Under the pieces are notes generated by a model, which saw only the letters and a program-made list of their open reading frames with translations, did no database searches and was not told where the DNA came from. From the NCBI RefSeq assembly GCF_022870865.1, contig NZ_CP091508.1, forward strand, positions 930,001-994,000: a DNA stretch of 64,000 nt. The letters run 5' to 3'. Positions 1-64,000 of this stretch are shown one piece after another; within the stretch, counting starts at the first letter, position 1, and each line of letters opens with the position of its first letter. The stretch comes from Uruburuella testudinis (lineage in GTDB: Bacteria; Pseudomonadota; Gammaproteobacteria; Burkholderiales; Neisseriaceae). The translations under genes were made by a program, and so were the position numbers.

Positions 1-946
1 CGGTGCATTTCGCCGCGAATCGCTGAAAGGTTCGACCATTGAAAACACCTATTCGGGCGCGCTGTCGTTTATGCGCCGCCGCTACACGCGCGATTTGAGC
101 GAAGCCGATGTGGTGGTGTCGGGGGTGCCGCTCGATTTGGCCACCACGTTCCGCCCCGGTGCGCGCCTCGGCCCGGCAGCCATCCGCGCCGCCAGCGTGC
201 AGTTGGCCGAGCTGAATCTGTTTCCGTGGGGCTTTGATCCGTTTGACGATTTGGCGGTGATTGACTACGGCGATTGCTGGTTTGATGCGCATCAGCCGTG
301 GACGATACGGGAAACCATCAAACAGCATGCGCTGGATATTATTCAAAACAGCAACGCTAAAATGCTCACTTTCGGCGGCGATCATTTCATCACTTATCCG
401 CTGTTGCAGGCGCATGCCGAAAAATACGGCAAACCGTTGAGCCTGCTGCATTTTGATGCCCATTGCGATACTTGGCCGGACGATGCGCCGGAATCGCTCA
501 ACCACGGCACCATGTTTTATAAAGCCATCAAAGACGGCCTGATTGATCCGGCCACTTCCGCGCAAGTGGGCATCCGCACCTGGAACAGCGATTTTATGGG
601 CATGAACATGTTGTTTGCACCGTGGGTTAACGAAAACGGCGTTGAAGCCACCGTGCAGCGGATTCATGAGATTATCGGCGGCAATCCTGTTTATCTCACT
701 TTTGATATCGACTGCCTCGACCCCGCATTTGCCCCGGGCACCGGCACCCCCGTGCCCGGCGGCCTCAATTCGCATACCGCGCTCGGCATCATCCGCAGCC
801 TGGGTGGTTTGAACATTGTCGGCATGGATGTGGTGGAAGTGTCGCCCGCTTACGACAACGCCGAAATCACCGCCATTGCCGCCGCCCACGTGGCTGCGGA
901 TATGTTGTGCCTGATGCGCAATAAAAAAGTGGCCGGCAAACTGTAA
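1..946 (+). CDS. speB: Agmatinase-type ureohydrolase, 5' end outside window
   Basis: The frame is open from base 2 and continues upstream of the in-frame ATG at 71, so the gene is cut by the window edge; the residues before that ATG (GSTIENTYSGALSFM) fit the family N-terminus. The product is a ureohydrolase (arginase/agmatinase fold) that would hydrolyse agmatine to putrescine and urea in the cytoplasm. Manganese-binding motifs are visible: FGGDHF near 370, FDAHCD near 453 and FDIDCLDP near 702, followed by GTGTPVPGG. The family call is firm. Substrate choice (agmatine rather than guanidinobutyrate or another guanidino compound) is inferred from neisserial orthologues. An inverted pair of uptake sequences follows the stop. 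Confidence 0.9.
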   Translation, partial: GAFRRESLKGSTIENTYSGALSFMRRRYTRDLSEADVVVSGVPLDLATTFRPGARLGPAAIRAASVQLAELNLFPWGFDPFDDLAVIDYGDCWFDAHQPWTIRETIKQHALDIIQNSNAKMLTFGGDHFITYPLLQAHAEKYGKPLSLLHFDAHCDTWPDDAPESLNHGTMFYKAIKDGLIDPATSAQVGIRTWNSDFMGMNMLFAPWVNENGVEATVQRIHEIIGGNPVYLTFDIDCLDPAFAPGTGTPVPGGLNSHTALGIIRSLGGLNIVGMDVVEVSPAYDNAEITAIAAAHVAADMLCLMRNKKVAGKL

Positions 947-956
947 GGGCTTGATA

Positions 957-998
957 GAGGCCGTCTGAATGTTTGCAGCACTGTTCAGACGGCCTTTT
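957..998 (+). terminator. DUS-pair terminator after speB
   Basis: AGGCCGTCTGAA (958-969) and its inverse TTCAGACGGCCT (984-995) form a 12-bp stem followed by TTTT. Inverted uptake sequences commonly serve as terminators in Neisseriaceae. Confidence 0.75.
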
Positions 999-1023
999 GC
1001 CATCAAATCATCGAGTATGGGTT

Positions 1024-2016
1024 ATGACTTCCAAAAAACGCATTTTCGTTCTTTACACCGGCGGCACCATCGGCATGAGCCAAAGCCCGCAAGGCCTGCG
1101 CCCCGATACCGCATTAGTGGGCACAGCATTGGCGCCGTTTTCAGACGGCCTCGAATTCGACTGGCACGTGTGCAACCCGCTGATTGATTCTTCGGCAGTT
1201 ACGCTGCAAAACTGGTGCGACTGGTTGGATTTGCTGGCTGCTAAAATACCGCACTACGACGGTATTTTGGTGTTGCACGGCACCGACACCATGGCTTATA
1301 CGGCCAATATCTTGGCGCTGGCGTTGCCGGGCTTAGACAAACCCGTGGTGCTGACCGGCTCGCAATGGCCGTTTGACAGCAAAGGCAGCGATGCGCCGCT
1401 GAATCTGGCCACTGCCGTTGCCGCCTTGGAGACAGCCGATTTGCGTGAAGTGGCGATTGCCTTTAACGGCGCACTTTTTCCCGCAGTGGGCAGCAGCAAA
1501 AGCAGCACTGAAACCGCCGCCGGGTTCAGCAACCCGCATTTCGGCATGTTGGGAGAATGGTCGGCAGCACAAGGCTGGCAAGGGTTGGCGCTCAGGCCGT
1601 CTGAAAAGGCGCGGGCGTTGGTAAAACAATCTCTGAATCCGCAAGCCAAAGTGGTTTGCCATACCCTCACGCCCGGGTTTTCTGCCGAAGCTCTCAGCAC
1701 CGGCCTCGGCAACATCGCTGCCGATGCCGTGATTCTGCAAAGTTACGGTCACGGCAATGCGCCGGCAGATGCCGCCTTTATCAGCGCGGTGAAGGCATTT
1801 ACCGGCAAAGGCGGCCTGGTGTTGAACATCAGCCAGGTGCCGCAAGGTTGCGCAGCGGCGGTGTATGCGCAAGGTGATGCGCTCCGACAGGCGGGTGTAA
1901 TCAACGGCGGCAAAGCCAATCTGGAAACCGCCGTGGCTTTACTGACGCTGGCGGTGTCGGCGGGCTGGCAGGCCGAGCAGGTGCGGGCGTGTTTGACGCG
2001 GCTGCAATTGGTTTGA
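1024..2016 (+). CDS. ansA: Type I (cytoplasmic) L-asparaginase
   Basis: This 330-residue protein hydrolyses asparagine to aspartate and ammonia. The first signature, TGGTIGM, is at residues 12-18 and carries the nucleophilic threonine. The second, HGTDTMAYTA, lies near residues 83-92 with the Thr-Asp pair. There is no signal peptide, which fits the cytoplasmic AnsA type. The frame is open upstream, but ATG 1024 puts the family N-terminus (KKRIFVLYTGG) at the right distance; the earlier possible starts lie inside the terminator of speB. Uptake sequences inside the gene are read as SDGL and RPSE peptides near residues 41 and 183. It stands alone between two DUS-pair terminators. Confidence 0.9.
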   Translation: MTSKKRIFVLYTGGTIGMSQSPQGLRPDTALVGTALAPFSDGLEFDWHVCNPLIDSSAVTLQNWCDWLDLLAAKIPHYDGILVLHGTDTMAYTANILALALPGLDKPVVLTGSQWPFDSKGSDAPLNLATAVAALETADLREVAIAFNGALFPAVGSSKSSTETAAGFSNPHFGMLGEWSAAQGWQGLALRPSEKARALVKQSLNPQAKVVCHTLTPGFSAEALSTGLGNIAADAVILQSYGHGNAPADAAFISAVKAFTGKGGLVLNISQVPQGCAAAVYAQGDALRQAGVINGGKANLETAVALLTLAVSAGWQAEQVRACLTRLQLV

Positions 2017-2032
2017 TGCCATAACCACCATT

Positions 2033-2064
2033 GAGGCCGTCTGAACAATTGTTCAGACGGCCTC
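2033..2064 (+). terminator. DUS-pair terminator after ansA
   Basis: Perfect palindrome: AGGCCGTCTGAA at 2034-2045, loop CAATTG, inverse DUS at 2052-2063. It would work in either direction. Confidence 0.75.
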
Positions 2065-2110
2065 GATTTGTTCGCACAGCCGTTCGGCCGAATTATGATG
2101 CAGGGCATCT

Positions 2111-2224
2111 TAGGGTTTCTTGATTATTTATATATCATCATATTTTTTGCGCTATCTGCACTTTTTTATCACAAAAAATTATCACAAAAAAATCTGAGTC
2201 ATTCTGAATGGTCAGGACATTCTA
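2111..2224. repeat. MITE-like TA-flanked element, degenerate copy left of the IS
   Basis: It begins TAGGGTTTCTTGA and ends TGGTCAGGACATTCTA, matching both ends of the ~160-bp palindromic family described at 3342-3505, but the middle is shortened and AT-rich. The terminal TA is the junction into which the IS630 element is inserted. Confidence 0.65.
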
Positions 2225-3341
2225 TAGATTCGGCAATTAAATATACCAACATCCGGCATATCGTACATGCGAGTCGCCGAAGTAGGCCATCACCCGTTTC
2301 GGTGTGCTGCAAATAGACTCCATAATCCGAACAACCGCACTACGCAGCTTTGCTTTCGTCCGCACCGGAACCATCGCACTGATAACTTGCTTCAAGTCTG
2401 CATTCAAGCGCTCATCCGGATTCAGCTCGGGGCTATAACTGGGTAAATGGAACACCTCGATTTCATCACAATGCTCTGCCAGCCAGGCTTTCACTTTTTT
2501 ACTGTGATGCACCCTTAAGTTATCCAGTATCAAAAAAACTTTGCGCCCGACTTCTTGGCACAGAGACTGCATAAATTTAATCAGCTTGTCTGCATCAAAC
2601 GCTACATCAATAATCATCCAGTGCGCCTTTGCTCGGTTGTTGACGGTGGAAATCATTGACAGTTTGTGCCGGGTGCCGCCAACGGCATAAGTCACCGGCG
2701 TTTTCCCCTTGGGCGAATAGCTTCTGCCTCTGACATCGGTATTAACCAAGGCGGTTTCATCACCCCAATGAATTTCGGCATTTTCTGCTTTTGCCCGCCG
2801 GGCTATGCTCGGATAGGTTTCATCCAACCAGGTTTTTACGGCTTCAGGTTGCTGTTCGTATGCTTTTTTAATCGGCTTTTGCGGGGTGAAGCCCCAGCGT
2901 TGGAGATAAGAGCCTACCGTGCGCACCGGCATGTCGATTTCTAATTCTTGTAAAATCAGTTCTTTCACTGCATTGCGCGTCCATAAGGCGAAGTCCATTT
3001 TCAACTGTTCCGGGCGTTGCTCGATAATCAGCTTTTGGATATAGGCTTCTTGTTCGGCATTCAATTGCCGATATTCGCCCGGGCTGCGCCCTCGTTTTTT
3101 AGGTTTAAGCGCTGTCATTCCGCCCTCTTGGTAAGTGGTAATGGCCTGACGGACGGCTTCATAACACATGCCTACGGCTTGGGTGATTTTGATAATTCCC
3201 ATGCCCATCTTGTGCAGCCGGATGACTTGTTTTCGTTTCTCGTACAAGGCGTCGGCTGATAGTTTTCGGGTGTCTTCTTTTTCCATATCGGTTTGGACAG
3301 TGAAAGTATTGAATGGTTCATATATTTAATTGCCGAATCTA
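2225..3341 (-). mobile_element. IS630-family insertion sequence, complete
   Basis: The element is 1117 bp with perfect 21-bp terminal inverted repeats (2225-2245 and 3321-3341; outer bases TAGATTCGGCAATTAAATA). A TA dinucleotide sits directly outside each end (2223-2224, 3342-3343), as expected for the TA target duplication of the IS630/Tc1-mariner group. A single intact transposase gene fills it. Both flanks are copies of an unrelated MITE-like repeat, so the IS entered the TA shared by two adjacent repeat elements. Confidence 0.9.
2237..3286 (-). CDS. IS630-family DDE transposase
   Basis: This 349-residue transposase is uninterrupted. An N-terminal helix-turn-helix region (about residues 15-70) is followed by a Pro/Lys/Arg-rich linker. 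The DDE catalytic domain then shows WGDET (first Asp), FLILDNLRVHHS (second Asp) and LPSYSPELNPDERLNADLK (catalytic Glu region), the classic IS630 pattern. The stop codon lies inside the left terminal repeat. The full-length frame with perfect ends suggests a recent, probably active insertion. The subfamily cannot be named from sequence reading alone. Confidence 0.93.
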   Translation of the reverse strand: MEKEDTRKLSADALYEKRKQVIRLHKMGMGIIKITQAVGMCYEAVRQAITTYQEGGMTALKPKKRGRSPGEYRQLNAEQEAYIQKLIIEQRPEQLKMDFALWTRNAVKELILQELEIDMPVRTVGSYLQRWGFTPQKPIKKAYEQQPEAVKTWLDETYPSIARRAKAENAEIHWGDETALVNTDVRGRSYSPKGKTPVTYAVGGTRHKLSMISTVNNRAKAHWMIIDVAFDADKLIKFMQSLCQEVGRKVFLILDNLRVHHSKKVKAWLAEHCDEIEVFHLPSYSPELNPDERLNADLKQVISAMVPVRTKAKLRSAVVRIMESICSTPKRVMAYFGDSHVRYAGCWYI

Positions 3342-3505
3342 TAGGGTGTCCGGACCATTCGATTTACGGGTGTATTTTGCCCCTGAAAACGCATCTGCTG
3401 CGTTAAAAAGCCTCGCAAGATGGCCAATCTTGCTGCGTTTTTTGCCTGGCATCTGCATTTTCAGGAACAAAAATCCCCTCATAAACAAATTGTCCGAACA
3501 CCCTA
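3342..3505. repeat. MITE-like TA-flanked palindromic element (reference copy)
   Basis: About 164 bp, starting TAGGGTGTCCGGACCATTCG and ending TTGTCCGAACACCCTA. The two arms are imperfect inverted repeats of each other over nearly 78 bases; the centre is a perfect small hairpin, GCAAGAT / ATCTTGC. The ends with TA on both sides look like an IS630/mariner-type miniature element. No coding capacity is evident; open frames through it (peptides like FAPENASAALKSLAR) are shared by all copies and are not real genes. Confidence 0.8.
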
Positions 3506-3513
3506 GTTTCAGG

Positions 3514-3996
3514 CTAAAGATATTTGCGCATCAGTTCGCATTCTACCGTTACTTCGCGATTGAGCGGCAACACTGCAGCACCCAATGATTCGTAATCATT
3601 GAGTTTGTAAAACCCGATGGAATTCAACGAGGCATAAAGTTTGATAAAGCTCAGCCCCGCTTCTTGCGCCAGCTCTTCGGCGCGGTGCAGCAGCGCGGTG
3701 CCCAAGCCTTGATTATGCACGAAAGGGTGCACATACAGCGCGTCCAGCTGCGCTTCTTTCAAATCAAGCTGGAAAAAGCCCTGAATATGGTTTTTGTATT
3801 CGACCACCCACAGTGCTTTGCCGGCATCGGCCAGGGTGTCGAGATAGCTGTCGGGGCTGAGCAGATCGCGCCAGGCATCGAGAATACGGTCGTTATAGCT
3901 GCGGGCGCAGGTGTATTGCACCGAATAAACGTGGGCGTTGTAGATATGTTCGCAATCGTGCGCTGTGGCGGGGCGGAGGACGGTAATCAGGCTCAT
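3514..3996 (-). CDS. GNAT-family N-acetyltransferase
   Basis: The 160-residue protein has the GNAT fold. Residues 4-30 (ITVLRPATAHDCEHIYNAH) form the usual first strand and helix. Motif A, LYVHPFVHNQGLGTALL (about 88-104), holds the acetyl-CoA pyrophosphate-binding Gln-x-x-Gly-x-Gly pattern. A late SIGFYKLNDYES segment is typical of motif B. The acceptor substrate cannot be told. It starts at ATG 3996, is monocistronic, and ends about 10 bases from a MITE-like repeat. Confidence 0.85.
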   Translation of the reverse strand: MSLITVLRPATAHDCEHIYNAHVYSVQYTCARSYNDRILDAWRDLLSPDSYLDTLADAGKALWVVEYKNHIQGFFQLDLKEAQLDALYVHPFVHNQGLGTALLHRAEELAQEAGLSFIKLYASLNSIGFYKLNDYESLGAAVLPLNREVTVECELMRKYL

Positions 3997-4023
3997 AGGG
4001 CGGCTTTGTAGAAAATGTTGTTC

Positions 4024-4075
4024 ATACCCGTTCGCAAAAATAATCTAACGGCGTTGGCTGACTTTTTGTGAATCA
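4024..4075. repeat. Short family-B repeat (ACCCATTCACAAAA type)
   Basis: The left end ATACCCGTTCGCAAAAATAA and right end TTTTTGTGAATCATT are inverted relatives of each other and match the ends of other intergenic copies (for example 5917-5997 and 23909-24009). This copy is short and diverged. Confidence 0.45.
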
Positions 4076-4159
4076 TTATTCAGACGGCCTTTATATGGCT
4101 TGAGGCCGTCTGAAAGAATCATGTGGAATGGTGGGATTATATAGCCAAATCAATCAATC

Positions 4160-4275
4160 ATACCAATTCAGAAAAATAATCTGGCTGTGTCGGCCTGCCA
4201 AGCCAACCAGCCTGCAACCTGTACGGTTTCGGCTGGGGTGTTCTTTTTGACAGCTTGCTTTTGTGCATGGGTATA
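4160..4275. repeat. Family-B repeat between the GNAT gene and mltG
   Basis: The left end is ATACCAATTCAGAAAAATAA and the right end is GCTTTTGTGCATGGGTAT, an inverted match to it. The interior is unrelated to any gene. Together with the copy at 4024-4075 it fills the roughly 300-base gap 3997-4294, apart from two single uptake sequences near 4080 and 4104. Confidence 0.45.
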
Positions 4276-4294
4276 CGCGATTGGTTACAGCATG

Positions 4295-5293
4295 TTATTG
4301 GCGTTTTAAAATATATTTGCGTACCGCTGCATTGTGCTCGTCGAGGGTGTGGCTGAATTGGCTCAGACCGCTGCCGTCCATTTTTGAGACGAAATACAGG
4401 TATTTCGCCGTAGAAGGATGGGCGGCAGCTTCCAATGCGGCGCGGCCGGGCAGTGCGATGGGGGTGGGGGTGAGGCCGGCGCGGGTATAGGTATTGTAAG
4501 GCGTGTCGCGTTGCAAATCGGCTCTGCGGATGCGCCCCTGATAGCGGCTGCCCATGCCGTAAATCACGGTGGGGTCGGTTTGCAGGCGCATGCCGATGGA
4601 GAGGCGGTTGACAAAGACGGCGGCTACATGGCGGCGGTCGGCTTCGTGGCCGGTTTCTTTTTCAATCAGGCTGGCCATAATCAGCAGCTCATACGGGTTT
4701 TGATAGGGCAGGCCGCTTTGGCGCTCATCCCATGCGGCTTGCAGACGGCGCTGCATGGTGCGGTAGGCGAGGCGGTAAATCTGTACATCGCTGCTGTCGG
4801 CATCGACTTCGTAGCTGTCGGGGAAAAACAAACCTTCGGGGTGGCGGCCGGGGGCGTCGGCATCGATTTCCTGCAACAGTTTTTCATCGCTCCAGCCGCG
4901 GGTGTCGTGGCGGATATCGGCGGTGTTGTTGATGATGTTGCGCATCTGCGAAAAACGCATGCCTTCGGTAATGCGCACGGTGATGGTGTCGGGACGGCCG
5001 TCGCGCAGGCGTTTTAAAATCTGCCAGGCCGACACATTGGCGGGCAGGCGGTAGGTGCCGCTGTGCAATTGGTTGTGCGCACCCGTCAAATAGGCGGCGG
5101 CCAGTAGAGCATGGCGGTTGTATACGATATCGTCGTCTGCCAGTTTGCGGCTGACGGCGGAAATGCCCTGGCCTTTTTCCACTTTCATGCGGTAAGTCTG
5201 GCCGTTGTGTTTGGGGGCAAACAACAGGCCTGCCCATAGGGCGGCGGCAAGCAGCAGCAAGCCGGAAAAAAGTTTAAACAATTTGCTCAACAT
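4295..5293 (-). CDS. mltG: Endolytic murein transglycosylase
   Basis: MltG (YceG/DUF1346 family) cleaves nascent glycan strands at the inner membrane and sets their length. The 332-residue protein has a single N-terminal membrane segment (about residues 5-26) and a periplasmic YceG domain. Landmarks are EGLFFPDSY (153-161) and ASLIEKETG (207-215); Glu211 corresponds to the catalytic glutamate of E. coli MltG. The length is normal for the family. In many bacteria mltG precedes tmk; here it stands alone, divergent from msrB. Confidence 0.93.
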   Translation of the reverse strand: MLSKLFKLFSGLLLLAAALWAGLLFAPKHNGQTYRMKVEKGQGISAVSRKLADDDIVYNRHALLAAAYLTGAHNQLHSGTYRLPANVSAWQILKRLRDGRPDTITVRITEGMRFSQMRNIINNTADIRHDTRGWSDEKLLQEIDADAPGRHPEGLFFPDSYEVDADSSDVQIYRLAYRTMQRRLQAAWDERQSGLPYQNPYELLIMASLIEKETGHEADRRHVAAVFVNRLSIGMRLQTDPTVIYGMGSRYQGRIRRADLQRDTPYNTYTRAGLTPTPIALPGRAALEAAAHPSTAKYLYFVSKMDGSGLSQFSHTLDEHNAAVRKYILKRQ

Positions 5294-5352
5294 AAATATA
5301 CAAAACCGAAAAATTCAGACGGCAGTATAAAGCCGAAACCGCCGCCGCGCTA

Positions 5353-5361
5353 TGCTACAAT
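5353..5361 (+). promoter_or_regulatory. Possible extended -10 upstream of msrB
   Basis: TGCTACAAT reads as an extended -10 element about 120 bases before the msrB start. No convincing -35 hexamer was found. Confidence 0.3.
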
Positions 5362-5483
5362 GCGTAAAAGAAATGTCTGCCGGCAGTGTGGGGCATCGAG
5401 GTTGGCGAACGGGCTGAATCTGCCTTCGCTGCCCGCCGTTAAATTGGCTGTTGCCGGCATCTGCATATGAAAAAAGGATTTTT

Positions 5484-5876
5484 ATGGATAAAATCTACAA
5501 AACCGATGAAGCGTGGCGCTCAGAGCTGCCGCCGGAAGTTTACCGCATTACCCGCGAGGCCGGCACCGAGCGGCCGTTTAGCGGCGAATATCATGATTTT
5601 GATGCCGCCGGCGATTATCATTGCGCCTGTTGCGGCACGTTGCTGTTTAAATCGCAGCAGAAATTTGAAAGCCATTGCGGCTGGCCGGCATTTTTTGACG
5701 AAGCACAAGCGGGCAGCACATACCGTGTGCGCGATTTGAGCCACGGCATGGTGCGCGAAGAAGTGCGTTGCAGCCGTTGCGACGCCCATTTGGGGCATGT
5801 GTTTCCCGACGGCCCCAAGCCCACGGGTGAGCGCTATTGCATCAATTCGCTGGCCATGAAATTCGAACCGCAATAG
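5484..5876 (+). CDS. msrB: Peptide-methionine (R)-S-oxide reductase, stand-alone MsrB
   Basis: This 130-residue enzyme reduces methionine-R-sulfoxide in oxidised proteins. Zinc-binding CxxC pairs are at residues 47/50 and 96/99. The catalytic cysteine is Cys119 in GERYCINS, and CGWPAF (65-70) is the conserved substrate pocket. ATG 5484 was chosen because AAAAGGA precedes it at proper spacing and the longer open frame begins with non-conserved residues. Pathogenic Neisseria also carry a fused, exported MsrA/B (PilB); this is a separate cytoplasmic-type protein without a signal peptide. Confidence 0.93.
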   Translation: MDKIYKTDEAWRSELPPEVYRITREAGTERPFSGEYHDFDAAGDYHCACCGTLLFKSQQKFESHCGWPAFFDEAQAGSTYRVRDLSHGMVREEVRCSRCDAHLGHVFPDGPKPTGERYCINSLAMKFEPQ

Positions 5877-5879
5877 TTT

Positions 5880-5916
5880 TTCAGACGGCCTTCAAGCATC
5901 AAACAGGCCGTCTGAA
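5880..5916 (+). terminator. DUS-pair terminator after msrB
   Basis: TTCAGACGGCCT (5880-5891) pairs with AGGCCGTCTGAA (5905-5916) four bases after the msrB stop. No long T-run follows. Confidence 0.6.
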
Positions 5917-5997
5917 ACCCATTTACAAAAGTAAGCGAAACCGCTCCTCTTCGAGCCCAAGCGGGTTGATGCTGTTAGGTCACTTTTGTGAATGGGC
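5917..5997. repeat. Family-B repeat with inverted ends
   Basis: The left end ACCCATTTACAAAAGTAAGC and the right end CACTTTTGTGAATGGGC are inverted repeats of about 17 bases. The right end supplies an ATG (5992) in frame with ampD. Confidence 0.55.
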
Positions 5998-6015
5998 ATG
6001 AAAACGGAAAAGCAC

Positions 6016-6579
6016 ATGCACACAAAAGATTGGCAACAAGGCTGGTGGCAGGCCGCGCGGCGGGTGGATTCGCCCAATTTCGCACCGCGAGCGGCCGATG
6101 AAAAAATTTCGCTGGTGGTGCTGCACAATATCTCGCTGCCGCCGTTTGAATACGGCAACGGCGCGGTGGAGGCATTGTTTACCAACCGTATCGATGCGGC
6201 AGCGCACCCGTTTTTCAGCATACTTACCGAATTGCGCGTGTCCAGCCATTTTCTGATTACACGTAAGGGCGGCGCAGTGCAGTTTGTTTCATGCGACCAC
6301 ATGGCCTATCACGCCGGAATATCGTCGTTTCGGGGGCGGGAAAAATGCAATGCCTTTTCAATCGGCATCGAATTGGAAGGCTGCGATTTTGAACCTTTTA
6401 CCGATGCGCAGTATCAATGTTTGAGCAAGCTGTTAAAAGCGATAGCCGCCGCCTATCCGGTTGAGGCAGTGAGCGGCCACCAGCATATCGCCCCCGGCCG
6501 CAAGAGCGACCCCGGCCATTTTTTTGATTGGGCGCGTGTATACGGTTGCGGTATGGAAGTGGCCGTGGGCGGCAGTTAA
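6016..6579 (+). CDS. ampD: 1,6-anhydro-N-acetylmuramyl-L-alanine amidase
   Basis: AmpD removes the peptide from anhydro-muropeptides during cell-wall recycling in the cytoplasm. With the start at ATG 6016 (GGAAAAG upstream) the protein has 187 residues, the usual AmpD length. Zinc ligands are His37 (VVLHN), His155 (SGHQHI) and Asp165 (KSDPG); Lys163 and Glu119 fit the catalytic positions. Two more in-frame ATGs (5992, 5998) lie in the end of a dispersed repeat, so a start there would add eight repeat-derived residues. The insertion has moved whatever promoter lay upstream. Confidence 0.92.
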   Translation: MHTKDWQQGWWQAARRVDSPNFAPRAADEKISLVVLHNISLPPFEYGNGAVEALFTNRIDAAAHPFFSILTELRVSSHFLITRKGGAVQFVSCDHMAYHAGISSFRGREKCNAFSIGIELEGCDFEPFTDAQYQCLSKLLKAIAAAYPVEAVSGHQHIAPGRKSDPGHFFDWARVYGCGMEVAVGGS

Positions 6580-6610
6580 CGCTTCCTTACCTTTTTCAGA
6601 CGGCATTAGG

Positions 6611-6639
6611 CTGTCATAGCAGATAAATTTCGCTATAAT
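6611..6639 (+). promoter_or_regulatory. Probable sigma-70 promoter of zipA
   Basis: CTGTCA (6611-6616), a 17-base spacer, and TATAAT (6634-6639), about 47 bases before the zipA start. Confidence 0.6.
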
Positions 6640-6685
6640 TCCGCATACTGCAACGACTAACCCTCACACAGGTTTACCTATTATT

Positions 6686-7975
6686 ATGAGTGATGCAACG
6701 CTGATTATTCTGGTTTTCGCCCTCGCGGTTATTTTGGGCGTGATTGCCTACAATATGTATCAGGAAAACAAATACCGCCAGCAGGTGCGCGAGCAATTCG
6801 GCCATGCCGATAAAGATGCGCTGTTGGGCAGCCAAACCGATCATGTGCGCGACGGCAAAAAACAGGCCGATACGGCGGCTGCGCCGATTAAGCCTTTGCG
6901 TCAGAAAGATATTTCCAAATCTCAGGCCGCAGAGCCGGCTTCTGTTGCCGAAGAGAAAAACGATTTGTTTGCCGTCAAAACAGCTGAGGCGGCAGAGGCT
7001 GTGCCGGCGGTGGCTGAAACGCAGCCCGATTTTGTCGAGCCCGTTATCAAGCCTGAGCCGAAACCGGCCGAGGCCGCCTTTAATTTTGAAAAAATGCCTG
7101 CACCCGAGCGTTCGCAAACCAAAGTGGCGGGCCGGCAGAAGTTGTTGCTGAATATGGATGACCTCACCAAACTCGAGCTGCCGTGGTTTGATCCGCGCTT
7201 CGACTACATGGCTTATATCGCTTTGAGCGAACCGCAGGAGTTGCACGCCATTCCGCGCCTTTCCAGCCGCCACCGCTTTCAGATTGCCGGCTGCACCATG
7301 GATGACCGCTTTCAAATCGCCGAACCGATTCCCAGCGTTTATTATCAAGGCTTTGTTATCGGCTTGCAGGCCATCAGCCGCAGCGGCTTGTCCACCACGC
7401 AGGAAATCGAGCAGTTTGGCGCCCAAGTCAACAGCTTTGCCGAAAAAATGAATGGCGGCCTGCTGCTGACCGACATTGAAACATTTTTAAATGTGGCGCG
7501 GCCGTTGGATGAATTGTGCGCCCGTGTCGACCAAACCATTGCCATGCATTTGGTGTCGCGCGGCAGCATCAGCGGTATCGAACTGCGTGCGGCAGTGGAA
7601 AATCTGGGATTTGAGCTGGGGGTAGACGGCGCCTTCCACTTGGCCAATGAAAAAGGCGAGCCGCTGTTCAGCATCGTCAGCTTGGATAATTCGCCGTTTA
7701 CCTCGAGCCTGCTTTCCAGCCAGGCCTACCGCGGATTCAGCATGCTGTTTGATATCCCGCATGTGCCGGCGGGTGAGAAGCAGTTTAACCGCTTTATGGA
7801 TTTGGCCGTGAAGCTTTCCAGCACCTTGAGCTTGGATTTGGTGAACGATAAGTTGGAAGAGCTCTCCACGCAATGGTTGAAAGAAGTGCGCAGTTATGTG
7901 CTGGCGCGCCAGGAAGAAATGCAGAAAGTAGGCATCGAGCCGGGCGACGATTTGTCGCGGCGGCTGTTTTCTTAA
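6686..7975 (+). CDS. zipA: Cell division protein ZipA-like
   Basis: ZipA anchors FtsZ filaments to the inner membrane at the septum. The 429-residue protein has an N-terminal membrane segment (about 4-22), a charged and Ala/Pro/Glu-rich linker (about 30-150) and a C-terminal FtsZ-binding ZipA domain (about 290-420). Residues 150-280 hold conserved neisserial sequence (LPWFDPRFDYMAYIAL) between linker and domain. The position just before ligA matches the neisserial order. ATG 6686 lies directly after an AT-rich leader with the probable promoter at 6611-6639. Confidence 0.88.
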   Translation: MSDATLIILVFALAVILGVIAYNMYQENKYRQQVREQFGHADKDALLGSQTDHVRDGKKQADTAAAPIKPLRQKDISKSQAAEPASVAEEKNDLFAVKTAEAAEAVPAVAETQPDFVEPVIKPEPKPAEAAFNFEKMPAPERSQTKVAGRQKLLLNMDDLTKLELPWFDPRFDYMAYIALSEPQELHAIPRLSSRHRFQIAGCTMDDRFQIAEPIPSVYYQGFVIGLQAISRSGLSTTQEIEQFGAQVNSFAEKMNGGLLLTDIETFLNVARPLDELCARVDQTIAMHLVSRGSISGIELRAAVENLGFELGVDGAFHLANEKGEPLFSIVSLDNSPFTSSLLSSQAYRGFSMLFDIPHVPAGEKQFNRFMDLAVKLSSTLSLDLVNDKLEELSTQWLKEVRSYVLARQEEMQKVGIEPGDDLSRRLFS

Positions 7976-7988
7976 AAGCTGTGCCAGC

Positions 7989-8152
7989 TAGGGTTTCCTG
8001 ACCATTCGATTTATGCAGGGATTTTTGCCCCTGAAAACGCTCTGCTGCGTTAAAAAGCCTCGCAAGATGCCCAATCTTGCTGCGTTTTTTGCCTGGTATC
8101 TGTACTTCTATCGCAAAAAATCTGAGTCATTCTGAATGGTCAGGAAATCCTA
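7989..8152. repeat. MITE-like TA-flanked palindromic element
   Basis: A 164-bp copy beginning TAGGGTTTCCTGACCATTCG and ending ATGGTCAGGAAATCCTA. It keeps the central GCAAGAT...ATCTTGC hairpin. It lies 14 bases after the zipA stop and could act as its terminator. Confidence 0.75.
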
Positions 8153-8327
8153 GGCAACAATGCGGCGGGTGCAGGGTAAAATGCACCCGCTGATTGATTA
8201 GAGGCTGCCTATATTATTGCTTCAAAAGACAACCTGATTTCCATTCACAAAAGCAAGCTTCAGGCAGTGCAGCCGGTATTATAAAGAGGCGCAGTAACGC
8301 CGTAGCACTTTTTGATTCATTTCACTG

Positions 8328-8407
8328 TGTTTTGCTGCATTTGCTGCCCGGGCTATGCCTGTTCGGGAACAAAAATTCCCTCATCAACGAAGGGTCAGGA
8401 TACCCTG
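8328..8407. repeat. Right half of a MITE-like element (decayed)
   Basis: TTCGGGAACAAAAATTCCCTC ... GGGTCAGGATACCCTGG aligns with the right arm of the family; the left arm is gone and the terminal TA has become TG. Confidence 0.5.
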
Positions 8408-8534
8408 GTGACCCCTATCCTCTTTGAGCACGGGCGGGTCAGCGAAGCCGGGTTGTTTGTGTGAGTGGGTATGATTGCATGTTCCGCCTTGCCGGCTTAT
8501 TGTGCAGACAACACCAACCGCGCCAATTTGCCGT

Positions 8535-11043
<2,509 letters not shown>

Positions 11044-11255
11044 AGCCGAACCGACCGAATAAAGATGGCAACCGTTCAGCCGCTTTGCCTGCATATGGGC
11101 GGCAAAAAAGCGATGATGGTGCAACATACAGCCGTCGGACTGAATCATGATTTTATTCCGGCTTGGCCGTGATGATATTGGTAGGGCACAATGGTTGCCC
11201 GGCATCCGCAAATGATGGCGCCTGTTACAATACCCCGATAGTTTTTGGAGAAAGC

Positions 11256-12128
11256 ATGAAACCGATTAAAAAAGCCGTTTTTCCGGTTGCCGGTATGGGC
11301 ACCCGTTTTTTGCCCGCCACCAAGGCCAGCCCCAAAGAAATGTTGCCGATTGTAGACAAACCGTTGATTCAATATGCGGTTGAAGAAGCGGTGGAAGCCG
11401 GCTGCACCGAGATGGTGTTTATTACCGGACGCAACAAACGCAGCATTGAAGACCATTTCGACAAAGCGTATGAGCTGGAAACCGAATTGGCGCAACGCAA
11501 TAAAGATCAGCTGCTGGCACATGTGCAGGATATTCTGCCGTCTGAAATTACCTGCCTGTATATCCGCCAGGCCGAAGCGCTGGGCTTGGGGCATGCGGTG
11601 CTGTGCGCCCGTGCGGCAGTAAACGACGAGCCGTTTGCGGTGATTTTGGCCGATGACTTGATTGATGCACCCAAAGGAGCGCTCAAGCAGATGGTGGATA
11701 TTTATAATCAAACCGGCAACAGCGTGCTCGGCGTGGAAACCGTCGATCCCTCGCAAACCGGCTCTTACGGCATTGTGGAAGTGGAGGCGCTGAAAAATTA
11801 CCGGCGCATTACCAATATTGTGGAAAAACCCAAGCCGGAAGAAGCGCCTTCCAATCTGGCCGTGGTCGGCCGCTACATCCTCACGCCGCGTATTTTCGAT
11901 CTGCTCACCAATCTGCCGCGCGGTGCCGGCAATGAAATCCAGCTCACCGACGGCATTGCCCGCCTGCTTGATCATGAGTTTGTATTGGCGCATGCATTTG
12001 AAGGCACGCGCTATGATTGCGGCAGCAAAATCGGTTATCTGGAAGCCACCCTCGCTTACGGTTTGAGCCATCCTGAAACCGGCGGCGAATTTCGCGCTTT
12101 ATTGCAGCAATATGCCGGAAAACTGTAG
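11256..12128 (+). CDS. galU: UTP--glucose-1-phosphate uridylyltransferase
   Basis: GalU makes UDP-glucose for LOS and other glycoconjugates. The 290-residue protein has the nucleotidyltransferase signature [19 protein letters not shown] starting at residue 14. It also has [12 protein letters not shown] and the later LADDLID metal/nucleotide motif. ATG 11256 follows GGAGAAAG; the open frame extends further 5' but without conserved sequence. Length and motifs match the bacterial enzyme. A strong hairpin terminator follows at 12156-12192. Confidence 0.95.
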
Positions 12129-12155
12129 CCGGTTTTGAATAGCCGTATCCCCTTA

Positions 12156-12192
12156 AAAAGCCCGATCTGTGCCTGCCGCAGATCGGGCTTTT
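12156..12192 (+). terminator. Rho-independent terminator of galU
   Basis: AAAAGCCCGATCTG (12156-12169) pairs perfectly with CAGATCGGGCTTTT (12179-12192): a 14-bp stem with a 9-base loop, usable in both directions. Confidence 0.9.
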
Positions 12193-12200
12193 GATGATTC

Positions 12201-12267
12201 ATTGACCCAAACAACGCTACTGTCTCCGGCTCGCCGCCTTGCCGGCTTATTTTTGTGAATGGGTATT
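12201..12267. repeat. Family-B repeat end between galU and pabBC
   Basis: Contains GCCTTGCCGGCTTATTTTTG and TGAATGGGTATT, the family-B end in the inverted orientation. The opposite end is decayed (TTGACCCAAACAACG). Confidence 0.45.
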
Positions 12268-14056
12268 ATGCTTTGAGCGACACGCGAATCAGGCCGCGCA
12301 AGGCGTTGCTCAACACAATTTCATCGGCGCGGTAAAGTTGTTCGCGGTTGATGCGGCTTTCGCAAACTGTGTCGGTGTGCAGCAGCGTTTGCGGCGAGCG
12401 CAGAATGTGTTGGCGCATCACGCCGTTGAGAATATCCAATGTCAGCGGCGGGGTATGCCATTGCTCGCCGAAACGTACAAACACGTTGCTGCGGCCGCCT
12501 TCAAGCAGATGGCCGTCTGAATTGAAAAACAGGCTGTCGAATGCGCCTTGCGCTTCGGCCTGTTGCCAACCGTGGTCGTATAGGCCGCGCCGGGTGGTTT
12601 TGAATCGGCGCAGGTAATCGCGAACGGGCAGGTGCTCCGGTGCAAGCAGCACATATTGCACACCCTCGAGCGCTGAAACGGCGGCGTGGTTCAGGTGCAG
12701 GCCGTCTGAATCGAGCAGGGCTTTAACACGGTATACGCCGTTGTCGGGCAGTTGTGCCAGATAGGCGGCAATGTGCCGGGCGGCGTTTACATCTAGCGGC
12801 AGGTTGAGCGCAGCGGCTGATTGTTTCAGACGGCCTAAGTGCAGCGGCAGCAGTTCGCAGTGCCGGTTGTGCGCGCGCATGGTTTCAAAGAGGCCGAATT
12901 CGGGTGTGAGGCGGTTGAGAAATTGTGCTTTCCATTGGCATTCGGTGTATTCGCCGGCGGGGTCGCTGTCGGCGACAATGCCCGAGCCGACACCGTAAAC
13001 CCCTTGATAGAGGCCGTCTGAACGCGGGGTAAGCTGCAAGGTGCGGATCACCACATTGAGCGCACCCTCAAACCCCAGCCCGCTGCCGCACGGTTTCAGG
13101 TAGCCGATGCTGCCGGTGTAGAGGCCGCGGGGGGCGGTTTCGATGCGCTCAATCATCTGCATGCTCATGCGTTTGGGCGCACCGGTAATGGAGCCGCAGG
13201 GAAAGGCCGCCTGAAAAATATCGGCAACGCCGGTGTCTGCTTTGGCGTGCGCTTCAATGCTGCTGGTCATCTGCCATACGCTGCCGAAGCGGCTGACTTT
13301 AAACGGTTCGGGCACGCGCACGCCGCCGGTTTGGGCAATTTTGCCCAAGTCGTTGCGCAGCAAATCCACAATCATGATGTTTTCGGCACGGTTTTTGGGG
13401 TCGGCCTGCAAATCGAGTGCCCGTTGCTCGTCTTGGCCGTCGTTTAAGATAGGGGCGGTGCCTTTCATCGGCTCGGTGGTAATCAGGCCGCCGGCATCGA
13501 TTTTTAAAAACAATTCCGGCGAAAAGCATAAAGTCCAACCGCTTTGCTGCTGCGCATCGGGCAGGTGTGCCAGCACGGCATACGGCACGGGCTGGCGCAA
13601 GCGGCGGTAAAGCTTGGCCGGGTGGCCGTAGCTGTGCAGGTGCAGGCGGGTGGTGTAGTTGATTTGATAGGTGTCGCCACGTGCAATCGCGGCTTGAATA
13701 TCGTGTATGGCTTGCAGGTAATCGGCGCGGGTGGTGTCGCTGTACGGCGTGCTGATGCCGGCGGGTGCGTTGCCGTATTGGCTTTCCAGCCAGGCTTCAG
13801 GATTTTCTAAAGGCCCGCATTCGGCAAACCAGTGTAAGGCGAGGCGGGCCTCTGCTTGGGCGGGCAGCCGTTGCAGCGGTAGGCCGAATGCATAATCTGC
13901 GGCCAATACAACATGATGCCCCTGCTGCCAGCCTTGTTGCAGGCAATTGTCCAGCTCGTTTAACTGGTGCGGGGCGAGAAACCGGCTGCCCAAGTGGCGG
14001 CGGTAGAGTGTGGCGCGGCCGGATACGGCATCGTCCAGCAAAACAAAATAAGACAT
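12266..14056 (-). CDS. pabB: Aminodeoxychorismate synthase component I fused to aminodeoxychorismate lyase
   Basis: This 596-residue fusion would carry out two steps of p-aminobenzoate (folate) synthesis. Residues 1 to about 365 form a chorismate-binding PabB domain: YQINYTTRL, TEPMKGTAPI, GSITGAPKRMSMQMIE and the late Glu-rich SGIVADSDP. Residues about 385-596 form a class IV aminotransferase-like PabC domain that uses PLP: GLFETMRAHN, FKTTRRGLYDHG (candidate PLP lysine region) and LEGGRSNVFVR. The glutamine amidotransferase subunit (PabA) is not in the window. Chorismate from the shikimate genes aroK/aroB further along would feed it. DUS copies in the gene code for neutral SDGL/RPSE-type peptides. 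Confidence 0.9.
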   Translation of the reverse strand: MSYFVLLDDAVSGRATLYRRHLGSRFLAPHQLNELDNCLQQGWQQGHHVVLAADYAFGLPLQRLPAQAEARLALHWFAECGPLENPEAWLESQYGNAPAGISTPYSDTTRADYLQAIHDIQAAIARGDTYQINYTTRLHLHSYGHPAKLYRRLRQPVPYAVLAHLPDAQQQSGWTLCFSPELFLKIDAGGLITTEPMKGTAPILNDGQDEQRALDLQADPKNRAENIMIVDLLRNDLGKIAQTGGVRVPEPFKVSRFGSVWQMTSSIEAHAKADTGVADIFQAAFPCGSITGAPKRMSMQMIERIETAPRGLYTGSIGYLKPCGSGLGFEGALNVVIRTLQLTPRSDGLYQGVYGVGSGIVADSDPAGEYTECQWKAQFLNRLTPEFGLFETMRAHNRHCELLPLHLGRLKQSAAALNLPLDVNAARHIAAYLAQLPDNGVYRVKALLDSDGLHLNHAAVSALEGVQYVLLAPEHLPVRDYLRRFKTTRRGLYDHGWQQAEAQGAFDSLFFNSDGHLLEGGRSNVFVRFGEQWHTPPLTLDILNGVMRQHILRSPQTLLHTDTVCESRINREQLYRADEIVLSNALRGLIRVSLKA

Positions 14057-14421
14057 AACGGCAGACGGGGGGTAAAAGCGCGATTATATAGCCAAATAAA
14101 TGAATGACCAATCGGCGGCCGGCAGCAGCTTTCAGACGGCCTGTGATGCCGTTTAAAAATAACCTTATGATTTGAGTTTGAAAAACAGATTATGTGGCCC
14201 GGCCTGGTTGCGCCTGTATATGGTTTCAGCCTGATTGTTGCGCATACTGCCGGGCGGTGGCAATGTGGGCAGCTGCTGGGGCAAGGTCGAAAATGTTTCA
14301 TATTTGTGTATTTGGGGCGGCTAAAGCTGAAATTCGATGTAATTTTTTTGTTTATTTTTGTTAAAAGCGTTAAAATAGAACCTATAAAAGGATTCGTTAA
14401 TGACAAACAGGAGGAGCAATT
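14057..14421. other. Spacer between pabBC and ppk2
   Basis: No gene is supported. It holds one DUS (near 14130) and a GATTATATAGCCAAAT motif at 14082-14097, which also occurs near 4135. The probable ppk2 promoter lies at its right end. Confidence 0.5.
14348..14376 (+). promoter_or_regulatory. Probable sigma-70 promoter of ppk2
   Basis: TTGTTT (14348-14353), a 17-base spacer, then TAAAAT (14371-14376), 45 bases before the start codon. Confidence 0.6.
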
Positions 14422-15357
14422 ATGGTACCCGACCAACAACTCAAACCGTATGAAAAAATCGATTTAGGCGACAACAAAGACCAGCTGCAAGTGTTTGAGG
14501 AATCGGTGTTGGAGCATCAGGGGCATATCAGTGCCGAAAACTCAGGTTCCGCCCCTTTGCCTGAGGCTTACCCTTACCGCACGCGCATGAGCCGCCGTGT
14601 GTATGAGCGCGAAAAGAAAAAGCTGCAAATCGAGCTTTTGAAAGTGCAAAGCTGGGTAAAAGAGTCGGGGCAGCGGATTGTCTGCATTTTTGAAGGTCGT
14701 GATGCGGCGGGTAAGGGCGGTACCATCAAGCGCTTTATGGAGCATCTCAATCCGCGCGGCGCCCGTGTGGTGGCTTTGGAAAAACCCACGGAAACCGAGC
14801 GCGGCCAATGGTATTTTCAGCGCTATATCCAAAATCTGCCCACATCGGGCGAAATGGTGTTTTTCGACCGCTCTTGGTATAACCGTGCCGGTGTCGAGCG
14901 GGTCATGGGTTTTTGCGAGCCGCAAGAATATTTGCTGTTTATGCGCCAGACGCCTGAGTTTGAACGCATGCTGGTGTCGAGCGGCATTCATTTGTTTAAA
15001 TTCTGGTTTTCAGTCAGCCGCGAGGAGCAGTTGCGCCGCTTTATTTCCCGCCGTGACGACCCGCTGAAACATTGGAAACTTTCGCCGGTAGATATTCAGT
15101 CGCTCGACCGTTGGGACGAATACACCGATGCTAAAAATGCTATGTTTTTCCATACCCATACCGGTGATGCGCCGTGGACTGTGGTGAAGTCGGACGATAA
15201 AAAGCGCGCCCGCTTGAATTGTATCCGTGCATTTTTGCACAGCCTGGATTACCCGGGTAAGGATGTCAAAGCCATCGGTGCGCCGGATCCGCTGATTGTG
15301 AATGTGCCCGGCACCACGTTTAACAAAGAAAGCAGCTTTGATATGCTGGACGACTGA
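14422..15357 (+). CDS. ppk2: Polyphosphate kinase 2 family protein
   Basis: PPK2 enzymes transfer phosphate between polyphosphate and nucleotides, usually regenerating NTPs from polyphosphate. The 311-residue protein has Walker A EGRDAAGKGG (91-100), the Walker B-type FFDRSWYNR (147-155) and the lid-region arginines (RRFISRRDDP). It is a single-domain PPK2; the subclass (nucleotide preference) cannot be read safely. A consensus AGGAGG ribosome site precedes ATG 14422, the strongest in the window. It is monocistronic, closed by a DUS-pair terminator. Confidence 0.92.
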   Translation: MVPDQQLKPYEKIDLGDNKDQLQVFEESVLEHQGHISAENSGSAPLPEAYPYRTRMSRRVYEREKKKLQIELLKVQSWVKESGQRIVCIFEGRDAAGKGGTIKRFMEHLNPRGARVVALEKPTETERGQWYFQRYIQNLPTSGEMVFFDRSWYNRAGVERVMGFCEPQEYLLFMRQTPEFERMLVSSGIHLFKFWFSVSREEQLRRFISRRDDPLKHWKLSPVDIQSLDRWDEYTDAKNAMFFHTHTGDAPWTVVKSDDKKRARLNCIRAFLHSLDYPGKDVKAIGAPDPLIVNVPGTTFNKESSFDMLDD

Positions 15358-15376
15358 TTCAGAATACCCTGATGAT

Positions 15377-15414
15377 AGGCCGTCTGAAAACCAAATCACG
15401 GTTTCAGACGGCCT
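15377..15414 (+). terminator. DUS-pair terminator after ppk2
   Basis: AGGCCGTCTGAA (15377-15388) and TTCAGACGGCCT (15403-15414), 20 bases after the ppk2 stop. Confidence 0.7.
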
Positions 15415-15496
15415 CAGTGCTTTTTGCATGGGTATGATTTGTTGCCCGATGAAAATCCCGCTACAATTCTGCTTAAATCAAATTTCAGGAACCACT

Positions 15497-16345
15497 GTGC
15501 AGCCACTTGAATATTGCCGCCAAAAAGCCGCCGAGAGCCAATCCAGCTTTTTGGCGGGCTTTCGTTTTCTGCCGCAGCATAAGCAGGAAGCCATGATTGT
15601 GCTTTATGCTTTTTGCCGCGAGCTGGATGATGTGGTAGATGACTGCTCTGATGCTCATGTTGCGCAAACGACGTTGAATTGGTGGCGCATTGAGTTGGCC
15701 AAAGTGTTTGACGATGCCGTGCCCGAGCACCCGGTCTGTCGGGCGCTCAAGCCCGTAGTACGTGATTTTGCGCTGCCTCAGGCAGAATTGGGCGAAATTA
15801 TCGAAGGCATGCAGATGGATTTGCAGCAGGCGCGCTACGGCAGTTTTGAGGAGCTGGCGCTTTATTGCCACCGTGTTGCAGGCGTGGTGGGGTGCCTGAT
15901 TACCCGCATTTTGGGCTTCAGCCGCCCGGAAACGCTGGCTTATGCCGAAAAGATGGGGCTGGCGCTACAGCTTACCAACATCATCCGCGATGTCGGCGAA
16001 GATGCACGCAATGGCCGTATTTACCTGCCGTCGGCAGATTTGCAGCGGTTTAATGTGCCGGCGCAAGTGTTGATGCAGCAAACACCCACGCCCGAATTTT
16101 CCCGATTGATGGCGTTTCAAATCGACCGCGCCCGCCAAGCCTACCGTGATGCAGTGGCGCTGCTGCCGCCCGAGGATAAAAAAACGCAAAAAGTGGGGCT
16201 GGTGTTGGGCAGTATTTATTATGCGCTGTTGAATGAAATCGAACGGGACGGGCCGGAAAATGTATTGAAATACAAAATTGCCATTCCCGGACCGCGTAAA
16301 AAGCGTATTGCCTTTAAAACCTGGTTATTGGGGTTTAAACCATGA
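15497..16345 (+). CDS. hpnD: Squalene/phytoene synthase family, presqualene diphosphate synthase-like
   Basis: HpnD condenses two farnesyl diphosphates to presqualene diphosphate. The 282-residue protein carries both Asp-rich Mg-diphosphate motifs: ELDDVVDD (42-49) and IIRDVGEDARNGRIYLP (from about residue 162). A GTG start at 15497 is preferred, with CAGGA seven bases upstream; the longer in-frame ATG (15449) adds 16 non-conserved residues. The stop overlaps the ATG of the downstream desaturase (ATGA), so the two are translated together. No hpnC homologue lies next to it. Phytoene synthase is the main alternative, but the HpnE-like partner favours squalene. Confidence 0.85.
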   Translation: MQPLEYCRQKAAESQSSFLAGFRFLPQHKQEAMIVLYAFCRELDDVVDDCSDAHVAQTTLNWWRIELAKVFDDAVPEHPVCRALKPVVRDFALPQAELGEIIEGMQMDLQQARYGSFEELALYCHRVAGVVGCLITRILGFSRPETLAYAEKMGLALQLTNIIRDVGEDARNGRIYLPSADLQRFNVPAQVLMQQTPTPEFSRLMAFQIDRARQAYRDAVALLPPEDKKTQKVGLVLGSIYYALLNEIERDGPENVLKYKIAIPGPRKKRIAFKTWLLGFKP

Positions 16346-17646
16346 ATGGCCATGATTTGAAAGTGGCCGTTGTCGGTGCAGGCTGGGCAGGCTTGAGCGC
16401 CGCCGTGAATCTGAGCGGCCGCGCTCAAGTAAGCGTGTTTGAAGCAGGCAAAAGCGCCGGCGGCCGTGCGCGCGCATTGAACGCCGATCAAGACGGCTTC
16501 AGCTTTCTGGATAACGGCCAGCATATTCTTTTGGGTGCGTATCACGCCGTGCAAAATCTGATGCGGCAAATCGGCGTGCGCGAACAAGACGCTTTTCTGC
16601 GCCGGCCGATGCAGTGGCACATGGCTGACGGTCTGCAATTCAAAGCGGCGCGCCTGCCGGCTCCGCTGCATATGCTGGTTGGCATTCTGGCTGCTAAAAA
16701 AATAACGCTTACCGAAAAAACCGCCTTGCTCAACAGCATGCGCGGTTTGCAAAAATGGCATGCGCTCGATTTACCTGATATCAGCGTCGGCCAATGGCTG
16801 CAACAGCATCATGCATCACGCAAAATGGTGGCTGAGTTTTGGCAGCCGCTGGTGTGGGGCGCGCTGAATACGCCGATAGAGCAAGCTGGTTTGCGTATGC
16901 TGACCAATGTATTGCAAGACGGCGTATGGGCAGACAAGGCGGGCAGCGATTATCTGCTGCCGAAGCAAGATTTGGGCAAAATCATGGCTGAACCCGCCTT
17001 GGCCTATTTGCGCCAACATCATGCCGATATCCGCATGGAAACTCGGGTGGGGCGCTTGCAGCTGCTGCCCGGCGGCAAAGTATCGGTCAACGGCGAAGCA
17101 TTTGATGCCGTTATCTCAGCCGTGGCGCCGTATCATACACAGGCACTGATGCCGTCTGAAACACCGCGATATATTCAGACGGCCTATGAAAATATGCAGT
17201 ATCATGCCATTACCACAGTTTATTTGCGCTATGCCGAAACCGTGCATCTGCCTGCGGTGATGACCGGTTTGGCGGCCGGCACCGCGCAATGGCTGATAGA
17301 CCGGCGGCAGCTGGGCGTGCCCGGCAATGAAATTGCAGCGGTTGTCAGCCTTTCCGATCAAGTGGGCAAATATAAAAGCGAAGAATGGGCGGCACGGATA
17401 CATGCGGATGTGAAAAAACTCTGCCCTTATCTGGGTGAGCCGCTGGCTGTCAAGGTGATTACCGAAAAACGCGCCACAACAGCGGGAACGGCGGGGCGGA
17501 TATTGCCTGACTTGGCCTGGCTGCACCATCAGCATATTTATCCGGCCGGCGATTATCTGCATCCGCGCTATCCGGCCACGCTAGAAGCCGCCGTGCAATC
17601 AGGGCAGGCCGCTGCCGCCTTGTGCTTGAACGAATCGAACCGATAA
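16342..17646 (+). CDS. hpnE: Squalene-associated FAD-dependent desaturase/oxidoreductase
   Basis: This 434-residue flavoprotein belongs to the amine oxidase/phytoene desaturase group. The FAD dinucleotide motif VVGAGWAGLSAAV spans residues 10-22, followed by VFEAG and a GGRARAL stretch. The C-terminal FAD motif region (YPAGDYLHPRYPATLEAAVQSG) is near residues 395-417. In the HpnCDE pathway this enzyme converts hydroxysqualene to squalene. The 4-base overlap with hpnD supports a joint function. A DUS codes for MPSETPRY within the gene. Confidence 0.87.
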   Translation: MNGHDLKVAVVGAGWAGLSAAVNLSGRAQVSVFEAGKSAGGRARALNADQDGFSFLDNGQHILLGAYHAVQNLMRQIGVREQDAFLRRPMQWHMADGLQFKAARLPAPLHMLVGILAAKKITLTEKTALLNSMRGLQKWHALDLPDISVGQWLQQHHASRKMVAEFWQPLVWGALNTPIEQAGLRMLTNVLQDGVWADKAGSDYLLPKQDLGKIMAEPALAYLRQHHADIRMETRVGRLQLLPGGKVSVNGEAFDAVISAVAPYHTQALMPSETPRYIQTAYENMQYHAITTVYLRYAETVHLPAVMTGLAAGTAQWLIDRRQLGVPGNEIAAVVSLSDQVGKYKSEEWAARIHADVKKLCPYLGEPLAVKVITEKRATTAGTAGRILPDLAWLHHQHIYPAGDYLHPRYPATLEAAVQSGQAAAALCLNESNR

Positions 17647-17660
17647 AAAGAGAGAAAACA

Positions 17661-18380
17661 ATGACGCAATTGCAAAACAAAATTATTTTGGTAACCGGTG
17701 CTTCGCAAGGCATCGGTGAGCAAGTGGCCAAAGCGTATGCCGCTGCGGGGGCTACTGTTGTGTTGGTGGCGCGCCATCAGAAAAAATTGGAAAAAGTTTA
17801 TGATGAAATCGTGGCCGCAGGCGGCCCGGAGCCTTTTGCCATCTGTTTTGACCTATTGAAGGCGGAAGAGAAAGAATTCGGCCAATTGGCCGAAACCATA
17901 GCCGAAGCCACCGGCGGCAAACTTGACGGTATCGTACACAGCGCCAGCTATTTTTATGCTTTGTCGCCGCTGGATTTCCAAACCGTGGCCGAATGGGTCA
18001 ACCAGTACCGCATCAATACCGTTGCACCGATGGGGCTTACCCGCGCGTTTTTGCCGCTGCTGAAAGCATCGCCGGATGCTTCGGTGATTTTTGTGGGCGA
18101 AAGCCACGGCGAAGACCCGAAAGCATATTGGGGCGGGTTTGGCGCCTCAAAAGCCGCGTTGAATTATTTGTGCAAAGTAGCGGCCGACGAGTGGGACCGT
18201 TTCCCCGATTTGCGTGCCAATGTATTGGTGCCCGGCCCGGTTAATTCGCCGCAACGCATGAAAACCCACCCGGGAGAAGCACGCAGCGAGCGCAAAGATT
18301 ACCACGATATCATGCCTGAATTTGTGTGGTGGGCAAGTGTGGCCAGCAAAGGCCGAAGCGGCGAGGTTGTGTATTTATAG
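17661..18380 (+). CDS. SDR-family protein, YciK-like, without the catalytic tyrosine
   Basis: This 239-residue Rossmann-fold protein resembles E. coli YciK and other short-chain dehydrogenases. TGASQGIG (12-19) binds NAD(P), and NxA is seen as HSAS (93-96). At the active site the family pattern Y-x-x-x-K reads F160-G-A-S-K164, so the catalytic tyrosine is phenylalanine; Ser148 is kept. The gene starts at ATG 17661 after AGAGAAAA, 15 bases behind hpnE, and may share its transcript. The missing tyrosine argues for a non-classical or non-catalytic role. The substrate is unknown. Confidence 0.8.
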   Translation: MTQLQNKIILVTGASQGIGEQVAKAYAAAGATVVLVARHQKKLEKVYDEIVAAGGPEPFAICFDLLKAEEKEFGQLAETIAEATGGKLDGIVHSASYFYALSPLDFQTVAEWVNQYRINTVAPMGLTRAFLPLLKASPDASVIFVGESHGEDPKAYWGGFGASKAALNYLCKVAADEWDRFPDLRANVLVPGPVNSPQRMKTHPGEARSERKDYHDIMPEFVWWASVASKGRSGEVVYL

Positions 18381-18414
18381 TCAAAGAGATAAAAAGATTA
18401 TACAAATTATGCGT

Positions 18415-18484
18415 AGGGGATATGGCGCTCAGCCACGCACATAAAAGCCACTGAAACCACGTGCGCGGCTGCGCCATATCCCCT
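18415..18484. repeat. Long near-perfect hairpin of unknown role
   Basis: AGGGGATATGGCG at the left pairs with CGCCATATCCCCT at the right. Inside, CAGCC.CGCAC pairs with GTGCG.GGCTG, giving about 24 paired bases around a 20-base loop. It contains no DUS and no T-run follows. It lies 35 bases after the SDR stop, before an AT-rich stretch. Confidence 0.7.
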
Positions 18485-18651
18485 GTGCACGATTTGAAGT
18501 TTATTATCTTTGTATTAGTTTTTCTTTTATTTCAATATATTATAGAAACGTTAATTAAATAAATCTAATTGTTTAAAAAGAAATTAATAAAAGATTTTTA
18601 GAATTAAAATTGCCGAAACTATTAAATTGAGCCATTTAATTTCTTCGGGGC

Positions 18652-18815
18652 TAGGGTGTCCGGACAATTTGTTTATGAGGAGATTTTTGCCCCTGAAAAT
18701 GCAGATGCCAGGCAAAAAACGCAGCAAGATTGGACATCTTGCGAGGCTTTTTAACGCAGCAGATGCGTTTTCAGGGGCAAAAAGCACCCGTAAATCGAAT
18801 TGTCCGGACACCCTA
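18652..18815. repeat. MITE-like element, first of a tandem pair
   Basis: Complete 164-bp copy, inverted relative to 3342-3505; TAGGGTGTCCGGACAATTTG at the left and TTGTCCGGACACCCTA at the right. Its final TA (18814-18815) is also the first TA of the next copy. Confidence 0.8.
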
Positions 18816-18971
18816 GGGTGTCCTGATGCGTCATCTATCATCATCTTTTTTGCGCTAAAAGCACATCCTGCTGCGTTTAAAAAAAACCGCAAGATGTCCA
18901 ATCTTATTGCGTTTTTACCTGCATTTTCAGGAACAAAAATTTCCTCATAAACGAATTATCAGGTCACCTTA
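18814..18971. repeat. MITE-like element, second of a tandem pair
   Basis: Starts TAGGGTGTCCTGATG and ends ATTATCAGGTCACCTTA. It is more diverged (GCAAGAT...ATCTTAT centre). It abuts the previous copy through a shared TA. Confidence 0.7.
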
Positions 18972-18991
18972 AGGTTGGCGGGTCAATAAAA

Positions 18992-19017
18992 ATACCCGCT
19001 TTGAAGCAAGCGGGTAT
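18992..19017 (-). terminator. Rho-independent terminator of the rpsP-rplS operon
   Basis: ATACCCGCTT / AAGCGGGTAT stem with a 6-base loop; on the minus strand it is followed by TTTTTATT. Confidence 0.9.
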
Positions 19018-19037
19018 GGGAAACATCACAGAATAAA

Positions 19038-19403
19038 TCAGCCTTTGCGAGCCGGCAGTTTTTCTTTAATGCGGGCAGCTTTACCGGTCAGGCCGCGCAG
19101 GTAGTACAATTTGGCGCGACGCACGTCACCGCGGCGTTTTACTTCGATTTTTTCTACGTTGGGCGAGTAGAGTTGGAAGGTACGCTCAACACCTTCGCCG
19201 CTGGAAATTTTGCGAACGATAAAGTTGCTGTTCAGGCCGCGGTTGCGACGGGCGATAACCACACCTTCGTATGCTTGCAGACGGCTGCGGCTGCCCTCAA
19301 CCACGCGCACTGACACCACAACGGTGTCGCCCGGAGCAAATTCGGGGATTTCTTTATTCAGGCGAGCGATTTCTTCTTGCTCTAATTGTTGAATCAGATT
19401 CAT
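19038..19403 (-). CDS. rplS: 50S ribosomal protein L19
   Basis: L19 sits at the 30S-50S interface. The 121-residue protein has the normal length and family sequence: [35 protein letters not shown], then the basic [16 protein letters not shown] tail. It is the last gene of rpsP-rimM-trmD-rplS, 9 bases after trmD, and is followed by a clear terminator. The start is ATG 19403 with AGGA upstream (minus strand). Confidence 0.97.
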
Positions 19404-19412
19404 TTTTTGGTC

Positions 19413-20162
19413 CTAATTATAATGGGATTCTCGTTCCTCTTGCCGGATTTGCTGCAAGAGCCTAGATTCCTGTGGGGTTAATTCACGCTTTTCCAATAAA
19501 TCGGGGCGGCGTGCTAAAGTGCGTTGCAGCGATTGTTTCAAACGCCACTCGGCTATCAGGCCATGGTTGCCCGAGCGTAAAACCTCGGGTACGGCCATGC
19601 CCTGAAATTCTGTCGGGCGGGTGTAGTGGGGGCAGTCGAGTAGGCCGTTGGCAAAAGAATCTTGCTCGGCAGACTGCATGTCGCCCAATACGCCGGGTAC
19701 CAATCTTAATACGGCATCCATCAACATCATGGCGGGCAGTTCGCCGCCTGATACGACAAAGTCGCCGATACAGATTTCTTCGTCTATGCTTTGCATCAGA
19801 CGTTCGTCTATGCCCTCATAACGTCCGCATAGTACAATCAAATTGTCAACGCTTGCCAATTCGCTTACTTTGCTATGCGTTAGCGGCCGGCCTTGCGGGC
19901 TCATGTAAATCACACGTCTGCTGCCGTTGTGTCGGCTGCGGGCTTCATCAATGGCCGCTTGTAGGGGCGGCGCCATCATAATCATGCCGGGGCCGCCGCC
20001 GAAAGGGCGGTCATCGATATAGCCCAGTTTGTTGTCGGCAAATCGGCGTGGATTGATAGCGTTAAATTGCCAGATGGCCTGTTTTTTTGCGCGCCCGGTT
20101 ACGCCGTGTTCGGTGATGCTTTGAAACATTTCCGGAAACAGGGTAATGGCTTGAATCAGCAT
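19413..20162 (-). CDS. trmD: tRNA (guanine-N1-)-methyltransferase
   Basis: TrmD methylates G37 of tRNAs with SAM and prevents frameshifting. The 249-residue SPOUT protein shows [13 protein letters not shown], the knot motif [11 protein letters not shown] and [23 protein letters not shown] that binds SAM. Its start overlaps the rimM stop by one base (TGATG), so translation is probably coupled. Standard length and operon position. Confidence 0.96.
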
Positions 20163-20671
20163 CAGTAGTCTAAGCCCCAGTCGGCGGTAATGGTGTTGTT
20201 GCCGCTATCGACATTGTCGATGTAGTGGGCAACAAACGGGATCAGCTTTTGGCCGTGTTCGCCGTTGATCATCAGGATGTCGTGCGCACCGGTTTCCATC
20301 AGGTTGCTGACGGTGCCGAGCGTGATGCCTTCGCGATTAACAACGGTCATGCCGACTAAGTCCGCCCAATAGTATTCGTCTTCTTCGGCAGGGGCGAATT
20401 CTGCGCGGGGAATTTCGATGGTATAGCCGCGCAGGGCGAAAGCTGTATCGCGGTCGTCTATGCCTTCGAGTTTGACTTGTAATTCGCCGTTGGCGGCTTT
20501 GCCGGCCTCGGGTTTGACACTTAAGGTGTGACCGTCTTTGCTCAGCTGCCACTCGGGGTAGTCCAGCAGGCTGTCGGTATATTCGGTGTTGGCAGCAATT
20601 TTGAGCCAGCCTTTAACGCCGAATACGCCTTTGATGTAGCCCATGGCTACCCGTTGTTGAGTGTCGGTCAT
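20162..20671 (-). CDS. rimM: Ribosome maturation factor RimM
   Basis: RimM helps 30S head assembly by binding S19. The 169-residue protein has the N-terminal RimM beta-barrel ([16 protein letters not shown], from residue 10) and a C-terminal PRC-barrel ([19 protein letters not shown], about residue 96 onward). It lies between rpsP and trmD as in most proteobacteria. Confidence 0.95.
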
Positions 20672-20690
20672 GGCAGTGTGCTTTTATTGA

Positions 20691-20939
20691 TTAGGCAGCA
20701 GCTTGTTGCTCTTTAACCAGTTTGGCAACGGCATCGCTCATTTGTGCGCCTTGGCCAACCCAGTGATTCAAGCGTTCGGCGTTGAGGCGTACGCGCTCTT
20801 GTTTTTCATTGGCAACGGGGTTGTAGAAGCCTACGCGCTCGATGAAGCGGCCATCGCGGCGGTTGCGTGAGTCGGCAACCACTACGTTGTAAAACGGACG
20901 GTGTTTTGAGCCACCACGGGCTAAACGGATAACTACCAT
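20691..20939 (-). CDS. rpsP: 30S ribosomal protein S16
   Basis: The 82-residue protein starts [25 protein letters not shown], the S16 signature, and contains [15 protein letters not shown]. It is the first gene of the operon. AGAAGGAA lies just upstream, with a likely promoter 42-70 bases before the start. Confidence 0.97.
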
Positions 20940-20980
20940 GTTGATTCCTTCTGTGAAAATCGGTATATAGAAAACCGCTA

Positions 20981-21010
20981 ATTTTAGGGTAATTTGTGGT
21001 TTCTATGCAA
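20981..21010 (-). promoter_or_regulatory. Probable promoter of rpsP-rimM-trmD-rplS
   Basis: Reading the minus strand: TTGCAT (21010-21005), 18-base spacer, TAAAAT (20986-20981). It lies between rpsP and the upstream Pat-like gene. Confidence 0.55.
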
Positions 21011-21014
21011 GCAT

Positions 21015-23255
21015 TTATTGCTTTGATTTACGTTTGCTGTTGTTTGCAGACGGCAAAAGGCTGAGCGAGGCTTGGTATAATTCGCTGTCGTCGGGTGAAG
21101 GAGTGACGGTAAAGCCGAGCTTCTCGGCCAGTTTCAGCATGGGCTGGTTGGTTTTGAGGATTTCGGCAGTCATCCGGTGATAGCCTTGCTGTGCGGCAAG
21201 GGCGATGATTTCCTGCATCAGGCACAGTGCCAGGCCTTGTCCGTGCATGTTTTCGGCCACGCTGATGCCGAATTCGCATTGGGCCGGGTAGTGTGTGCAG
21301 CTGAAGCGGCTGACTCCGAGCAGGCTGCCGTCGCTGTCTGTGGCGGTGAATGCGCCTTCGCGGTGGTAATCAATGTTGCAGAAGCTGGCCAGTGTGCTTT
21401 GGCTGAGTGCTTTGACATGCGCCATAAAGCGGCTTTGGCGGCTTTTTTCGGAAAGGTTTTGTACGAATTGCTGCTCGGCTTCGGCATCTTCGGGTGTGAG
21501 GGGGCGGATGGGGACGGTTTGGCCGTTTTTCAGGGTAAATGTGTTGCGGACCGGTGCGGGATAGGGCGCCCTGATGCGGGAAGCGGTGTGGGTTTCCTGC
21601 AACACGGTAATTTCGCTGCTGTGGTTGCCGGGCGAGAGCGATATTTTGATATCGGTGATTTGCGGCATTTGTCCGATGATGCTGTTGAGGCTGTGCAGCA
21701 ATTGATAGATGACTTTTTGGCTGCGTTTCAAATCAAGCTGCTGTATCAGCCGTTCTGCTTGCAAAGTGTTAAAGGGCGGCAGCAGGGCGATGTTGCCGTT
21801 GGGGCTGTCGGCAAAGAGTAGGGCGCCATAGCGGGTGTGGTAATAAAAATGCAGGCGGGCGGCAAACGGTGTTGTGGCGGTGTTCGGATCGGGTAGATGC
21901 AGGGCTTTGAGCAGCAACTCAGGCTGGTCGAGGTGCATACCTACTTCGGTAAGGTCGGGCGTTTTCAGATAGCCGGGCAATGGTTTGGCCGTTTGGATGC
22001 GCAGTTGTTTTAATTTGTGATTATGGTGGTGATAGGAAAATGCCCGTAAGGCTTGGCGGGTGTTGCGAAATTGTAAGAGGCCGTCTGAAAGGGGGCTGCT
22101 GATAAAGAGCGGTTTGCGGTGTTGCTGTTGCAATTGGCGCAATACATGGGTGATTTCGGCTTCATTGCTGTCGGCGGTGGGCACGACAACGGCCAGCAGC
22201 GCTTCGGTGTGGCTGCTTTGCAGGTTGCTTTCGGCCAACCCGCGGTAGTGGAGGGTGCTGGGGTTGCTGCCGATATAGCCGTTGTGGTTTTCAGACGGCC
22301 TGGGGTTGCGTGGTGCCATTTGTACGGCTATATCGAGTGATGCTGCTTGTGATTGCAGCCAGTCGCAAGGGGTATTGGCGATGACATGCAGTTTTTCTGC
22401 GTGGGCTTTGCCACAGGCAAGGGCATGGATGCCGGCCAGCAGCTCATCGGGAGTGAAGGTGACTAAAAAACTGCAATAGCGGGAAAGATGGCGCAAAATT
22501 GCTTGCTCTTGAGGCGTGGTATGGTGGGTGCAGTAAAGAATCACGGATTTTTGCCGTGTGATGTGACGGATGGCGCTGAACAGATCGCGCAAAGGTTCAT
22601 CAGGATTGTATTCGAGCACAATCAGGCGGGTGGACGGGGCGGCTTCGAGGCAGTCGAGCAATGGTGCAGAAGTGGTGGGGCTTAGGCCGGGTTGTAGGCT
22701 GATGTGGCGGGAAAGGCCGAGTTTGGCACGGGTCAGCACCGACATAATGGCAGCACCGGTGGCTGCATGCCAACTGATTACAGATACATCACCTTGGCGG
22801 GCATGGCCGGGATAAATACCGCTGTTGAGCCCGCAGGCAGGCGCCTGGATGGCAGCGGGGGTGCAAACGGTGATATTCAGGCCGGGATAGGCGGCTTTTT
22901 GAAGGGCGGCTTGTGCCGGCAGCAGGGCTTCGGCGCACTGGTTTTCCCAATCCTGCACCACTACGGCATGCCGGATTTGCTTTTTATGACAGGCTTTGAA
23001 CAGCGCTTCATAGCCAGAGGGCGGTGTGAGGATTAATGCAACATCGGCGGTTTCGGCAACACGGTTGATGTTGGGGTAGGCTTTCAGGCCGCCAACGGTT
23101 TTGTGGCGCAGATTGACCGGTGTGATTTTGCCTTGAAAGGGCGTGCGCAACAAAGCGGTCAATACGCGCTCGCCCAAGCTGTGCGGCCGCTCGCTGGCGC
23201 CTACGACAATAATATGTTGTGGGTGAAACAAAGACTCAAACACATGTTTGCCCAT
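21015..23255 (-). CDS. Pat-like CoA-binding / GNAT protein acetyltransferase
   Basis: The 746-residue protein has the plan of Pat/PatZ protein lysine acetyltransferases. It has an NDP-forming acyl-CoA synthetase-like CoA-binding domain (about 8-130, IIVVGASERPHSLGERVL), a second succinyl-CoA-ligase-like domain (about 140-290) and a C-terminal GNAT domain (about 570-730) with motif A GISVAENMHGQGLALCLM. The region between (about 300-560), where an ATP-grasp domain sits in longer homologues such as E. coli PatZ (about 886 residues), is short and not recognisable. By family it would acetylate proteins such as acetyl-CoA synthetase; no target gene is adjacent. Internal DUS copies read as RPSE and SDGL peptides. 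Confidence 0.8.
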   Translation of the reverse strand: MGKHVFESLFHPQHIIVVGASERPHSLGERVLTALLRTPFQGKITPVNLRHKTVGGLKAYPNINRVAETADVALILTPPSGYEALFKACHKKQIRHAVVVQDWENQCAEALLPAQAALQKAAYPGLNITVCTPAAIQAPACGLNSGIYPGHARQGDVSVISWHAATGAAIMSVLTRAKLGLSRHISLQPGLSPTTSAPLLDCLEAAPSTRLIVLEYNPDEPLRDLFSAIRHITRQKSVILYCTHHTTPQEQAILRHLSRYCSFLVTFTPDELLAGIHALACGKAHAEKLHVIANTPCDWLQSQAASLDIAVQMAPRNPRPSENHNGYIGSNPSTLHYRGLAESNLQSSHTEALLAVVVPTADSNEAEITHVLRQLQQQHRKPLFISSPLSDGLLQFRNTRQALRAFSYHHHNHKLKQLRIQTAKPLPGYLKTPDLTEVGMHLDQPELLLKALHLPDPNTATTPFAARLHFYYHTRYGALLFADSPNGNIALLPPFNTLQAERLIQQLDLKRSQKVIYQLLHSLNSIIGQMPQITDIKISLSPGNHSSEITVLQETHTASRIRAPYPAPVRNTFTLKNGQTVPIRPLTPEDAEAEQQFVQNLSEKSRQSRFMAHVKALSQSTLASFCNIDYHREGAFTATDSDGSLLGVSRFSCTHYPAQCEFGISVAENMHGQGLALCLMQEIIALAAQQGYHRMTAEILKTNQPMLKLAEKLGFTVTPSPDDSELYQASLSLLPSANNSKRKSKQ

Positions 23256-23452
23256 AATCGCTCCCCAATCTTTCAGACGGCCTCAATGCAGCCATCTTAA
23301 TATAAATAAGCATATAAGGGGCAAGGTTTTATGGGGAAAGTGCCGAATCTCTGATGCAAGGCAGTAAACAGCGGGCGATGCGATGGCCGGCTTGGTTATT
23401 TTATGTGAATTCTAGATAAGATAATCCATAAGATATAAAATCCTTCACGGTT

Positions 23453-23550
23453 TTACCCCCACCCTAATCCTCCTCCATTGGGACGGAGAGGGAACCGAAT
23501 GTGGCAACACCAACCAGATGCTGCCGGATAAAATTTAATGTTGGGCAACC
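23453..23550. repeat. Family-C repeat (copy without minisatellite)
   Basis: TTACCCCCACCCTAATCCTCC, then a hairpin around ATTGGGACGG, then GGGAACCGAATGTGGCAAC, ending GCCGGATAAAATTT ... GGGCAACCCG. The same framework is at 46029-46340, where the GAATGYGGCAAC part is expanded twelve-fold. Confidence 0.6.
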
Positions 23551-23695
23551 CGCCAGCCCGGTGATGAGTTGGCTCGTATAAAAATCCTGTGCAGCTATGC
23601 CTGCCTGTGCTATGAACTATTTTGGCTCAGCGTTTTGTCGCCAATTGATTTGAATTGAACGACAGTCTTTTTGTGTTTGTTATTTTTATACAAAC

Positions 23696-23727
23696 AGCAG
23701 CTTGCTACCAATCGGCTGCTCTTTTTT
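23696..23727 (+). terminator. Orphan hairpin with T-run
   Basis: AGCAGC (23696-23701) pairs with GCTGCT (23715-23720), followed by CTTTTTT. No gene precedes it on this strand, so it may end an unannotated small RNA. Confidence 0.4.
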
Positions 23728-23787
23728 AGCATTTTCTTATCCCGAACTCGGGTTACTTTATGTGTACTGCCTTTTGCCGATAGGTGA

Positions 23788-23828
23788 AGGCCGTCTGAAA
23801 ACGGTGAAAGTGTGGTTTCAGACGGCCT
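23788..23828. terminator. DUS inverted pair
   Basis: AGGCCGTCTGAA (23788-23799) and TTCAGACGGCCT (23817-23828), with no gene directly beside it. Confidence 0.45.
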
Positions 23829-23908
23829 TGCTTTGATGACGTTGCCGGTAACGGTGGGCAACGCAGGCGTGGCGTGGGCGTTGCTCGCGAATTTTTTGCT
23901 TGAGTTAA

Positions 23909-24009
23909 ACCCATTCGCAAAAAGAAGTTGACAAAGCGGCCAGCCGAATACTGGTACACAGGTACGGCAAGGTGAGCCAATGCAGTAGGTTATCTTTGTG
24001 AATGGGTAT
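23909..24009. repeat. Family-B repeat, full copy
   Basis: ACCCATTCGCAAAAAGAAG at the left and TATCTTTGTGAATGGGTAT at the right are inverted ends about 100 bases apart; the interior includes GGCAAGGTGAGCC, shared with other copies. Confidence 0.6.
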
Positions 24010-24115
24010 TAAGTTGGTTTTGATTTGGCTATGCTGTGATGGGGTATTTTGTTGATCATTTTTTTTGATTTTGATATTAATAATTTTGATATTAATATTT
24101 TTGGTGTTGTAACGT

Positions 24116-24151
24116 TTCAGACAGCCTTGATGTTGCTACAGGCCGTCTGAA
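24116..24151 (-). terminator. Imperfect DUS-pair terminator after aroB
   Basis: TTCAGACAGCCT (one mismatch) at 24116-24127 pairs with AGGCCGTCTGAA at 24140-24151, 12 bases past the aroB stop. Confidence 0.6.
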
Positions 24152-24162
24152 AAGATTGGGGC

Positions 24163-25242
24163 TTACAAATAAGGCATCAGCGTTTGATGCAGAATTTCTT
24201 TATCGGTAATTTCGGTGATGTCGGCTTTGCCCAAGTGTTGGAGCCCGATAAAGCGCATAACGCCGCTGCTGACTTTTTTATCGTGCTGCATGTGTTCGAT
24301 CCAGCGCTCGAACGGGAAGCGCGGCGGGGCAACCGGCAATCCGGCCTTTTGCAGCAGAGCCGCTACCCGGTTGGTGTCGTGGCTGCCGATACGGCCAAGC
24401 TGTTCGGAAAGGCGGCAGGCCAATACCATGCCGGCAGCCACGGCTTCGCCATGCAGCCATACGCCGTAGCCCATTTCGGCTTCGATGGCGTGGCCGAAAG
24501 TGTGGCCGAGGTTAAGCCAGGCGCGGATGCCTTGCTCAGTTTCGTCTTGGCCGACGATATCTGCCTTCATGGCGCAGCTGTGGTACACGGCTTCGGCCAA
24601 AGCGGCCGGTTCTTGCTGCACCAATGCATCCATGTTGTTTTCGAGCCATTCGAAAAAGTCGATATCGCCAAGCATGCCGTATTTAATCACTTCGGCTAAC
24701 CCCGCCGATAATTCGCGCGGCGGCAGACTGTTCAAAACGCTTAAATCAGCCAAAACGGCTTGCGGCTGGTAAAAAGCGCCGATCATGTTTTTGCCCAGCG
24801 GGTGGTTGATGGCGGTTTTGCCGCCTACCGATGAATCTACCTGGCTTAATAAAGTGGTGGGTATCTGAATAAACGGCGCACCCCGTTGGTAGGTGGCGGC
24901 GGCAAAGCCGACCATATCGCCGATCACGCCGCCGCCAAGCGCGATTAAGGTGGTTTTGCGTTCGGCGCGGTGTTGCATCAAACCGTCGAAAATCAGATTA
25001 AGCGTTTGCCAATTTTTATATTGTTCGCCATCGGGCAGAATAATGCTGAAATGCTTGATGCCTGCCTTATCTAAGGCCGTCTGAAGCCGGGTAAGATAGA
25101 GTGGGGCAACTGTTTGGTTGGTAATGATGGCGGCTTTTTTGTTTAGATAAGGTGCCAGCAGGGTATCGGCGCAGGCAAGTAATTGTTCGCCGATAAAAAT
25201 GGGATAATGATGCGAGGGCGTATTAACAGTGAGGGTGCGCAT
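24163..25242 (-). CDS. aroB: 3-dehydroquinate synthase
   Basis: AroB converts DAHP to 3-dehydroquinate, the second shikimate step, using NAD+ and a divalent metal. The 359-residue protein shows PDGEQYKN, the NAD-binding [19 protein letters not shown], the substrate region [20 protein letters not shown] and the metal-ligand region [12 protein letters not shown]. It follows aroK by 5 bases, so the two are co-transcribed, behind pilQ as in other Neisseria. Confidence 0.96.
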
Positions 25243-25247
25243 GCTGG

Positions 25248-25772
25248 TTATGTCCGTTGTTGCAAGGTTTTGAGTATGTGCTCAATGGTTTTGTGGCAGT
25301 TGTAACGGTTGGATTCGATGATGATGTGGGCGGTGTCGCGATATAAACGGTCGCGGGTATTATAGAGCTCTTGCAGTTTGGCGAGCGGGTTTTCCACTTG
25401 TAACAGTGGGCGGTTGGTATCATGGCGGGTGCGGTTGAGTAATATTTCGGGTTTGGCATGCAGATAGATAACGGTGCCGCGGTTTTGCAGATGCAAGCGG
25501 TTTTGCTCGCGAATCACGGCGCCGCCGCCGGTGGCCAAGATGATATTGCTGCGGCTGCTCAGCTCGTCAATCACAGCCGCTTCACGGTCACGGAAGCCTT
25601 GTTCGCCCTCAAGCTCGAAGATGGTGGGAATAGATACGCCGGTGCGACAGCAGATTTCGTAATCGCTGTCGTAAAATTCGCGCCCGAGTTGTTGGGCAAT
25701 CTGTTTGCCCAACGTGGTTTTGCCGGCGCCCATCAAGCCGATGAAAAATAAATTGCCTGCTATGTTTTCCAT
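25248..25772 (-). CDS. aroK: Shikimate kinase
   Basis: AroK phosphorylates shikimate at O3. Its P-loop [12 protein letters not shown] begins at residue 12 (from ATG 25772). [11 protein letters not shown] binds shikimate, and ATGGGAV and NRPLL are the later family motifs. There are two possible starts, ATG 25781 and ATG 25772, giving 177 or 174 residues; neither has a clear Shine-Dalgarno. Both start codons lie in a perfect 11-bp hairpin (25754-25780). The gene follows pilQ by about 50 bases and runs into aroB. Confidence 0.94.
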
Positions 25773-25780
25773 AGCAGGCA
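25754..25780 (-). promoter_or_regulatory. Perfect hairpin enclosing the aroK start codon
   Basis: TGCCTGCTATG (25754-25764) and CATAGCAGGCA (25770-25780) are exact inverted repeats with a 5-base loop. In the mRNA both candidate AUGs are in the stem, which could hide the start from ribosomes. Confidence 0.6.
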
Positions 25781-25833
25781 TTGTAAACGAAAACTTACGT
25801 AAAGTGTTTAGTTTGTTTTATGCATTTCGGTAA

Positions 25834-28026
25834 TTAATAGCGCAGCGTGCTACCCATGCTGTCCATAATGCGTGGGGTGATGAAAATCAGTAATTCGCGG
25901 CGGGTTTCTGTTCGAGCGCGCGATTTGAACAGGTTGCCGACAAGCGGAATATCGCCCAGCAGAGGCACTTTGTTGACGATATTGCTGTTACTTTCTTCAT
26001 AAATACCGCCGACAATCAGTGTGCCGCCATCTTCAACCATGGCTTGAGTGCGCAGATTTTTGGTGCTGATACACAAGGTGGCAACGCCGCCGCTGGTGCA
26101 GTCAACCGGATTATCCTTGTTGATTTTAACATCCATAATAATCTGGCCGTCGGGGGTGATGTTGGGGGTAACGGTCAGGCCTAAGACGGCTTTTTTGAAG
26201 GTAATCGAAGTGGCGCCGCTGGAGGTGGCTTCTTCGTACGGAATTTCCTGGCCTGATTCAATCACGGCTTCTCTGCGGTCTTGTGTAAGCACACGAGGGT
26301 TGGAGATGATTTTACCTTTGTTTTGCTGCTGCATGGCCGCCAACTCCAAACCCAATGCGCCGGATCCGATGGCGCGAACCAGGGCAATGCTTGAAGTAGC
26401 GCTGGAAACGGGAAGGTTGATATTCGGATTCATCTCAAAAGTGGGCGCGGTAATCGTTGTGCTGCCGGAGCGTGCTGCGTTGAGATTGGCCAGGTTGGCT
26501 CTGTTTCGTGCACCGAAGTTGTCAGCAGCATTCGACCAGTCTGAACCCCAGCTGTTGCGGCCGCTAACGCCCTGATAACCGAATTTCACGCCGATGTCGC
26601 GTGAGAAGCCGTCTTCGGCTTCGACAATACGCGCTTCTACCATCACTTGGCGGGTGGCGACATCCAATTCATCAATCAGCTTTTGAAATTTTTGAATCAC
26701 ACCGATGTTGTCGGTAATAATCAAGGTGTTGGTTGACGGGTCGATTAATGCGCTGCCGCGCTCGCTCAACAAGGTGTTGCGGCTGTTGCCGCTATTGCTG
26801 CTGTTGCCGTCTTCAAGGCGCAGGATTTTGCGGAATTCTTCCACATTTTTGTATTTTAATTGGAAGGTTTGTGAATAAAGCGGGCCCAGCTCTTCAATTT
26901 CTTTTTGTGCCTGCAAAGTGGCTTTGTCTTTTGCCAGCAATTCTTCACGGGGGGCAACATTGATGATATTGCCTTGGCGGCGCATGTCGAGATTGCGTGC
27001 CTGCATCACCAAATCAAGCGCTTGATCCCAAGGTACATCTTTTAAGGTTAATGTCATTTTGCCGTTTACGCTGTCGCTGGCCACGATATTGGTGCCGGAT
27101 TCTTTGGCCAGAATCTGCAAAATGGTGCGCACTTCGATGTCTTGGAAATCGAGCGAAATGCGGCGGCCACTGAATGAACGGTTGGCATTGCTGCGCAAAC
27201 CGGGGGCGGCAGTGGCAACTTTAGGGCTGATTTCAAAGCTGAAACGGCCGCCTGCCGATTGGGTGCGAATGTCCCAACTGCCTTGGTTGCGGATAACCAC
27301 TTGGGTGTTGTTGCCGATACGTTTCATGGTGATGTTGCGTACGGGGGTATTGAAGTCAGCGACATCCAGGCTGCGTTGGGCTTGTGTCGGCAATGGGTGG
27401 TTTTTCAGCGTAATCACCACGCGGTCGCTTTGCTGTTTGATATCGGGTTCGCCGGAAAAAGAGGGCGCAGTCAGCTCGATAATGCCGGAATTGCGCGCGC
27501 CTTTTCGAAAATCAATGTTGGCGCTGCTGACGGTTTGTGTCTTACGTGGTGCCGGCGATTGGCCGGCCGGCTCGCTGGAGACCACACGACTATCGATGCG
27601 GCCGGGGTTGTAGATGGCGGCGGCGCTGCCGGTTTGTTCGACCGATTCGCTCACATAGACCCAAACTTCATTGCCTTTGATTTCGGTGTTGTATTGGCCG
27701 GCTTTGTTCAAGCCCAAGACGATGCGGGCACGGTCATTGTTTTGCGCGGCGGTAATCTGGCTCAGCAGCGGATCGGCATATTCCAGCACCGGTTGGGCAA
27801 GCTGGATATTGGTATTGGAAAAATCCAGCGCAATCCGCGCCGGTGTGGTGGTGATAAAGCCGCTTGGCGAAACAACTTCTTTATCAAAGGTGATTTTGAT
27901 AATTTTTTGGTTATCGGGCAGGGTGGATACGTTGATATCGGTAATATTGCCTGCGAAAGCTGTTTGTACGGCCAACGCCAATATAGCGGCGGAAAGCGTT
28001 TTAATGTTGCGTGATTTCATAAACAT
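25834..28026 (-). CDS. pilQ: Type IV pilus secretin
   Basis: PilQ forms the outer-membrane ring through which the pilus leaves and DNA may enter. The 730-residue precursor (728 from the second ATG, 28020) has a signal peptide ending QTAFA-G. Two AMIN domains follow (about 27-125 and 170-268), then the N0/STN domain (about 295-355), an N1 domain (about 385-465) and the secretin core (about 535-725; [14 protein letters not shown] near the end). The linker between the AMIN domains is short and lacks the small basic PAK-type repeats known from N. meningitidis PilQ. Last pil gene of the pilMNOPQ operon, 18 bases after pilP. Confidence 0.96.
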
Positions 28027-28043
28027 GATGCCCCTTAATGGTA

Positions 28044-28571
28044 TTAGTTTTGCGTGTTTGCGGTGTCTGCGGCACCGCTGCTCAACGGTAATTCTGCATT
28101 GCGGAAAACCCAGTTGCCGTAGGTGTCTTCCACAACTTCGGTCAGCACGATTTTGTCGTCTGTAATGGACTGGATTTGGCCGAAGTTTTGGCCGATATAG
28201 TTGCCCGCTCTGACGGTATAAACATGGCCGTCTGCTTCAATATAGCCTGAGATGCGGTTGCCGCTTTTCAGCGTGCCGACGTATTTCAGGTTTTCGAGGC
28301 TGAAACCTTCGAGGATTTCTTTCGGGCGGCTCATATTGGGCGCGTTGGCACCTTGTTGGCCGACATTGAGCCGTTTGCTGTCAAAAGCATTCAGGCCGGA
28401 GTAGTTGGGCGGCATGTAGGTTTGGGCGGGGTGGATGGCGGGCGGCTCAAACGATAAAGCATGTGCTTTGGCTTGTGTGCGCGTATTGTTCATCCACTCG
28501 CGCAAATCTTCATGGGCGGGGGTGCAGGCATTTAATGCTAATAAGCCTGCGAGTAATATCGTATATTTCAT
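28044..28571 (-). CDS. pilP: Type IV pilus inner-membrane lipoprotein PilP
   Basis: PilP links the inner-membrane PilMNO complex to the PilQ secretin. The 175-residue protein has a lipoprotein signal with lipobox LNAC (Cys16). The C-terminal beta-sandwich (about 85-165) shows [39 protein letters not shown], split by the usual loops. A flexible linker lies between. It is located between pilO and pilQ. Confidence 0.95.
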
Positions 28572-28590
28572 ATCAAACCTCTCAGGCTGT

Positions 28591-29220
28591 TTATTTGGCT
28601 TCGCTGGCGACTGCTGCTATTTCGGCAGCCACTTCTTCGGCCGGACGTGCTTTGTAGGTGTTGGCGGTGGCTGAAAGCGTGAGCTGGTTGCTTTTTTCAT
28701 CTTTGCTTTGGCCGACTTTCAGCGAATCAAGGGTAATGATGCGGGAAAGTGCGCCGACATCACGGGTAAATTGATTGATTTGGCTGTATTTCCCGGTGAT
28801 GGCAATATCGTAAGGCAGCACCTGGATTGGGCCGTCGTTTACCGGTGCTTGCGGCGTTACGCTGTCCATGCGCAAACCGTTGGTCGCACCGGCCTGATGC
28901 AACTCTTGAATCAGGTTGGGAATTTCGGCATCGGTAGGCAGTTGTTTGAGCAACACGTTAAACGATGTTCTAATTGCTGCAAGCTCCATTTTCAAGTTGT
29001 CGAGATTGGCGGCTTGAATGCTTTTTTGGGTGTAGGTTTCTTTCAGTTGGGTTTCTTGTGTTTTTGCTGCATCCAGTGTTTCAAGCTGAGTGCGGAAAAG
29101 GGCGAAATAGCCAACGGTCAGCACGGCGATAACGGTTAATGCCGCTAAAGCCAGCTTGGCCGGCGCATTGAGCAGATACAGGTTTTGTATATCGATATCT
29201 TTAAAATTTTGAGCGGCCAT
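28591..29220 (-). CDS. pilO: Type IV pilus assembly protein PilO
   Basis: PilO pairs with PilN through periplasmic coiled coils and ferredoxin-like domains. The 209-residue protein has one membrane segment (about 20-42), a coiled-coil stretch (about 45-95) and the C-terminal PilO domain with GLRMDSVTPQ and LPYDIAITGKYSQINQFTRDVG. It starts 2 bases after the pilN stop. Confidence 0.95.
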   Translation of the reverse strand: MAAQNFKDIDIQNLYLLNAPAKLALAALTVIAVLTVGYFALFRTQLETLDAAKTQETQLKETYTQKSIQAANLDNLKMELAAIRTSFNVLLKQLPTDAEIPNLIQELHQAGATNGLRMDSVTPQAPVNDGPIQVLPYDIAITGKYSQINQFTRDVGALSRIITLDSLKVGQSKDEKSNQLTLSATANTYKARPAEEVAAEIAAVASEAK

Positions 29221-29222
29221 GA

Positions 29223-29804
29223 TTAATTTTCCTGTGTGTCGTTATTGGCTGCAGGCAAAGGCCGGTTGTCGTTCAGCAATACTTTCAAGGTGAATTCCTG
29301 TGCATTGTCCACTTTTTTGATGCTCAGCAGCTCCGGCTGCATAAACAGGCCGGTGCTGGGGATGGAGCGCATAAACATGGCGATTTTATTGTCGCTCACG
29401 GCTTTGCCGCTGATGGTGTAAGTGTCTGGGCTTTCGACATGAACAGCCGTCAGATAGGCACCTTCGGGCATCAATACATTGAGGGTGTCGAGAATAGAGG
29501 CCGCCTGAAAACGTTTTTGTTGCAGCTCTTCAACTTTTTGCTTGCGAGCCAGAAAATCTTCTTTTTCTTCTTGCAGTTTTTTGATTTCCAACAGGTTTTT
29601 ATCGAGATTGGCGATTTCGGCAGTCAGCAGCCCGTTGCGCGCCTGTTGATTGCGGATGGCGCTGTTGATTGACAGGTAAGTTAGCACTACTAATCCCAGC
29701 CCTGCTATCAATGCCATCAGCATCAGTAATTTAAATTTCTGCTTCTTTTTTTGCCGGATTTCTTCCCGGTAGGGCAGAAGATTGATTTTGGTCAGTTCGA
29801 TCAT
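29223..29804 (-). CDS. pilN: Type IV pilus assembly protein PilN
   Basis: PilN's cytoplasmic N-terminus binds PilM: INLLPYREEIRQKKK (8-22) is the conserved PilM-binding motif. One membrane segment follows (about 26-47), then a coiled coil (about 55-100) and a periplasmic ferredoxin-like domain. The 193-residue length is normal. It starts 3 bases after pilM. Confidence 0.95.
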   Translation of the reverse strand: MIELTKINLLPYREEIRQKKKQKFKLLMLMALIAGLGLVVLTYLSINSAIRNQQARNGLLTAEIANLDKNLLEIKKLQEEKEDFLARKQKVEELQQKRFQAASILDTLNVLMPEGAYLTAVHVESPDTYTISGKAVSDNKIAMFMRSIPSTGLFMQPELLSIKKVDNAQEFTLKVLLNDNRPLPAANNDTQEN

Positions 29805-29807
29805 TTT

Positions 29808-30905
29808 TTATAATCCCCTTAATGCCAGCCCGAAAGCCAATGTCAGTGATGGTGCATCTATTTGTAGTTGTGATAAGTCTACTTTACTGCTTGCAGGCGC
29901 GTAGATTGCGGGGTGTACGCATTCAGTGGCAGTATTGGTTTGAGAGAAAATAGTTTCGGGCAGGCCGCTTTGCAACGAGGCATTGCCGGTCAGCATGATG
30001 TGCTTCACATTGGTAAATTGCTCGTTGGACTGTGTGGTGTAATAAAACTGGAGCACGCGCTGAATTTCTTGGGCCACCTGAATGTTGAAACGGTCGGCAA
30101 CCTGCATTTGATAATCAGAGGGTTTCTCGACGGCATTAATCATTTGGTCTGCTTTTTCTTCGGTAACCTGATAAGTGCGCTGGATAAGCTGATTGAGCTG
30201 CTCGTTGCTCACAGAAGTTTCCTGCTTGTAGAGGATTTGTCCGCTTTGCACAATCAGTGCATACATTTGCGTGGCATAAATGCCGAAGACGGCGATTTTT
30301 TCATTTGCCAGCTCGGGTGCATGTTGGTTGATCCAAAAAGAAAATGCGTTGTTTTGGGCAAATAAATCAACGTCCATCACGGAGAGCGGCAGACCTGCGG
30401 TTTCAAATAATTCGATGCGCGGCTCTACATCGTCTTTTTTGGCAGCCGCCAGCAGGATGTGCTGCCCGGCCGGGATGACCGACACACCGGTTACCTGATA
30501 GTCGTAATTTATCTCTTCGATCGGCGCAATTTGGGAAATTTCGAACTCGGCGAAATCTTCGAGGTCGAATTCTGTTTCTTTGGCGTTGTAAACAGTAGTT
30601 TCTACGGTGGCCAGGCTTTGCGGCAGCGCTGCGATAATATTTTTTGACGGGGTTTGCAGCTGCGTATACGAATGTTGCAGATATGCAACGAGCTGTTCGT
30701 AGTCTTGAATTTTATTGCCTTTGATTATATTTTTAGGCAACTTGGTAATAACGTATTTTTCTAATTGAATTTGGTTTAAACTACGGCCTGAAATCTGCAC
30801 CATTTTAATGGCATGTTGGCTGATGTCCACGCCGATTGCTGTACGCAGATTCATACTTGAAGAAGGCTTACTGCTTGTATTCTTTTGTTTTTTTGCAAAA
30901 GGCAT
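29808..30905 (-). CDS. pilM: Type IV pilus assembly protein PilM
   Basis: PilM is an actin-like cytoplasmic ATP-binding protein of the pilus platform. The 365-residue protein contains AIGVDISQHAIKMVQISG (about 23-40; first phosphate loop), ENAEFDLEDFAEFE-type segments and the late MLTGNASLQSGLPETI (about 305-320). The first ~18 residues are Lys/Ser-rich and variable. ATG 30905 is preceded by TAGGA. It is the first gene of pilMNOPQ and divergent from ponA, the standard neisserial arrangement. Confidence 0.95.
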   Translation of the reverse strand: MPFAKKQKNTSSKPSSSMNLRTAIGVDISQHAIKMVQISGRSLNQIQLEKYVITKLPKNIIKGNKIQDYEQLVAYLQHSYTQLQTPSKNIIAALPQSLATVETTVYNAKETEFDLEDFAEFEISQIAPIEEINYDYQVTGVSVIPAGQHILLAAAKKDDVEPRIELFETAGLPLSVMDVDLFAQNNAFSFWINQHAPELANEKIAVFGIYATQMYALIVQSGQILYKQETSVSNEQLNQLIQRTYQVTEEKADQMINAVEKPSDYQMQVADRFNIQVAQEIQRVLQFYYTTQSNEQFTNVKHIMLTGNASLQSGLPETIFSQTNTATECVHPAIYAPASSKVDLSQLQIDAPSLTLAFGLALRGL

Positions 30906-31055
30906 AATTTGCTTTTCCTACCGGGAATGTGAGCGACAATTTTTTATCCGTAACAGATTTTTTTTCGGTTTACACAGCCATAACGGCGGCTTGCCGAAAT
31001 CTTTTGTTATTTTACTTTATTTAATGCTTTTGATGGCAAAAATTATTACTTGGTC

Positions 31056-33449
31056 ATGATTAAAAAAATTATAACAACTTGTATTGGTTTGATATTGGGC
31101 TTGGCACTGTTTGCAGTGGGGCTGGTTGCGATTGCGATTTTGGTTACTTATCCGAAACTGCCTTCTCTGGATACTGTGCAGCACTACCAACCGAAAATGC
31201 CGCTTACCGTTTATTCTTCAGACGGCAAGTTAATCGGCATGTATGGAGAAGAGCGCCGCTCTTTTACCAAAATTAATGATTTCCCCCAGGTGCTGAAAGA
31301 TGCGGTTATCGCCGCTGAAGACAAACGGTTTTACGAGCATTGGGGTGTTGATGTGGCCGGTGTGGCGCGTGCGGTGCTCGGCAATATCAGCTCCGGCAGC
31401 GTGCAATCGGGTGCCAGCACCATCACCCAGCAGGTGGCCAAGAATTTTTATTTAAGCAGCGAGCGCACGTTTACGCGTAAGTTTAACGAAGCTTTACTGG
31501 CTTATAAAATCGAGCAGTCTTTAAGTAAAGATCAGATTCTCGAGCTTTATTTCAACCAGATTTATTTGGGGCAGCGCGCTTATGGTTTTGCAGCCGCCTC
31601 ACAGATTTATTTCAATAAAAACGTGAAAGATCTCACCTTGGCCGAAGCCTCTATTTTGGCCGGTCTGCCTAAAGCGCCTTCGGCATTCAACCCGATCGTC
31701 AATCCGGAGCGGGCGGCCTTGCGGCAGCAGTATATTTTGAACAATATGGTGGAATTGGGCATGATTTCTTCTCAGCAGCGCGCGCAGGCGTTGGCCGAGA
31801 AGCTGCATTATGAGCGCCATGTGCAAAAAATCGACCAAAGTGCGTTATATGTTGCTGAAATGGTGCGCCAAGAGTTGTATGAAAAATATGGTGAAGAGGC
31901 CTATACGCAAGGCTTCAAAGTGTATACCACGGTCAGCACCGAGCATCAGCGTGCAGCTACCGAAGCATTGAGAAAAGCATTGCGCAATTTCGACCGGGGC
32001 AGCCGCTATCGTGGTGCGGAACATTATCTGGACTTGGGTAAGGCCGAAGATGTTGAAGAAACTGTCAGCCAGTATTTGTCGGGATTGTATACCGTGGACG
32101 GAATGGTGCCGGCGGTGGTGTTGGATGCTTCCAAAAAAGGGGTGCAGATTCAGCTGCCTGATGGTGGGAAAGTTAGTTTGAATAGTGCGGCTTTGGGCTT
32201 TGCGGCGCGGGCAGTGAATAATAAGCAAATGAATGAGGCGCAAATCCGCAAAGGTGCGGTGATTCGCGTGAAAAAGAGCAGTAACGGGCGTTGGAATGTG
32301 GTGCAGGAGCCGTTATTGCAAGGTGCCTTGGTGGCTTTGGATGCTAAAACGGGCGCCGTGCGTGCGTTGGTCGGCGGTTATGATTTTCACAGCAAAACGT
32401 TTAATCGCGCCACTCAGGCACAGCGCCAGCCCGGTTCGTCATTCAAACCGTTTGTGTATTCGGCGGCTTTGGCCAAAGGCATGACGGTGGGTACCATGAT
32501 TAATGATGCGCCGTTGTCGCTGCCGGGCAAAGGCCCCAACGGAACCACGTGGAATCCGAAGAATTCAGACGGCCGTTACGCGGGCTACATCACTTTGCGC
32601 CAGGCATTGACGGCATCTAAAAACATGGTGTCGATTCGTATTTTGATGTCGATCGGCGTAGGTTATGCCCAGCAATATATCCAGCGCTTCGGCTTTAAGC
32701 CGTCTGAAGTACCGGCCAGCCTGTCGATGGCTTTGGGAACGGGTGTAACGACGCCTTTGAAAATGGCTGAAGGGTATGCAGTATTTGCCAACGGCGGATA
32801 TAAGGTGTCGTCTTATGTGATCGATAAAATTTATGACAGCCAAGGCCGATTGCGTGCACAAATGCAGCCTCTGGTGGCAAAAGAAAATGCACCGCAGGTG
32901 ATTGATCCACGCAATGCTTATATCATGTATAAAATGATGCAAGATGTGGTGCGGGTCGGCACGGCTTCACGAGCGAGGGCGCTTGGTCGCGCAGATATTG
33001 CCGGTAAAACCGGAACGACCAATGATAATAAAGATGCCTGGTTTGTCGGCTTTAATCCCAGTTTGGTTGCGGCGGTTTATATCGGCTACGACAAACCCCG
33101 CAGCATGGGGCGGGCAGGCTACGGCGGCACGATTGCTGTGCCGGTGTGGGTGGACTATATGCGTTTTGCACTCAACGGTATCAGCAGTAAGGGCATGGAA
33201 TCTCCTGATGGCGTGGTTAACCGCGGCGGGGAATATTATCTGAGAGAGCAGCAAACCACTAATCCGGCCTTGCCGCTGGACAACCGTTCGAGCAGGCCGG
33301 TGCGTTCTGATGAAATGGATAGCTCGGCCGCCGCCGGTGAATCAGACGGGCAGGGCGGCAGCGAGCAACAGCCTGCAACACCCACGCCCGCACCTTCGGC
33401 TCCGGTCAATGGCGGCGGTAATGCCGGACAGCTCGACTCGTTGTTTTAA
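31056..33449 (+). CDS. ponA: Penicillin-binding protein 1A
   Basis: This bifunctional peptidoglycan synthase of the inner membrane has 797 residues. A membrane anchor (about 5-30) is followed by the glycosyltransferase domain with catalytic Glu88 (AAEDKRFYEH) and GASTITQQVAKN. An OB-like region and the transpeptidase domain follow, with SSFK (461-464), SKN (about 515) and KTGTTND (about 650). The C-terminal ~60 residues are low-complexity Pro/Ala/Gly. ATG 31056 replaces an upstream TTG in frame. The first half of the transcript faces pilM across a 150-base divergent promoter region. Confidence 0.96.
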   Translation: MIKKIITTCIGLILGLALFAVGLVAIAILVTYPKLPSLDTVQHYQPKMPLTVYSSDGKLIGMYGEERRSFTKINDFPQVLKDAVIAAEDKRFYEHWGVDVAGVARAVLGNISSGSVQSGASTITQQVAKNFYLSSERTFTRKFNEALLAYKIEQSLSKDQILELYFNQIYLGQRAYGFAAASQIYFNKNVKDLTLAEASILAGLPKAPSAFNPIVNPERAALRQQYILNNMVELGMISSQQRAQALAEKLHYERHVQKIDQSALYVAEMVRQELYEKYGEEAYTQGFKVYTTVSTEHQRAATEALRKALRNFDRGSRYRGAEHYLDLGKAEDVEETVSQYLSGLYTVDGMVPAVVLDASKKGVQIQLPDGGKVSLNSAALGFAARAVNNKQMNEAQIRKGAVIRVKKSSNGRWNVVQEPLLQGALVALDAKTGAVRALVGGYDFHSKTFNRATQAQRQPGSSFKPFVYSAALAKGMTVGTMINDAPLSLPGKGPNGTTWNPKNSDGRYAGYITLRQALTASKNMVSIRILMSIGVGYAQQYIQRFGFKPSEVPASLSMALGTGVTTPLKMAEGYAVFANGGYKVSSYVIDKIYDSQGRLRAQMQPLVAKENAPQVIDPRNAYIMYKMMQDVVRVGTASRARALGRADIAGKTGTTNDNKDAWFVGFNPSLVAAVYIGYDKPRSMGRAGYGGTIAVPVWVDYMRFALNGISSKGMESPDGVVNRGGEYYLREQQTTNPALPLDNRSSRPVRSDEMDSSAAAGESDGQGGSEQQPATPTPAPSAPVNGGGNAGQLDSLF

Positions 33450-33510
33450 GTGCGGGCTTGTCTGAAGCGGAAGCAATAGTGCCCTCGGCTTGTTATGATG
33501 ATGTTGCAAG

Positions 33511-33536
33511 AGGCCGTCTGAATGTTCAGAGGGCCT
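33511..33536 (+). terminator. DUS-derived terminator after ponA
   Basis: AGGCCGTCTGAA (33511-33522) pairs with TTCAGAGGGCCT (33525-33536), a DUS with one changed base (C to G); the flanking AG/CT extend the stem. Confidence 0.6.
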
Positions 33537-33680
33537 CTAAATATTTTTACCCGGATCTTTATCTCACACTCATTTATCAAAGTATGCTAACTGTATTGGC
33601 TCACCTTGCCGCATTAATGGTACTGCTTTGGGCTTGCCTTCTGGTGGGCATGTTTTTGAACAGATATGCGCTAAAAAATA

Positions 33681-33706
33681 AAGCGCAGGCTGTAATGCCT
33701 GCGCTT
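33681..33706 (-). terminator. Rho-independent terminator of rpoD
   Basis: AAGCGCAGGC / GCCTGCGCTT, a 10-bp perfect stem with a 6-base loop. On the minus strand it is followed by TATTTTTT, and on the plus strand by TTTG. Confidence 0.88.
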
Positions 33707-33729
33707 TTTGTTACCGCTCGGATAAGGGC

Positions 33730-35688
33730 TTACTGTTTGTTTTCTTCACTGTCAAGGAAGCTTTTTAAGCGGTCGCTGCGGGTGGGGTGGCGCAGTTTGC
33801 GCAGGGCTTTGGCTTCGATTTGGCGGATACGCTCACGGGTAACGTCAAACTGTTTGCCCACTTCTTCCAGCGTATGATCAGTGTTCATGTCGATACCGAA
33901 ACGCATACGCAGCACTTTCGCCTCGCGCGGAGTCAGGCTTTCCAGTACGTCTTTGGTGACTTCGCGCAGGCTGGAATACATGGCCGCATCGGAAGGGGCG
34001 ACATTGTTGATGTCTTCGATAAAATCGCCCAAGTGCGAATCATCGTCATCACCAATCGGTGTTTCCATGGAAATCGGCTCTTTCGCAATTTTCATGATTT
34101 TGCGGATTTTGTCTTCCGGCATTTCCATCAGCTCGGCCAGTTTGGCAGAATCGGGTTCTTCGCCGGTTTCTTGCAGATATTGGCGTGAAATACGGTTCAT
34201 TTTGTTGATGGTTTCAATCATGTGCACCGGAATACGGATGGTGCGTGCCTGGTCGGCAATCGAGCGGGTAATGGCTTGGCGGATCCACCATGTGGCATAG
34301 GTTGAAAATTTGTAGCCGCGGCGGTATTCGAATTTGTCGACGGCTTTCATCAGGCCGATGTTGCCTTCCTGAATCAGATCGAGAAATTGCAAACCGCGGT
34401 TGGTGTATTTTTTGGCAATCGAAATCACCAGGCGCAAGTTGGCCTGAATCATTTCTTGCTTGGCAGCAGCGGTTTCTTTTTCGCTGATGACCATGTTTTT
34501 ATTGATGTCTTTGAGCTCTTCGATGGAAATTTGCATGTCTTTTTCCATAGCGGCAAGTTCGCTCTGTTTTTCAATAATGGCATGGCGGAAGCGGGTGAGT
34601 GCATCACTCCATACACGGCCTTTGGCAATTTCTGCCTCCACCCATTGCAAATCGGTCATATGGGGCAGGAAGTTGCCGATAAAGTAATCGCGATCCATAT
34701 GCACGCGGTTGAGGCAGATATCGCGTATTTCGCGTTCGAGTTTGCGGATGTTGTCAACACGGTCGCGCAAGTTGCTGCTCAATGATTCAATTTGGCGGGT
34801 GGCAAAACGCACTTCCAGCAGCTTAGAAGCAATGGCATCGCGATGCTCCAAATAAGCTTCGTGACGGCTGTGGTGTTTGCCCAGTGCGGCAACCATCCGG
34901 TCATAGTCTTCTTGAATGCGGCCGAAATGCTCGAGTACTTTTTGGCGCAGCTCTTCCAGATTGGTGGCGGCAATGGCTTCGGCATCTTCTTCTTCGTCGC
35001 TGTCTTCATCGCTGTCGGTTTCTTCATCGGCATCATCGCTGTTGCTCTCGGCTGCCGGTGCGTTGCTTTCGAGGTGGCCGAGACCCAATTCGTTCAGCAA
35101 TACTTCGTTGGGGTCGATAATGGCTTCTACGACTTCATCTACCTTGATTTCGTCATCACGGATGCGGCCGATTAATTCGAGAATTTCGGCAATCGAACCG
35201 GGGCAGGCAGAAATGGCCTGTACCATATTTTTTAGTGCGTTTTCGATTTTTTTGGCGATGATGATTTCATCTTCGCGGGTAAGCAGGTCTACTTGCCCCA
35301 TTTCGCGCATATACATGCGTACGGGGTCGGTTGTGCGGCCGAATTCGCTGTCGGCGCTTGATAAGGCGGCTTCCGCTTCAGCAACGGCATCGTCGTCGGT
35401 CATGTTGGCGGTGTTGTCGCTCATCAAGATGTCTTCAGCGTCCGGCGTGTGCTCGGTCACTTGAATGCCTAGGCCTGAAATCATGGTAACGATATTGTCG
35501 ATCTGCTCGGCATCAGACATGTCGTCGGGCAGGGCATCGTTGATTTCCGAATAGGTGATGTAGCCGCGCTCTTTGCCCATAATGATGAGCTGGCGCAAGC
35601 GCGCGCGTTGCTCTTCGATGGTCAGCGGGCGGTTGTCGTCTTGATCTTCGTGTTCGGTATCGTTTGCATTGGGATTTTGAATGGGCAT
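33730..35688 (-). CDS. rpoD: RNA polymerase sigma-70 factor
   Basis: The primary sigma factor; 652 residues from ATG 35688 (the longer frame to 35727 adds 13 non-conserved residues). Region 1.1 is near 25-90 and region 1.2 around [22 protein letters not shown]. An acidic non-conserved segment (Asp/Glu-rich, near residue 230) is followed by region 2 with [20 protein letters not shown] (2.3-2.4), region 3, and region 4.2 with the DNA-binding helix [25 protein letters not shown]. It is the last gene of the rpsU-yqeY-dnaG-rpoD stretch. Confidence 0.97.
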
Positions 35689-35847
35689 AAATATCTCGGT
35701 TAGTAAACGGTTACGGTTTTGCTGCACAGCCGCACAGGGCGCTTTGCAGTATGAATCCGGGCGTTTGAAAATGGAAACGGGTGTTCTGCGGTTGGTTCAA
35801 GACGACTCGGTTGCAGTGTGGGTATGTTTTCAGACGGCCGAATGTTG

Positions 35848-37629
<1,782 letters not shown>

Positions 37630-37637
37630 GAGTATGC

Positions 37638-37682
37638 CGACGGCCGTCTGAAAGGGTGTTATGGCTTTTCAGACGGCCTGAA
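37638..37682 (-). terminator. DUS inverted pair between yqeY and dnaG
   Basis: GGCCGTCTGAAA (about 37641-37653) and TTTTCAGACGGCC (about 37665-37678) form a stem inside the operon, 9 bases before the dnaG start. It may attenuate transcription into dnaG. Confidence 0.5.
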
Positions 37683-37684
37683 AA

Positions 37685-38131
37685 TTATGCGGTTAATGCG
37701 GCTTTGAGGTGTTTGTTGACTTCACCCATATCGGCTTTGCCGGCCAGTTTGCTTTTCAATACGCCCATCACTTTGCCCATGTCGGCCATGCCGGATGCGC
37801 CGGTTTCGGCTACAGCAGCAGCAACTTCGGCTTGGATTTCGGCTGCGGAAAGCATTTGCGGCAGATAGCGGTTGAGCACGTCGATTTCGGCATTTTCTTT
37901 GTCGGCCAAATCCTGACGGCCGGCATCGCTGTAGATTTGGGCGGAATCTTTGCGCTGTTTCACCATTTTGGTAATCAGCGAAATCACTTTGGCATCATCT
38001 GCTTCGGTGCGCTCATCCACTTCAAATTGTTTGATGGCGGCATTGACCAGGCGCACGGTGGAAAGGGTGGTGCTGTCTTTGGCGCGCATGGCGGTTTTCA
38101 TGTCTTCTGTGAGTTGGGCTTTGAGTGTCAT
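37685..38131 (-). CDS. yqeY: GatB/YqeY domain protein
   Basis: The 148-residue YqeY-family protein contains LTEDMKTAMRAKDSTTLSTVRLVNAAIK at the N-terminus and IDVLNRYLPQMLS plus MGKVMGVLKSKLAGKADM at the C-terminus. The fold matches the tRNA-binding tail of amidotransferase subunit GatB, but its function as a free protein is not settled. It commonly sits between rpsU and dnaG. Here it is separated from rpsU by over 800 bases containing repeats. Confidence 0.93.
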   Translation of the reverse strand: MTLKAQLTEDMKTAMRAKDSTTLSTVRLVNAAIKQFEVDERTEADDAKVISLITKMVKQRKDSAQIYSDAGRQDLADKENAEIDVLNRYLPQMLSAAEIQAEVAAAVAETGASGMADMGKVMGVLKSKLAGKADMGEVNKHLKAALTA

Positions 38132-38237
38132 GTTAGGATTCGCTTTCAGGTGTCAATACAACACGGTAGGGAAAATGGTGGTGCTTTGCAAAGATTTAAA
38201 GGGCAGTGGTTTCAGACGGCCTTCAATTCATCAAAAT

Positions 38238-38287
38238 AACGTTGCTGCGTTCACTTGCCTTGTCGGCTTATTGTTGTGAATGAGTTG
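38238..38287. repeat. Family-B repeat end
   Basis: CTTGCCTTGTCGGCTTATTG then TTGTGAATGAG, matching the family-B right end (compare 12233-12267). Confidence 0.4.
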
Positions 38288-38324
38288 GCATCTGTTTGAA
38301 AATAACCGGGCTGCATTGTTTCGC

Positions 38325-38487
38325 TAGGGTGTCCTGACAATTCAGAATTATTCAGATTTTTTGCGATAAAAGTGCAGATGCAAGGCAAAAAACGCAGCAA
38401 GATTGGACATCTTGCGAGGCTTTTTAACGCAGCAGATGCGTTTTCAGGGGCAAAATACACCCACAAATCGAATGGTCAGGATATCCT
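38325..38487. repeat. MITE-like TA-flanked element inside the rpsU-rpoD gene group
   Basis: 163-bp copy, TAGGGTGTCCTGACAATTCA to ATGGTCAGGATATCCTA, with the GCAAGAT / ATCTTGC centre. It lies between rpsU and yqeY. Confidence 0.78.
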
Positions 38488-38753
38488 AGAGCCTCCTGAT
38501 GTCGTTTATAAGGAGATTCTTGCTTCTGGCAATGCAGATGCCAAGTAAAAAAACACAGTAAGCTCTTGAGAAACGGTTTTTTTGCTTGGTATCGATGCGC
38601 AGCCGGTTTAATTTGTATGCCCCGTTTTCGGTTCGCTGTTTGGTCGGCTTATTTTTGTACAGGTTGTTACGGCTTATTTTCGGATAGAAAGGCAAAAACA
38701 CCGCAGGGCACGGCCTTGCGGTGTGTGTTGCTGCTATCAAGGCAAAGCCGTGA
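38488..38753. other. Decayed repeat sequence downstream of rpsU
   Basis: 38488-38570 (CTCCTGATGTCGTTTATAAGG ... GCAATGCAGATGCCAAG) is a damaged left arm of another MITE-like element. GTCGGCTTATTTTTGTACAGG near 38650 is a decayed family-B end. GGCAAAAACACCGCAGGGCA / TGCGGTGTG at 38690-38724 may form the rpsU terminator. No gene was found. Confidence 0.45.
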
Positions 38754-38966
38754 TTAATACATTTTCGGCGGCAGTTGTTGGCTGCGCAGGCGTTTTTGCA
38801 GGCGTTTGGCTGCGGCTGCTTTTTTGCGTTTGCGTTCGGTAGTCGGTTTTTCGTAAGCTTCGCGGGCGCGCAGCTCGGTCAGCAGGCCGGTTTTTTCTAC
38901 TGAGCGTTTGAAACGACGCATGGCAACTTCAAAGGGTTCATTCTCTTTTACGCGGATAGAAGGCAT
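38754..38966 (-). CDS. rpsU: 30S ribosomal protein S21
   Basis: The 70-residue protein ([27 protein letters not shown] ...) is S21, which helps mRNA binding at the 30S platform. The start is ATG 38966; the frame extends seven codons further, including a TTAACTTCC-complement RBS (GGAAGTTAA) that itself marks 38966 as the start. It heads the macromolecular synthesis gene group. A consensus promoter 213 bases upstream and a structured leader suggest regulated expression. Confidence 0.96.
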
Positions 38967-39172
38967 TTTAACTTCCTTAAATATCAAATCTTGGTTTGCT
39001 CGGCCGTGTGTTTTCAGACGGCCTGGTCATGGGGTTATGGTATCGCTGTTTTGCCGGGTGGTGGCAAGGGCGGGATACGCGCCGTGATGTAAACATCACC
39101 TCCTAACAAGGGCGGTTGTGCATTTGGCAGCCGCCGGAAATATTTTCAGCCGTATAATACGGCCGCTTTAAT
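38967..39172 (-). promoter_or_regulatory. Structured ~205-base leader of rpsU
   Basis: Between the predicted transcription start and rpsU the leader contains the palindrome CCGTATTATACGG (39150-39162), a GGCGG/CCGCC stem (39109-39133), an orphan AGGAGG (39104-39099) and the palindrome GTGATGTTTACATCAC (39084-39099). The AGGAGG is only 2 bases before an ATG, too close for normal initiation. A DUS follows at about 39013-39024. Confidence 0.5.
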
Positions 39173-39178
39173 CTGTGA

Positions 39179-39207
39179 ATTATCTTTGGTTTGGCATGGA
39201 TTGTCAA
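39179..39207 (-). promoter_or_regulatory. Consensus sigma-70 promoter of rpsU
   Basis: On the minus strand: TTGACA (39207-39202), a 17-base spacer, GATAAT (39184-39179). It is the best promoter match seen in the window. Confidence 0.75.
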
Positions 39208-39364
39208 GAAAATATGTGGGATGGTTTTGTGTGAGAAAGGCCGTCTGAAAATACACGGGACTTTACCGATATTAGATATTGCGAAATGGCTGCTTTCGGC
39301 TTTTGCGGTGTGCAAGCGGGCGCTGCCTGTGCCGGGTGTTTGTTTGTGATTTTTCAGACGGCCT

Positions 39365-41521
39365 TTAATTGCGCACTACCCGGCGCACATGGGGGATGGC
39401 ATGCAGGGCGCGGATGATTTCGTTGAGCTGGTCGAGGTTTTGGGTTTTGATGAAAAACTTGAATTCGATAAAGCCCTCGGTGCCGGCCTGTTTCTGTGAG
39501 GGGGTTTCCACTGATTCGATGTCGGCATCGGCACCTGAAATGGCTTGTGCCATGGCGGCCAGCAGGCCGTGGGTGTCGCGCGCACCTACGGTCAGCTGGG
39601 TGCGGTAGCTGCGGTCGTGAATGCTTTCCCAGTCGGCATCGAGCTGTTGTTCGGGGTCGGCTTTCAAAACGTTGGCACAGGTGTCGCGGTGGATAATCAT
39701 GCCTTGGTCTTTGATGATGACTGCGCGGATGGCATCGCCCGGAATGGGGTTGCAGCATTGCGCCAGATGCACGCGGCCGGTTTCGCTGCCGTTGATTTTA
39801 ATCGGGCTGAGTTTGACTTCGTCGCCGAAATGTTCGCCGGCCAGCTCGGCAATGTGCATTGCTACGGAAACGGGCAGGGTGTGCCCCATGCCGACGCTGT
39901 AGAGCACGTCTTCAAAAGTGGTTTGTTTGTTATTGAGGTCGAGCAGGTATTTTTCTTTGAGGTCGTCAGACAGCAGTACGTTTTGCGGCAGCAGGCTGGA
40001 TAAGGCTTTTTGCAGTAGGTTTTCACCGAGCACGATGGCATCTTGGCGGTTCATGTTTTTAATGTAATTGCGGATGGCGCTGCGGGCGCGGCTAGATACG
40101 GCAAAGTTAAGCCATGCGGGGTTGGGCTTGGCCTGCTCCGATGTGATGATTTCGACCGAATCGCCGGTTTTCAGTTTGGTGCGCAGGGGCATCATGGTGT
40201 TGTTGATGCGCGCGGCCACGGTGCGGTTGCCGATGTCGGTATGTACGGCATAGGCGAAATCGATGGGGGTGGCGCCGTCGGGCAGCACCAGGATTTTGCC
40301 TTTTGGGGTGAGGATGTAGACTTCATCGGGGAACAAATCGACTTTGACATGTTCGAGAAATTCCATCGCATTGGCACTACGTGCCTGTAAATCAAGAATG
40401 TTTTGCAGCCATTGGTTGGTGCGTAAGGTGGCTTGGTCGACGGTGTTTTCGCCGGATTTGTAAATCCAGTGTCCCGCCACGCCGCCTTCGGCAACGGCAT
40501 CCATTTCGCGGGTGCGGATCTGTACTTCAATCGGTAGGCCGTAAGGCCCCACCAGTGTGGTGTGCAGGCTTTGGTAGCCGTTGCTTTTGGGGATGGCGAT
40601 GTAGTCTTTGATGCGGCCGGGCTTGGGTTGGTAAAGACCATGCAGTGCGCCGAGCGCGGCATAACAGGCGGGAATGCTGTTAACAATCACGCGGAAGCCG
40701 TAAATATCCATCACTTCGGCAAAGCGCAGGTTTTTGGCCTGCATTTTTTGGTGGATGCTGTAGAGGTTTTTTTCACGCCCTTTGATTTTGGCTTCGATAT
40801 TGGCGCTGACCAGGCGTTGGCTGAAGGCGCGCAATACTTTGCCGACCACGTCGCGGCGGTTGCGGCGGCTGGCCTTCATGGCTTTTTGCAGGGTTTCGTA
40901 GCGGCGCGGGTGCAGGTTTTGGAAAGATAAATCCTGCAATTCCTGATAGGCGTTGTTGAGACCGATGCGGTTGGCGATTTGGGCGTAGATTTCCAGCGTT
41001 TCCTGTGCGATGCGGCGGCGTTTTTCCGGCCGCATCGAGCCGAGCGTGCGCATGTTGTGCAGGCGGTCGGCCAGCTTGATGACGATAACGCGGATGTCTT
41101 TGGTCATGGCCAAAATCAGCTTGCGGAAGCTTTCGGCCTGGTGCTCGGCCTGGCTGTCGTATTCGAGTTTTTCGAGCTTGGAGAGGCCGTCTACCATTTC
41201 GGCAATGGTTTCGCCGAATTCGGCGGTCATTTCTACTTTGGAGACGCCGGTGTCTTCCAGCACATCGTGCATCACGCCGGCGCACAGGCCTTGGATATCC
41301 ATATGCCAGATCGCCAATTGGGTGGCGACGGCAAGCGGATGGGTGATGTAGGGTTCGCCGCTCTTGCGGGTTTGGCCGTCGTGGGCGTGAAAAGCGTATG
41401 CGCAGGCTTTTTCAAGCAGAGCTTGTTCTTCTTCCCTCAGGTAGGCCGCGGTGCGAAACAGCAGGCTGCGCGCTTCGGCAGTAAGGGAGTCATAAGGGGC
41501 TGTGGGCTTGGGAGCGGGCAT
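39365..41521 (-). CDS. spoT: Bifunctional (p)ppGpp synthetase/hydrolase
   Basis: This RelA/SpoT homologue makes and degrades the stringent-response alarmone. The 718-residue protein has an HD hydrolase domain with the intact His85-Asp86 (HDVLED). The synthetase domain (about 250-365) contains the substrate loop YIAIPKSNGYQSLHT. TGS (about 405-465), helical and C-terminal ACT (about 640-718) domains follow. Keeping the HD residues makes it SpoT/Rel-type, not a RelA-only synthetase. Its ATG (41521) overlaps the end of an uptake sequence (GCCGTCTGAATG), 21 bases after rpoZ. Confidence 0.95.
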   Translation of the reverse strand: MPAPKPTAPYDSLTAEARSLLFRTAAYLREEEQALLEKACAYAFHAHDGQTRKSGEPYITHPLAVATQLAIWHMDIQGLCAGVMHDVLEDTGVSKVEMTAEFGETIAEMVDGLSKLEKLEYDSQAEHQAESFRKLILAMTKDIRVIVIKLADRLHNMRTLGSMRPEKRRRIAQETLEIYAQIANRIGLNNAYQELQDLSFQNLHPRRYETLQKAMKASRRNRRDVVGKVLRAFSQRLVSANIEAKIKGREKNLYSIHQKMQAKNLRFAEVMDIYGFRVIVNSIPACYAALGALHGLYQPKPGRIKDYIAIPKSNGYQSLHTTLVGPYGLPIEVQIRTREMDAVAEGGVAGHWIYKSGENTVDQATLRTNQWLQNILDLQARSANAMEFLEHVKVDLFPDEVYILTPKGKILVLPDGATPIDFAYAVHTDIGNRTVAARINNTMMPLRTKLKTGDSVEIITSEQAKPNPAWLNFAVSSRARSAIRNYIKNMNRQDAIVLGENLLQKALSSLLPQNVLLSDDLKEKYLLDLNNKQTTFEDVLYSVGMGHTLPVSVAMHIAELAGEHFGDEVKLSPIKINGSETGRVHLAQCCNPIPGDAIRAVIIKDQGMIIHRDTCANVLKADPEQQLDADWESIHDRSYRTQLTVGARDTHGLLAAMAQAISGADADIESVETPSQKQAGTEGFIEFKFFIKTQNLDQLNEIIRALHAIPHVRRVVRN

Positions 41522-41542
41522 TCAGACGGCCTATCGGATGGG

Positions 41543-41749
41543 TTATTTGTTGCGCGACAATAATTCGGTGCCGATTTGGCCGGCGGCGATTTCGCGCAAA
41601 GCGGTAACGGTGGGCTTGTTGTTGCGGATGTCGTCAACCAGCGGTGTGGTGCCGTTTTCGAGCTGGCGTGCGCGGCGGGCGGCGGTGAGGGTGAGATCGA
41701 AATGGTTGGGGATTCTGCCAACGCAGTCTTCTACGGTGATTCGTGCCAT
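41543..41749 (-). CDS. rpoZ: RNA polymerase omega subunit
   Basis: The 68-residue protein begins [30 protein letters not shown], split here only by family variation, and is the omega subunit that helps assemble beta'. It lies between gmk and spoT, the usual order, 57 bases after gmk. Confidence 0.96.
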
Positions 41750-41806
41750 GATTGTGCTTTCTTTAAAAATAAAAAATAAAATAGGATGCGCTATTGTCGC
41801 TAATTT

Positions 41807-42424
41807 TCAGGAATTTTCCAACAGATTTTCAATAAATAATTGTTGGGACGATTGCTTTAATCTATGGGATTTGATGATGTGCAGTAAATCCATTTCGGCA
41901 GTTACCAAATCTTCGTTGACCACCACGTAATCGAATAAAAAAGCTTGTTCGATTTCGTGGCGGGCTTTGTTGAGGCGTTTGTTGATGATTTCGGGGCTGT
42001 CGGTGCCGCGGCCGTTGAGGCGTTCGGCCAGGGCTTGAAACGAAGGCGGCAGAATGAAGATGCTGCATGCATCGGGCAGGGTGCGGCGCACTTGTTCTGC
42101 GCCCTGGATGTCGATTTCAAGAATAACGTCGCAGCCTTTTTCAAGCAGGATATTGACGCCTTCAACACTGGTGCCGTAATAATTGTCGAACACTCTGGCG
42201 TGCTCAAGAAAGGCGCTTTCTCCAATCAGGGTTTCGAATTTTTCGGTATCGACAAAATAATAATGCTGGCCGTGAATTTCGCCCGGGCGCGCCGGACGGG
42301 TGGTGTGGGATACGGAAACGCGGATATCATCGTGGTTGTTGAGCAGCCGCGAAACCAGTGTGGTTTTGCCGGTGCCCGAAGCGGCGGAAATAATAAATAT
42401 ATTGCCTTTGCTGATATTGCGCAT
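41807..42424 (-). CDS. gmk: Guanylate kinase
   Basis: The 205-residue enzyme phosphorylates GMP to GDP. Its P-loop is SAASGTGKTTL (13-23). The GMP-binding region shows SHTTRPARPGEIHGQHYYF (about 39-57), and the YGT and ILEIDIQGA motifs follow. First gene of gmk-rpoZ-spoT, divergent from apt across 152 bases. Its position links GTP supply with ppGpp metabolism. Confidence 0.96.
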   Translation of the reverse strand: MRNISKGNIFIISAASGTGKTTLVSRLLNNHDDIRVSVSHTTRPARPGEIHGQHYYFVDTEKFETLIGESAFLEHARVFDNYYGTSVEGVNILLEKGCDVILEIDIQGAEQVRRTLPDACSIFILPPSFQALAERLNGRGTDSPEIINKRLNKARHEIEQAFLFDYVVVNEDLVTAEMDLLHIIKSHRLKQSSQQLFIENLLENS

Positions 42425-42489
42425 GATGTTTCCATGTGGTGGAGGGTGCTTTATTATGCCACAGCGGCCGATAGGGCGACAACGGCTGT

Positions 42490-42517
42490 TTGGCGGGCGC
42501 TAAAAATTTGTTACAAT
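42490..42517 (+). promoter_or_regulatory. Probable promoter of apt
   Basis: TTGGCG (42490-42495), 16-base spacer, TACAAT (42512-42517), 59 bases before the apt start. Confidence 0.6.
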
Positions 42518-42576
42518 AATGAGTTTGGGGAAGTTCGGCGCTGCCGGCGTTTTATGGTTTGTTAAAAGGAATTATT

Positions 42577-43143
42577 ATGTTTACTCATCCAGATGTGATG
42601 GGCGTGGCGGCGCTGGCCGAGAAAATCCGCAAAGTGCCCGATTGGCCTAAAAAAGGCATTTTGTTTCATGATATTACGCCGGTTTTGCAAAGCCCGGAAT
42701 ATTTTCGCCTGTTGGTTGATTTGATGGTGTATCGCTATATGGGGCAGAAAATCGATGTGGTGGCGGGGCTGGATGCACGCGGTTTCATTATCGGTGCGGC
42801 GCTGGCTTACCAGCTGAATGTGGGCTTTGTGCCGATTCGTAAAAAAGGCAAATTGCCGTTTGATACTTTGTCGCAAAGCTATGCGCTGGAATATGGCGAG
42901 GCTACGGTGGAGATTCATACCGATGCCATCCAACAGGGCGCGCGCGTATTGTTGGTGGATGATTTGGTGGCCACGGGCGGTACGATGCAGGCCGGGGTGG
43001 AGCTGATCCGCAAATTGGGCGGCGAGGTGGTTGAAGCTGCTGCTATTTTAGAGTTTACCGATTTGCCCGGCGGCAAGAATATGCGTGAGAAAGGTGTGCC
43101 CTTGTTTACGCTTTATCAAAACGACGGATCTATGCCGGCTTGA
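42577..43143 (+). CDS. apt: Adenine phosphoribosyltransferase
   Basis: Apt salvages adenine to AMP with PRPP. The 188-residue protein has [14 protein letters not shown] (124-137), the PRPP-binding loop, and [14 protein letters not shown] near the N-terminus. ATG 42577 follows AAAAGGA; six extra in-frame codons upstream are not conserved. Monocistronic with a DUS-pair terminator. Confidence 0.95.
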
Positions 43144-43177
43144 TGCAGGCTTGGTGTTGTTGGGGTATTTGAAAGAA

Positions 43178-43209
43178 AGGCCGTCTGAACGATTGGGTTC
43201 AGACGGCCT
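43178..43209 (+). terminator. DUS-pair terminator after apt
   Basis: AGGCCGTCTGAA (43178-43189) and TTCAGACGGCCT (43198-43209) followed by TTTTT. It also lies just past the pbpG stop on the other strand. Confidence 0.82.
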
Positions 43210-43232
43210 TTTTCATGATATTCGAATGCGCA

Positions 43233-44180
43233 TCAAGAGCGGCGTTGCAGCATCCAGGATTCGATTTTGCGCGCATCGTTTACCCGGCTGAGTGATGAGG
43301 GGGAGTTGAGCAATACGATGGTAACCGGCTGGCTTTGCACATTGGCTTTAACCACCATTGAGCGGCCGGCTTCGCGGATATAGCCGGTTTTCTGCAACTC
43401 GATATTCCAACCGCCTTCACGCACCAGGGCGTTGGAGTTTTTATAGGTTTGCTGGCGGCCGGCGCTGGTGTAAACCGAGCCGTGGTTAGACGTGCTGTTG
43501 CGGCGGATGAGCGGGTATTTATTGGCGGCCTGCACCATTTTGCTCAAATCGCTGGCGGTTGAAACATTGCGGAAATCCAGGCCGGTGGGCTCATAAAAAC
43601 GGGTGTTGTGCATGCCGAGGCTTTGGGCTTTGCGGTTCATGGCTTCGACAAAGGCGCTCATGCCGCCCGGGTAGCTGCGCCCGAGTGCGTGAGTGGCGCG
43701 GTTTTCGCTGCTCATCAGGCTCAGGTGGAGCATTTCGCCGCGGGTCAGTGTGGTGCCGATAGACAGGCGGCTGCCGGTGCCTTTGAGGCGGTCGATTTCC
43801 GCCGGGGTGATGGTGATTTGCTCGCTCATGTTCTGACCCGCATCCAATACCACCATCGCCGACATCAGCTTGGAAATCGAGGCAATCGGCATCACGCGGT
43901 TGGGGCTTTTCTGATACAGCACTTCGCCGGTGCGGTCGTTCACAATCAGTGCCGACTGAGAAGAGAGCAGGGGGCCGGCCATGGCGGCTTGCACTTCTAC
44001 CTGCTCGGCCGGATTTTGAATCACAAAAGCACCGAGCGGATCATTATCGGTGGGGAAGTTTTGCTCTAAAAATTGGCCGAGCACATCAAGGTTGTCGGCA
44101 GCGGCCGGCAGGGATACGCCTGCCAATCCGACACTCAAACAGACGGCAATGATTTTTTTATGGATGGATATAATCTTCAT
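43233..44180 (-). CDS. pbpG: D-alanyl-D-alanine endopeptidase (PBP7 type)
   Basis: A periplasmic low-molecular-weight penicillin-binding protein that cuts peptidoglycan cross-links. The 315-residue precursor has a signal peptide ending near LPAAA-D. Catalytic motifs are SISK (101-104), SEN (158-160) and KTG (264-266). The short C-terminus without the PBP5 beta domain points to the PBP7/PbpG class. It is divergent from clpX. Confidence 0.92.
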   Translation of the reverse strand: MKIISIHKKIIAVCLSVGLAGVSLPAAADNLDVLGQFLEQNFPTDNDPLGAFVIQNPAEQVEVQAAMAGPLLSSQSALIVNDRTGEVLYQKSPNRVMPIASISKLMSAMVVLDAGQNMSEQITITPAEIDRLKGTGSRLSIGTTLTRGEMLHLSLMSSENRATHALGRSYPGGMSAFVEAMNRKAQSLGMHNTRFYEPTGLDFRNVSTASDLSKMVQAANKYPLIRRNSTSNHGSVYTSAGRQQTYKNSNALVREGGWNIELQKTGYIREAGRSMVVKANVQSQPVTIVLLNSPSSLSRVNDARKIESWMLQRRS

Positions 44181-44399
44181 AATCGGGTTCCGGCTTGGGG
44201 TTTGGGCGGGTGCAAGACGTTGCTTCTAAAGGCAATGATGTAGAAAGTGAATATGTATTTGTAAGCTATTGTGTTGAAAAACAGGCGGCTTGTAAAGTAG
44301 TGTAGTAAAAATTTTCGTTTGTTTGCATAGGTTTGGCGGTTTTGTTGCATTAATTAGGCCGTCTGAAAAAGTAAGGCTGTGCAAAACATGCTGTTCGGT

Positions 44400-44428
44400 T
44401 TGATAATCGGGCGGATAGTTATTATACT
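44400..44428 (+). promoter_or_regulatory. Sigma-70 promoter of clpX
   Basis: TTGATA (44400-44405), a 17-base spacer, TATACT (44423-44428), 52 bases before the clpX ATG. The rest of the 300-base gap 44181-44480 holds one DUS (44357-44368) and AT-rich sequence. Confidence 0.7.
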
Positions 44429-44480
44429 TGTCGCTTTGGTGGGGCTGCGGCCTCCAAACTTATGCAACGAATCGAAAAGT

Positions 44481-45764
44481 ATGTCTGACGAAAAACACGT
44501 TTGCTCGTTTTGCGGCAAATCCGAGCATGAAGTAAAGAATTTAATCGAAGGCGAACATGCGTTTATCTGCAACGAATGCGTGGAAACCTGCGGTGTGATG
44601 CTGCAAGGCCAATTTGACGATGAGGGCGAAACACCCGCTTCGGAAGAGGGTGGCAAGCTGCCTACGCCTGCCGAAATCGTGGTGAATCTGAATGATCACG
44701 TTATCGGGCAGGAGCAGGCCAAAAAAGCGCTGGCAGTGGCGGTTTACAATCATTACAAACGCCTGCGCCATCCGAAAAGCGGCGATAAGGTCGAGCTGTC
44801 GAAAAGCAATATTTTGCTGATCGGCCCCACCGGATCGGGTAAAACACTGTTGGCGCAATCTTTGGCGCGCAAACTGGATGTGCCGTTTGTGATGGCCGAT
44901 GCCACCACGCTGACCGAGGCGGGTTATGTCGGCGAAGATGTGGAGCAAATCATCACCAAGTTGCTGGGCAAATGTGATTTTGATGTTGAAAAAGCCCAGC
45001 GCGGCATTGTGTATATTGATGAAATCGACAAAATTTCACGTAAAAGCGACAACCCTTCGATTACCCGCGATGTGTCGGGCGAGGGTGTGCAGCAGGCGCT
45101 GTTGAAGCTGGTGGAAGGCACGGTGGCTTCGGTGCCGCCGCAAGGCGGGCGCAAACACCCGAATCAGGAATTTATCAATGTCGACACCACCAATATTCTG
45201 TTTATCTGCGGCGGCGCATTTGCCGGCTTGGAAAAAGTCATCCGCCAGCGTACTGAAAAAGGCGGCATCGGTTTTGGTGCCGTGGTAAGCAGCAAAGATG
45301 AAAACATTAATGTTTCCGAGCTGTTTGAAACGGTAGAGCCTGAAGATTTAATTAAATTCGGCCTGATTCCCGAGCTTATCGGCCGTTTGCCGGTGATTGC
45401 AACTTTGGCCGAGCTGGATGAAGATGCGCTGGTGAATATCCTTACCGAGCCGAAAAATGCCTTGGTGAAGCAATATCAGGCGCTGTTTGCCATGGAAGGT
45501 GTGGAGCTGGAAGTGTTGCCCTCGGCTCTGCATGCCATCGCCAAGCAGGCCATGGAACGGAAAACCGGCGCCCGCGGCTTGCGTTCGATTGTGGAGCGCA
45601 GTTTGCTCGACACCATGTATATGTTGCCTGATTTGAAAGAAATCAAAAAAGTGGTGGTTAATGAGGGTGTGATCAATCAAGGCGAACAGCCGAAGTTATT
45701 GTGTGCCGACGGCAGTGAATATGCGGCGCAGAAGAAAAAAGGCAAACACAAACCTGCTGCCTGA
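44481..45764 (+). CDS. clpX: ATP-dependent Clp protease ATP-binding subunit ClpX
   Basis: ClpX unfolds substrates for ClpP. The 427-residue protein has the N-terminal zinc domain (Cys8, Cys11, Cys30, Cys33) and an AAA+ core with Walker A GPTGSGKT (about 118-125), Walker [11 protein letters not shown] and the pore-loop GYVGED. The IGF loop for ClpP docking appears as GIGFGA. ATG 44481 fits the zinc domain; the open frame starts earlier at 44379 but across the promoter. clpP is not adjacent. Confidence 0.96.
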
Positions 45765-45790
45765 TTTTTATGGTTAGACAGGTTATCATC

Positions 45791-45821
45791 AGGCCGTCTG
45801 AACGTGTTGTTCAGACGGCCT
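45791..45821 (+). terminator. DUS-pair terminator after clpX
   Basis: AGGCCGTCTGAA (45791-45802) and TTCAGACGGCCT (45810-45821), extended by ATC/GAT. Confidence 0.75.
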
Positions 45822-45914
45822 GATGATTGTTTGGCGGCCATACCGTTTGGGTTTTGTAGGTAGAACCTGTGCGACAAATTTTATTTTGCCTGTGAAGCAT
45901 CCTTTTCACATCTG

Positions 45915-45944
45915 AGGCCGTCTGAAACTTTTTTCAGACGGCCT
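45915..45944. terminator. Second DUS inverted pair downstream of clpX
   Basis: GAGGCCGTCTGAAA / TTTCAGACGGCCTC palindrome about 90 bases after the first pair. Confidence 0.5.
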
Positions 45945-46028
45945 CAGACTTCTATTCATTCACAAAAGTAAGCGAATGAGGCGAGCCAATACCATCAGGT
46001 TATTTGGGCATAAAGAGCCTTTGACTCT

Positions 46029-46340
46029 TTACCCCCACCCTAATCCTCCCCCGTTGGGACGGGGAGGGAACCGAATGCGGCAACCTCAAGCGAATGTGGC
46101 AACCTCAAGCGAATGCGGCAACCTCAAGCGAATGTGGCAACCTCAAGCGAATGCGGCAACCTCAAGCGAATGCGGCAACCTCAAGCGAATGTCGCAACCT
46201 CAAGCGAATGCGGCAACCTCAAGCGAATGCGGCAACCTCAAGCGAATGTCGCAACCTCAAGCGAATGTCGCAACCTCAAGCGAATGCCGCAACCTCAAAT
46301 GGATAACGCCGGATAACTTCATTTCGCCAACCCGATAGTT
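46029..46340. repeat. Family-C repeat carrying a 12-copy 19-bp minisatellite
   Basis: The frame TTTACCCCCACCCTAATCC ... GGGAACCGAATG and the closing GCCGGATAACTTC ... GCCAACCCG match the copy at 23453-23550. Between them, CAACCTCAA recurs exactly every 19 bases twelve times (first at 46081, last at 46290). Units differ only at the two bases after GAATG (TG, CG, TC, CC before GC). All three forward frames stay open because 19 is not a multiple of 3 and the unit has no stop. Confidence 0.92.
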
Positions 46341-46390
46341 GCTACGGGGGTATAGGGTGGGTTCTGCTCACGAAAACCCTGCGCACGCAA

Positions 46391-46424
46391 AGGCCGTCTG
46401 AAATATCTGTATTTCAGACGGCCT
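46391..46424 (-). terminator. DUS-pair terminator after the Slam gene
   Basis: AGGCCGTCTGAA (46391-46402) and TTCAGACGGCCT (46413-46424), about 20 bases after the minus-strand stop. Confidence 0.72.
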
Positions 46425-46443
46425 TTTGTTGATTGGCAGGTTG

Positions 46444-47838
46444 TTAAAAGGTTTTGCTGAAGGTGAGGTTCAATTGTTTGCTGTGGCTGTCGTAAAGGGC
46501 GATATTCGAGCGGGTGCGGCTGTATTGCAGTGCCAGTTCGGGGGCGATGCCGCGCCATTGCCAATTGCGTTTGAGGGCGGTCAGGCGGCCGCTGTAGCGT
46601 TGTTCGCGCCGGGTTTGTTTGAAAAAAGCCGCTTCGCCGCGATAGCGGGTGTGTTGGTAGCCGATGTGGGCGCCGAGGGTGAGCTGCTGCCAGTTGAAGT
46701 TGTGCCGCAGTGAGGCTTCGGTGCCGATGCTGTCGAAGCTGTAGGCTTTTTCTTCGGCGCGGTTGATGCCGCCGTAGAGCGAGGTACGGTAGTCGGTGCG
46801 GCCGCCGGCGGTGCCGCTGATGCCGGTGTTGAACCAATGCTGGTGGGCGCGCATGTAGCGGTATTCGGGGCGGTAGTGCAGTTGTTGGCTCTCCCAGCCG
46901 GCAAACCATTGTTTGTTGCTGCCCCACGGTTGTGCATAATCGATTTTGACAATGGCGCCCAAATAGAGTGCGCGTTGACGGTATTGTACATGCTGTATGC
47001 CGACGGCGGCTTGCAGGTGGCGGCGGCTGCCGTGCGGGCTGAGGGTGCGGCCGAGCAGGGCGCGGGTGTAGAGGCTGTCGTTGTGGCGGCCGCTGTGTTC
47101 CTGCCAGGCGGCCATGCCTTCGGCAAACCAGCGGTGTTGGTGGCCGAAACGGTAGCGGCCGCCTGCCTGTATGTTGAGCCCTATGCCGGATTTTGCGCGG
47201 TTGTCGGGGCTGAGCGTGAAGGTTTCGCCGTTGATTTCTACGGTTTCGTGGCGGCTGCCTTGGTTGATGTTGCTGCCGGGGGCGAGGGTGGCGCTGACCT
47301 GCCAGGTGAGGCGCTCGCGCTTGATGGCTTGCAAATAGCGTTCGACGTTTTTCTGCACGGCTTCGGGCAGCGCCAGGCTTTGTGCCAGGCGGAAGTGGTA
47401 TTCGGCGGCTTCGGCATCGCCACTTTGCCATAAGGATTTTGCCAATTCCAAACGCGGGCGCGGCAGGTTGCTGTTGTGTTCGAGCATTTGGCGGTAATAG
47501 GCGGCGGCTTGTTTGGGCTGTTGCCGCTGTTCGGCAATCTGCCCGGCGAGAAACAGGGCATCCAGATTGTTGGGTTCGGCAGCCAATAGTGCGTTGATTT
47601 GTGCCTCAGCCTGCGTCCAGCGGCTGTGTTTCATGGCGTTTAGCACCGGGGCGAGCGGGTGCGGCACGTGGGCGACGTCTGCCGGCGGCAGGGCTTCAGG
47701 CGGTGTGGCGGGGGGCTCGGACAGCGGTTGGGAATGGTCGTGCGGCCGGTATTCGGGCGGCACGGGGACGGCTATTTCGGGGTTTTGGGCTTGGGCGGCG
47801 GCGCTGAGGCCGCACAATATCAATAAGAGGATGCGCAT
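46444..47838 (-). CDS. Slam-type surface lipoprotein assembly modulator
   Basis: Slam proteins move lipoproteins across the outer membrane to the cell surface. The 464-residue protein (from ATG 47838; a TTG nine bases earlier is possible) has a signal peptide ending AAAQA-Q and a Pro-rich linker (about 20-55). A tetratricopeptide segment follows (about 60-175: LDALFLAGQIAEQRQQPKQAAAYYRQML). The C-terminal half is an alternating-residue beta-barrel ending in the outer-membrane signature LNLTFSKTF. This order (periplasmic TPR plus DUF560 barrel) is the Slam plan. It lies behind a lipoprotein gene and a TonB-dependent receptor, so its client is probably that lipoprotein. Confidence 0.85.
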   Translation of the reverse strand: MRILLLILCGLSAAAQAQNPEIAVPVPPEYRPHDHSQPLSEPPATPPEALPPADVAHVPHPLAPVLNAMKHSRWTQAEAQINALLAAEPNNLDALFLAGQIAEQRQQPKQAAAYYRQMLEHNSNLPRPRLELAKSLWQSGDAEAAEYHFRLAQSLALPEAVQKNVERYLQAIKRERLTWQVSATLAPGSNINQGSRHETVEINGETFTLSPDNRAKSGIGLNIQAGGRYRFGHQHRWFAEGMAAWQEHSGRHNDSLYTRALLGRTLSPHGSRRHLQAAVGIQHVQYRQRALYLGAIVKIDYAQPWGSNKQWFAGWESQQLHYRPEYRYMRAHQHWFNTGISGTAGGRTDYRTSLYGGINRAEEKAYSFDSIGTEASLRHNFNWQQLTLGAHIGYQHTRYRGEAAFFKQTRREQRYSGRLTALKRNWQWRGIAPELALQYSRTRSNIALYDSHSKQLNLTFSKTF

Positions 47839-47863
47839 GGTTTTCAAGATTTTATGGGTGGTT

Positions 47864-47876
47864 AGGACACCCTAGG
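47864..47876. repeat. Solo end of a MITE-like element
   Basis: AGGACACCCTAGG matches the outer end of the MITE-like family and lies about 25 bases upstream of the Slam start. No other part of the element is visible. Confidence 0.35.
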
Positions 47877-47882
47877 TAAAAC

Positions 47883-47931
47883 AGGCCGTCTGAATGGTTG
47901 CTTGCGGCTTTCAGACGGCCTGTGTGGTGGT
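47883..47931 (-). terminator. DUS inverted pair between lipoprotein and Slam genes
   Basis: AGGCCGTCTGAA (47883-47894) and TTCAGACGGCCT (47920-47931), a 12-bp stem with a 25-base loop. It may reduce transcription into Slam. Confidence 0.55.
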
Positions 47932-48063
47932 TGGGCAACTTGCCATCGGTTTGATACACGGCTACCGGAAAACAAGGATGTTGTTGGATGGCGACCCAAC
48001 CCAACTTGCGTTTCCGCCGTTTGCCGTGTGTTCAGCTTGCAAACGGCAGAGGGGTTATCCGCT

Positions 48064-49467
48064 TCAGTTGCGTTTGCCGCCAAAGCCGCCGATAAATGAT
48101 TGTGTTTTATCGGTGTTCTGCACGCCGAACACGCCGCCGACTTCTTCGGCTTTGGGGCCGTAGAAGCGGCCTTGCATTTGGCCGCTCAGTTTTTGGTCGG
48201 CGGTGTTGACGGTGCCGTTAAAGCTGTTTTTTCCGGCATCCCAGGCGGCGCTGCCGCTCAAATTCAGATGGCCTGCGTCTTGCAAAGAGCTGCCGTTGTA
48301 TTGGCGGGTGTTGTCGGTGGTGAAGTTGAGCTTGCGTTCGCCAAAGTTGGCATAGACGCGGCTGTCGGCGATGGTTTGTATCGGGGTTTGCTGACGGGCG
48401 GAATATTCACCGCCGGCAAAACCTTTGTATTCGGCACTGCCGGTGGTGGGCAGGTTGGCGGCTTCGGTGGGCAGACCGATGCTTTGGTAGCCTCTGGAGG
48501 TCAGCAGTTGGTCGCTGTTTTGCACAAAATAACCGAACGTTTGATAGTTCCAGCCGGCGACGGCCGGGTCGCGCCAAAGGTATTTCAGCGCGGCATCGGC
48601 AGAGCCGCTGTATACACCGCCGGAAGCGCCGCCTGCCGCCAGCCCGGCATCCAGCTGCACATCGGTATTGTGGGGCGCGTTGTTGTCGGTATAGTGTTGC
48701 AGGCGGGCGTTGCTGCCTTTGCCTTCCAGGTAGTCTCCCAAAAAGGCAGCGGCCATATTGCTGTTGCCGTCATGCAGGCCGATGAGTTTGCCGGCATCGT
48801 CATAATAGGCTTTGTGTATGCCGCTCATACGGGCGCGGCCGCCTGCTTTTTCATTGGTGCGGACGGTGTATTCCAGCTCGTCTTTGTTTTCCAGATAGCG
48901 GTCGATGCGCAACACCGTGGGCGAAACCCGCTCGTTTTCTTTGCCTGCTTCATGGTTGTTGAACAGGGTTTCTTTGCTTCCTGCCGCCACTTTCAGAAAC
49001 GAGCCTTCAGCCGGTGCGGGAGCATCGGCTTTGGCAATTGAAGCGGCTTTGCTGGCGCCATCGGGCAGGGCAGGGTTTTCCAAGCCATTGGTAGGCTCGG
49101 GCTTGGGTTGTTCGGGCTCGGGCTTGGGTTGTTCGGGCTCGGGTTTGGGCTGCTCGGGTTCGGGCTTGGGTTGTTCGGGATCAGGCTTGGGCTGCTCGGG
49201 TTCGGGCTTGGGTTGTTCGGGTTCGGGCTTGGGTTGTTCGGGCTCGGGCTTGGGTTGTTCGGGTTCGGGCTTGGGTTGTTCGGGCTCGGGCTTGGGTTGT
49301 TCGGGTTTGGGTTGTTCGGGTTCGGGTGGCGGCACTAACATGGTGTTGTCGGGTGCGTTGACATTGGGTTTGCTGCCGCTGCTGCATGCGCTCAGGCAGA
49401 ATGCGCCGATGATCAGCGCGGCGAGCAGGCTTTTTTTGCCGTTAAAGATTGAATGTGTTGTTTGCAT
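48064..49467 (-). CDS. Surface lipoprotein with PEPEQPK repeats and TbpB-like C-terminal barrel
   Basis: This 467-residue precursor has a lipoprotein signal with lipobox LSAC. Residues about 45-130 are a Pro/Glu/Gln/Lys rod made of ten 7-residue PEPEQPK units (one PDPEQPK) and one 5-residue unit. Residues about 155-467 form a beta-rich domain with features of the transferrin-binding-protein-like/Slam-client group: NYQTFGYFVQ, LPTTGSAEYKGFAGGEY and a terminal GQMQGRFYGPKAEEVGGVFG. Only one such barrel is present, unlike two-lobed TbpB. It is preceded by AAAGGAAA and lies between the receptor and Slam. The ligand is unknown; a haem- or metal-protein is plausible. Confidence 0.82.
   Translation of the reverse strand: MQTTHSIFNGKKSLLAALIIGAFCLSACSSGSKPNVNAPDNTMLVPPPEPEQPKPEQPKPEPEQPKPEPEQPKPEPEQPKPEPEQPKPEPEQPKPDPEQPKPEPEQPKPEPEQPKPEPEQPKPEPTNGLENPALPDGASKAASIAKADAPAPAEGSFLKVAAGSKETLFNNHEAGKENERVSPTVLRIDRYLENKDELEYTVRTNEKAGGRARMSGIHKAYYDDAGKLIGLHDGNSNMAAAFLGDYLEGKGSNARLQHYTDNNAPHNTDVQLDAGLAAGGASGGVYSGSADAALKYLWRDPAVAGWNYQTFGYFVQNSDQLLTSRGYQSIGLPTEAANLPTTGSAEYKGFAGGEYSARQQTPIQTIADSRVYANFGERKLNFTTDNTRQYNGSSLQDAGHLNLSGSAAWDAGKNSFNGTVNTADQKLSGQMQGRFYGPKAEEVGGVFGVQNTDKTQSFIGGFGGKRN
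49090..49330 (-). repeat. In-frame 21-bp tandem repeat encoding PEPEQPK
   Basis: A 21-bp unit (plus strand like CGGGCTTGGGTTGTTCGGG) is repeated about ten times, plus one 15-bp unit. Length changes would keep the frame and alter only the rod length of the lipoprotein. Confidence 0.9.
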
Positions 49468-49575
49468 CGGGTGTTTCCTTTGTTGATACGGGTTTGGTTT
49501 TCAGACGGCCTGTGTATCGTGGCGGGTTGTGGCCGGCCGTGAGCAGGTTTGCATATGCCAACGGCCGGGAGGCGC

Positions 49576-52104
49576 TTAAAACTTGATTTCCAAAGTGGCG
49601 GCAAAATTGCGCCCCGGGGCGGTCAGCCGTTGGATGCCGTTGCCGCCGATGGTGGTGTTGCCGGAGGTGGAAATACCGTTTACGCCGAGCTGGCGCAGTG
49701 ATTCCCATTGGGTGTATTTGCGGTTGAACACGTTATACACGCCGCCGCGCAAGGTGGTGTGCTTGCCCCAGCGGTACCAGCCGCTCACATCGAGCGTGGT
49801 CCATTTTTTGCTTAATGCGGGAATGGGCGCGGTGGTCACGGTTTCTCCTTTGGCGGGGTGCCATTGGAGCCGCTTGTTTTCTTCGGCTTTTTTGGGCATT
49901 GAATGTATGACGCGGCTGCCCAAGCCCCAGTTGCCTGCGGGGGCGTCGTAGTCCAAGCCCCACACCAGGCGGGCAGGTTGCAGGGTGTCCATCATGTAAT
50001 TGGTGTTGATGAAATTATCTTGATTACCATCGAGCTGCGTGTTTGTTTTGCGCGGTTTGCTGATGCTGTAGGCCAGTGTGGTGCTCAAGCCCTCGGGCAG
50101 CCAAGGGTGCAGCTCGTGCAGGTCGCCCTGAATGCGGATATCCCAGCCCCATGTGTGGGCATCTTGAATGTTGCCGTATACGGTGGCGGTGGATGTGTCG
50201 GCTTTTTTCTGCCCCAGCAGATTGCGGTAATCAGCCCGGAAGGCGCTGATGCGGGCGTTGCCCAAGCGGCCTTTGAGGGTCAGCCCCAGCTCTTGGTTGA
50301 GGGCTTGTTCGGGCTTCATGGGCTCGTCGACTTTTTTGATGTGTTTGTTTCTGTCGCCGGGGTAAATCATGGCGGAGCTGTAAAGCTCGAGTGCTGAGGG
50401 CACGCGGAAACCGCTGCCGGCCAGGTAGGCCAGCTCGATGTGCCGGTTGGGGGCGAAGGCTAAGCCGGCATTCCAAGAGGTGTTGCGGTATTTGCTGTTG
50501 CCGACGAAGCGGTTGTCGGATTGGTAGCGGTAGTAGTCGTGGCGCACACCCAGCGGCAGGGAGAAGTATTGCCCCAAGCTGATGTTGTCGCTGAGCGCCA
50601 GAAAGTAGTGTTTGCTGTCGATCGGCTCAAGCTGGTTGCTTTCGGCGATAACGGTTTGGGTGGTGCGTTTGCAACCTTGATCTTGCCAAGAACCGCCGTT
50701 TGCAACGCAGGGGTAATCGGTTTCGATACCGCGGCGCAGGTAGTTGGTTTTTGCACGGAACGTGCCTTTGCTGATGCCGGCGGCCAGTTGCAGCCGGTGG
50801 CTGCTGAAGCCCCAATCGATGTTTTTATCGATATCGATGCGCAGGCGTTTGTTGTTTTCGCGGGTGCCGGTCAGGGTGTCGGCCGACCATTGCCCATCTG
50901 CTTCCGGCACGCAGTCGCGGCTCAGGTTTTGGGCGCAGCGGCGGCGGCTGAGGGTGTTTTCCATATCCACGCTCTGGCTGTCGGCCGATACTTTGATGTT
51001 GTCGGGCGACCATTTGCCCGGCTCTGCGGCGCTGTAGCGGTATTCGATACCGAAACGGCGCTTGTGGTGGTGGTTGTCTTGAAACAGGGTGCTGAAGTTG
51101 CGGAGGCGGTCGCCTTCGGTCGATGACCTGCTGGATTGGGTGGTCGGAAACACCGGGTGGGTCATGTCTTGGGTGTTGAATTTTTGGGTGGTGTCTTCAA
51201 AAATCAGGCCGGCGTAATGTTCGTTGTTGAAATGATAGCCGCCGCGCAACAGCCATGAAGCCGAGCGGTAGTCCATCGGGTTGGGCACTTCGCGGGTGGG
51301 CCCCCACACATCTTCGGCGGCATAGGTGCTTTGGTATTGGCAAGGGCCGCCGGCGCGGGTGCAGTCTTGGGGTTTGTAGAAATAAGTGAGCGTTTGCGGC
51401 GCAGTGTCGGCGTGCGACTTGATTTCATGACCGCTGCGGTGGGTAAATTGCGCCAGGCCTTCAAAGCCGCCGGCGCGGCCGGCCACGGCCAGGCTGTTGA
51501 CGCGGCGGCCGTCTTTGCTGCTGAAGCTGTTTTTATAATCCATGCCCCAGTTTTGGCCGGGCTTGATCACATCGTCGGCTTCTTTGGTGGTAAACATCAC
51601 TGCGCCGCCCATGGCGCCGCTGCCGCCGGCAACCGAGTTGGCGCCTTTTTCAATCGACACTTCTTTGATGTTTTCGTATTCGATTTCATTGATGGCACCG
51701 CCGTATTCGCCTTGCTGCTGCCAGGTGCCGCCGGGGCTGAATACTTGGCCTTGCGCCATGCCGTCGACCAAAATGGCCACGCGGTTGCGGTCGACGCCGC
51801 GTATCGAGTAGCCCGATGAGGCGCCTTGGCCTTGCTCGTTGACGGCGATGCCGGGGTCGTAGCGGGTGAGGTCGCGGATGTTGTTGACTTGCTCTTTGCG
51901 GATGGTGTCGGCTGTTTTGGTGATGGTGGTAAGGTTTTCCTGCTTTTTGGCGCGCTTGCCGGTAACCTGCACTTCTTCGAGCTGGCTGCTGGCTTCGGCA
52001 TTAGCGGGGGCGTCGGCCGCATAAGCTGCGGTGGCGGCCATGCTGCTCAAAGCCAATAAAATGCAGCGTGACAAATAACGCCGCTGCGTGGTAATGGTTT
52101 TCAT
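49576..52104 (-). CDS. TonB-dependent outer-membrane receptor, TbpA/HpuB-like
   Basis: The 842-residue receptor has a signal peptide ending AAYAA-D and a TonB-box-like LEEVQVTGK (42-50). The plug domain has NNIRDLTRYDPGIAVNEQG and GYSIRGVDRNRVAILVDG. A 22-strand barrel follows, ending in NVFNRKYTQWESLRQ and a terminal phenylalanine (LEIKF). Plug and barrel wording (LLRGGYHF, HHKRRFGIEYRY) resembles the transferrin/lactoferrin receptors TbpA/LbpA, and the end resembles HpuB. It is shorter than TbpA (about 910). Cysteine pairs in the loops are retained. It heads the cassette, with AAAGGAAA before ATG 52104. It imports a ligand-derived nutrient, probably iron or haem. Confidence 0.88.
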   Translation of the reverse strand: MKTITTQRRYLSRCILLALSSMAATAAYAADAPANAEASSQLEEVQVTGKRAKKQENLTTITKTADTIRKEQVNNIRDLTRYDPGIAVNEQGQGASSGYSIRGVDRNRVAILVDGMAQGQVFSPGGTWQQQGEYGGAINEIEYENIKEVSIEKGANSVAGGSGAMGGAVMFTTKEADDVIKPGQNWGMDYKNSFSSKDGRRVNSLAVAGRAGGFEGLAQFTHRSGHEIKSHADTAPQTLTYFYKPQDCTRAGGPCQYQSTYAAEDVWGPTREVPNPMDYRSASWLLRGGYHFNNEHYAGLIFEDTTQKFNTQDMTHPVFPTTQSSRSSTEGDRLRNFSTLFQDNHHHKRRFGIEYRYSAAEPGKWSPDNIKVSADSQSVDMENTLSRRRCAQNLSRDCVPEADGQWSADTLTGTRENNKRLRIDIDKNIDWGFSSHRLQLAAGISKGTFRAKTNYLRRGIETDYPCVANGGSWQDQGCKRTTQTVIAESNQLEPIDSKHYFLALSDNISLGQYFSLPLGVRHDYYRYQSDNRFVGNSKYRNTSWNAGLAFAPNRHIELAYLAGSGFRVPSALELYSSAMIYPGDRNKHIKKVDEPMKPEQALNQELGLTLKGRLGNARISAFRADYRNLLGQKKADTSTATVYGNIQDAHTWGWDIRIQGDLHELHPWLPEGLSTTLAYSISKPRKTNTQLDGNQDNFINTNYMMDTLQPARLVWGLDYDAPAGNWGLGSRVIHSMPKKAEENKRLQWHPAKGETVTTAPIPALSKKWTTLDVSGWYRWGKHTTLRGGVYNVFNRKYTQWESLRQLGVNGISTSGNTTIGGNGIQRLTAPGRNFAATLEIKF

Positions 52105-52154
52105 CTACTGCTTTCCTTTGTTAAATAAACGAGTAAGAACTTTAAATTGCGTAA

Positions 52155-52192
52155 GAAACAATTATTATATTTAAAAACGTTTGTTTAGTAAA
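52155..52192 (-). promoter_or_regulatory. Probable promoter with possible Fur-like site for the receptor cassette
   Basis: On the minus strand: TTTACT (52192-52187), a 17-base spacer, TATAAT (52169-52164). The AT-rich ATATAATAATTGTTTC overlapping the -10 is a loose match to a Fur box. The match is weak and could be chance in AT-rich DNA. Confidence 0.4.
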
Positions 52193-52292
52193 TTGAAATT
52201 ATTCTTGTTTGTATAACATGTGTATATTAATAAGCAAATCAAGTAAATAAGTTGAAACGGCACATCAGCAAGCATGCGGGTTTCAGACGGCC

Positions 52293-52437
52293 TGGGGTGT
52301 TTTGATCATTCGATTTACGGGTGTTTTTTTCCCTGAAAACGCATCCGCTGCGTTAAGAAGCCTCGCAAGATACCCAATCTTGCTGCGTTTTTTGCTCTTG
52401 AAAATGCATCTGCACATCGAATGTTTTGACAACCTTA
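52293..52437. repeat. MITE-like element, diverged copy upstream of the receptor
   Basis: Left end GGGGTGTTTTGATCATTCG, centre GCAAGATACCCAATCTTGC, right end CGAATGTTTTGACAACCTTA. Right arm shortened. Confidence 0.6.
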
Positions 52438-52590
52438 AGATTAGCGGCGGTGGCGGGGCAAATTTGTATGGCGGCGGATGGGGCAGCGGTGTTTGAGCAG
52501 ATGTTGGTTTAGATAAGATTTTGATATATAAGAATTTACATGAAAAGGCCGTCTGAAAGATTGCGCACTCTGCCGGCGTTTCAGACGGCC
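52438..52590. other. Spacer between two repeat elements upstream of recG
   Basis: No gene. It holds a DUS pair (AGGCCGTCTGAA about 52546-52557; TTCAGACGGCCT about 52580-52591), the right end of which overlaps the TA of the next MITE-like element. Confidence 0.5.
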
Positions 52591-52690
52591 TAGGGTATTC
52601 TGACAATTCAGAATTATTCAGATTTTTTGCCTGGCATCTGCATTTCCAGGAATAAAAATCCCCTCATAAACGACACATCAGGACACCCTA
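52591..52690. repeat. MITE-like element with internal deletion
   Basis: TAGGGTATTCTGACAATTCA at the left and CATCAGGACACCCTA at the right, only 100 bases long; the central hairpin is missing but both termini are intact. Confidence 0.7.
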
Positions 52691-52758
52691 GAAGACTCAT
52701 GGCTGTGCCGGCCGCCTATCTGCCGGCGCTGTTGAAGCTTAATCGGCTGAAATCGTTT

Positions 52759-52791
52759 AAAATGGCCGTCTGAAACCACGACTGCCATTTT
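52759..52791 (+). promoter_or_regulatory. Hairpin directly before the recG start
   Basis: AAAATGGC (52759-52766) pairs with GCCATTTT (52784-52791), enclosing a DUS; the stem ends 4 bases before ATG 52796 and takes the place of a Shine-Dalgarno. Confidence 0.45.
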
Positions 52792-52795
52792 CTCA

Positions 52796-54835
52796 ATGAC
52801 CCCCGAATATCAGAAGCTGTTGAAAATTACCGACGTTACAGCCAAAAAACTGGCCAAGCTGCATCTCAATACGCCTTGGGAAGTGGCTCTGCATCTGCCT
52901 TTGCGCTATGAAGACGAAACCCACATCACGCCGATTGCCGATGCGCCGGTGGGTGTGCCGTGCCAGGTGGAAGGCGTGGTGCTGCATCAAGAAGTGCAAT
53001 TCAAGCCGCGCAAGCAGCTGATTGTGCAAATTCAGGATGGCTCGGGCAGCGTGTTGTTTTTGCGGTTTATCCATTTTTACGCCAGCCATCAAAAGCAGAT
53101 GGCAGTGGGCAAGCGCATCCGTGCGGTGGGCGAAATCAAACACGGTTTTTTCGGCGATGAAATGATTCACCCGAAAATCCGCGATGCCGAAAACAGCGGG
53201 CTGGCCGAAAGCCTCACGCCGGTTTACCCCACCGTCAACGGCCTCAACCAGCCCACGTTGCGGCGTGTGGTTCAGACGGCCTTAGAGAGTATTCCCCTGC
53301 ACGACACCTTGCCCGATGAATTGTTAGGCCGTCTGAAGCTGCCGCATCTGGCCGAAAGCCTGCGCCTGCTGCACGCGCCGCCGCCCGAATACACCATCCG
53401 CCAGCTTTCAGACGGCACCCTGCCTGCATGGCAGCGTTTGAAATTCGATGAATTGCTGGCACAACAGCTATCTATGCGGCTGGCGCGGCAAAAGCGTATC
53501 GGCGGCCACGCCAAATCGTTGCACGGCACGGGCGCGTTGGCAGATAAGCTGCTGAATGCTTTGCCGTTTGCGCTCACCCGCGCACAAGGGCGCGTGTTGG
53601 CGGAAATCCGTGCCGATATGGCGCAAACGTTTCCGATGCACCGCTTGCTGCAAGGCGATGTCGGCAGCGGCAAAACCATTGTTGCCGCGCTCTCGGCACT
53701 CACCGCCATCGAAGCCGGCTATCAGGTGGCGGTGATGGCGCCCACCGAAATTCTGGCCGAACAACACTACCTCAAATTCCAGCAATGGCTGGAGCCGCTG
53801 GGCTTAAACGTGGCCTGGCTGTCGGGCAGTTTGCGCAAAAAAGCCAAAGATGCCGCCAAGGCTGCGCTTTCAGACGGCCTCACCCCCATTGCAGTGGGCA
53901 CGCACGCGCTGTTTCAGGATGACGTGCAATTTCAAAATCTCGGCCTTGTGATTGTTGACGAGCAACACCGCTTCGGCGTGGCGCAACGGTTGGCCTTGAA
54001 AAACAAAGGCGAAGATGTGCACCAGCTGATGATGTCGGCCACGCCGATTCCGCGCACGCTGGCGATGAGTTTTTTTGCCGATTTGGATGTGTCGGTCATC
54101 GACGAGTTGCCGCCCAACCGCACACCGGTCAAAACGCGTTTGGTCAACAGCCTGCGCCGTGCCGAAGTGGAAGGTTTTGTGCTCAACACCTGTCGCAAAG
54201 GGCAGCAGGTTTATTGGGTGTGCCCCTTGATTGAAGAGAGCGAAACGCTGCAACTGCAAACCGCTACCGAAACGCTGGCGCAGCTTCAGACGGCCTTACC
54301 CGAGCTGGAAATCGGCCTCGTGCACGGGCGCATGAAAGCGGCCGAAAAAGCCGAAGTGATGGCCGAATTCAGCGCAGGCCGTCTGAACGTATTGGTGGCG
54401 ACCACCGTGATTGAAGTGGGCGTAGACGTGCCCAATGCCAGCCTGATGGTAATCGAACATGCCGAGCGTATGGGCTTGGCGCAGCTGCACCAATTGCGCG
54501 GCCGGGTCGGTCGGGGCGCCGCCGCCAGCGCCTGTGTGTTGCTGTTTGCCGAACCCTTGAGCGAACTGGCTAAAGCACGTTTGAAAGTAATTTACGAGCA
54601 CACCGACGGCTTTGAAATCGCCCGCCAGGATTTGAATATCCGCGGCCCGGGCGAATTTCTCGGCGCCCGCCAAAGCGGTGTGCCGATGCTGCGTTTTGCC
54701 AATCTGGAAGAAGACCTGCACCTGCTCGAAGCCGCCCGCGACATTGCGCCGCGCTTAATCGACGAGCGGCCGGATATTGTCGAAGCCCACCTTGGCCGCT
54801 GGCTGGCCAGCCGCGAGCAGTATCTGGGCGCGTAA
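52796..54835 (+). CDS. recG: ATP-dependent DNA helicase RecG
   Basis: RecG remodels stalled forks and Holliday junctions. The 679-residue protein has an N-terminal wedge/OB domain (about 50-150) and a superfamily 2 helicase core. The core shows Walker A GDVGSGKT (about 287-294), VDEQHRFG (motif II, DEQH), MSATPIPRTLAM (motif III) and the C-terminal motif VI QLRGRVGRG. Internal uptake sequences sit in loops (for example RLKLPHL and SDGTLP). No clear ribosome site precedes ATG 52796; a hairpin does. Confidence 0.95.
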   Translation: MTPEYQKLLKITDVTAKKLAKLHLNTPWEVALHLPLRYEDETHITPIADAPVGVPCQVEGVVLHQEVQFKPRKQLIVQIQDGSGSVLFLRFIHFYASHQKQMAVGKRIRAVGEIKHGFFGDEMIHPKIRDAENSGLAESLTPVYPTVNGLNQPTLRRVVQTALESIPLHDTLPDELLGRLKLPHLAESLRLLHAPPPEYTIRQLSDGTLPAWQRLKFDELLAQQLSMRLARQKRIGGHAKSLHGTGALADKLLNALPFALTRAQGRVLAEIRADMAQTFPMHRLLQGDVGSGKTIVAALSALTAIEAGYQVAVMAPTEILAEQHYLKFQQWLEPLGLNVAWLSGSLRKKAKDAAKAALSDGLTPIAVGTHALFQDDVQFQNLGLVIVDEQHRFGVAQRLALKNKGEDVHQLMMSATPIPRTLAMSFFADLDVSVIDELPPNRTPVKTRLVNSLRRAEVEGFVLNTCRKGQQVYWVCPLIEESETLQLQTATETLAQLQTALPELEIGLVHGRMKAAEKAEVMAEFSAGRLNVLVATTVIEVGVDVPNASLMVIEHAERMGLAQLHQLRGRVGRGAAASACVLLFAEPLSELAKARLKVIYEHTDGFEIARQDLNIRGPGEFLGARQSGVPMLRFANLEEDLHLLEAARDIAPRLIDERPDIVEAHLGRWLASREQYLGA

Positions 54836-54879
54836 GCTGCAGAGTCGGAAGCCGCCGAATCATACCCGCCCCAACCGTA

Positions 54880-54913
54880 TTCAGACGGCCTCATCACATT
54901 CAGGCTGTCTGAA
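54880..54913 (+). terminator. Imperfect DUS-pair terminator after recG
   Basis: TTCAGACGGCCT (54880-54891) and AGGCTGTCTGAA (54902-54913, one mismatch). Confidence 0.6.
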
Positions 54914-54940
54914 ACAGCTTGAAACACAAAAGGAACCGCC

Positions 54941-56221
54941 GTGAAGCCCAAACGCCTGACACAACAACAGCTGAAAATCCAGCAGCAGCTCGACCGCATC
55001 TCCGCAGCGTTCAAACAAAACATGGCGGCCGGGCGGTTTGCCGAGGCCATGCACGATGCCCTCAGGGCGCACAAGCTGATTCCGCAGGCCGTTGCGCCTT
55101 TGAGCGATGCGGCAACGGCGGCGGTGAAGGGCGGCTTGTGGCAGGAGGGCGCGCAGTACGCCAAAAAGGCTTTGCAACGCAACCCCGAGCACCTCAATTC
55201 ATTCGATGCGCTGGCACACGCTTACGGCGGCCTGCAAGATTGGCAAAACTGCCGCCGCTACGGCCTGCAAGCCTTGCAGTTGCGCGACCGGCAGGTGATG
55301 GCGGCGCATCCGCAACTGCCGGAGCTGCCGCCGCTTGCGCCCGCGCGTGAAGGCAAAAAGATTATTGCATTTTCACTGTTTGGCGCACAATCGGCCTATA
55401 TCGAGCCAGCGGTGATGAATACCGAATTGGCGGCTGCTGTGTATCCCGGCTGGGTGTGCCGTTTTTATGTTGACGGCAGCGTGCCTGAAAATGCATTGCA
55501 GCGGCTGCGCGACAACGGGGCCGAAGTGGTGCGGGTGGCGCAAGCGTGGGAGCATTGGCCGGGCACTATGTGGCGTTTTTTGGCGATGGACGATGCCGAA
55601 GCTGAACGGGTGCTGTTTCGCGATGCCGATTCGGTAATTTCACCGCGCGAAGCCCGTGCCGTGGCCGAATGGGTGCAAAGCGGCAAACACTTTCACACCC
55701 TGCGCGACGGCGGCACCCACACCGAGCTGATATTGGCCGGGCTGTGGGGTGCGGTGGCCGGCGCCGTGCCTGATATGTGCGGCAAAATAGAGGCTTATGT
55801 GGCCGCCGGCGTATCGTCGCGCCATTTTGCCGACCAATGGTTTTTGCGTGAAAAAATATGGCCTTATGTGCGCCAAAGTTTGCAAGGCCATGACCGTATT
55901 TTTGGCTTTATGGATGCGGCGCCGTTCCCTGATACCGATCCGTTTGACTACAATCATTTTCACGTGGGCTGCGATGAAGGCAACGCCGTGTTCCGCGCTG
56001 TCGTGAATATTGCCGACGGCACCCCCGTGCGCTGGACGCTGTTCAGCAAAATCCAGCCACTGCCCAATCGGGATTACAGCTTTAATGTGCAGGCCGAACG
56101 CCGGATATGCAGCTATCACGGCGTGGTGGCGGGCGGGCAGGTGAGCGGGCAGATTCCGCGCCGTTATTCCAAAGGCTTTGCCGACGGCAACAGCCGCCTG
56201 ACGGTGGATATTGTGAAGTAA
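54941..56221 (+). CDS. TPR-containing protein with glycosyltransferase-like C-terminus
   Basis: A 426-residue protein I do not recognise by name. Residues about 15-130 are helical with tetratricopeptide character (AKKALQRNPEHLNSFDALAHAYGG). Residues about 145-420 resemble a GT-A-type fold: an N-terminal IIAFSLFGAQSAYIEPAVMN, then RFLAMDDAEAERVLFRDADSVIS, with a D-x-D-like RDADS near residue 226. No signal peptide or membrane segment is seen. The start is GTG 54941, six bases after AAAGGAA. It might modify a surface glycan or be a nucleotide-sugar enzyme; the acceptor is unknown. It sits alone between DUS pairs. Confidence 0.7.
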   Translation: MKPKRLTQQQLKIQQQLDRISAAFKQNMAAGRFAEAMHDALRAHKLIPQAVAPLSDAATAAVKGGLWQEGAQYAKKALQRNPEHLNSFDALAHAYGGLQDWQNCRRYGLQALQLRDRQVMAAHPQLPELPPLAPAREGKKIIAFSLFGAQSAYIEPAVMNTELAAAVYPGWVCRFYVDGSVPENALQRLRDNGAEVVRVAQAWEHWPGTMWRFLAMDDAEAERVLFRDADSVISPREARAVAEWVQSGKHFHTLRDGGTHTELILAGLWGAVAGAVPDMCGKIEAYVAAGVSSRHFADQWFLREKIWPYVRQSLQGHDRIFGFMDAAPFPDTDPFDYNHFHVGCDEGNAVFRAVVNIADGTPVRWTLFSKIQPLPNRDYSFNVQAERRICSYHGVVAGGQVSGQIPRRYSKGFADGNSRLTVDIVK

Positions 56222-56255
56222 TGCCGGTTTGTAAAACATCGGCCGGCTGTTATCA

Positions 56256-56285
56256 AGGCCGTCTGCAACTGATTTCAGACGGCCT
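56256..56285 (+). terminator. DUS-pair terminator with one altered DUS
   Basis: AGGCCGTCTGCAA (an inserted C) at 56256-56268 against TTCAGACGGCCT at 56274-56285. Confidence 0.55.
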
Positions 56286-56416
56286 GCCTATACAGCTACA
56301 GCATGCTCAGGCGGTGACCGGGCATGATGCAGCCGCACGGCAACCGCCGCAAATAAACCCCGCCGCAGCCGATGCCTTGCAGTATAATAAACGCCAATCC
56401 AAACACCCTCTACAAC

Positions 56417-57163
56417 ATGGCCGCACCTTCCCACCGCATCAACCACGAACCCGCCTTTCTGCTCACCGCCACCCCTTGGCGCGAGAGCAGTTTGTGGTTA
56501 GAGATTTTCAGCCGCCGTTACGGGCGCGTGGCCGTGCTGGCCCGCAGCGCACGCAAACGGCAGAGCGAATTGCGCGGCGTGTTGGTGCCGTTTGTGCCGA
56601 TAAGCGCATCGTGGTACGGCACGCAGGAATTGAAAACGCTGCACCGCGCCGAATGGCTGGGCGGCTGGCGGCAGCCGCAGGAGCGGGCGCTGTTCAGCGG
56701 TTTGTATGTGAACGAGCTGGTGTATAAATTAACCGCGCGCGAAGACCCGCACCCGCAGCTGTATGATGCGATGGTTGAAGTGATGCAGGCCATTGCCGTC
56801 GAGCCGAATCATGTGGCGGCCTTGCGCCGTTTCGAATGGGCGCTGCTGAGCGAATTGGGGCTGGCGCCCGATTTGCAGCAAGACGAACACGGCGTGCCGG
56901 TTGATGCAGCCGCCATGTATTGGATGCGCCCGCAAGCACAGGCATTGCGGTTTGACCAAGCTTCGGGCTTGGCGGCAACCGAAGCCGGCGGCGTTGCCGT
57001 GAGCGGCGCATGTTTGCATGAATTGCACAGCGGCGTATTCAGCAGCGGCGGCAATATGCAGCAGGCTTTGCAGCTGACGCGCATGTTGCTGGATTTTTAT
57101 TTGCCAGAAGGCATCAAATCACGGCAGGTGTTGCAGCAGCTGCAAAATTTTCAGACGGCCTGA
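56417..57163 (+). CDS. recO: DNA repair protein RecO
   Basis: RecO helps load RecA on gapped DNA in the RecFOR pathway. The 248-residue protein has the N-terminal OB domain (about 1-80: PAFLLTATPWRESSLWLEIFSRRYGRVAVLARSAR, broken here only by variation) and a helical C-terminal domain (LYVNELVYKL, RRFEWALLSELG). ATG 56417 is chosen by OB alignment; 15 upstream in-frame codons are not conserved. The gene ends in an uptake sequence (coding NFQTA). It lies before pdxJ, as in many proteobacteria. Confidence 0.93.
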   Translation: MAAPSHRINHEPAFLLTATPWRESSLWLEIFSRRYGRVAVLARSARKRQSELRGVLVPFVPISASWYGTQELKTLHRAEWLGGWRQPQERALFSGLYVNELVYKLTAREDPHPQLYDAMVEVMQAIAVEPNHVAALRRFEWALLSELGLAPDLQQDEHGVPVDAAAMYWMRPQAQALRFDQASGLAATEAGGVAVSGACLHELHSGVFSSGGNMQQALQLTRMLLDFYLPEGIKSRQVLQQLQNFQTA

Positions 57164-57339
57164 GCATATTGCCGGCATCGCGCACAGGCTGATTGGCAGC
57201 GGCAACGGCATGCAGCGCCCTCGATGGCCGTCTGAAATAACAGCCGCTGCGCTTGCCGGTTATGCTGTTTGCACCGAATACGGGCGGTGGCAGCGATGGT
57301 TGGCTGATGCCGTCTGAAAAAAGAAAGAAAGGAATTATC

Positions 57340-58071
57340 ATGTTGTTAGGCGTGAATATCGATCATGTGGCCACTTTGCGCAATGCGCGCGGCACCACTT
57401 ACCCCAGCCCGCTTGAGGCGGCGCTGGTTGCGGAAACCCACGGCGCAGATTTGATTACCCTGCACCTGCGCGAAGACCGCCGCCATATCAAAGATGCCGA
57501 TGTGTTTGCGATTAAAAACGCCATCCGCACGCGCATGAATCTGGAAATGGCGCTCACGGAAGAAATGCTGGAAAACGCGCTCAAGGTGATGCCGCAAGAT
57601 GTCTGCATCGTGCCGGAAAAGCGCGAAGAAGTAACGACCGAAGGCGGCTTAGACGTGTTGGCGCAGCAAGATAAAATCGCTGCTTTTACCGACACGCTCA
57701 CCCAAGCCGGTATCCGCGTGTCGCTGTTTATCGATGCCGAAGAGGCGCAGATTCAGGCGGCCAAAGATGTGGGGGCGCCCGTTATCGAGCTGCACACCGG
57801 TGCCTATGCCGATGCTATAACGCCGGCGGCGCGTGCCGAACAGTTGGCGCGGATTGAAAACGGCGCTCATTTCGGCAGCGAGCTGGGTTTGGTTGTCAAC
57901 GCGGGGCACGGCCTCACCATCCATAACGTAACCCCTGTTGCGCAGATCTTGGCGATTCACGAATTAAACATCGGCCATTCGCTGATCGCACAAGCCATCT
58001 TCCTCGGCCTGCCCGAAGCCGTCCGCCAGATGAAAGAAGTGATGTTTAAAGCACGCTCGCTGCCGTATTGA
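57340..58071 (+). CDS. pdxJ: Pyridoxine 5'-phosphate synthase
   Basis: PdxJ closes the pyridoxine ring from 1-deoxyxylulose-5-phosphate and 3-amino-2-oxopropyl phosphate. The 243-residue TIM-barrel starts [17 protein letters not shown] and shows [38 protein letters not shown] and NAGHGL, all family signatures. ATG 57340 follows GAAAGGA. acpS is the next gene, as in E. coli (recO-pdxJ-acpS). Confidence 0.96.
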
Positions 58072-58090
58072 AATTTGTGCAGCATTAAGC

Positions 58091-58127
58091 ATCAGACGGC
58101 CTCAATGCGATAAAAAGGCCGTCTGAA
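58091..58127 (+). terminator. DUS inverted pair between pdxJ and acpS
   Basis: TCAGACGGCCT (58092-58102) and AGGCCGTCTGAA (58116-58127). Confidence 0.5.
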
Positions 58128-58149
58128 ACACAACAACAGAGGAGAAATC

Positions 58150-58527
58150 ATGATTTACGGAATCGGCACCGACATCGTTGATGTGAAGCGGATTGAAAAA
58201 CTGTATAAAAAATACGGCCAAACCTTTGCCGAACGCATTCTCAGCCCGCTGGAAATGCACGACTGGCCCGGAATCGGCCGCCCGGTGAAAGTGTTGGCCA
58301 AGCGCTTTGCCGCCAAAGAAGCGTTTGCCAAGGCGCTCGGCACCGGCATCCGCGCGCCGGTGACTTTTCACGCCGTCAGCATCGGCCACAACGAATTGGG
58401 CAAGCCCGAAATCATCTGTGCGCCCGAGCTGCAAAAATGGCTCGACAAGCAAGGCATCAAACAGGTGCATCTGAGCATGAGCGATGAAGAAGATACGGTG
58501 GTGGCGTTTGTGGTGGCCGAAAAATGA
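58150..58527 (+). CDS. acpS: Holo-[acyl-carrier-protein] synthase
   Basis: AcpS transfers 4'-phosphopantetheine from CoA to acyl carrier protein. The 125-residue protein has GTDIVDVKRIEKL with Asp8 and KRFAAKEAFAKALGTG with Glu57, the two magnesium ligands. AGAGGAGAAATC before ATG 58150 is a strong ribosome site. Confidence 0.96.
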   Translation: MIYGIGTDIVDVKRIEKLYKKYGQTFAERILSPLEMHDWPGIGRPVKVLAKRFAAKEAFAKALGTGIRAPVTFHAVSIGHNELGKPEIICAPELQKWLDKQGIKQVHLSMSDEEDTVVAFVVAEK

Positions 58528-58561
58528 TGCCGTCTGAAAAACCAAACAGGGTGAGAAAACC

Positions 58562-59365
58562 ATGAATCAAGATGCCCGCCCCTTAATTCGCGTGGTTGCC
58601 GGCGTGGTGCTCAACCACGATGGCGATTATTTGTTAAGCTCGCGCCCCGAAGGCAAGCCGTATGCCGGTTATTGGGAATTTGCCGGCGGCAAGGTCGAGC
58701 CGTTGGAAAACGAAATGGATGCGCTCAAACGCGAATTTGCCGAAGAGCTGGGCATCACCATTCACCGTGCCGTGCCGTGGCTGACCAAGATTCATGCTTA
58801 CGAACATGCGCATGTGCATTTGCGCTTTTTCCGTGTGGCCGCCGATGATTGGTCGGGCCGGTTGCAGGCGAAAGAAGGGCAGCAATGGTCGTGGCAGCGG
58901 GCGGGCGATTTTACCGTGTCGCCGATGTTGCCCGCCAATGATGCCTTATTGAAAGCGCTGGCGGTGCCGACCGAGCTGTTTGGCCGTCTGAACACGGGTT
59001 TGCGCGGCGAAAACCGCATGGGTGAATACCGTGTCGTGCCGTTTGCACAAGCGGAGCCGCATCATGAAAATGTGTGGATTGATGAGAACGAATTGGCGCG
59101 GCGCGGCAAACTGCCCGAGGCGAAAAGTGTATGGGCAGTGATTGACGAGGCTGCGCAATGGCCGCGCGTGCAGGATGCCGATGTGGTGTTGTGGCGGGTG
59201 GCAGACAATACGGCAGCCGAAGCAGTGTGTGCGCTCCTGACCGAGGGCGTGTCGCTGCCGTTGGCGGTGTATGCGGATGCGGCCTTGATGCGCCGTTTTG
59301 CCGAACGTTGGCGCGCGGCAGGTGTGCATGCGCTGGTGTTGAACGATGAAACGGCGCCGGTGTGA
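58562..59365 (+). CDS. mutT: MutT-like Nudix hydrolase with extended C-terminus
   Basis: The N-terminal domain (about 1-130) has a perfect Nudix box, G-x5-E-x7-REF-x-EELGI, starting at Gly43 (GKVEPLENEMDALKREFAEE). The tail (about 135-267) resembles the divergent thiamine-phosphate-synthase-like domain often fused to MutT in proteobacteria (VWAVIDEAAQW, DAALMRRFAERWRAAGVHALVL). The core activity is probably removal of 8-oxo-dGTP. The tail's activity is unclear. It starts 34 bases after acpS. Confidence 0.88.
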   Translation: MNQDARPLIRVVAGVVLNHDGDYLLSSRPEGKPYAGYWEFAGGKVEPLENEMDALKREFAEELGITIHRAVPWLTKIHAYEHAHVHLRFFRVAADDWSGRLQAKEGQQWSWQRAGDFTVSPMLPANDALLKALAVPTELFGRLNTGLRGENRMGEYRVVPFAQAEPHHENVWIDENELARRGKLPEAKSVWAVIDEAAQWPRVQDADVVLWRVADNTAAEAVCALLTEGVSLPLAVYADAALMRRFAERWRAAGVHALVLNDETAPV

Positions 59366-59379
59366 AGGCCGTCTGAAAG

Positions 59380-59817
59380 ATGAATATGTCACGAAACAAA
59401 AAGCTGTTGATTGCGGTATTGCTGCTGGCTTTTGCCGCGGTAAAAGTGGTGTCGCTGCTGTGGTGGCAAAATAGTCAGCCCGCACGCACGGTGTTGGACC
59501 AGGCGCAATGCAATGTGCACCAAGGCTGTGTGCTGCCCGGCGGTATGCAGTTGAAATTCAGCGATCAAGTGTATGCCAAAGCGCCGTTTGATATTGAATT
59601 GCGCGGCGTTGATGCGGCGGTGCAAGAAGTGTTTGTCAGCTTTACCATGAAAGATATGGACATGGGCTTCAACCGCTATAAATTGGTGCGCCAACCCGAC
59701 GGCAGTTGGCGTGCCGCACAAATCCGCCTGCCTGTGTGCGTGCAAAACCGGCACGATTATCTGGCCGACATCCATATCGGCAAAAAAGTTTATCAGGTCG
59801 GATTTGCCGCCCGATAG
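59380..59817 (+). CDS. Small membrane-anchored protein of unknown function
   Basis: The 145-residue protein (143 from the second ATG, 59386) has one N-terminal membrane segment (about 8-30) and a periplasmic domain that begins with a QCNVHQGCVLPGG cysteine pair and ends with PVCVQNRHDY. The three cysteines might form a disulfide or bind metal. Beta-strand-like alternation suggests an immunoglobulin-type fold. No family name is recognised. It is 14 bases behind mutT and probably in its transcript. Confidence 0.65.
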   Translation: MNMSRNKKLLIAVLLLAFAAVKVVSLLWWQNSQPARTVLDQAQCNVHQGCVLPGGMQLKFSDQVYAKAPFDIELRGVDAAVQEVFVSFTMKDMDMGFNRYKLVRQPDGSWRAAQIRLPVCVQNRHDYLADIHIGKKVYQVGFAAR

Positions 59818-59894
59818 CCGTTAAATTTAATGATCATACCAAAGCGGCCGATTGGCGAAATAATCATCAAGTTAAACGGCGATATCATCCAATC

Positions 59895-59942
59895 AGGCCG
59901 TCTGAAAGCAGAGGTTGCGGCGATATTGTTTTCAGACGGCCT
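59895..59942 (+). terminator. DUS-pair terminator before ubiK
   Basis: AGGCCGTCTGAA (59895-59906) and TTCAGACGGCCT (59931-59942) with a 24-base loop. Confidence 0.55.
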
Positions 59943-59989
59943 GAATCGCTATACAATGCCAAAACCAAACCCATAAGGAGTATCAAACC

Positions 59990-60280
59990 ATGATCGGTAA
60001 AAAAATCTTTGAAGAAGTGTCGGCCAAACTGAGCGAAACCATTGCCAACAGCCCGGCCAAAGATGTGGAAAAAAATGTCAAAGCCATGCTCGGCAGCGCA
60101 TTTAACCGCATGGATTTGGTGACCCGCGAAGAATTCGATATCCAGCAGCAGGTGTTGATCAAAACCCGCACCAAACTGGCGGAGCTGGAAGCCCGTTTGG
60201 CCAAACTCGAAGGCCCCGAGCTTGAGGTTGTGCCGACAGATCCCGACGAAGTGGCCGAAGTGCCTGAGCAAAAAGACTAA
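59990..60280 (+). CDS. ubiK: Ubiquinone biosynthesis accessory factor UbiK
   Basis: UbiK (YqiC/BMFP family) assists aerobic ubiquinone synthesis with UbiJ. The 96-residue protein has an N-terminal amphipathic helix (about 1-30), the FNRMDLVTREEFDIQQQVL signature (about 37-55) and a coiled-coil heptad region (KTRTKLAELEARLAKLEG, 59-76). ATAAGGAG precedes ATG 59990. comM is 18 bases downstream, a common pairing. Confidence 0.92.
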   Translation: MIGKKIFEEVSAKLSETIANSPAKDVEKNVKAMLGSAFNRMDLVTREEFDIQQQVLIKTRTKLAELEARLAKLEGPELEVVPTDPDEVAEVPEQKD

Positions 60281-60298
60281 CAGGCCGTTTGCACGCGC

Positions 60299-61795
60299 AT
60301 GTCTTTAGCCGTTATCTACAGCCGCGCCCTAAGCGGCATGCAGGCGCCGTTGGTGGAAGTGGAAGCCCACTTGGCCAACGGCCTGCCTGCGTTCAATATT
60401 GTCGGGCTGCCCGATACCGAAGTGAAGGAAAGCCGCGACCGAGTGCGGGCGGCGATTATTCAGAGCGGCTTTGATTTTCCGGCCAAAAAAATCACGGTTA
60501 ACCTTGCTCCTGCCGATTTGCCGAAAGAATCGGGGCGCTTCGATTTGCCGATTGCACTGGGTGTGTTGGCGGCTTCCGGCCAGATTGCGCCCGACCAACT
60601 GGCTTTATATGAGTTTGCCGGCGAGTTGGCCTTGTCGGGCGCATTGCGCCCCGTGCGCGGTTCGTTGGCGATGGCCTGGCAGGGCATGCAGGCGGGCAGG
60701 GCGTTTGTGCTGCCTGCCGATAATGCCGAACAGGCAGCGGTGATGCAGGGGATTGCTGTGTTTGGCGCCGAAAGCCTGGGGCAGGTCGCGGCGCATCTCA
60801 ACGGCATAGAGCCGTTGGCGCAAACACAGGCGGATATTGATGACAGGCCGTCTGAAAACGGAACATTGCCCGATTTGCAAGATGTTAAAGGGCAGCACAC
60901 CGCCCGGCTGGCGCTGGAAATCGCCGCTGCCGGCGGCCACAGCCTCTTAATGATGGGGCCGCCGGGCACAGGGAAATCGATGCTGGCGCAACGGCTGCCT
61001 GGTATTTTACCGCCGCTGACGGAAGACGAATTGATTTCCGTGTGGGCGCTGCGCTCGCTGCTGCCGCAATACCAACAGGATTTGAGCCGCAGCCGCCCGT
61101 TCCGCTCGCCGCATCACAGCGCCAGCTCGGCGGCAATGGTGGGCGGCGGTTCTGATCCGCGCCCGGGTGAAATTTCGTTGGCACATCACGGCGTATTGTT
61201 TTTAGACGAATTGCCCGAATTCGACCGCAAAGTGCTGGAAGTGCTGCGCGAACCGCTCGAAAACGGCGAAATCCATATTTCCCGCGCCGCCCGTCAGGCC
61301 GTGTATCCGGCCAAGTTTCAATTGGTGGCGGCAATGAACCCCTGCCCGTGCGGCTATCTCGGTCATCCCGCCAAGCCTTGCCGCTGCACCCCCGAAAGCA
61401 TTGCCCGTTACCGCAGTAAAATTTCCGGCCCCTTGCTCGACCGTATCGATCTGACCATTGAAGTGCCGGCCTTGTCGGCAGCAGAGCTGATACAGCAGCA
61501 GGCGGGCGAATGCAGTGCTGATGTGCTGGCACGGGTGCAGACGGCGCGAGAGGCTCAATATACACGCCAGGGCAAAGTCAATGCGGCCTTGAGTGTGACG
61601 GAACTGGATGATGTTGCCATGGTCAGTAAGGAGGCCAAACAGGCGCTGGGCGAGTTGCTGGAAAAGCTGTCGCTTTCTGCACGCAGTTTTCACCGCATTA
61701 TGCGGGTGGCGCGCACTTTGGCCGATTTGGCCGGAGATGAAGCGGTCGGGCGCACGCATGTGTTACGCGCGGTAAGTTTCCGTCGCGCTTTGTAA
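60299..61795 (+). CDS. comM: ComM/YifB-family AAA+ ATPase
   Basis: ComM is a helicase that promotes branch migration during natural transformation. The 498-residue protein has an N-terminal Lon-like/ChlI domain (about 20-150), Walker A MGPPGTGKSMLAQ (about 219-231), Walker B LFLDELPEF and the sensor-like HHSASSAAMVGGG. A Cys cluster, NPCPCGYLGHPAKPCRC, probably binds zinc. This fits a naturally competent organism rich in uptake sequences. Confidence 0.94.
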   Translation: MSLAVIYSRALSGMQAPLVEVEAHLANGLPAFNIVGLPDTEVKESRDRVRAAIIQSGFDFPAKKITVNLAPADLPKESGRFDLPIALGVLAASGQIAPDQLALYEFAGELALSGALRPVRGSLAMAWQGMQAGRAFVLPADNAEQAAVMQGIAVFGAESLGQVAAHLNGIEPLAQTQADIDDRPSENGTLPDLQDVKGQHTARLALEIAAAGGHSLLMMGPPGTGKSMLAQRLPGILPPLTEDELISVWALRSLLPQYQQDLSRSRPFRSPHHSASSAAMVGGGSDPRPGEISLAHHGVLFLDELPEFDRKVLEVLREPLENGEIHISRAARQAVYPAKFQLVAAMNPCPCGYLGHPAKPCRCTPESIARYRSKISGPLLDRIDLTIEVPALSAAELIQQQAGECSADVLARVQTAREAQYTRQGKVNAALSVTELDDVAMVSKEAKQALGELLEKLSLSARSFHRIMRVARTLADLAGDEAVGRTHVLRAVSFRRAL

Positions 61796-61858
61796 GGGCT
61801 TTTGCCCAAAGTATGAGATGTTGCTAGAATGCACCGTTAAGATATCGGCCGTAAGGGT

Positions 61859-62023
61859 TAGGGTATCCTGACAATTCGATTTGCGGGTGTATTTTGCCCC
61901 TGAAAACGCATCTGCTGCGTTAAAAAGCCTCGCAAGATGTCCAATCTTGCTGCGTTTTTTGCCTGGCGTCTGCATTTCCAGGAACAAAAATCCCCTTATA
62001 AATCGAATTGTCAGGGCACTCTA
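61859..62023. repeat. MITE-like TA-flanked element upstream of the SPOR gene
   Basis: 165-bp copy, TAGGGTATCCTGACAATTCG to TTGTCAGGGCACTCTA, with an intact centre. It lies 57 bases before the SPOR start and opens the frame upstream of it. Confidence 0.8.
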
Positions 62024-62080
62024 GAACAGGCGGTTAACGGCATCGGCTGCGGCTTGAATAATATAGAAATAAGGTGTTTT

Positions 62081-62827
62081 ATGAACGCAAAAAAACAATA
62101 TGGTAAAGGCCTTTCGGGCTTTGTGCTGGGCTTGCTGCTGGCCACGCTGGTGATTGCCGGCGTGCTGTTTTTCCTCAACCAAAGCAATAAAAAAGCATTT
62201 AAAGAAGAAGTGCAGAAAGAATTGCCGCCGCCGCCGGAAGTTTTGGTGCCGAAAGACAGCTTGCCTGCATCTGTGCCGCAAGTGCCGGCCAGTGCCGAAG
62301 ATTTTTCAGCCTCTGATGTGTTGGGCGATTTTATTTTGGAACAGCAAACCGACGAAGCTGCCAGTGCCGTAACCCCGGCCGCGCCGCCTGTGCGCCGTGA
62401 GCAACCGCGCGTAGAGCCGAAGCCTCAAGCCGCCAAGCCGGCAGCCAAGCCTGCCGAGAAAAAAGCCGAGCCGAAACCGGCTGCTAAGCCCACACCCGAG
62501 CAAATTCTGAACAGTGGCAGTATCGAAAAAGCACGTAAAGACGCGCAGGCCGAAAAAGCGCAAAGCAAACCGCAGGCATCGGTCGGCGCTGCAACTTCAG
62601 GCCGTTTGGTGGTGCAGATGGGCTCGTTCGGCGACCGTCAAAGTGCTGAAGCACACCGTGCCAAGCTGGCCATGATGGGTGTGTCTTCAAACGTCAGCGA
62701 AGCCACGGTAAACGGCAAGCCGGTTTATCGCGTGCAAAGCGGCCGCTTGAGCAAAGCCGATGCCGACCGCACCCGGAAAACTTTGCAGCAAAACGGTATC
62801 GACAGTTTTGCCCGTTCGGTGAAATAA
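62081..62827 (+). CDS. SPOR-domain membrane protein (FtsN/DedD-like)
   Basis: The 248-residue protein has a cytoplasmic start, one membrane segment (about 12-34), a long Pro/Ala/Lys-rich periplasmic stretch (about 45-160) and a C-terminal SPOR domain (about 170-248: RLVVQMGSFGDRQSAEAHRAKL ... YRVQSGRL). SPOR domains bind denuded septal glycan, so it probably acts in division, like FtsN or DedD. ATG 62081 was chosen because the frame farther upstream runs through a MITE-like repeat. The ribosome site is weak (TAAGGTG). Confidence 0.87.
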   Translation: MNAKKQYGKGLSGFVLGLLLATLVIAGVLFFLNQSNKKAFKEEVQKELPPPPEVLVPKDSLPASVPQVPASAEDFSASDVLGDFILEQQTDEAASAVTPAAPPVRREQPRVEPKPQAAKPAAKPAEKKAEPKPAAKPTPEQILNSGSIEKARKDAQAEKAQSKPQASVGAATSGRLVVQMGSFGDRQSAEAHRAKLAMMGVSSNVSEATVNGKPVYRVQSGRLSKADADRTRKTLQQNGIDSFARSVK

Positions 62828-62847
62828 AATATTGAGGGCGGCGCGTG

Positions 62848-63276
62848 ATGGCATTTGAAATTCTAGGCATTGACCATGTGGTGCTGCGCATCCGCAACCG
62901 CCAACGTATGCTGGATTTTTACTGCAAGGTGTTGGGCTGTACATTGGAGCGTGAGTTAACCGATTTGGGTTTGATCCAGCTGCGGGCAGGGCGTTCGATT
63001 ATTGATTTTGCCCCCATCGACAAACCGTTGGGGCAGGCCAGAAGCGGCGAGCCTCTGCCCGAACATGCCAATCTCGAGCATTTCTGCCTGCGCATCGAGC
63101 CGTTTGACGAAGCTTTGCTGACCGCCCATCTTCAGGCGCACGGCATCCGAATGGAGGAGCCTGCCGTGCGTTATGGCGGCGACGGCTTCGGGCCTTCGAT
63201 TTTTATTACCGACCCGGAAGGGAACATTGTAGAATTAAAAGGCGCACCCGAGCGGCCACCGCTTGAGGCCGTCTGA
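62848..63276 (+). CDS. VOC-superfamily (glyoxalase/bleomycin-resistance-like) protein
   Basis: The 142-residue protein consists of two beta-alpha-beta-beta-beta modules. GIDHVVLRIRNRQRMLDFYCKVLG begins the first, NLEHFCLRIEPFDEALL the second, and IFITDPEGNIVELKG ends it. His, His and Glu in these places match the metal ligands of the superfamily. The substrate is unknown. GAGG precedes ATG 62848 (a GTG start one codon earlier is possible). It is 20 bases behind the SPOR gene and probably co-transcribed. Confidence 0.85.
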   Translation: MAFEILGIDHVVLRIRNRQRMLDFYCKVLGCTLERELTDLGLIQLRAGRSIIDFAPIDKPLGQARSGEPLPEHANLEHFCLRIEPFDEALLTAHLQAHGIRMEEPAVRYGGDGFGPSIFITDPEGNIVELKGAPERPPLEAV

Positions 63277-63335
63277 AAATATGGCTTTGAAAACCAGACA
63301 AACCGCATCAATTAATGTTGTTAAAGGATAAAAAT

Positions 63336-64000
63336 ATGAAATTGAAACCTCTGCTGTTGGCCGCTGCCGTTACTTTCGGCTTGGCCGCTCAAGCTTACGC
63401 CGCGCCGGTCGAGGGGCAGGATTACACCGTATTGGCCAAACCTATTCCGCAAACACAGGCAGACAAAATCGAAGTGTTGGAATTTTTCGGTTATTTTTGC
63501 GTGCATTGCTACCATCTCGACCCGGTATTGCTGAAGCATGCCCGCAGCTTCCCGGCCGACACTTATTTGCGCACCGAACATGTGGTGTGGCAGCCGGACA
63601 TGCTGGGTTTGGCTCGTGTGGCGGCAGCGGTTAACCAGTCGGGTTTGAAATACCAGGCAAATCCGGCGGTGTTTGAAGCGGTTTATGCCCAAAAAATCAA
63701 TTTGGCCGATTCGGCAACATTCAAACAGTGGGCTGAAAGTCAAAAAAGCTTTGACGGTAAAAAGCTGATTGCCGCTTATGATTCGTTCAGCAATCAGGCT
63801 CAAGCCAAAAAAATGGAAGAACTGACCAACACCTATCAAATCAGCGGCACGCCCACTGTGATTGTGGGCGGCAAATATCAGGTGAAATTCACCGGCGACT
63901 GGCAGGCCGGCATGAAAACCATTGATGAGCTGGTGGCAAAAGTGCGCAGCGAACGCGGCATGAAAGCGCCGGCAGCCAAGGCGGCTTCTGCTTTGAAAAG
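63336..64000 (+). CDS. dsbA: Thiol:disulfide interchange protein DsbA, 3' end outside window
   Basis: DsbA puts disulfide bonds into exported proteins. The visible 221 residues include a signal peptide (cut after AAQAYA-A, about residue 22), a thioredoxin-like fold with the active site Cys55-Val-His-Cys58 and the cis-proline loop SGTPTVIVGG. No stop occurs before the window end, but the family length suggests only a few residues are missing. AAAGGATA precedes ATG 63336. Neisseria have several DsbA paralogues, so its exact type (DsbA1/2/3) is open. Confidence 0.93.
   Translation, partial: MKLKPLLLAAAVTFGLAAQAYAAPVEGQDYTVLAKPIPQTQADKIEVLEFFGYFCVHCYHLDPVLLKHARSFPADTYLRTEHVVWQPDMLGLARVAAAVNQSGLKYQANPAVFEAVYAQKINLADSATFKQWAESQKSFDGKKLIAAYDSFSNQAQAKKMEELTNTYQISGTPTVIVGGKYQVKFTGDWQAGMKTIDELVAKVRSERGMKAPAAKAASALK

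Follow-up and report, generated by a model that had tools for sequence, protein, structure and literature searches.

What would a bacterium gain from a cassette that encodes a TonB-dependent receptor, a lipoprotein and a Slam protein side by side, and does it belong to a known receptor system? We have examined such a cassette in Uruburuella testudinis, within a window of 64,000 nucleotides (the whole stretch of DNA that was analysed). The list of open reading frames (ORFs) and domain searches place the three genes on the minus strand between 46444 and 52104 (Table 1). The sequence-only reading had described a receptor, a Slam and a lipoprotein carrying a PEPEQPK rod at this locus, and the ORFs and Pfam matches bear this out. 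A published phylogeny places U. testudinis inside Neisseria (PMC11316581).

Table 1. Features of the cassette, with positions in the window
Feature	Position	Strand	Basis
Slam with signal peptide, TPR repeats and SlipAM barrel; start more probably at 47838	46444..47847	-	ORF, Pfam, tree
Lipoprotein, 467 aa, Slam-cargo type	48064..49467	-	ORF, Pfam, alignment, model
C-terminal module with WRDPAVAGWNYQTFG, residues 275-467	48067..48645	-	Alignment and profile comparison
Eight-stranded barrel, TbpB_B_D type, residues 339-466	48070..48453	-	Pfam and model
PEPEQPK rod, 21-bp tandem repeat, 10.1 copies	49094..49305	-	Repeat search
Lipobox cysteine Cys28 (LSAC)	49384..49386	-	Sequence
TonB-dependent receptor, Tbp/Lbp type, 842 aa	49576..52104	-	ORF, Pfam, TIGR01776, tree, structure comparison
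Loop 3, short and with no TbpA helix finger (receptor residues 313-336)	51097..51168	-	Alignment and model
EIEYE plug motif, receptor residues 140-144	51673..51687	-	Alignment
TonB-box-like stretch, receptor residues 42-49	51958..51981	-	Aligns with same stretch in TbpA-type rows
Receptor upstream region, 35% G+C, promoter-like site at 52192-52164	52105..52404	-	Promoter scan

Conservation and setting of the cassette

An identical gene order is found in another genus of the Neisseriaceae, with identities of 65, 58 and 59% for receptor, lipoprotein and Slam respectively, and in Pasteurella testudinis, where the corresponding values are 38, 41 and 42%. Three distinct genomic settings thus share this order, which makes the cassette more than a chance cluster, and we reject that explanation. 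Gene content was inspected at four of the ten matching loci (L034-L037), the other six, at 29-36%, being left aside. Proteins on contigs of 7102 and 12888 bases were taken to lie together from the equal contig size. One of the searches covered 60 genomes, with G047 outside them, and P0094, whose truncated name reads 'Pasteurellaceae bacterium USga', comes from a search in which 120 of 164 matches were listed.

The cassette is flanked by genes that we take, by our own reading, to be clpX and recG, lying ~7 kb apart here. In other genomes of the genus these two genes are separated by at least ~37 kb where both are on one contig; otherwise they are on separate contigs, or one was not found at the threshold used (G015, G018 and G022). 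With the two genes far apart, split or missing in these genomes, the insertion point cannot be named.

The promoter-like site upstream of the receptor carries no evidence of function, because three such sites were found where 3.2 were expected. No significant Fur box was found upstream of the receptor or in the window, the best candidate matching at 12 of 19 positions, a score reached by 42% of shuffled sequences.

The Slam protein

The third protein matches SlipAM with 65.1 bits (cut-off 22). Its score against TPR_Slam is 30.9 bits, below the cut-off of 35.2, and general TPR models match. Taken from a TTG codon the ORF has 467 aa; we read the in-frame ATG at 47838, which directly precedes a stretch resembling a signal peptide, as the more probable start. 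The cassette Slam forms a distinct clade, and a matching Slam is present in three named genera that are tortoise-associated by source or bear reptile-derived names.

A Tbp-like receptor lacking the helix finger

The receptor contains the Plug and TonB-dependent barrel domains of Pfam, and we take residues 42-49 to be a TonB box. It scores 709.3 bits against TIGR01776, the model of the Tbp/Lbp subfamily, well over the cut-off of 468.8, and the solved structure nearest to it is TbpA. This would be expected if the cassette were an ordinary TbpAB or LbpAB receptor for transferrin or lactoferrin that had merely diverged. The model is not specific, however, because P0151 and P0180, which lie outside TbpA/LbpA, also pass. 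In a tree built by a quick method the receptor falls outside both the HpuB clade and the TbpA/LbpA clade, the latter having 23 rows and an SH-aLRT value of 100. Two near-duplicate pairs (G047rec with P0082, and P0180 with L085_866) are counted in the trees and in our counts; own943 is a long branch in this tree, and is excluded from the EIEYE and loop-3 counts below. Unnamed loci carry labels of our own (HpuB-, TbpA- or LbpA-type); HpuA and TbpB neighbours were checked, and the LbpA-type label was checked by 85% identity to a named LbpA. The label of the HpuB clade rests on the neighbouring lipoprotein at L099, which matches solved HpuA with E 2.2e-95.

The sequence-only reading had seen wording of both TbpA/LbpA and HpuB in the receptor. 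The first part stands, given the score against the Tbp/Lbp model. The HpuB part holds only weakly, as seven HpuB-type receptors are 27-30% identical to the receptor by BLAST, and two HpuB-type controls fall under the Tbp/Lbp cut-off with 381.6 and 381.8 bits.

The plug carries the motif EIEYE as in TbpA and LbpA, while it is absent from all seven HpuB-type rows; a role of this motif in TbpA has been described (PMC6965322). Loop 3 of the receptor comprises 24 residues, compared with a median of 50.5 (range 37-64) for the Tbp/Lbp type, and in the predicted model it contains no helix. In TbpA, loop 3 carries a helix finger that pushes into the C-lobe of transferrin. Complete deletion of the finger is described as disabling TbpA (PMC6965322). 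As the cassette receptor lacks this element, any release of iron would have to differ from that by TbpA.

The missing finger would also suit a Tbp-like channel for a different ligand, whether another iron protein of the host, a ferric complex or a carrier of a metal other than iron; the lipoprotein would then serve as its capture arm. In agreement with this, P0151 is a related receptor of Pusillimonas, a genus name that suggests no vertebrate host, and the lipoprotein appears to have a descent separate from TbpB (below). The strict EIEYE, identical to that of TbpA/LbpA, speaks against it, as do the named bacteria in which the matching Slam occurs, which are animal-associated by source or name. 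We regard this explanation as unlikely.

A single-lobe lipoprotein of probably separate descent

The lipobox cysteine is invariant in all nine aligned cassette lipoproteins. Each of these has one lobe, the relatives being 355-393 aa in length, and a comparable rod was found in none of the eight aligned relatives. TbpB_B_D matches in one stretch, 339-466, with 54.7 bits (cut-off 26), and the handle part of the model is of low confidence. As a lipoprotein with a C-terminal TbpB-type barrel adjoining a Slam gene, the protein is classed as putative Slam cargo.

The TbpB type of the barrel, and a first PDB profile search that favoured the C-lobe of TbpB (5kkx, E 3.5e-9), would suit an ordinary TbpAB or LbpAB system. 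Yet the profile match to TbpB/LbpB has E 1.4e-9, far weaker than that to a set of lipoproteins for which we use the working name 'AGW-YQTFG' (P0011, P0060 and relatives): the C-terminal 190 residues align with this set, itself collected by searching with the cassette lipoprotein, with an hhalign probability of 100, 42% identity and E 8.4e-55. The match to HpuA is confined to 66 barrel columns (E 1.5e-5), and that to solved hemophilins gives E 0.039-0.05, with a best profile value of E 0.00049. The profile searches proposed in the sequence-only reading thus place the C-terminal part of the lipoprotein closest to a separate Slam-type set, ahead of TbpB/LbpB, HpuA and hemophilin. Judged from these alignments the C-terminal module probably belongs with that set, and does not look like a TbpB stripped of its N-lobe; we reject the latter despite the match to 5kkx. 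We also reject identity with hemophilin, since the hemophilin of a separate cassette elsewhere in this genome matches the solved ones at E 2.5e-35, serving as a positive control.

The resemblance to the 'AGW-YQTFG' lipoproteins is limited to the C-terminal part, as the N-terminal part is different. No receptor similar to our reference panel was found at their loci L035-L037, L086, L087 and L107, where other kinds of receptor would escape, and at L095 a Slam gene adjoins. In a class-wide sample of 369 genomes the lipoprotein profile gave three matches, namely the cassette lipoprotein, a P0060-type protein (G360) and a short fragment (G233), with no cassette at the latter two.

Relation to known systems

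The layout itself, in which a Slam and its cargo adjoin a receptor, is already known. A TonB-dependent receptor is also contained in 120 of 185 surveyed Slam-lipoprotein clusters, and Slam2 with HpuA is a known case of receptor-linked cargo (PMC5449769). The hemophilin cassette HphA-HphR-HsmA has the same three-gene layout (PMC8560813), and differs in its cargo, which the lipoprotein studied here matches poorly.

The cassette is nonetheless not a classic TbpAB, LbpAB or HpuAB unit, as had been suspected from the sequence; receptor clade, lipoprotein family and Slam clade are each distinct. The ordinary TbpAB or LbpAB explanation is already at odds with the features tested: the receptor has its own clade and no finger, and the lipoprotein is one-lobed where TbpB and LbpB are two-lobed, and probably of other descent. 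We therefore consider it very improbable. HpuA/HpuB with Slam2 resembles the cassette in its single-lobe lipoprotein, adjoining Slam gene and short loop 3, and the cassette could be a comparable heme or hemoglobin system in which hemoglobin, alone or in a complex, is collected by the lipoprotein, and heme is taken up through the receptor. This has a low probability in our view, given the placement of the receptor outside the HpuB clade and its low identity to members, its EIEYE motif, the narrow HpuA match and the hemophilin cassette already in the genome. TbpA2 of ruminant Pasteurellaceae also departs from TbpAB, and is described as a single-component transferrin receptor that functions without a lipoprotein; going by this description, it differs from the cassette in having no such partner (PMC9853020).

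A proposed mechanism of iron acquisition

We favour, with modest confidence, a self-contained iron-piracy cassette in which a Slam-exported co-receptor and a finger-less Tbp-like channel take ferric iron from host transferrin; it resembles a pared-down relation of the transferrin receptor of meningococci. Slam would export the lipoprotein to the outer face of the cell, and its Cys28-linked lipid and PEPEQPK rod would anchor a single handle-and-barrel domain there. This domain would capture the host iron carrier, most likely the transferrin of the bacterium's presumed vertebrate host, and hand it to the receptor. The receptor would remove the ferric ion and move it past the EIEYE site of the plug, with import driven by TonB energy. 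Onward transport would fall to an ABC importer with its ferric-iron binding protein; an FbpA-type gene is present in the genome.

More tentatively, the cassette may represent a separate class of transferrin receptor directed to the transferrin of reptiles (tortoise, turtle, perhaps crocodilian). Such a class would unite a Tbp-type channel that has no finger, a co-receptor of one domain drawn from a non-TbpB family of Slam cargo, and a Slam lineage of its own, and the whole cassette would have moved as a unit between Neisseriaceae and Pasteurellaceae. If this were true, transferrin could be pirated without a helix finger and without a TbpB of two lobes.

A receptor clade that has the plug motif but not the finger bears on how TbpA itself extracts iron from transferrin.

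Gene content of the cassette

The three minus-strand genes noticed in the sequence-only reading are present as open reading frames in the order receptor, lipoprotein and Slam. The single TbpB-like C-terminal domain of the lipoprotein and the Slam-type character of the third gene are both borne out by Pfam. An ATG at 47838, three codons inside the TTG, is by our reading the likelier Slam start. In NCBIfam the receptor scores 709.3 bits against a Tbp/Lbp subfamily cut-off of 468.8, and the lipoprotein lies below the slam_lipo cut-off (44.2 bits vs 80). The PEPEQPK rod of the lipoprotein is an in-frame 21-bp repeat of 10.1 copies, and no comparable rod is found in the eight relatives of the lipoprotein alignment. 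The cassette very probably encodes some TonB-dependent nutrient system with Slam-type cargo.

A tandem repeat lies just downstream of the Slam gene, and on the minus strand the word CTAGGGTGTCCT occurs upstream of both the Slam and receptor genes. DNA-uptake-type inverted repeats are also present between and after the cassette genes.

Features of the cassette and of other loci (window positions unless another sequence is named; G000 is the genome of the window)
Feature	Position	Strand	Size	Basis
TonB-dependent receptor	49576-52104	-	842 aa	ORF; Pfam Plug and TonB-dependent barrel
Lipoprotein	48064-49467	-	467 aa	ORF; Pfam one TbpB_B_D, residues 339-466
Slam	46444-47847	-	467 aa from TTG	ORF; Pfam SlipAM and TPR repeats
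19-bp tandem repeat	46072-46298		11.9 copies	
Word CTAGGGTGTCCT	47864-47875; 52680-52691	-		
Hemophilin cassette	L084 3961-9324; G000:C1 about 1757960-1763323		Slam 481 aa, hemophilin 250 aa, receptor 943 aa	
Best other receptor match	G000:C1:1363658-1365810			
Third Slam with adjoining lipoprotein	L089 1864-4879; G000:C1 about 499863-502878		Slam 487 aa, lipoprotein 489 aa	
Further lipoprotein	L088 8315-9169		284 aa	TbpB_B_D 22.7 bits (sub-cut-off)
Another layout, G006 (Neisseria sp. S1-type)	L085 3925-11684		lipoprotein 602 aa, receptor 866 aa, unassigned protein 491 aa, Slam	

Plug and loop 3 of the receptor

In TbpA, loop 3 bears a helix finger that enters the cleft of the transferrin C-lobe. 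Motif and loop-3 counts were made over 133 receptor rows. The window receptor has EIEYE at residues 140-144, as do 93 of 98 Tbp/Lbp-type rows and 11 of 15 in its own clade, which in a quick tree lies outside the TbpA/LbpA and HpuB clades; the remainder of that clade has EMEVE (2), EVEVE (1) and EVEIE (1). An 8-row clade carries EIEFE (7) or EIEIE (1), a 5-row group EVEYE (3) or EVEFE (2), and the seven HpuB-type rows TSEPE (3), AAELE (3) or AAEIE (1). Loop 3 of the window receptor comprises 24 residues (clade median 25, range 22-39), with medians of 50.5 (range 37-64) in Tbp/Lbp-type and 21 (range 16-21) in HpuB-type rows; short loops are likewise seen in the 5-row group and the 8-row clade (medians 30 and 29). 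The receptor thus joins a Tbp-type plug to a loop 3 about as long as that of HpuB-type receptors, and no helix is found in loop 3 of its predicted model.

EIEYE, also present in LbpA, is reported to be needed by TbpA for transferrin iron use, and complete deletion of the finger to disable gonococcal TbpA (PMC6965322). An ordinary TbpAB or LbpAB system would share the plug and the subfamily score; set beside the finger-less loop, we consider it very improbable. Another ferric or metal ligand would fit that loop, and the EIEYE plug, as in TbpA/LbpA, speaks against it; we regard such a ligand as rather unlikely.

Among the matches listed, P0151 (Pusillimonas sp. ANT_WB101) has an EVEFE plug and also exceeds the Tbp/Lbp model cut-off (687.8 bits); the name Pusillimonas suggests no vertebrate host.

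Distribution of the cassette and its Slam

Gene order is kept in G047, a genome of another Neisseriaceae genus (receptor 65%, lipoprotein 58%, Slam 59% identity), and in Pasteurella testudinis DSM 23072 (38%, 41% and 42%), the lipoprotein identities covering residues 166-466 and 210-466, respectively. The neighbors are not the same in the three; from their translations we take them to be clpX and recG in the window, mnmE-like and transposase-like ORFs in G047, and cys-like genes with a prs-like gene in P. testudinis. Relatives of all three proteins (P0003, P0083 and P0203) are each on a contig of 7102 bases, presumably the same one. The Chelonobacter oris receptor, among the matches listed, and Slam have locus tags 04890 and 04900, leaving room for a gene between them. 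In the 45 other same-genus genomes no lipoprotein match exceeds 127.2 bits, and these matches span the C-terminal part (longest 178-466, in G001) or just the rod; among 14 further genomes of the family, G047 alone gives a long match (61% over 109-466). A cassette-free site was not demonstrable in the same-genus comparison. The scattered occurrence of the cassette in Neisseriaceae and Pasteurellaceae suggests that it has been transferred as a unit.

A search of about 5.8 billion proteins with the window Slam drew 7996 word-sharing candidates, of which seven have E <= 0.001; it covers close relatives only, since more distant Slams share too few words. The seven are the window's own, those of P. 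testudinis, C. oris and Testudinibacter sp. TR-2022, and three others. In an 18-Slam tree these and the G047 Slam form a fully supported 8-row clade, and the other ten, including two further G000 Slams and HpuA-linked Slams, lie outside it.

C. oris is described as an isolate from a captive tortoise that showed respiratory signs (PMC4271167). P. testudinis is reported to be frequent in nasal passages of Gopherus tortoises, in a study that could not tell it from Chelonobacter (PMC6227988). The genus Testudinibacter counts T. aquarius and T. crocodili among its species, and we take their hosts from the names. All three named genera with this Slam, a small sample, are reptile-linked by source or name. 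Also in the wider receptor clades, among the matches listed, are a bin of Moraxella sp. (P0102) and numerous further contigs.

Other iron genes of the genome

G000 has a second Slam cassette, whose hemophilin matches PDB 8gm3 (E 2.5e-35), so with its 943-aa receptor heme is apparently served elsewhere in the genome. An HpuAB-like heme route through the window cassette, which the short loop 3 would suit, is accordingly rather unlikely. The genome also encodes a ferric-iron binding protein (E 2.6e-157 to 7li0). Its other receptors match the window receptor weakly; the best of them (best E 2.6e-26) matches in three pieces, 30-39% identical and spread over two or more open frames, and is possibly interrupted. 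Related genomes have HpuB-type and Tbp/Lbp-type receptors that match at about 1e-61 or better, so G000 holds no second receptor of that strength.

Strong Fur-box-like sites precede the receptor genes of P. testudinis (15/19) and G047 (14/19), each score reached by none of 200 shuffles. Upstream of the window receptor the best site (12/19, reached by 42% of shuffles) is not significant, nor is that of the hemophilin-linked receptor.

A third G000 Slam adjoins a lipoprotein, with no receptor of the reference panel in the 10-kb stretch L089. The L088 lipoprotein is not near any Slam found. The L085 receptor is 99% identical to P0180.

Proposed function

A TonB-dependent receptor is reported in 120 of 185 Slam-lipoprotein clusters (PMC5449769), and HphA/HphR/HsmA is an experimental case of receptor, Slam cargo and Slam (PMC8560813). 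The cassette shares that layout, which is already known. A survey of the architectures of Slam cargo exists (PMC12282271), and transferrin receptors in reptile bacteria were anticipated (PMC9853020); targeted searches of an open-access library gave no account of transferrin-binding proteins from these tortoise bacteria. The combination looks new: a Tbp-type receptor clade without the finger stands beside a single-lobe lipoprotein that apparently does not descend from TbpB, and the Slam belongs to a private lineage.

On the likeliest reading the Slam would export the lipoprotein, which is predicted to capture a host ferric carrier; the receptor would strip iron from the carrier and import it via the EIEYE plug, and a ferric ABC importer would take it onward. 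We lean, by a little, towards transferrin as the ligand of a system that may divide export, capture and import among Slam, lipoprotein and receptor in this way.
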